Below are positions 1 through 16,919 of a stretch of 16,919 bases of DNA, in pieces (position 1 is the first letter of the stretch; each line of letters opens with the position of its first letter). A program made the position numbers and the translations under genes. Origin of the DNA: JACRDV01 sp024860865 [NCBI: Methanobacteriota archaeon] (GTDB lineage Archaea; JACRDV01); the NCBI GenBank assembly GCA_024860865.1, contig JACRDV010000095.1, positions 1 through 16,919 on the forward strand. The letters are read 5' to 3'. The notes beneath the pieces are model-generated. The model did no database searches. It saw only the letters and a list, made by a program, of their open reading frames with translations, and was not told where the DNA came from.

Positions 1-960
1 GAAAAATTGAACGCAAGCATCATGGGTTGGTCAAGAGCAGCTAAAGAGGATGTAAATGCTGTTATAGAGTCTGAGGCAGATGCTATAGCAATTTCTATTG
101 CGACTTCTGATATTCATTTGCAATATAAGCTAAGAATGACTAGAGAGGAAGTAATTGAAAAAGCACTATCGATGGTAGAATATGCAAAATCACATGGATT
201 ATATATTTCATTAAATGCTGAAGATGCAACTAGAACTGATTTTGCTTTCTTAAGGGAGTTTGCAACAAAAGGGAAAGAGGCTAAGGCAGATAGATTTAGG
301 TTATGCGATACTTTAGGAGTCTTAGTTCCAGTCTCTAGCAGATACCTCACTAAAAGGATAATTGATGAAGTCCGCATACCAGTAGAGATTCATGCTCATA
401 ATGACTATGGCTTGGCTGTTGCGAATACATTAGCAGCGTTTGAGGCAGGAGCTGAGTGGGCTTCAACAACTGTTAATGGACTTGGTGAAAGAGCTGGCAA
501 TGCATCCTTAGAAAGTGTTCTAATGAGTTTGATTAAGCTTTACAATTTAGATGTATCTTTTAAAATAACTAAAATTTGTGAGCTCTCAAACTATGTGGAA
601 AAAGCTTCAGGAATTCCTGTGCCTGTAATTGAAGCAATAGTTGGGAAGCATGTTTTTACTCACGAATCCGGTATACACGTAGATGGTGTGCTAAAATTTC
701 CATATACATACGAGTCCTTTCTGCCTGATGAGATAGGGAGAAGTAGAAGTATTGTAATTGGAAAGCACTCTGGGAAGCACGCTGTATGGGCTAAACTAAA
801 TGAATTAGGAATCAGTGTAGACAAAAGTGAGTTAATTAAGATAGTTGAAGTAGTTAAACACCGCTCTGAAGAGAGAAAAAGAGCAATAACAGATGAAGAA
901 CTGAAAGAGATAGCTCGAGAGATTATCGAACAAACAAAGAAAGAGAGCGAGTCTGAGTGA
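1..960 (+). CDS. Homocitrate synthase-type (AksA/NifV-like) enzyme, 5' partial
   Basis: Acyl-transferring aldolase of the DRE-TIM family (2-isopropylmalate/homocitrate/citramalate synthases), which condenses acetyl-CoA with a 2-oxoacid. The reading frame is open from base 1 (E-K-L-N-A...), so the in-frame TTG at 7 is probably internal. About 60 N-terminal residues, including the expected catalytic Arg/Asp motif, lie outside the window. Visible motifs are HAHNDYG (His codons at 391 and 397, metal ligands), NGLGERAGN, HESGIHVDGVLK and GKHSGKHA. The ESGIHVDGVLK form is what I associate with homocitrate synthases (NifV/AksA) rather than LeuA, which usually reads HQDGVLK. It ends 3 bases before an aconitase-family large subunit, so it starts or belongs to the following operon. 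The family is secure. Substrate is less so: 2-oxoglutarate (lysine or coenzyme B routes) is favoured, but 2-isopropylmalate synthase is not excluded. Confidence 0.88.
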   Translation, partial: EKLNASIMGWSRAAKEDVNAVIESEADAIAISIATSDIHLQYKLRMTREEVIEKALSMVEYAKSHGLYISLNAEDATRTDFAFLREFATKGKEAKADRFRLCDTLGVLVPVSSRYLTKRIIDEVRIPVEIHAHNDYGLAVANTLAAFEAGAEWASTTVNGLGERAGNASLESVLMSLIKLYNLDVSFKITKICELSNYVEKASGIPVPVIEAIVGKHVFTHESGIHVDGVLKFPYTYESFLPDEIGRSRSIVIGKHSGKHAVWAKLNELGISVDKSELIKIVEVVKHRSEERKRAITDEELKEIAREIIEQTKKESESE

Positions 961-963
961 GGC

Positions 964-2217
964 ATGGGCAAAACCATCGCAGAAAAAATTCTAAGTGAGC
1001 ATTCCAACAAAGATGCTTATGCCAATGATATAGTTGTGGCTAATATTGATATTGCATTTGTGCAAGATGGAACTGGGCCTCTTACAATTCAAGAATTGCA
1101 AAAACTTGGTAAAGAAGAAGTTTTTAATTCCAATAGAACTATGTTATTTATTGATCATGCGGCACCAAGTCCTCGAGAAGAGCTCTCAAATGCGCACTCA
1201 ATTTTAAGAAATTTTGCTAAAAAAACTGGCGTTAGGTTGTATGAAATAGGTGCTGGGATCAGCCATCAAATTTTAATTGAAGATCACGTGAACCCTGGGG
1301 AAGTTATAGTCGGAGCCGATTCGCACACTTGTACATCAGGTGCGATGGGAGCGTTTGCAACTGGAATGGGATCAACTGACATAGCTATTGCAATGGCATT
1401 GGGCAAAACATGGTTTAGAGTTCCAGAAACTTTTAGGATAAATATTGATGGAAAACTATCCAGAGGAGTTTACTCAAAAGACTTGATGTTACATTTCATT
1501 GGAATTATTAAAGCTGATGGCGCTACTTACAAGTCATTAGAGTTTGCTGGCGAAACGATAGAGAACATGATAATGTCTGAAAGACTTACTCTAGCGAATA
1601 TGGCGGTAGAGACCGGAGCAAAGACTGGGTTAATTGCTTCGGATAAAAAAACCAAACAATTCCTGGAACAGCAAGGGCGGGGTAATAGATTTAAAACAAT
1701 AAGATCAGATGAGGATGCTATTTATGAGCGCAATATCGATATAGATGCTTCAAATATTGTGCCCATGGTTTCAGCACCCTATGCTGTAGATAACGTTAAG
1801 ACAGTTGAAAAAGTTACTGGCATAAAAGTAGACCAAGTCTTTATAGGAACATGTACGAATGGTCGCTTAGAGGATTTGCGAGTTGTGGCTGAATATTTAA
1901 AAGGGAAGAAAAAGCATGTTGATACCCGCTTGATCGTTGCACCGGCCTCTCGGACAGTGTATTTTCAGGCAATAAAAGAGGGTATTATCCAAATTTTAGT
2001 CGAAGCAGGGGCTTTAATTTTCCCCCCTGGATGTGGAGCATGTGTTGGGATCCACGGGGGTATCCTTGGAAATAACGAAGTCTGTCTGTCAACACAAAAT
2101 CGTAACTTCAAAGGAAGAATGGGCAATCCTAGAGGAGAAATTTATTTGTGCTCACCAGCAACTGCTGCAATCTCAGCAATTAAGGGTGAGATTACGGATC
2201 CAAGGGAGAGAATATGA
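964..2217 (+). CDS. Homoaconitase / 3-isopropylmalate dehydratase large subunit
   Basis: Iron-sulfur hydro-lyase subunit of the aconitase family (LeuC/HacA/AksD, 417 residues, the usual length). With its small subunit it isomerises homocitrate to homoisocitrate, or 2- to 3-isopropylmalate. The [4Fe-4S] cluster cysteines are Cys297 in GTCTNGR and Cys357 and Cys360 in GCGAC. The substrate-site motifs GADSHTCTSGA and the FATGMGSTD segment are present near residues 117-140. ATG at 964 follows the synthase stop by 3 bases. The end overlaps the next start as ATGA (2214-2217), indicating translational coupling to the small subunit. Substrate cannot be read from this subunit. The homocitrate-synthase-type neighbour and the LRT loop of the small subunit favour homoaconitase. 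Confidence 0.92.
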   Translation: MGKTIAEKILSEHSNKDAYANDIVVANIDIAFVQDGTGPLTIQELQKLGKEEVFNSNRTMLFIDHAAPSPREELSNAHSILRNFAKKTGVRLYEIGAGISHQILIEDHVNPGEVIVGADSHTCTSGAMGAFATGMGSTDIAIAMALGKTWFRVPETFRINIDGKLSRGVYSKDLMLHFIGIIKADGATYKSLEFAGETIENMIMSERLTLANMAVETGAKTGLIASDKKTKQFLEQQGRGNRFKTIRSDEDAIYERNIDIDASNIVPMVSAPYAVDNVKTVEKVTGIKVDQVFIGTCTNGRLEDLRVVAEYLKGKKKHVDTRLIVAPASRTVYFQAIKEGIIQILVEAGALIFPPGCGACVGIHGGILGNNEVCLSTQNRNFKGRMGNPRGEIYLCSPATAAISAIKGEITDPRERI

Positions 2218-2714
2218 AACTTATAGGCAAAGCACTGAAATTCGAAGATAACATAAGCACGGATTTGATTATTCCTGGGCGTTATTTTCATTTGCGAACA
2301 GATCTTCAGGAACTAGCTAAGCACGTTTTAGAGGATGCTGATCCAGACCTCGCTAAAAAAGTTCAAAAAGGAGATTTTGTTGTAGCTGGCAAGAACTTTG
2401 GAATGGGTTCGAGCAGAGAACATGCTGCAATAGTAATCAAGCTTACAGGAGTTAGTGCAGTTTTAGCAAAATCTTTTGCTAGAATTTTTTACAGAAATGC
2501 TGTAAATATTGGTTTGCCAGTTTTGGAATTAGATACAAATGGAATTGATGAAGGTAATGAGCTTGAAGTAGACCTCTCTAGAGGTATAGTTTTTAATAAA
2601 ACTAAAAAGTTTGAGATGAGAGTGAAGCCATTGCCTAAGGTAATGGTCAATATACTAGAAGATGGCGGATTAGTAGCGCATATCAAAAAACATAGAGATT
2701 TCAAGTTAGATTGA
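2214..2714 (+). CDS. Homoaconitase / 3-isopropylmalate dehydratase small subunit
   Basis: Swivelling-domain partner (LeuD/HacB/AksE type, 166 residues) of the preceding large subunit. It contributes substrate-binding residues to the composite active site. Visible are the N-terminal [12 protein letters not shown] segment, the specificity loop with Leu27-Arg28-Thr29 (residues 24-30), the [11 protein letters not shown] motif at 61-71 and [12 protein letters not shown]. Most relatives have Cys where this protein has Met64 (NFGCGSSRE). From memory of methanogen enzymes, YLRT-type loops mark homoaconitase and YLVY-type loops mark isopropylmalate isomerase. The loop here carries LRT, though with extra residues (RYFHLRTD). 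The ATG overlaps the previous stop by 4 bases, and the next gene starts 7 bases after this stop. Confidence 0.9.
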
Positions 2715-2721
2715 GGATTTT

Positions 2722-3729
2722 ATGGTGCATAATATAACTTTAATCCCTGGTGATGGCATTGGGCCTGAAGTAACAGATGCAGCTGTAAAAGTTTTAGAAG
2801 CAAGTGGAGCAGATATTGAGTTTGAAAGAGTAAAAGCAGGCGAAGCAGCAATAAAGGAATATGGCACGCCTTTGCCTGATGAAGTCCTCCAGTCTATAAA
2901 GAAAAATAAAGTTGCTTTAAAGGGTCCAGTAACCACACCAATTGGTTATGGCTTTCGCAGTGTTAATGTTAGTATTAGACAGGCGCTTAACTTGTATGCA
3001 AATGTAAGGCCTGCTGAATCCTTTGAAGGCGTAAAATCTCGTTATGAAAATGTGAACCTAGTTATCATAAGAGAAAATACAGAAGGTCTTTACTCTGGAA
3101 TTGAACGATTAAAGGACCAGAATACAGCTGAGAGCATAAGAATAATCACAAGAAAGGCTTCCGAGAGGATAGTAAGATTTTCTTTCGAATATGCTATCAG
3201 GGAAGGGCGGAAAAAAGTAACAGCTGTGCACAAGGCGAATATTCTGAAGGTCAGTTGTGGTTTATTTTTAGAGTCAGCTCGTAACATTGCTAAGAATTAT
3301 TCTCAAATTAAGTTTGAAGATTGTCTTGTAGACAATATGGCAATGCAACTTGTAAAGAACCCTGAACTTTATGATGTTATAGTTACAACAAACCTCTTTG
3401 GAGATATATTATCCGATTTGTGCGCCGGGCTAGTTGGTGGCTTGGGTATGGTTCCTTCTGCAAATATTGGGGATGATATTGCAGTTTTTGAGCCAGTTCA
3501 TGGATCAGCCCCAAAATATGCGGGATTAAATAAAGTAAATCCAACAGCAATGATACTTTCTTCAGTTTTAATGTTAAAACATATCGGTGAGAAAGATGTC
3601 GCTATGAAAATTAGGAGTGCTCTAAGACAAGTATTGAGGGAGGGTAAAACAGTAACTTATGACTTGGGTGGAAAAGCTTCTACCACTGAGATGGCTAATG
3701 AAATCATAAAAAAAATAGAAGAGAGTTAA
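2722..3729 (+). CDS. Isocitrate/homoisocitrate/isopropylmalate-type dehydrogenase
   Basis: Beta-decarboxylating dehydrogenase of the IDH/IPMDH family, 335 residues, last gene of the operon. It would oxidise and decarboxylate the 2-hydroxy-tricarboxylate made by the preceding isomerase. The N-terminus has the family motif [11 protein letters not shown]. Metal and substrate residues include Arg96 (NVRP), Arg117 (RENTEG), Tyr124, Lys171, Asp204, Asp228 and Asp232. The specificity segment [18 protein letters not shown] has Ser80 and Asn82, the isocitrate-dehydrogenase-like arrangement rather than the hydrophobic pocket of LeuB. The coenzyme loop is HGSAPKYAG with Lys265-Tyr266, the pair linked to NADP in E. 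coli Icd (Lys344/Tyr345). NAD-type enzymes usually have Asp-Ile there. TYDLGG near the C-terminus keeps the Tyr but not the Arg of the Icd NADP site. Operon context suggests homoisocitrate; the residues alone would allow isocitrate. Confidence 0.9.
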
Positions 3730-3766
3730 GTGAAATAAAAACATATGATTTTCAAATAATTAATGG

Positions 3767-3777
3767 TCTTTTTTTAC
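3767..3777 (+). terminator. T-rich terminator after the chain-elongation operon
   Basis: A run of seven T (3769-3775) lies about 40 bases after the dehydrogenase stop, with no clear hairpin. Archaeal RNA polymerase terminates on U-tracts, so this is a plausible intrinsic terminator. It sits directly upstream of the TATA-like box for the next gene. Confidence 0.45.
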
Positions 3778-3778
3778 T

Positions 3779-3790
3779 ATAAATTTAAAT
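3779..3790 (+). promoter_or_regulatory. TATA-like box upstream of the HIT gene
   Basis: ATAAATTTAAAT (3779-3790) resembles archaeal box A. A start about 25 bases downstream (around 3812) would leave a short leader carrying the Shine-Dalgarno at 3821-3826 ahead of the ATG at 3831. Predicted by eye only. Confidence 0.45.
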
Positions 3791-3830
3791 GAGTAACAAT
3801 GAAGGTTAAAACCTGAAAATGGTGAGAGAG

Positions 3831-4268
3831 ATGAAATGCGTATTTTGTAATTTCGAAAAAATAATGAATCAGATATTTTTTGAAACTGAAAATTATTGTT
3901 GTCTGTATAACATAAAACCAGTTCTACCGGGGCATTCTTTAATTATACCGAGAAAACACGTGGAAAGTTTTCTAGATTTCAAGGAAGATGAATTGAAAGA
4001 GATGTTTTTGTTAGTACAAAAAATTGTTAAAGTATTAATGAAAACTTATGGTTCTAATGGATTTAATTTAGGCATACAAGAGGGAGAAAGTGCTGGGCAG
4101 TCAATTCAACATTTTCATATACATCTGCTTCCAAGAAGGACAGGGGATATGGAAGGTGACCCGAGCAAGTGGTTTACTCGATTGTTTGATAATAAAAATT
4201 TACCGATTTTTTCAGAGGAAGACATAAAGAGAAACATCTCAATGATAAAAAAACAATTAAGTGATTAG
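3831..4268 (+). CDS. HIT-family nucleotide hydrolase/transferase
   Basis: Histidine-triad protein of 145 residues acting on nucleotide phosphoryl bonds (Ap4A hydrolase, adenylylated-compound hydrolase or related). The triad is in QSIQHFHIHLLPRR with His84, His86 and His88, His86 being the expected nucleophile. An N-terminal CxxC (Cys3, Cys6) matches the half zinc site common in bacterial and archaeal HIT proteins. I chose ATG 3831 over ATG 3819 because GGTGAG (3821-3826) is a good ribosome binding site for 3831 and lies inside the longer version, and because MKCVFC is the usual family beginning. The gene stands alone with its own TATA-like box. The sequence is close to both Fhit-like and Hint-like groups, so the exact substrate is open. 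Confidence 0.88.
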   Translation: MKCVFCNFEKIMNQIFFETENYCCLYNIKPVLPGHSLIIPRKHVESFLDFKEDELKEMFLLVQKIVKVLMKTYGSNGFNLGIQEGESAGQSIQHFHIHLLPRRTGDMEGDPSKWFTRLFDNKNLPIFSEEDIKRNISMIKKQLSD

Positions 4269-4327
4269 CAATTGTTCAAATAAATCGAAAGCCTAAAAAT
4301 ATTACTAAATATTAATGAGGTTTATAG

Positions 4328-5377
4328 TTGATCCTAACTTTTGAACAAGAAAAGCGAATTATTCAAACTTTATTAAAAAAATTAAACGCTTCAGGCGAAG
4401 AAGCAGGTATTGTAGCTGAAGTTCTTGGTGAAGGGGACCTTAGAGGTTTTGGTTCCCATGGAATTTTAAGATTGCCTTATATCATCCGCGGAATAAAAAG
4501 AGGAACAATTGTTCCGCAATCAAAAATAAAAATTGTTAAAGAAACTCTTGCAACCGCTTTGATCGATGGCAATCATGGATTAGGACACCATGTTGCAGTT
4601 CAAGCTATGAAACTGGCAATTGAAAAAGCAAAAAAGCATGGAATTGGAGCAGTAGGAGTTTTTAATTCAAATCATTTTGGAATAGCAGGTTACTATGCTG
4701 AGATGGCGATTAAGGAGAATTTAATTGGAATTGTTATAACTACTACTGATCCTCTTGTCCATCCTTGGGGCGGAGTTGAACCAATCCTCGGAACCAATGC
4801 TTTAGCGGTTGGAATTCCAGCAGAACCAATTCCAATTCTTATGGACATGGCAACAAGTGTAGCATCACGAGGAAAAATTCTTGAAGCTATGAAAAAAGGG
4901 CAAAAAATTCCGGAGGGTTGGGCTATTGATACTGAAGGCTATCCAACAACTGATCCGGAAAAAGCTGCAAAAGGTGCTCTCAGTCCATTTGGAGGAGTTA
5001 AAGGATATGCTTTAAGTTTTATCCTTGAAATTTTAGCAGGGTCTCTTGTTAACGCAGCCGTTGGCAAAGAAGTTCATGGGACTCTGGAGCCAAAGAGTTT
5101 CTGCACTAAAGGAGACTTTATGATTGCATTGGATCCTCAAGCGTATACCCTAGTTGAAGAATTTAAGTCGCGGGTAAAGAATTTCATAGTAGAATTAAAG
5201 ACTTCAAAGAAAGCACCTGGGTTTAACGAAATTTTGGTCCCTGGCGAACCAGAATTTAGAACTAGAGAAAAGCGATTGAAGGAAGGTATTCCAATTGCTG
5301 ATGAGGTTTGGAATGAGCTGAAACAGATTTCTCAAGAATTAGGAATAGATTTGAATTATTTGAAAGATTTGGGATGA
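4328..5377 (+). CDS. Malate/L-lactate/L-sulfolactate-type dehydrogenase (Ldh2 family)
   Basis: NAD(P)-dependent 2-hydroxyacid oxidoreductase of the Ldh2 family (349 residues), the non-Rossmann group containing archaeal malate dehydrogenase II and ComC sulfolactate dehydrogenase. Visible are the R-x-F-G-S-H-G-x-x-R segment near residues 39-48, SNHFGIAGYYAE (about 118-129) with the likely catalytic His, MDMATS, GGVKGYALS, and the C-terminal VPGEPE motif. TTG at 4328 is taken as start because GAGGT (4317-4321) is well spaced before it and the family N-terminus begins a few residues before a helix like this one. The substrate cannot be assigned from sequence. Location beside AksA/D/E/F-like genes makes ComC (coenzyme M synthesis) one possibility and malate dehydrogenase another. 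Confidence 0.88.
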   Translation: MILTFEQEKRIIQTLLKKLNASGEEAGIVAEVLGEGDLRGFGSHGILRLPYIIRGIKRGTIVPQSKIKIVKETLATALIDGNHGLGHHVAVQAMKLAIEKAKKHGIGAVGVFNSNHFGIAGYYAEMAIKENLIGIVITTTDPLVHPWGGVEPILGTNALAVGIPAEPIPILMDMATSVASRGKILEAMKKGQKIPEGWAIDTEGYPTTDPEKAAKGALSPFGGVKGYALSFILEILAGSLVNAAVGKEVHGTLEPKSFCTKGDFMIALDPQAYTLVEEFKSRVKNFIVELKTSKKAPGFNEILVPGEPEFRTREKRLKEGIPIADEVWNELKQISQELGIDLNYLKDLG

Positions 5378-5484
5378 ATTTTATTGATTCTGATTATATT
5401 CTGAAATTGGTATTGCACCAACAAAAAAGGGGCAATGATTTTGTAATCCCAAAACCTTTATCCTTTTAAACCTAAGATAACACC
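5378..5484. other. Intergenic spacer with possible promoter for the TA pair
   Basis: A small inverted repeat TTGGT-attgc-ACCAA (5407-5421) follows the dehydrogenase stop. The segment CCTTTATCCTTTTAAA (5455-5470) contains TATA-like sequence placed 15-30 bases before ATG 5485, compatible with a leaderless or nearly leaderless transcript. No Shine-Dalgarno is visible before 5485. Confidence 0.35.
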
Positions 5485-5877
5485 ATGAAATCAAATTTTA
5501 CGATGAAAAATACGGACCCGCTCAAAAAACTTGTATCTAAGGCAGAGAAAGATAGGGATGTCTTAGCTGTTGTCATATACGGTAGCTACGCGAGGGGTGA
5601 GAAATACAGGGATATCGACGTATGCCTTGTACTTGACCCACGAGTTCATGCAAATGCTTTTGAGAAGCGGCTTGGGTATTCGGGTCATAGAAATATAGAT
5701 GTCAATATTTTTCAGGCGCTGCCTCTTTACATACAAAAAAGAATCCTCCAAGAAGGAATTGTAGCGCTTTGTAAAGATGAAGATGCCTTATACGACATAG
5801 CTATAAAAGCTGTAAAGGAGTTCGAGCTCTTTAAACCAAAATATGAGCTTTACCTTGAAGGTGTAGCTAATGGATAA
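5485..5877 (+). CDS. mntA: MNT-type nucleotidyltransferase antitoxin (MntA-like)
   Basis: Minimal nucleotidyltransferase of 130 residues, the antitoxin half of an MNT/HEPN pair. Known MntA proteins neutralise HepT by transferring AMP to a Tyr of the toxin. The active-site motif is GSYARGEKYRDID, with Gly33-Ser34, Asp43 and Asp45. Asp72 in IDVNIF is the likely third carboxylate. The GS-to-DxD distance is two residues shorter than in the common GSx10DxD form, a variant I believe also occurs in other archaeal proteins. The stop overlaps the HEPN start by 8 bases (5870-5877), the usual tight coupling. ATG 5503 is a possible alternative start. Codons here use more G/C at third positions than the flanking genes, suggesting transfer. 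Confidence 0.87.
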   Translation: MKSNFTMKNTDPLKKLVSKAEKDRDVLAVVIYGSYARGEKYRDIDVCLVLDPRVHANAFEKRLGYSGHRNIDVNIFQALPLYIQKRILQEGIVALCKDEDALYDIAIKAVKEFELFKPKYELYLEGVANG

Positions 5878-6289
5878 AGAGCGCATACTGGCAAAGCTCG
5901 ACGAAATGGAGCAGTATCTTAGCGAGCTGCAAAGTATAATTCCTGATAGCTTCGAGGAATATCAGAGAAGCATCAAGACGAAAAGAGCGACGGAAAGGCT
6001 TCTCCAGATAACCATAGAGGCAGTAATGGATACCTGTGCCCTGCTGGTAAAAGAATTGAAGCTCGGCTTGCCCTCTGCTGAGGAGGAATTTCTTGAAAAG
6101 CTTGAAGGCAAAGTCCTCGAACCTGCTACACTCGAGAATCTCAAAAGAATGAAAAGCTTCAGGAATTTGCTTGTGCACGGCTACGCAAAAATAGACGATG
6201 CTAAGGTTTTTGAAATTCTTGAAGACAGGCTGGGAGATTTTGAAGATTTCAAGGCACAAGTATTGAAATTTCTTAAAATAAAGTCATGA
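5870..6289 (+). CDS. hepT: HEPN-domain toxin (HepT-like, DUF86)
   Basis: HEPN-family protein, 139 residues, almost all helical, partner of the upstream nucleotidyltransferase. HEPN toxins of this group are RNases acting through an Rx4-6H site. Here RNLLVHGY gives Arg98, His103 and Tyr105, fitting the RX4HXY motif whose Tyr is the AMPylation target in characterised MntA/HepT pairs. Translation is coupled: AAGGTG (5858-5863) precedes ATG 5870 inside the antitoxin gene. The stop TGA overlaps an ATG (6286-6289) that begins a broken cas4-like frame, so the pair was once, or still is, co-transcribed with it. All catalytic residues are intact, so the module may be functional despite the decayed neighbour. 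Confidence 0.88.
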   Translation: MDKERILAKLDEMEQYLSELQSIIPDSFEEYQRSIKTKRATERLLQITIEAVMDTCALLVKELKLGLPSAEEEFLEKLEGKVLEPATLENLKRMKSFRNLLVHGYAKIDDAKVFEILEDRLGDFEDFKAQVLKFLKIKS

Positions 6290-6541
6290 GCATCATAGGA
6301 GTAATGGTCCAGTACTATAAGGCATGCAAGCGAGAGCTCTAGTTTTTTGCGCCCAGATAAATATGAACTACGACGACGAGAACATTTCCATAGGTAGATT
6401 GACCACGAGAAGAGCTTTTCGAGGGAGAAGAAGAACATAAATCTTGGCGAGGTTGCCTTCGACTTCGTGCGGAAAGAGGGTGACTTGACCATCTTCGAGA
6501 TTAAAAAGTCCAAAAAGCTTGGGAAAAACAAAAATGTTTGA
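6286..6541 (+). pseudogene. Broken cas4-like (RecB-type nuclease) remnant
   Basis: Translating the plus strand in pieces gives a Cas4-like protein. Piece 1 (6286-6351) reads GVMVQYYKACKREL, then a TAG stop at 6340-6342 where Cas4 has Trp, then FFA. Piece 2 (6354-6401) reads INMNYDDENISIGRL. Piece 3 (6404-6541) contains HEKSF, then EVAFDFV and the nuclease core DLTIFEIKKSKK with the E-x-K motif, ending at TGA 6539-6541. The pieces are connected by two apparent one-base deletions (near 6352 and 6402). The C-terminal half with the QxxxY motif and Cys cluster is gone. The initial ATG overlaps the hepT stop (ATGA). Cas4 is a CRISPR-adaptation nuclease but also occurs alone on mobile elements; no CRISPR array is in this window. 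Sequencing error could explain single frameshifts but not the missing C-terminus. Confidence 0.72.
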
Positions 6542-6555
6542 GATGAACTAAGTTA

Positions 6556-6639
6556 ATGCAAAGTATTTTCTCTCGTGGCCGCTACTGTTCCAAATGCGGG
6601 ATGGTTTTGATCTCGCCTGATTCTCTCAAAAATAGCTAA
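6556..6639 (+). pseudogene. Zinc-knuckle C-terminal fragment (possible integrase tail)
   Basis: A 27-residue frame from ATG 6556 to TAA 6639 encodes GRYCSKCGMVLISPDSL. A terminal R-Y-C-S-K-C-G knuckle like this is familiar from archaeal tyrosine recombinases and other small zinc ribbons. Only one CxxC is present and no ribosome binding site is visible. I read it as the leftover end of a larger gene, possibly the integrase of the element that brought the MNT/HEPN and cas4-like genes. The assignment is weak. Confidence 0.3.
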
Positions 6640-6645
6640 AAAAAA
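6638..6645 (-). terminator. T8 terminator for the minus-strand trpS-pheST-hexuloisomerase operon
   Basis: Eight A on the plus strand (6638-6645) give eight T on the minus strand, about 170 bases past the hexuloisomerase stop and just after the tRNA-like fragment. No hairpin is needed for archaeal U-tract termination. Confidence 0.4.
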
Positions 6646-6667
6646 GGCTTGGTTTATTTAAGATTAG

Positions 6668-6735
6668 TGGTGGGGCCCGCCGAGATTTGAACTCAAGTTC
6701 TGGTTATAATCCCTGGCGACCCAGACCCTTGGCTA
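6668..6735 (-). pseudogene. Degenerate tRNA, 3' part (T-arm, acceptor strand, CCA)
   Basis: Read on the minus strand, 6697-6668 gives a T-arm with stem GAG/CTC around loop TTCAAAT (extendable by two G-T pairs). It is followed by the acceptor 3' strand GGCGGGCCCC and an encoded ACCA. Upstream, GTAGCCAAGG (6736-6727) resembles a D-arm start. However, no anticodon stem folds properly and no matching 5' acceptor strand (GGGCCCG or GGGGCCC) is found nearby. The gene is therefore broken or represents only a 3' tRNA end, as left by integration of mobile elements into tRNA genes. The T-stem C-to-T differences also suggest decay. Split or intron-containing tRNA was considered but not supported. Confidence 0.5.
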
Positions 6736-6818
6736 CATTTCTTGGATGGCTTATATAACTGAGCCAATTGTTGAAAGAGACCAGTTGAGAGCCAACCACA
6801 AAGAGACTAAAGAGGAAG

Positions 6819-7406
6819 TCACTCTACGATTGGGTGCATTTCTTTTAAGTCCTTTTCAGTTTTCCCAAGCTTTTCCATAAGCTCAGCAATTATTCCATCA
6901 AGAAAAACAAGAACACTAACTTCAAATAATGTTCCAAGTGGACTTAGAGGCTGTCTTTGACCGAGAATTTGTCTTGTAACATAGTTTTTATCAACATCAA
7001 GTTTTGTTCTGCCTTTAACCAGTATTACAACGTTTGCAAGCTTTCCGAGAACTGAATCAATATTTGAAGTAATCCCAATAATTTTGCTTCCAATTTTATT
7101 AGCAACTTGAACTGCTTGGACTACTGACGAAGTCTCACCTGAACCAGAAATCGCGATTAAAACATCGCCTTTTTTCATTGATGGAGTTACTGTTTCACCT
7201 ATTACAAAGACTTGAAACCCGAGGTGCATAAGTCTCATTGCAAAAGCTCTGCCAACTAGACCCGAACGCCCTGCTCCAAAAATAAAAATCCTACTAGCAC
7301 TTATAATTGTACTGATCATTTCATCGACTTTAGTGGTATCAATCTCTTGAGCAACCTTTTTTAAGTGCTCTGAAATTTCATCCATTGCAATTTGAAATCT
7401 AGGCAT
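6819..7406 (-). CDS. hxlB: 6-phospho-3-hexuloisomerase (SIS domain)
   Basis: SIS-domain sugar-phosphate isomerase of 195 residues that interconverts D-arabino-3-hexulose 6-phosphate and fructose 6-phosphate (ribulose monophosphate pathway). Archaea use it in reverse to make ribulose 5-phosphate, and some use it in formaldehyde fixation. Signature segments are GAGRSGLVGRAFAMRLMHLG (44-63), IGETVTP, the sugar-phosphate loop AISGSGETSS (85-94) and PLSPLGTLFE (153-162), all typical of PHI rather than KpsF or GmhA. The C-terminal MHPIVE resembles the usual family ending with a His and a final Glu. It starts 5 bases after pheT and is last in the operon. The partner 3-hexulose-6-phosphate synthase is not in the window. 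Confidence 0.88.
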   Translation of the reverse strand: MPRFQIAMDEISEHLKKVAQEIDTTKVDEMISTIISASRIFIFGAGRSGLVGRAFAMRLMHLGFQVFVIGETVTPSMKKGDVLIAISGSGETSSVVQAVQVANKIGSKIIGITSNIDSVLGKLANVVILVKGRTKLDVDKNYVTRQILGQRQPLSPLGTLFEVSVLVFLDGIIAELMEKLGKTEKDLKEMHPIVE

Positions 7407-7411
7407 ATGAA

Positions 7412-9064
7412 TCAGTATAGTTTCTCAAGATTTATTTCAAATCCAACAGTTGGACTGCCGAGCTCAAAGTTAATCAATATTTCAGGATGAAGTTCTCCGA
7501 AAATTCCAATTTTCTCACTATCGCGATAAATTGCTGCAACTCTGCCTTCGATAAATGAAGGATGCTCTATTGCTTTTACCTTCCAATCTTTAATTTGTAA
7601 GCTGTGTAAAAGTGTTTCTACTATTGATTTAACTTCAGTAAAACTTGCCTTTGAATGTGTAACCATACCTGCAACTTTTCGAATTTCTCTAGCCCCTGTT
7701 TCAAAAGTTTGGTTCAGTATAAAGATATCACCAATTTCAAAGATTTTTTGAGGCAAGTCATAGTGTTTGTTGAGTTTAAGTGTTTCAAGCAAACCTGGCA
7801 GTAATGAAACTCTTGCTATCGTAAATTCGTCAGAAACTGGATTTGCTATCGATACGCCTTCCATTTTAGATATGCACATTTTATCAAATTGAATATTTGG
7901 ATTACTCAATATCATATTTGTTACTTCATTAAATCCCAATCCAATCAAAATTCTTTGTGCCCGCCTTGAGATGATTTCTGAAGGATGTTTCTGCCCAATC
8001 CCAACTGTAGCTGGAATTTCTGGAATGATTTTTTCATAACCATAACCTATTGCAACATCTTCAACTAAATCGATTTCGTGGAAAACGTCTACTCTATATG
8101 GGGGAACAAATACTTCGATATAATCATCAACTTTCCCCACTCCAAACCGCATTTTTTCTAAACAATGAGCTATTTCTGTTGGAGTGAGGTTTAATCCTAG
8201 CATTTGATTAGTATAGTTCACTCTAAGTTCCTTTTTGCGCGGGTTTAGATTAGGAGTGATTTCCTTTTTATTTGAATAAAGCAACTTAACCGCTTCAATT
8301 GTTGCCCTCCGCTCTGCGAGAGCTGTAGTCAATATATCTAGTGCATAATTAAGTGCTGTCCAATCAGTTCCAGTCATCTCAATGAACAAATTTTTAGTAT
8401 GGTTAGTTACTCGAGTAAGTTCCCCATTTATTACTGGGGGCATTGAAAGAACATCTCCATTACTGTCTAAAATAATTGGATAACGTTCGAATGATTTTAA
8501 TAAATGTGCAAAATCCTTGCCCTTCGGGTGTTTTTCTAGGATTTCAGCTAAGGTGAGCGGTTCTGGGTAATCAAGGGGTAAAAATTTAAGCTCGTTAGGT
8601 TTAACAGCCTTATAGAAATATGGTGGCTTGATTTTGTCAAAGTCGTGCACTCCAATAGCTACTTTTTTTCTATTCCTACCTATTGCCCAATGAAGATCTT
8701 CTTGGAAATCCATTAGCTCTTGGATAAACTCTAAGGTGATTTTCACTCCCCTAGCAACTGCTCCAACTATGAAAGGTCGAATTCTATCCACGGAGTGGTC
8801 AATGTTTATTTCAATTTTTGGGGATACTACAGAATATTTTGATAAACCAGTTTCAATTTCTAAAAAGCCTCTTAATGCTCGAGCAATTCCTTCAATTGAA
8901 TACAAGTCTGGTCGGTTTGGAAAGAATTCAGCGTAAATTTCATTTTCAGTAAAATTTTCAATATCAGATCCCATCATCGGTATAATTCTCAGTAAATCAT
9001 CCATCGGGATTCTCTTCCCCAGCAGTTCACAGAGTTCTTTATAATCTATCTTAATTACTGGCAT
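7412..9064 (-). CDS. pheT: Phenylalanyl-tRNA synthetase beta subunit (archaeal type)
   Basis: Beta subunit of the alpha2-beta2 PheRS that charges tRNA-Phe, about 550 residues, the short archaeal/eukaryotic form lacking the bacterial N-terminal EMAP-like and C-terminal anticodon domains. In order: N-terminal PVIKIDYKELCELLG, an FPNRPDLYSIEGIARAL segment, the B3/4 editing-type region (NHTKNLFIEMTGTD near 220-235), the B5 region with PPYRVDVFHEIDLVEDVAIGYGY (about 325-350) and the catalytic-like C-terminal fold. The frame is open to GTG 9073. I prefer ATG 9064 (MPVIKIDY, the usual family start), and neither has a clear ribosome binding site. It lies about 10 bases after pheS and 5 before the hexuloisomerase gene. 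Confidence 0.95.
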   Translation of the reverse strand: MPVIKIDYKELCELLGKRIPMDDLLRIIPMMGSDIENFTENEIYAEFFPNRPDLYSIEGIARALRGFLEIETGLSKYSVVSPKIEINIDHSVDRIRPFIVGAVARGVKITLEFIQELMDFQEDLHWAIGRNRKKVAIGVHDFDKIKPPYFYKAVKPNELKFLPLDYPEPLTLAEILEKHPKGKDFAHLLKSFERYPIILDSNGDVLSMPPVINGELTRVTNHTKNLFIEMTGTDWTALNYALDILTTALAERRATIEAVKLLYSNKKEITPNLNPRKKELRVNYTNQMLGLNLTPTEIAHCLEKMRFGVGKVDDYIEVFVPPYRVDVFHEIDLVEDVAIGYGYEKIIPEIPATVGIGQKHPSEIISRRAQRILIGLGFNEVTNMILSNPNIQFDKMCISKMEGVSIANPVSDEFTIARVSLLPGLLETLKLNKHYDLPQKIFEIGDIFILNQTFETGAREIRKVAGMVTHSKASFTEVKSIVETLLHSLQIKDWKVKAIEHPSFIEGRVAAIYRDSEKIGIFGELHPEILINFELGSPTVGFEINLEKLY

Positions 9065-9074
9065 TTTAAACACT

Positions 9075-10649
9075 TTAAAGAATATGAGTTGATCTTAACC
9101 ACTCAAGGTCACAAAAGTATAATGTGCGAATATCCTCTAATCCAAATTTTAACATTGCTAATCGTTCGATACTTAATCCCCACGCGAGAACAGGGTATTC
9201 AATACCTAAAGGTAAGGTAACTTCCGGTCTAAATATTCCAGATCCACCTAGCTCTAACCACTTTCCCTTCTCTGGAAAGAAAATATCAATTTCTAAACTT
9301 GGTTCGGTATATGGGAAATAACCTGGCCTGAATCGAACTTGCTCAAAACCCATTTTTCTATAGAACTCTTTTAAAACTCCAAATAAATTGCTGAATGTAA
9401 CTCCTTTGTCCATAACAATTCCATCAACTTGATAAAACTCTGGCAAATGTTTAAAGTCTACCCTCTCACGCCTGAAAACTTTGCCTACACAAAAAACTTT
9501 AACAGGTGGTTGTGTATGTTCGGCAAGATGATGTATGGTTGTGGCAGTAGTATGTGTGCGCAAAATAACTTGTTTTGATATCTCTTTGTTCCATTTATAT
9601 CCCCAACCAATAGATCCTGTTGTGCCCCCATTTTCATGGGTTTTCGCGATACTCTCAACCAAACTCTCGCTTGGAAGTCTAGCAGTTTTGGGCTGAGATA
9701 AATATAAAGTATCCATCATTTCCCTGGCTGGGTGGTCTTGGGGCTGAAATAACGCATCAAAATTCCAAAATGCTGACTCTACAATCGGACTTTTAATTTC
9801 TGCAAATCCCATTTCTAAAAAAATTTCTCGAATTTGATCGATAATTTGAGTCAATGGATGTGCTCTACCAAGATGCAAGAGCGGAGCTGGTGCTGCGACA
9901 TCATATTTTCTAAACTTTACTTTTTTCCAAGCTCCAGTTTGGATGATTTCTGGGGTTAATTGAGAAATCTCTTCAGTTACTTCGATTCCAAGATTAAGCA
10001 ACTTATTGCCTGTTTCCGTTAACTTGAAAGTTCGAGATGTTCTCCTTACAATTTGAATTACATTCTTACGACTTTTAAGTTGTTCAACCGCCAGCTCAAA
10101 ATATTGAACCTCTGGCTCCAACTCATTTTCAGATTTTTCTTCAGTTTGGCTAAGCGAGCTTAAAAGTTCTTCATCTGAGCCCTTAGATCTAGCTGATCGT
10201 TCACCAACATCTGTTATTTTCAATGCGGCAATGCGGACTCCAGACTCATCTGGCTCATATACCAATTCAGCCCATCGCTTCCTTTGTAACCAAATTAATG
10301 CAATATTGATTTCATTGCTTTCTAGTCCACATTTTTTTGTCAGATCATCAAATGAGATTTTTCTCTCTTTTACCAATACATTTAGAACTCGGCGCTCTGG
10401 GAGATTATTCTTTTGATATTTTACTCCCTCGCTGCCAAGCCTAAAAAAACGGACAATTTTCTCTTCAATAGCCTCAATTAAACCTTTTTTTTGTAGCCAA
10501 GAGCAAGCTCTCATTACTGAAACTAATTCTTTAAGATCGGTTTCAGTTAATATCTGATCCGGAGTAGCCTGACCGCGCAATTTATTAAGAGCAAGCAAAA
10601 CTTTTCTTTCATGAGGATGAATCTCTTCCCTAATTTTTTCTAGATCCAT
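9075..10649 (-). CDS. pheS: Phenylalanyl-tRNA synthetase alpha subunit (archaeal type)
   Basis: Catalytic class II subunit, 524 residues. The first ~230 residues are winged-helix-like DNA/RNA-binding modules typical of archaeal/eukaryotic PheS (for example HPHERKVLLALNKLRG at 11-26). The catalytic domain follows: motif 1 around GRAHPLTQIIDQIREIFLEM (261-280), motif 2 VFRRERVDFKHLPEFYQVDG (391-410) and motif 3 LGIEYPVLAWGLSIERLAML (481-500). Residues HTTATTIHHLA and GYFPYTEPS line the Phe/AMP pocket. The gene begins 12 bases after the trpS stop and ends just before pheT, so alpha and beta are made in sequence from one message. All class II residues I can recognise are intact. Confidence 0.96.
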   Translation of the reverse strand: MDLEKIREEIHPHERKVLLALNKLRGQATPDQILTETDLKELVSVMRACSWLQKKGLIEAIEEKIVRFFRLGSEGVKYQKNNLPERRVLNVLVKERKISFDDLTKKCGLESNEINIALIWLQRKRWAELVYEPDESGVRIAALKITDVGERSARSKGSDEELLSSLSQTEEKSENELEPEVQYFELAVEQLKSRKNVIQIVRRTSRTFKLTETGNKLLNLGIEVTEEISQLTPEIIQTGAWKKVKFRKYDVAAPAPLLHLGRAHPLTQIIDQIREIFLEMGFAEIKSPIVESAFWNFDALFQPQDHPAREMMDTLYLSQPKTARLPSESLVESIAKTHENGGTTGSIGWGYKWNKEISKQVILRTHTTATTIHHLAEHTQPPVKVFCVGKVFRRERVDFKHLPEFYQVDGIVMDKGVTFSNLFGVLKEFYRKMGFEQVRFRPGYFPYTEPSLEIDIFFPEKGKWLELGGSGIFRPEVTLPLGIEYPVLAWGLSIERLAMLKFGLEDIRTLYFCDLEWLRSTHIL

Positions 10650-10661
10650 AAAATCATCTAG

Positions 10662-11783
10662 CTAGTCTCTCACCATGAATTTCTCTAAAAGATCTTTGGC
10701 TTTTTCCCGCTTTCTTTGATGCTCGCTTAAAAATTTGTTTACATAATTGGCAAGTATCTCTTTGTCCTCGCCACAGAGTATCTCTCCATTTTTACATTTT
10801 CTATAGATTTCTTTTATTTTTCCATCATCTTTTTCAAAAAGAATGTAAAGCCAATGATAGACAGAGCAAATCTCTGGGATTCCCCCTTTCTCTCTTTGCT
10901 CTTTAACAGTTGCACGGCCTCCAGTAAAGGCGTTCCAAACTTTTTTCTTAGCATATTCAAGAGAATCTGTTGTATATACACAAGTCTCTGGGAGACTTGC
11001 GCTCATCTTGCCACCTTGGCCTAGTCCAGGTAAGAACTTGCAATAAATTCCAGCTGGTTTGTGAAGTCCAAGCTTTGGGGCAACATCTCTTGCTACTCGC
11101 CAGTAGGGTTCTTGGTCCACGGCGCAAGGAATTAAACAACGCTCGTTTTGACCCTCAAACAACTGGGCCATGAATGCTGGGACTGCTTGCATAGCTGGAA
11201 AAAATATGATTCCAATATTTGAAGTACTATTAAATCCAAAAACAGCTTTAGCCGTAGAAAATGGAATATGTTTTGCTATTTGAAGCGCCATTTTATATTG
11301 TGTCTTTGCGTATTCTATATTTGAAAAGATTTTAGTTTTTTTCGGGTCGAAGCCAAGAGCAATCACATCTAGCGCGTTATCATATGTAAAACCAATTGTT
11401 TGCTCTAATGTAAGCTCTGGTTTGATTAGAAATTTTTCATCATCCGTCATTTGGAAGTATAATTTAGCATCAAAAACATCTTGCAAGTGTTTTGTAAATA
11501 TCCACGGTATAATATGGCCAAGGTGAGTATGTCCAGAAGGCCCTCTACCTGTATAAAGCACAAATTTTTGTCCGCGCTCATAGGAATCAAGCACGTGATT
11601 AAAGTCTCTATGGGAAAAGAAAAATTTTCTTCTTAAAAACATGTGCAATTCTTTTGTATGCTTCTTTATCCTTTTCAGTAACTTATCTGTTATCGGTTCA
11701 ACACCAAATTCTTCAATCAGTTTTTCATAATCTATTTCTCCAGAGACTTCCCAAGGAGTTACGACGAACTTCTTCTTTTGCAT
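10662..11783 (-). CDS. trpS: Tryptophanyl-tRNA synthetase (archaeal/eukaryotic type)
   Basis: Class I synthetase charging tRNA-Trp, 373 residues. The HIGH-like signature is GPSGHTHLGH (81-90) and the KMSKS-like signature is GKMSAS (258-263). The N-terminal VTPWEVSGEIDYEKLIEEFG is characteristic of the archaeal/eukaryotic TrpRS subgroup, as is AVDQEPYWRVARDVA. A strong ribosome binding site AGGTGGGAG lies directly before ATG 11783. It is the first gene of the minus-strand operon with pheS, pheT and the hexuloisomerase. A 65-base T-rich gap separates it from endA, so it probably has its own promoter. Confidence 0.95.
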   Translation of the reverse strand: MQKKKFVVTPWEVSGEIDYEKLIEEFGVEPITDKLLKRIKKHTKELHMFLRRKFFFSHRDFNHVLDSYERGQKFVLYTGRGPSGHTHLGHIIPWIFTKHLQDVFDAKLYFQMTDDEKFLIKPELTLEQTIGFTYDNALDVIALGFDPKKTKIFSNIEYAKTQYKMALQIAKHIPFSTAKAVFGFNSTSNIGIIFFPAMQAVPAFMAQLFEGQNERCLIPCAVDQEPYWRVARDVAPKLGLHKPAGIYCKFLPGLGQGGKMSASLPETCVYTTDSLEYAKKKVWNAFTGGRATVKEQREKGGIPEICSVYHWLYILFEKDDGKIKEIYRKCKNGEILCGEDKEILANYVNKFLSEHQRKREKAKDLLEKFMVRD

Positions 11784-11800
11784 TCTCCCACCTTAATAAC

Positions 11801-11841
11801 AAAAAAACAAAAATATTATTGTGAATAAATGGTAAAATACC
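11801..11841 (-). promoter_or_regulatory. endA-trpS gap: T-tract and TATA-like sequence
   Basis: On the minus strand the gap reads, in order, a TATA-like stretch around 11841-11823 (TTTTACCATTTATTC) and then T-rich tracts (11813-11801). The first could drive trpS and the second could end the endA transcript. Both are eye predictions. Confidence 0.3.
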
Positions 11842-11848
11842 TTTTTAA

Positions 11849-12397
11849 CTACGGCTTAACTCGCTCGAGCCGATAATAAGTAACATCGCCTTCTTCATCA
11901 ACTATTCCTAAAAATAATTCTTTACGAACTGCTCTTGCCAGTCTGGTCATCCCAGAAAGATCTTGTGTAGTTAAAGAGTCGCCTTCTTTAATAGCATGGA
12001 CTAAGTAATCTGAGTGAGCTTCACCTGGTTTACCCCCTCTATAAACCCTAAAGTGAGTGCCAAATTTAAACCCAGTTTTGACGTAGTACCCTCGACTCTT
12101 AAGCTCCCGATAGACTACAAAACGAGTTCGAATGTCCGGTTCAAGCTGAGATGCCTTCCTTAACAAGTCATCAAAATTTAGTTCTTTACCAGTTTCTTCG
12201 TCTTTTACTTTAATCCTCCCTTTTTCAAACAAAAAAAGGGCTTCAACTAGAGACACCTCCAACTTGCTGCCTGAGAGAGGGGTGCCAAAGTAACCCTTTT
12301 GATAAAGTTCGTTTCCAGCTACTTCATCCCAAACTATTACCTTGTCCTTTAATAGGGTAGCTTCAACGGGTGGAGGTAGGGGGAGTTGTTGCTCCAT
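11849..12397 (-). CDS. endA: tRNA-splicing endonuclease EndA
   Basis: Archaeal RNA-splicing endonuclease, 182 residues, which cuts bulge-helix-bulge structures in pre-tRNA, pre-rRNA and some pre-mRNA. The catalytic triad is visible: Tyr119 in GTHFRVYRGG, His128 in GEAHSDYLVH and Lys159 in RAVRKEL, followed by the conserved GIVDEEGDVTYYRLER ending. The length fits the ~180-residue class, which forms a homotetramer, or the catalytic subunit of an alpha2-beta2 enzyme. No second subunit is in this window, so the type is undecided. It starts with ATG 12397 after GAGG and is divergent from the CooT-like gene. Its substrate class matters here because a protein-gene BHB intron is predicted at 16677-16714. 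Confidence 0.94.
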   Translation of the reverse strand: MEQQLPLPPPVEATLLKDKVIVWDEVAGNELYQKGYFGTPLSGSKLEVSLVEALFLFEKGRIKVKDEETGKELNFDDLLRKASQLEPDIRTRFVVYRELKSRGYYVKTGFKFGTHFRVYRGGKPGEAHSDYLVHAIKEGDSLTTQDLSGMTRLARAVRKELFLGIVDEEGDVTYYRLERVKP

Positions 12398-12482
12398 ATT
12401 TAATCCTCATTTTCTTCAATTAATGATGCGATTCCTTTAAGAAGATTTTGTTGCTTAATTATTACTAGCAGAGGTGCTTAAA

Positions 12483-12668
12483 ATGTGCGAATCGAAGCTT
12501 TTTATGGAGAGAAAGGGCGGTCGAGAAAAGCTAATGGATGAGGTAATTCTAATTCAGGTTAAAAATGGAGTTATTCGAGCTGTAAATCTAACTGGTGAAG
12601 AAAAACTCCTCAATGCAAAAATTAAAGAAATCGATTTTGATCGCCATCAAATAATACTAATGGAGTAA
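12483..12668 (+). CDS. CooT-like small nickel/metal-binding protein (COG1532 type)
   Basis: 61-residue protein beginning Met-Cys-Glu-Ser-Lys, followed by a short beta-rich fold (EVILIQVKNGVIRAVNL, AKIKEIDFDRHQIILME). This resembles the CooT family, in which Cys2 of dimeric R. rubrum CooT binds nickel. Archaeal members were once called predicted RNA-binding proteins. The frame extends to GTG 12474, but GAGGTG (12471-12476) is the ribosome binding site for ATG 12483 and overlaps the GTG, and only the shorter form puts Cys at position 2. It is followed 16 bases later by the HD-domain gene, probably co-transcribed. No carbon monoxide dehydrogenase is nearby, so nickel delivery is not shown. Confidence 0.7.
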   Translation: MCESKLFMERKGGREKLMDEVILIQVKNGVIRAVNLTGEEKLLNAKIKEIDFDRHQIILME

Positions 12669-12684
12669 TTCTATTGGTGATAAG

Positions 12685-13257
12685 ATGGTTGTAAATTTTC
12701 TTAAAACAGTTGGTAAATTAAAACATATTCCAAGGATTGGTTGGTTGTTAAGAGGTAAAAGTAATCATGTTGAGTCAGTAGCTGAGCACAGCATGCGAAC
12801 TGCAGTGGCTGCCATATTAATAGCAGATTTAGCTCAATTAAATGGAATTAAAGTTAATGTTGAGCGCACAATTAAGATGGCAGTACTGCATGATATGGCA
12901 GAGGCGTTAGTAGCTGATATTGATAAGGAATCTTTAAAATACCTTGGTTCTAAAGGTGAAGAAATTAAAAAAACTATAGAATCAAAAGCTATTGATGAAA
13001 TACTGAGTCAGCTGCCATCTACAAGGCTGGGGCAAAGCTACGCTGAACTTTTAAAAGAGTACCGAGAAAGAAAAACTGTCGAAGCAAAAATTGTAAAAGC
13101 TGCAGATAAACTTGAGACGGCCATTCAAGCTTTGGAGTATAAGGTATCTGAGCATGAATTTTTAACAGATGCGAAAAAGGCACTAATGCAATTAGATGCC
13201 AAAACATCCGGGTTTATAATAGAGGAATTAAAAAAGCTAAAAATTGCTAAAAATTAA
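12685..13257 (+). CDS. HD-domain phosphohydrolase (YfbR/HDDC2-type nucleotidase)
   Basis: 190-residue metal-dependent phosphohydrolase, similar in layout to the HDDC2/YfbR group of 5'-deoxynucleotidases (COG1896). Metal ligands are seen in VESVAEHS (His35), HDMAEALVADI (His69-Asp70, with Glu73 and Asp78 as the usual catalytic acids) and KAADKLE (Asp141). The N-terminal GKLKHIPRIGWLLRG matches the family start. A textbook archaeal ribosome binding site GGTGAT (12675-12680) precedes ATG 12685. It probably serves in nucleotide pool cleaning. The exact substrate is not readable. Confidence 0.87.
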   Translation: MVVNFLKTVGKLKHIPRIGWLLRGKSNHVESVAEHSMRTAVAAILIADLAQLNGIKVNVERTIKMAVLHDMAEALVADIDKESLKYLGSKGEEIKKTIESKAIDEILSQLPSTRLGQSYAELLKEYRERKTVEAKIVKAADKLETAIQALEYKVSEHEFLTDAKKALMQLDAKTSGFIIEELKKLKIAKN

Positions 13258-13353
13258 TTTTTTAAAAGAAATTATAAAACAAACTTTGCTAGCTCAATAC
13301 ACATTAGACTTAAACATGAAAAAAGTTTTAAAATTCTTTTAGGTGAGTATTTG

Positions 13354-13566
13354 ATGTGTGAAGCTATTCCGATAAAACTAACTAAAAAAGAGAAAGATTT
13401 TTTGCAACTCAAAATGAATTTAACTGAAGAACAAATGAAAAAAATCGATAAGGATATTGAAGAGAGAAAGAAAATACCTAATAAAGTGTTTTTAAAACTG
13501 ATTGAAGATACATTGAAATTGAGAATGAAATATGGTTCTAGAAAAACTTTGTATGGAATTGAGTAA
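13354..13566 (+). CDS. Small Lys-rich protein, putative antitoxin-like partner
   Basis: I do not recognise this 70-residue protein. It begins MCEAIPIKLTKKEKDFL, is strongly charged (many Lys and Glu) and looks mainly helical. I take ATG 13354 because AGGTGAG (13341-13347) is well placed before it; TTG 13351 would be too close. Its last 35 bases overlap the start of a nucleotidyltransferase-fold gene in another frame, a layout typical of small antitoxin or adaptor genes coupled to a toxin. The pair is flanked by unrelated genes. The TA role is an inference from layout only. Confidence 0.6.
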   Translation: MCEAIPIKLTKKEKDFLQLKMNLTEEQMKKIDKDIEERKKIPNKVFLKLIEDTLKLRMKYGSRKTLYGIE

Positions 13567-14086
13567 CAAATTGAATAAATTAAAACTGAAATATTGCGTA
13601 ATAAGAGGTTATGCCGGCATATTGTATGGTTCTCCAGCTATGACAACTGATTTAGATATTTTAATCGAAGAATTTAATGAAAAATTTTTAACAGAATTAA
13701 AAAAAATTGGTTGGAATTTGCATCCGTATAATACAACTTTATTTCAGATAAAAACTCTTGGATTTGCAAATTTTTTAAATAAAAAAACTCCAGTTTGGCT
13801 GCATGTTTTCGAAAAAGTACCTGGCTTAGAAATAGATAAAATTAGAATAAACAAAAAACGTATGAACCATACTTTAATAAATGTTGCTAGCAAAGAAGAT
13901 TGTATTATCTCGTTGCTTAAAACATGGGATTCAAGCAGATTAGAGCCCCAAAAAGCATTGTATTTGATGAGATTAGGAAAAATAGATCTAAAATATTTAA
14001 CAAAAAGAGCCAAAGAAGAAAATGTTTTGATCAGGCTCAAATGGTTATTAAAGCAAAGAAAAATTTGGATAACTGGCAAAAAATAG
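13532..14086 (+). CDS. Nucleotidyltransferase-fold protein (AbiEii/DUF6036-like)
   Basis: 184-residue protein with a nucleotidyltransferase core: VIRGYAGILYGSPAMTTDLDILI, where Gly26 and the Asp40-x-Asp42 pair form the NTP site. The segment where a third carboxylate would be expected reads PVWLHVF, so His may replace Asp and activity may be altered. The C-terminal part is Lys/Arg-rich (LKWLLKQRKIW), suggesting nucleic-acid or tRNA contact. It overlaps the upstream small gene by 35 bases. ATG 13553 is an alternative start that would reduce the overlap to 14 bases and lose no motif. The family includes AbiEii-type toxins that act on tRNA. Function here is unproven. Confidence 0.75.
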   Translation: MVLEKLCMELSNKLNKLKLKYCVIRGYAGILYGSPAMTTDLDILIEEFNEKFLTELKKIGWNLHPYNTTLFQIKTLGFANFLNKKTPVWLHVFEKVPGLEIDKIRINKKRMNHTLINVASKEDCIISLLKTWDSSRLEPQKALYLMRLGKIDLKYLTKRAKEENVLIRLKWLLKQRKIWITGKK

Positions 14087-14119
14087 GTAATAATAAATTG
14101 AAACTTGTGTTTGAATGAA

Positions 14120-14137
14120 AGACTAAAATTGTAGTCT
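14120..14137. terminator. Hairpin between convergent genes
   Basis: AGACTA-aaattg-TAGTCT forms a perfect 6-bp stem between the nucleotidyltransferase stop (14086) and the end of the minus-strand PepSY-like gene (14141). A T-rich run (14143-14148) follows on the plus strand. It could end both transcripts. Confidence 0.35.
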
Positions 14138-14140
14138 AAA

Positions 14141-14641
14141 TCATTTTTCGAAGCTTAGATTAGGTAGTAATTTTAAAATGCCCACCTTCTCTTTTGGATG
14201 GCATTCCAATTCGCAGCTTTTTCTTGCATACTGCTCCTCACCAACTGCTATGTTCTTCTCTCTCTGTAAAACTTCGCCGGTTTCTGGATCCACATGGATA
14301 ACCATAGAATTTAGGGTAACTTTACCTCCGCATCCGCATTTTCTCTCTATTATTTCAACCTTCCAAACATAACCAAGAGATTCGTTCTTTATCAATGAGG
14401 CTTGTTCGATCCTTAATTTAGGATCCTTAAAGTATTGACTTGAAAAATTTATAAAAATAGGATCACTTTTTGCAATTTCAACTGCTTTCTCTGCACTGAT
14501 GGGAAGATTAACGCTTCTTTGGGTCGTTTGTAGCTGTGCTTGCAGTTCGTTTGTTTTTGCAAAGAGATAAGTGGCAAATACAGCTAGAGCAATGCAAAGA
14601 ATGCCCAATAAAATACCAACGTAATATATCTTTTTCTCCAA
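14141..14641 (-). CDS. Membrane-anchored PepSY-like protein with Cys pairs
   Basis: 166-residue protein with one N-terminal membrane segment (about 6-28) after a short Lys-containing N-terminus, so the rest is probably outside the cell. Residues ~48-130 resemble a PepSY-type module: SAEKAVEIAKSD, then YVWKVEI, then VIHVDPETGEVLQ. Unusual for that module are two Cys groups, KCGCGG (Cys102, Cys104) inserted before the final strand and SCELECH (Cys143, Cys147, His148) after it. They could form disulfides or bind a metal. There is no protease or sensor kinase beside it, so its role cannot be named. The gene has its own upstream region and is convergent with the nucleotidyltransferase gene. Confidence 0.65.
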   Translation of the reverse strand: MEKKIYYVGILLGILCIALAVFATYLFAKTNELQAQLQTTQRSVNLPISAEKAVEIAKSDPIFINFSSQYFKDPKLRIEQASLIKNESLGYVWKVEIIERKCGCGGKVTLNSMVIHVDPETGEVLQREKNIAVGEEQYARKSCELECHPKEKVGILKLLPNLSFEK

Positions 14642-14714
14642 GTTGTTACCCCATTATTTTAATTTATTATGAGCTATTAATAACTATAAGGAACCTTTTC
14701 AACATTTTAATAAT

Positions 14715-14873
14715 TCATGTAAAAATAGTTGATTCAATCGTAGCAAACATGCTGCCTGCACAAAATCGGCAGATATCCATAAATTGATCGAAACAATGTT
14801 CACAAACTGGCCTATAGCAGATTCTGCAAATAAAAATAGCCGAGAGATGTTTACATATTTGGCAGAGTACCAT
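14715..14873 (-). CDS. Small eight-cysteine zinc-finger protein
   Basis: 52-residue protein made almost entirely of four CxxC pairs: Cys4/7, Cys16/19, Cys24/27 and Cys35/38. The spacing is 8, 4 and 7 residues, compatible with two zinc ions in a cross-brace (RING/FYVE/B-box-like) or paired-knuckle fold. The start ATG 14873 is supported by GAGGTGA directly upstream. A longer frame to 14936 would overlap the PAC2 stop and contains no conserved-looking sequence. It lies 59 bases after the PAC2 gene on the same strand and may share its transcript. I do not recognise a named family. A protein- or RNA-binding adaptor is a guess. Confidence 0.7.
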   Translation of the reverse strand: MVLCQICKHLSAIFICRICYRPVCEHCFDQFMDICRFCAGSMFATIESTIFT

Positions 14874-14932
14874 ATTCACCTCAAAAATAATATAACTTTC
14901 CTTGTATTTTGAAATCTCGAAAGGCTTAAGTT

Positions 14933-15658
14933 TCAAGCATAACCAGGTATTTTTTTGAGGGGCTCTTCTTTCTCTTCGACTTCTAATTCTGAAGTATTAA
15001 TGCTAATTTTAAGTATCTTGCTGAGCTTATCTAACAAAGTTTTTGTAGCAAGCGGATCTGGATGCTCCGGATTTTTAAAATTTGGGGCAGTCATTCCAAG
15101 CAAGCATATCCCTTTCATATCTTTTAACATGCTTAAGCCTAAAACAAGTCCTGAAAAACCATAGAATGGGCCTTCTTCTGATTTTTCAATTCCAAATTTT
15201 TTCATTTCTTCAACAATTTCGGGATTAGTTGCAACACATTGAACTCCTTTCCCACCTCGTGCATGCCCTCCAAGCACAATTATTTTTTTAACTCCAAATT
15301 TTTCTAAAAAATCTAAAACTTTAAGAGCTGTATCATATTGTCCATAAAAATCAGCTTGATAACCTTTAACAATTATTAGATTTTTTTTATGTGAATAAAA
15401 TTTGATTTTAGGTAGTTCTACTGCATCATTTTCTACTTTAGCGCCTGCTTCACCCGGTGTTCCAACATAAGAAGGACTAAAATAATAAACCACTGGAAAA
15501 TTAGGAGAATATAATTCAGCAAATAGTTCTGGTTTAAGATCTTTTATTAAATGGTCTATTGCTATTTTTCCAACTGACCTTAAACCAGGCGCTCCTAGTA
15601 TGGCTATAGGGTTCTTAAACTTTGGTTTCTTCCCAATGAATTCTATCCAAGCCTTCAT
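14933..15658 (-). CDS. PAC2-family protein (proteasome assembly chaperone-like)
   Basis: 241-residue member of the PAC2 family (COG1938/COG2047), homologous to eukaryotic proteasome assembly chaperone 2 and to archaeal PbaB. The fold is related to purine nucleoside phosphorylases. Visible family segments are ILGAPGLRSVGKIAIDHLI (about 20-38), GYQADFYGQYDTALKVLDFL, IIVLGGHARG and LLGMTAPNFKNPEHPDP followed by a helical pair and a C-terminal acidic tail. ATG 15658 is preceded by AAAGTGAG and a TATA-like box 37-48 bases upstream. Archaeal members have been linked to proteasome or other complex assembly, but many are uncharacterised. The small zinc protein downstream is a possible partner. Confidence 0.87.
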   Translation of the reverse strand: MKAWIEFIGKKPKFKNPIAILGAPGLRSVGKIAIDHLIKDLKPELFAELYSPNFPVVYYFSPSYVGTPGEAGAKVENDAVELPKIKFYSHKKNLIIVKGYQADFYGQYDTALKVLDFLEKFGVKKIIVLGGHARGGKGVQCVATNPEIVEEMKKFGIEKSEEGPFYGFSGLVLGLSMLKDMKGICLLGMTAPNFKNPEHPDPLATKTLLDKLSKILKISINTSELEVEEKEEPLKKIPGYA

Positions 15659-15694
15659 GGATTCTCACTTTAAATTTAATTATCGAGGTAATTC

Positions 15695-15706
15695 TATTTA
15701 AAAGAG
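15695..15706 (-). promoter_or_regulatory. TATA-like box for the PAC2 gene
   Basis: On the minus strand TCTTTTAAATAG is a good box A match. Transcription would start about 25 bases downstream (near 15673), leaving a leader of about 15 bases with the AAAGTGAG site before ATG 15658. Confidence 0.5.
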
Positions 15707-15808
15707 TGTACAAATGCTCGAACAAAGTGCCTAGCTTAATGGAACAAGGAGATAAAATTAGAGGATAAAACAGTTTGAGGAGTTAAATTTTAATACTCTG
15801 ACTAAATT

Positions 15809-16300
15809 CTAAATTCCCTTGACGTAATCCTTCAATAGCTCAGAAACCATCTCTTCCTTCACACGCTTGTTCAAATATTTTTTGTCTATTATTTTCCAGT
15901 AGCCTCTTAGCAACAGAATAGCCTGTTCACAGTCAGATTGCGATTTCCAAAATTTGCATGCGCATAGCCTATCTACGAGGGCATCTTCGACTCCAATTAT
16001 TTTAATAGCATATTTCGTTCCGCTCAACTTTATTCGATTCACTTTTTTTCTAGTAGATAAATTACCAACTATATCAATGCAAACATCTTCACGAAAGAAT
16101 ACTCTTCCTTGTTTTTCAAATTTCATTTCTTCTAAAATTTTTGATAATACCTCCCTGTCACCTAGGATATCCATATCTAGGCTCTTGTAGGCTCCACCGG
16201 TATATAGTTCAACAGCAGAACCACCCACTAAAATCGGTTCTTTACCTTTTGGGCAGCGTGCTGTTATTTCGCCGAGGATTTCGAATTTGTTTCCTACCAA
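15809..16300 (-). CDS. Nucleotidyltransferase-fold protein, toxin-like partner of a small gene
   Basis: 163-residue minimal nucleotidyltransferase-fold protein. PILVGGSAVELYTGGAYKSLDMDIL gives the Gly-Gly-Ser glycine turn (26-28) and Asp42/Asp44, and VCIDIVG supplies Asp76 as the third carboxylate, so the catalytic set looks complete. The rest is a short helical tail with ALVDRLCACKFWKSQSDCEQA. This resembles DUF6036/AbiEii-like proteins common in archaeal toxin-antitoxin loci. The TTG start at 16300 overlaps the end of the small upstream gene (16294-16300), with AAGGAGATTAAGGT before it, so translation is coupled. It is a different subfamily from the gene at 13532 and from the MNT at 5485. 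Confidence 0.78.
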   Translation of the reverse strand: MVGNKFEILGEITARCPKGKEPILVGGSAVELYTGGAYKSLDMDILGDREVLSKILEEMKFEKQGRVFFREDVCIDIVGNLSTRKKVNRIKLSGTKYAIKIIGVEDALVDRLCACKFWKSQSDCEQAILLLRGYWKIIDKKYLNKRVKEEMVSELLKDYVKGI

Positions 16301-16425
16301 ACCTTAATCTCCTTAATCTTACCTTTAACTATCTTAACGCCTTTTTTTATCCTCATTTCAACTATCCTAGCTATTGCCTCAAACTCATCTTTATCTCTAG
16401 GTCTTGTTCGAATCGTCTCAGTCAT
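16294..16425 (-). CDS. 43-residue basic protein, putative antitoxin-like partner
   Basis: Small protein starting MTETIRTRPRDKDEFEAIARI and ending in an Ile/Lys-rich strand (VKIVKGKIKEIKVW). ATG 16425 is chosen because GGAGTGAT sits 4-5 bases upstream. A longer frame to 16497 has no such site and adds low-complexity residues. It overlaps the nucleotidyltransferase gene by 7 bases, the usual order and spacing of a small regulator followed by its enzyme. A TATA-like TCTAAATAAGTC lies at about 16460-16473 on the same strand. I do not know the family. The antitoxin label rests on layout. Confidence 0.6.
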   Translation of the reverse strand: MTETIRTRPRDKDEFEAIARIVEMRIKKGVKIVKGKIKEIKVW

Positions 16426-16543
16426 GAAATCACTCCTAAAAATGAGTTTTGATAGCTTAGACTTATTTAGACTTTGGTTTTTTGAGTTTCTTAACATAAG
16501 TTTTTAATTTTGGATTTGAAAATAGTAAAAGTGAGGCATAAAA
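16426..16543. promoter_or_regulatory. Divergent intergenic region between the TA-like pair and the radical SAM gene
   Basis: It holds a minus-strand TATA-like element (about 16460-16473) for the small gene and, for the plus strand, a T/A-rich stretch TTTTTAATTTT (16501-16511) about 30-40 bases before the TTG start with its GTGAGG site. Confidence 0.35.
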
Positions 16544-16919
16544 TTGAGGACATATCCACGCTGTGTTACTCCTGGATTTACTCCATTTGACCCAGTGGAG
16601 CTAGCGAAAGAAACTGAGAAAATTGTTTGTGTAGGGAATAAACGCAAGTATACTAATTTCTATGCCACTGGCGTATATGTATTGTAAAAGTTTTTACATT
16701 GCAATATAGCGCGAACGGTGGTATAGCTACTGGATACGCGATAGGCTGCATGTTGCGCTGCGTATTTTGTTGGATTGATTTCTCTCGAGAATTTCCGGAG
16801 AAATATGGAAATTTTTACTCGCCAGAAGAAGCATTTAACAAACTAAAAGAAGCTGCTCATAAATATGGAGTTCGCAAACTTCGCATCTCAGGAGCCGAGC
16901 CAACTCTTTGCAAAGAACA
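16544..16919 (+). CDS. Radical SAM protein, intron-containing, 3' partial: join(16544..16676,16715..16919)
   Basis: Radical SAM enzyme whose 3' end is outside the window. After joining across the predicted intron, the frame reads RKYTNFYATGVY then GGIATGYAIGC, then the cluster motif C56-x3-C60-x2-C63 (CMLRCVFCW), FYSPEEA and RISGAEPTL. The YGGIAT-x-x-x-x-GC-x-x-RCVFCW pattern recalls a family of archaeal radical SAM proteins of unknown reaction; most relatives have SGGEPT where this has SGAEPT. The start is TTG 16544, the only start codon after the in-frame stop at 16532, with GTGAGG (16531-16536) as ribosome binding site. Unspliced, translation would stop after 47 residues (TAA 16685-16687) before the cluster motif, and the downstream part is in another frame. 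If the insertion is not spliced, this is a pseudogene. Confidence 0.75.
16677..16714 (+). other. Predicted 38-nt bulge-helix-bulge (BHB) intron in the radical SAM gene
   Basis: The exons pair as 16661-16670 with 16716-16725 (10 bp, two G-U). A 3-nt bulge follows on the 3' strand (16713-16715). A 4-bp central helix pairs 16671-16674 (GCGT) with 16709-16712 (GCGC, one G-U). A 3-nt bulge lies on the 5' strand (16675-16677). An 8-bp intron helix pairs 16678-16685 with 16701-16708 (two G-U) and closes a 15-nt loop. This is the canonical hBHBh' order with correct handedness. Cutting each bulge between bases 2 and 3 gives cuts at 16676/16677 and 16714/16715. This removes 38 nt and joins T to AC as a Tyr codon, restoring the frame (TGVY-GGIAT). 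EndA, which cuts such motifs, is encoded at 11849-12397. Confidence 0.82.

What the first reader, a model, noticed from the sequence alone, without database searches (positions are those of the whole stretch)
16661..16725. Canonical BHB intron (38 nt) inside a protein-coding radical SAM gene
Seen in sequence: the radical SAM frame is interrupted, and the two halves rejoin perfectly if 16677-16714 is removed. The junctions sit in a full hBHBh' motif (10-bp exon helix, 3-nt bulge, 4-bp helix, 3-nt bulge, 8-bp intron helix). The EndA cut rule (between bulge bases 2 and 3) independently predicts the same 38-nt removal that the protein alignment requires, recreating a Tyr codon. Established: archaeal EndA splices BHB introns from tRNA, rRNA and cbf5-type mRNA; introns in other archaeal protein genes are rare as far as I know. 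Inference: this is a real, possibly undescribed mRNA intron.
Basis: partly seen in the sequence, partly recalled or inferred. Interest (0 to 1): 0.95.

Follow-up and report, generated by a model that had tools for sequence, protein, structure and literature searches.

The report
Intron inside an archaeal enzyme gene
An archaeal enzyme gene is interrupted by 38 bases folded into the shape that the tRNA-splicing machinery is known to cut out, and short interruptions of the same kind turn up in the gene for the ligase that should rejoin the pieces, in this archaeon and 15 others.

Summary
Removing 16677-16714 restores a radical SAM frame that aligns without a gap, 77% identical over 112 of 112 residues, to an uninterrupted homologue. 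The insert lies in a complete hBHBh' motif: 11-bp exon helix, 3-nt bulge, 4-bp helix, 3-nt bulge, 10-bp intron helix. Four removals fit the protein; only the one set by the EndA rule has this geometry. The genome shows one EndA gene (in the window), one rtcB gene and intron-rich tRNA genes.

That rtcB gene has its own 31-nt BHB intron. Fifteen other archaeal genomes also carry short inserts in rtcB: 21 in all, 28-32 nt, in three short conserved regions; 18 of 21 have strict EndA geometry at a protein-consistent junction. Protein-gene BHB introns thus reach beyond cbf5. Thirteen of 14 carriers checked show a single EndA gene, which does not fit the proposal that heteromeric EndA gave rise to them.

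Splicing is inferred; no RNA data were available. New variant of a known kind; the recurrent rtcB introns are the larger finding.

The parts
16544..16676 (+). exon 1 of the radical SAM gene (TTG start; ends after the first base of a Tyr codon)
   Evidence: starts where homologue L032 starts
16677..16714 (+). 38-nt BHB intron with an in-frame TAA at 16685-16687
16715..16919 (+). exon 2 with the start of the radical SAM domain; the 3' part is lost at the end of the contig
   Evidence: a search of this genome with the C-terminal half of L032 gave only a 41% match on C142
16660..16670 (+). exon helix, 5' arm (pairs with 16716-16726)
16716..16726 (+). exon helix, 3' arm
16671..16674 (+). central 4-bp helix, 5' arm (exon side; pairs with 16709-16712 in the intron)
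16709..16712 (+). central 4-bp helix, 3' arm (intron side)
16675..16677 (+). 5' bulge AUA; cut predicted after 16676
16713..16715 (+). 3' bulge GAA; cut predicted after 16714
16678..16708 (+). intron helix 16678-16687/16699-16708 (10 bp) and its loop
11849..12397 (-). endA, tRNA-splicing endonuclease (182 aa, N and C domains); the only PF01974 match found in this genome

Best explanation
16677-16714 is a 38-nt archaeal BHB intron in the mRNA of a radical SAM gene. The transcript folds so that the two exon ends pair with each other and with the intron; the genome's EndA cuts both 3-nt bulges between bases 2 and 3; RtcB joins the exons at a rebuilt Tyr codon (U|AC). Shown by sequence: the frame break, the restored protein, the motif geometry, the presence of EndA and RtcB genes, homologues without the insert, and a second intron of the same kind in the only rtcB gene found. 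Inferred: cutting, joining and translation of the spliced mRNA. If the rtcB mRNA needs splicing too, the cell must make RtcB with the help of RtcB already present, which could act as a feedback on splicing capacity (inferred).
For: Spliced protein aligns gap-free to L032 (77%, 112 of 112) and across the junction to L034-L040, L002 and L003. One of four protein-consistent removals has EndA geometry. Fold z -5.27; 0 of 2,000,000 random removals reach inner >=8 with outer >=8; at 60 C the minimum-energy fold has the BHB form. EndA matches 1a79 over residues 16-182, E 6.3e-33. One RtcB gene. ARAGORN with introns allowed: 17 of 22 tRNA calls carry an intron, 15 of 20 after removing two genes seen twice. 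The same test on rtcB: 21 inserts in 16 genomes, 18 with central 4/4 and inner >=4 at a protein-consistent junction. In six of nine Tyr-codon cases only one removal restores the Tyr, and in those six all 54 of 54 tested pairs are standard.
Against: No RNA evidence. The gene is cut by the contig end, so its C-terminal half is unseen. At 37 C a fold without the 5' bulge is 1.1 kcal/mol better. No other match listed has this insert, so this one site rests on geometry and homology alone. Five distant relatives (L007, L010, L013, L014, L023; 45-52% identical) have one extra residue just before the Tyr, L030 aligns with a two-residue gap there, and L033 lacks the Tyr: the protein varies a little at the junction. 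The start codon is TTG.
Confidence: 0.92

Rival explanations
1. Decaying gene: a hairpin-forming 38-base insertion has killed the gene and is not removed.
For: This site was seen in one genome only, and the gene's 3' half is missing from the assembly.
Against: Both exons are conserved and open (77% to L032); a random insertion would hardly place both EndA cuts at the junction (0 of 2,000,000 random removals reach its helices); the only rtcB gene found has the same arrangement.
Confidence: 0.05
2. Translational bypass: ribosomes hop over the insert.
For: A strong hairpin follows the exon end.
Against: Bypass needs matching take-off and landing codons (recalled from T4 gene 60); the in-frame codons before the stop are GTA TAT GTA TTG and the codon before re-entry is AAC, so none match (read). 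Insert lengths in rtcB vary from 28 to 32 nt.
Confidence: 0.01
3. Assembly or sequencing artefact in a fragmented genome.
For: 160 contigs; the insert ends 205 bases from the contig end.
Against: A 38-base insert with EndA geometry is no usual error signature; G323, in one contig of 829,411 bases, carries two rtcB inserts with this geometry.
Confidence: 0.01
4. The BHB is cut, but the exons are not rejoined: cleavage serves to switch the gene off or to mature another RNA.
For: EndA also cuts rRNA precursors (PMC7714728, passages seen).
Against: The predicted cuts fall where joining restores the protein; an RtcB gene is present.
Confidence: 0.03

Closest known systems
cbf5 pre-mRNA introns of Crenarchaeota (Watanabe 2002, Yoshinari 2006, Yokobori 2009; of PMC2738675 I saw passages and one part of a section; the other two papers not seen)
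   Same: Short BHB introns (16-44 bp there) in a protein-coding frame, the EndA cut rule, and an interrupted codon in an important part of the protein
   Different: Those are mostly relaxed BHB forms tied to heteromeric EndA in Desulfurococcales and Sulfolobales; here the motif is a full hBHBh', one EndA gene was found, and the genes are a radical SAM gene and rtcB
HVO_1309 intron of Haloferax volcanii (PMC7714728, passages seen)
   Same: BHB intron of 46 nt in an mRNA, processed by EndA in vitro, circular intron sequenced
   Different: It lies in the 5' UTR and does not interrupt the reading frame
Archaeal tRNA and rRNA BHB introns
   Same: Same motif and, by inference, the same enzymes
   Different: Not in protein-coding frames
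Large insertions in rtcB, probably inteins, many at the Asn-Cys motif
   Same: Same gene, and one of the same regions interrupted
   Different: Insertions of about a kilobase that keep the frame open, removed (if inteins) from the protein and not from RNA

Membership tests
Archaeal BHB (EndA-spliced) intron | 4-bp central helix flanked by two 3-nt bulges on opposite strands | tested here: met
   at 37 C a fold without the 5' bulge is slightly better
Archaeal BHB (EndA-spliced) intron | cuts between bulge bases 2 and 3 join the exons so that the mature product is restored | tested here: met
Archaeal BHB (EndA-spliced) intron | organism encodes EndA with conserved catalytic residues | tested here: met
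   Y119, H128 and K159, counted in the alignment, stand opposite the 1a79 residues that I recall as the catalytic triad
Archaeal BHB (EndA-spliced) intron | RtcB ligase present | tested here: met
Archaeal BHB (EndA-spliced) intron | spliced RNA and circular intron observed | not testable with these tools
   no transcript data at hand
cbf5-type pre-mRNA intron | relaxed BHB cleaved by heteromeric EndA | tested here: not met
   full hBHBh' motif; one PF01974 match in a genome 92% complete; subunit make-up inferred from gene content
cbf5-type pre-mRNA intron | located in cbf5 | tested here: not met
   radical SAM domain PF04055
Group I or II intron | match to a ribozyme family; length of hundreds of bases | tested here: not met
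   no Rfam match at gathering score in the window; 38 nt
Translational bypass element | matching take-off and landing codons | tested here: not met
   read: GTA, TAT, GTA, TTG against AAC

The most novel reading that the evidence does not exclude
Short BHB introns are a recurrent, gained-and-lost element of archaeal protein genes with a hot spot in rtcB, the ligase that seals BHB-spliced RNAs, so that the ligase is needed to make its own mRNA: a self-referential splicing circuit that tunes or latches splicing capacity. The introns may spread by insertion at T^AYGG-like sites, perhaps by reverse splicing followed by reverse transcription. Both introns of this genome sit at such a site, and 9 of the 22 introns do, though eight of these nine share one rtcB codon, where the protein dictates the motif.
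Probability: 0.4. Interest if true: 0.95.

Novelty: new variant of a known kind. Interest (0 to 1): 0.86.

Why it matters
In the papers I saw, archaeal pre-mRNA introns are confirmed only in cbf5 and in one 5' UTR. Here a radical SAM gene and, recurrently, rtcB join the list as predictions, in lineages where one EndA gene was found; this does not fit the view that relaxed, heteromeric EndA gave rise to mRNA introns (PMC2738675). Such genes look broken to a gene finder. The rtcB introns make intron gain and loss, and a possible self-referential loop in RNA splicing, directly testable.

Tried and rejected
A first scan loaded only the window; it was repeated as on the window and 20 stretches (209,754 bases, outer helix >=6; 122 hits against 77, 97 and 78 in three random versions). 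With a frame-joining test, L053 213-262, L060 5325-5356 and L056 1494-1590 stood out besides the window site; reading the joined proteins I took them for neighbouring genes, without a family search. The relaxed scan of 602,942 bases (window plus 60 stretches) gave 176 candidates, 96 after filtering, judged by eye only; none beyond the window site and rtcB convinced me. About 60% of the genome was not scanned. A hairpin of score 46.4 (L056 1564-1638) was not tested. The strict scan missed rtcB because its exon helix is weak. Rfam gave nothing at gathering score. Default ARAGORN found no tRNA in the window or in the first 20 stretches; with introns allowed, four in those stretches. A strict-motif search in tRNA introns was uninformative: 8 of 15 distinct ARAGORN introns are only 10-17 nt. 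One tblastn script printed nothing because of a wrong option and was repeated. One search gave unfiltered, cut output and was replaced. NCBIfam gives the radical SAM protein no name: no model reaches its cut-off. Not done: structure prediction, search of viral or metagenome contigs, search of the own genome for cbf5.

Full report
WHAT IS THERE. The window is the whole of contig C51 (16,919 bases) of a 1.54-Mb archaeal genome in 160 contigs, 92.45% complete. At its right end a frame starting at TTG 16544 encodes the N-terminus of a radical SAM protein, then meets TAA at 16685-16687; the cysteine motif lies in another frame. Removing 16677-16714 joins them into 112 codons. The joined protein hits PF04055 at 1e-9 and aligns end to end, without a gap, with L032 (Hadesarchaea MAG, 77%, 112 of 112); L034-L040, L002 and L003 also run through the junction. 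L033, whose protein otherwise reads like that of L032, lacks exactly the Tyr codon at the junction. Of the more distant relatives, L007, L010, L013, L014 and L023 have one extra residue just before the Tyr, and L030 aligns with a two-residue gap there; the protein is thus not quite constant at this point. Of 197 genomes (31 with a match) and 28 genomes (12 with a match), no listed match other than the window's own is split here. No NCBIfam model reaches its cut-off, so the enzyme's function is unknown.

GEOMETRY. Exon helix 11 bp, central helix 4 bp, two 3-nt bulges, intron helix 10 bp, all pairs standard. EndA cuts between bulge bases 2 and 3 remove exactly 38 bases. Four 38-nt removals give the same protein; only the EndA one has the geometry. 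Protein and RNA agree, but the protein alone fixes the junction only to within four positions. The fold is far better than shuffles; the motif tops a strict scan of 209,754 bases and a relaxed, frame-joining scan of 602,942 bases; random removals never reached its helices (0 of 2,000,000 with inner >=8 and outer >=8). At 37 C a fold that pairs the 5' bulge is 1.1 kcal/mol better than the best fold with both bulges open; at 60 C the minimum-energy fold has the BHB form. The temperature at which the organism lives is unknown.

MACHINERY. One EndA (PF01974) match was found in the genome: the window's own gene 11849-12397, 182 aa with both domains. It aligns with the solved EndA 1a79 (M. jannaschii, by recall; an alpha4 enzyme according to PMC7714728) over residues 16-182 without a long insertion; the best match among solved structures is 5x89, an EndA-like protein. 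It lies beside 10662-11783, which I take from its sequence, by recall, for a tryptophanyl-tRNA synthetase: the gene order reported for Haloferax endA-trpS1 (passages). tRNA genes are rich in introns: of 22 Rfam tRNA matches fetched with flanks, ARAGORN with introns allowed made 22 calls, 17 with an intron (15 of 20 after removing two genes seen twice), and found nothing in three loci; some anticodon calls look doubtful.

THE SECOND INTRON. Searching for RtcB gave one gene, on C15, in two pieces. Its frame breaks at HWG-Y-GFPIGG, and exactly one removal of 10-120 nt restores the Tyr: 31 nt, L057 89-119, with central 4/4, 3-nt bulges and a 10-bp intron helix. Its exon helix is absent in register (outer 0), so it is an HBh' rather than a full hBHBh' form. 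The joined protein scores 568.5 bits over the whole RtcB model. Since it is the only RtcB gene found and many tRNA genes have introns, a functional product is to be expected (inference; the genome is incomplete and another copy could be missing).

RTCB INSERTS ELSEWHERE. A junction-spanning query matched 239 of 247 archaeal genomes; its table of positions was cut, so I looked again only at 46 (this genome and 45 with several or weak matches). A short insert inside a single strong match would have been missed in the others. Most splits were about a kilobase or more with an open frame, as expected for inteins, many at the Asn-Cys motif; but G059, G154, G194 and G220 had short gaps. In the phylum of G059, 119 genomes drawn from a larger group were searched and 116 matched; short inserts showed in 11, G059 and G194 included. 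In the phylum of G154, 24 of 28 matched, with short inserts in G154, G198 and G212. Fetched and tested, 16 genomes including this one hold 21 inserts of 28-32 nt: 11 at or just after the Tyr codon, five at the His and Trp codons upstream, five near the Asn-Cys codons, whose Cys I recall as a metal ligand. For 18 of 21, exactly one protein-consistent removal has central 4/4 and inner helix >=4; the exceptions are G212 (central 4/4, inner helix 3 bp then a mismatch), G220 site 1 and G302 (central 3/4). Picking the best of several candidate removals favours structure, so the cleaner test is the Tyr codon: of nine cases examined, six have only one Tyr-restoring removal, and these show 54 of 54 standard pairs with differing pairs between genomes; in the other three, one of three or four candidates pairs fully. 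All candidates pooled, wrong ones included, 105 of 144 pairs are standard against a shuffled mean of 75.9 (maximum 92 in 5,000). Folded freely with 20-base flanks, 19 of 22 introns (the window's included) show at least 3 of 4 central pairs in the minimum-energy structure; the misses are L167, L180 site 1 and L197 site 3. For the window that fold has the central helix, but its intron helix stands in another register.

GAIN AND LOSS. In one genus (g47) G059 and G287 have the Tyr-site intron and G313 lacks it, with uninterrupted codons. Nine of ten intron-less rtcB loci fetched for comparison showed the motif with the Tyr; L207 did not match the pattern and was left out. A tree of 40 RtcB sequences (16 with introns, 24 chosen without) needs 12 changes of state, at least 9 forced by well-supported branches; the label is not clustered beyond chance (184 of 500 shuffles as low). 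The sample was picked to hold both states, so this is no rate. In L169, L196 and L197 the cut lies after the third base of the Tyr codon, in the other eight after the first, so at least two positions are used there.

ENDA TYPE. In 13 of 14 intron-bearing genomes tested, exactly one PF01974 match was found; G059 has a partial match plus a piece at a contig start. G198 and G212 were not tested. The proposal that mRNA introns arose with relaxed heteromeric EndA (PMC2738675) does not fit these lineages. Quaternary structure is inferred from gene content only.

HOW IT WORKS. Most likely as a cbf5 intron does: EndA cuts, RtcB joins. It differs in gene, in motif (canonical here, strong on the intron side in rtcB) and in EndA gene content. 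A ligase gene that needs ligation to be expressed implies feedback; whether it is used for regulation is open.

LITERATURE. Ten searches of the held library (several listings capped) showed no report of rtcB or radical SAM BHB introns. PMC2738675 says that splicing outside cbf5 was unconfirmed in 2009 but predicted, and cites putative 12-bp introns in an archaeal virus. PMC7714728 names cbf5 as the only other example in 2020. Of PMC13149111, PMC4090602, PMC12558985 and PMC12397907 I saw passages only; PMC12558985 mentions one circular RNA in a hypothetical protein gene of Halobacterium. Most subscription papers and bioRxiv preprints are not held, so novelty is limited to what this library shows.

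Noticed in passing
L057 89-119 (contig C15 of the same genome): 31-nt BHB intron in the only rtcB gene found; central helix 4/4 and 10-bp intron helix
   Followed up: yes
L167-L170, L173-L181, L196, L197: Short inserts in rtcB of 15 further archaeal genomes, in three short conserved regions, most with BHB geometry
   Followed up: yes
L033 176-508: Hadesarchaea DG-33 homologue lacks exactly the Tyr codon at the position of the window's intron, while L032 has it: possible scar of an imprecise intron loss, a plain deletion or an error
   Followed up: no
G064, G106 and G180 rows: rtcB open frames of 1,932-1,941 codons whose matches are split twice (near query residues 34 and 57), as if two inteins sat in one gene
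   Followed up: no
window 10662-12397: endA beside a probable tryptophanyl-tRNA synthetase gene (named by recall), as reported for Haloferax volcanii
   Followed up: partly
L063-L084: Most tRNA genes found in this genome appear to carry introns; a few anticodon calls (Stop TTA, SeC) look like misplaced introns
   Followed up: partly
L035 and L036: A genome labelled Dehalococcoidia bacterium carries two copies of the radical SAM gene, 69% and 70% identical to the window's protein: transfer or mislabelling
   Followed up: no
L056 1564-1638, - strand: Strong BHB-like hairpin (score 46.4) in A+T-rich DNA, not explained
   Followed up: no
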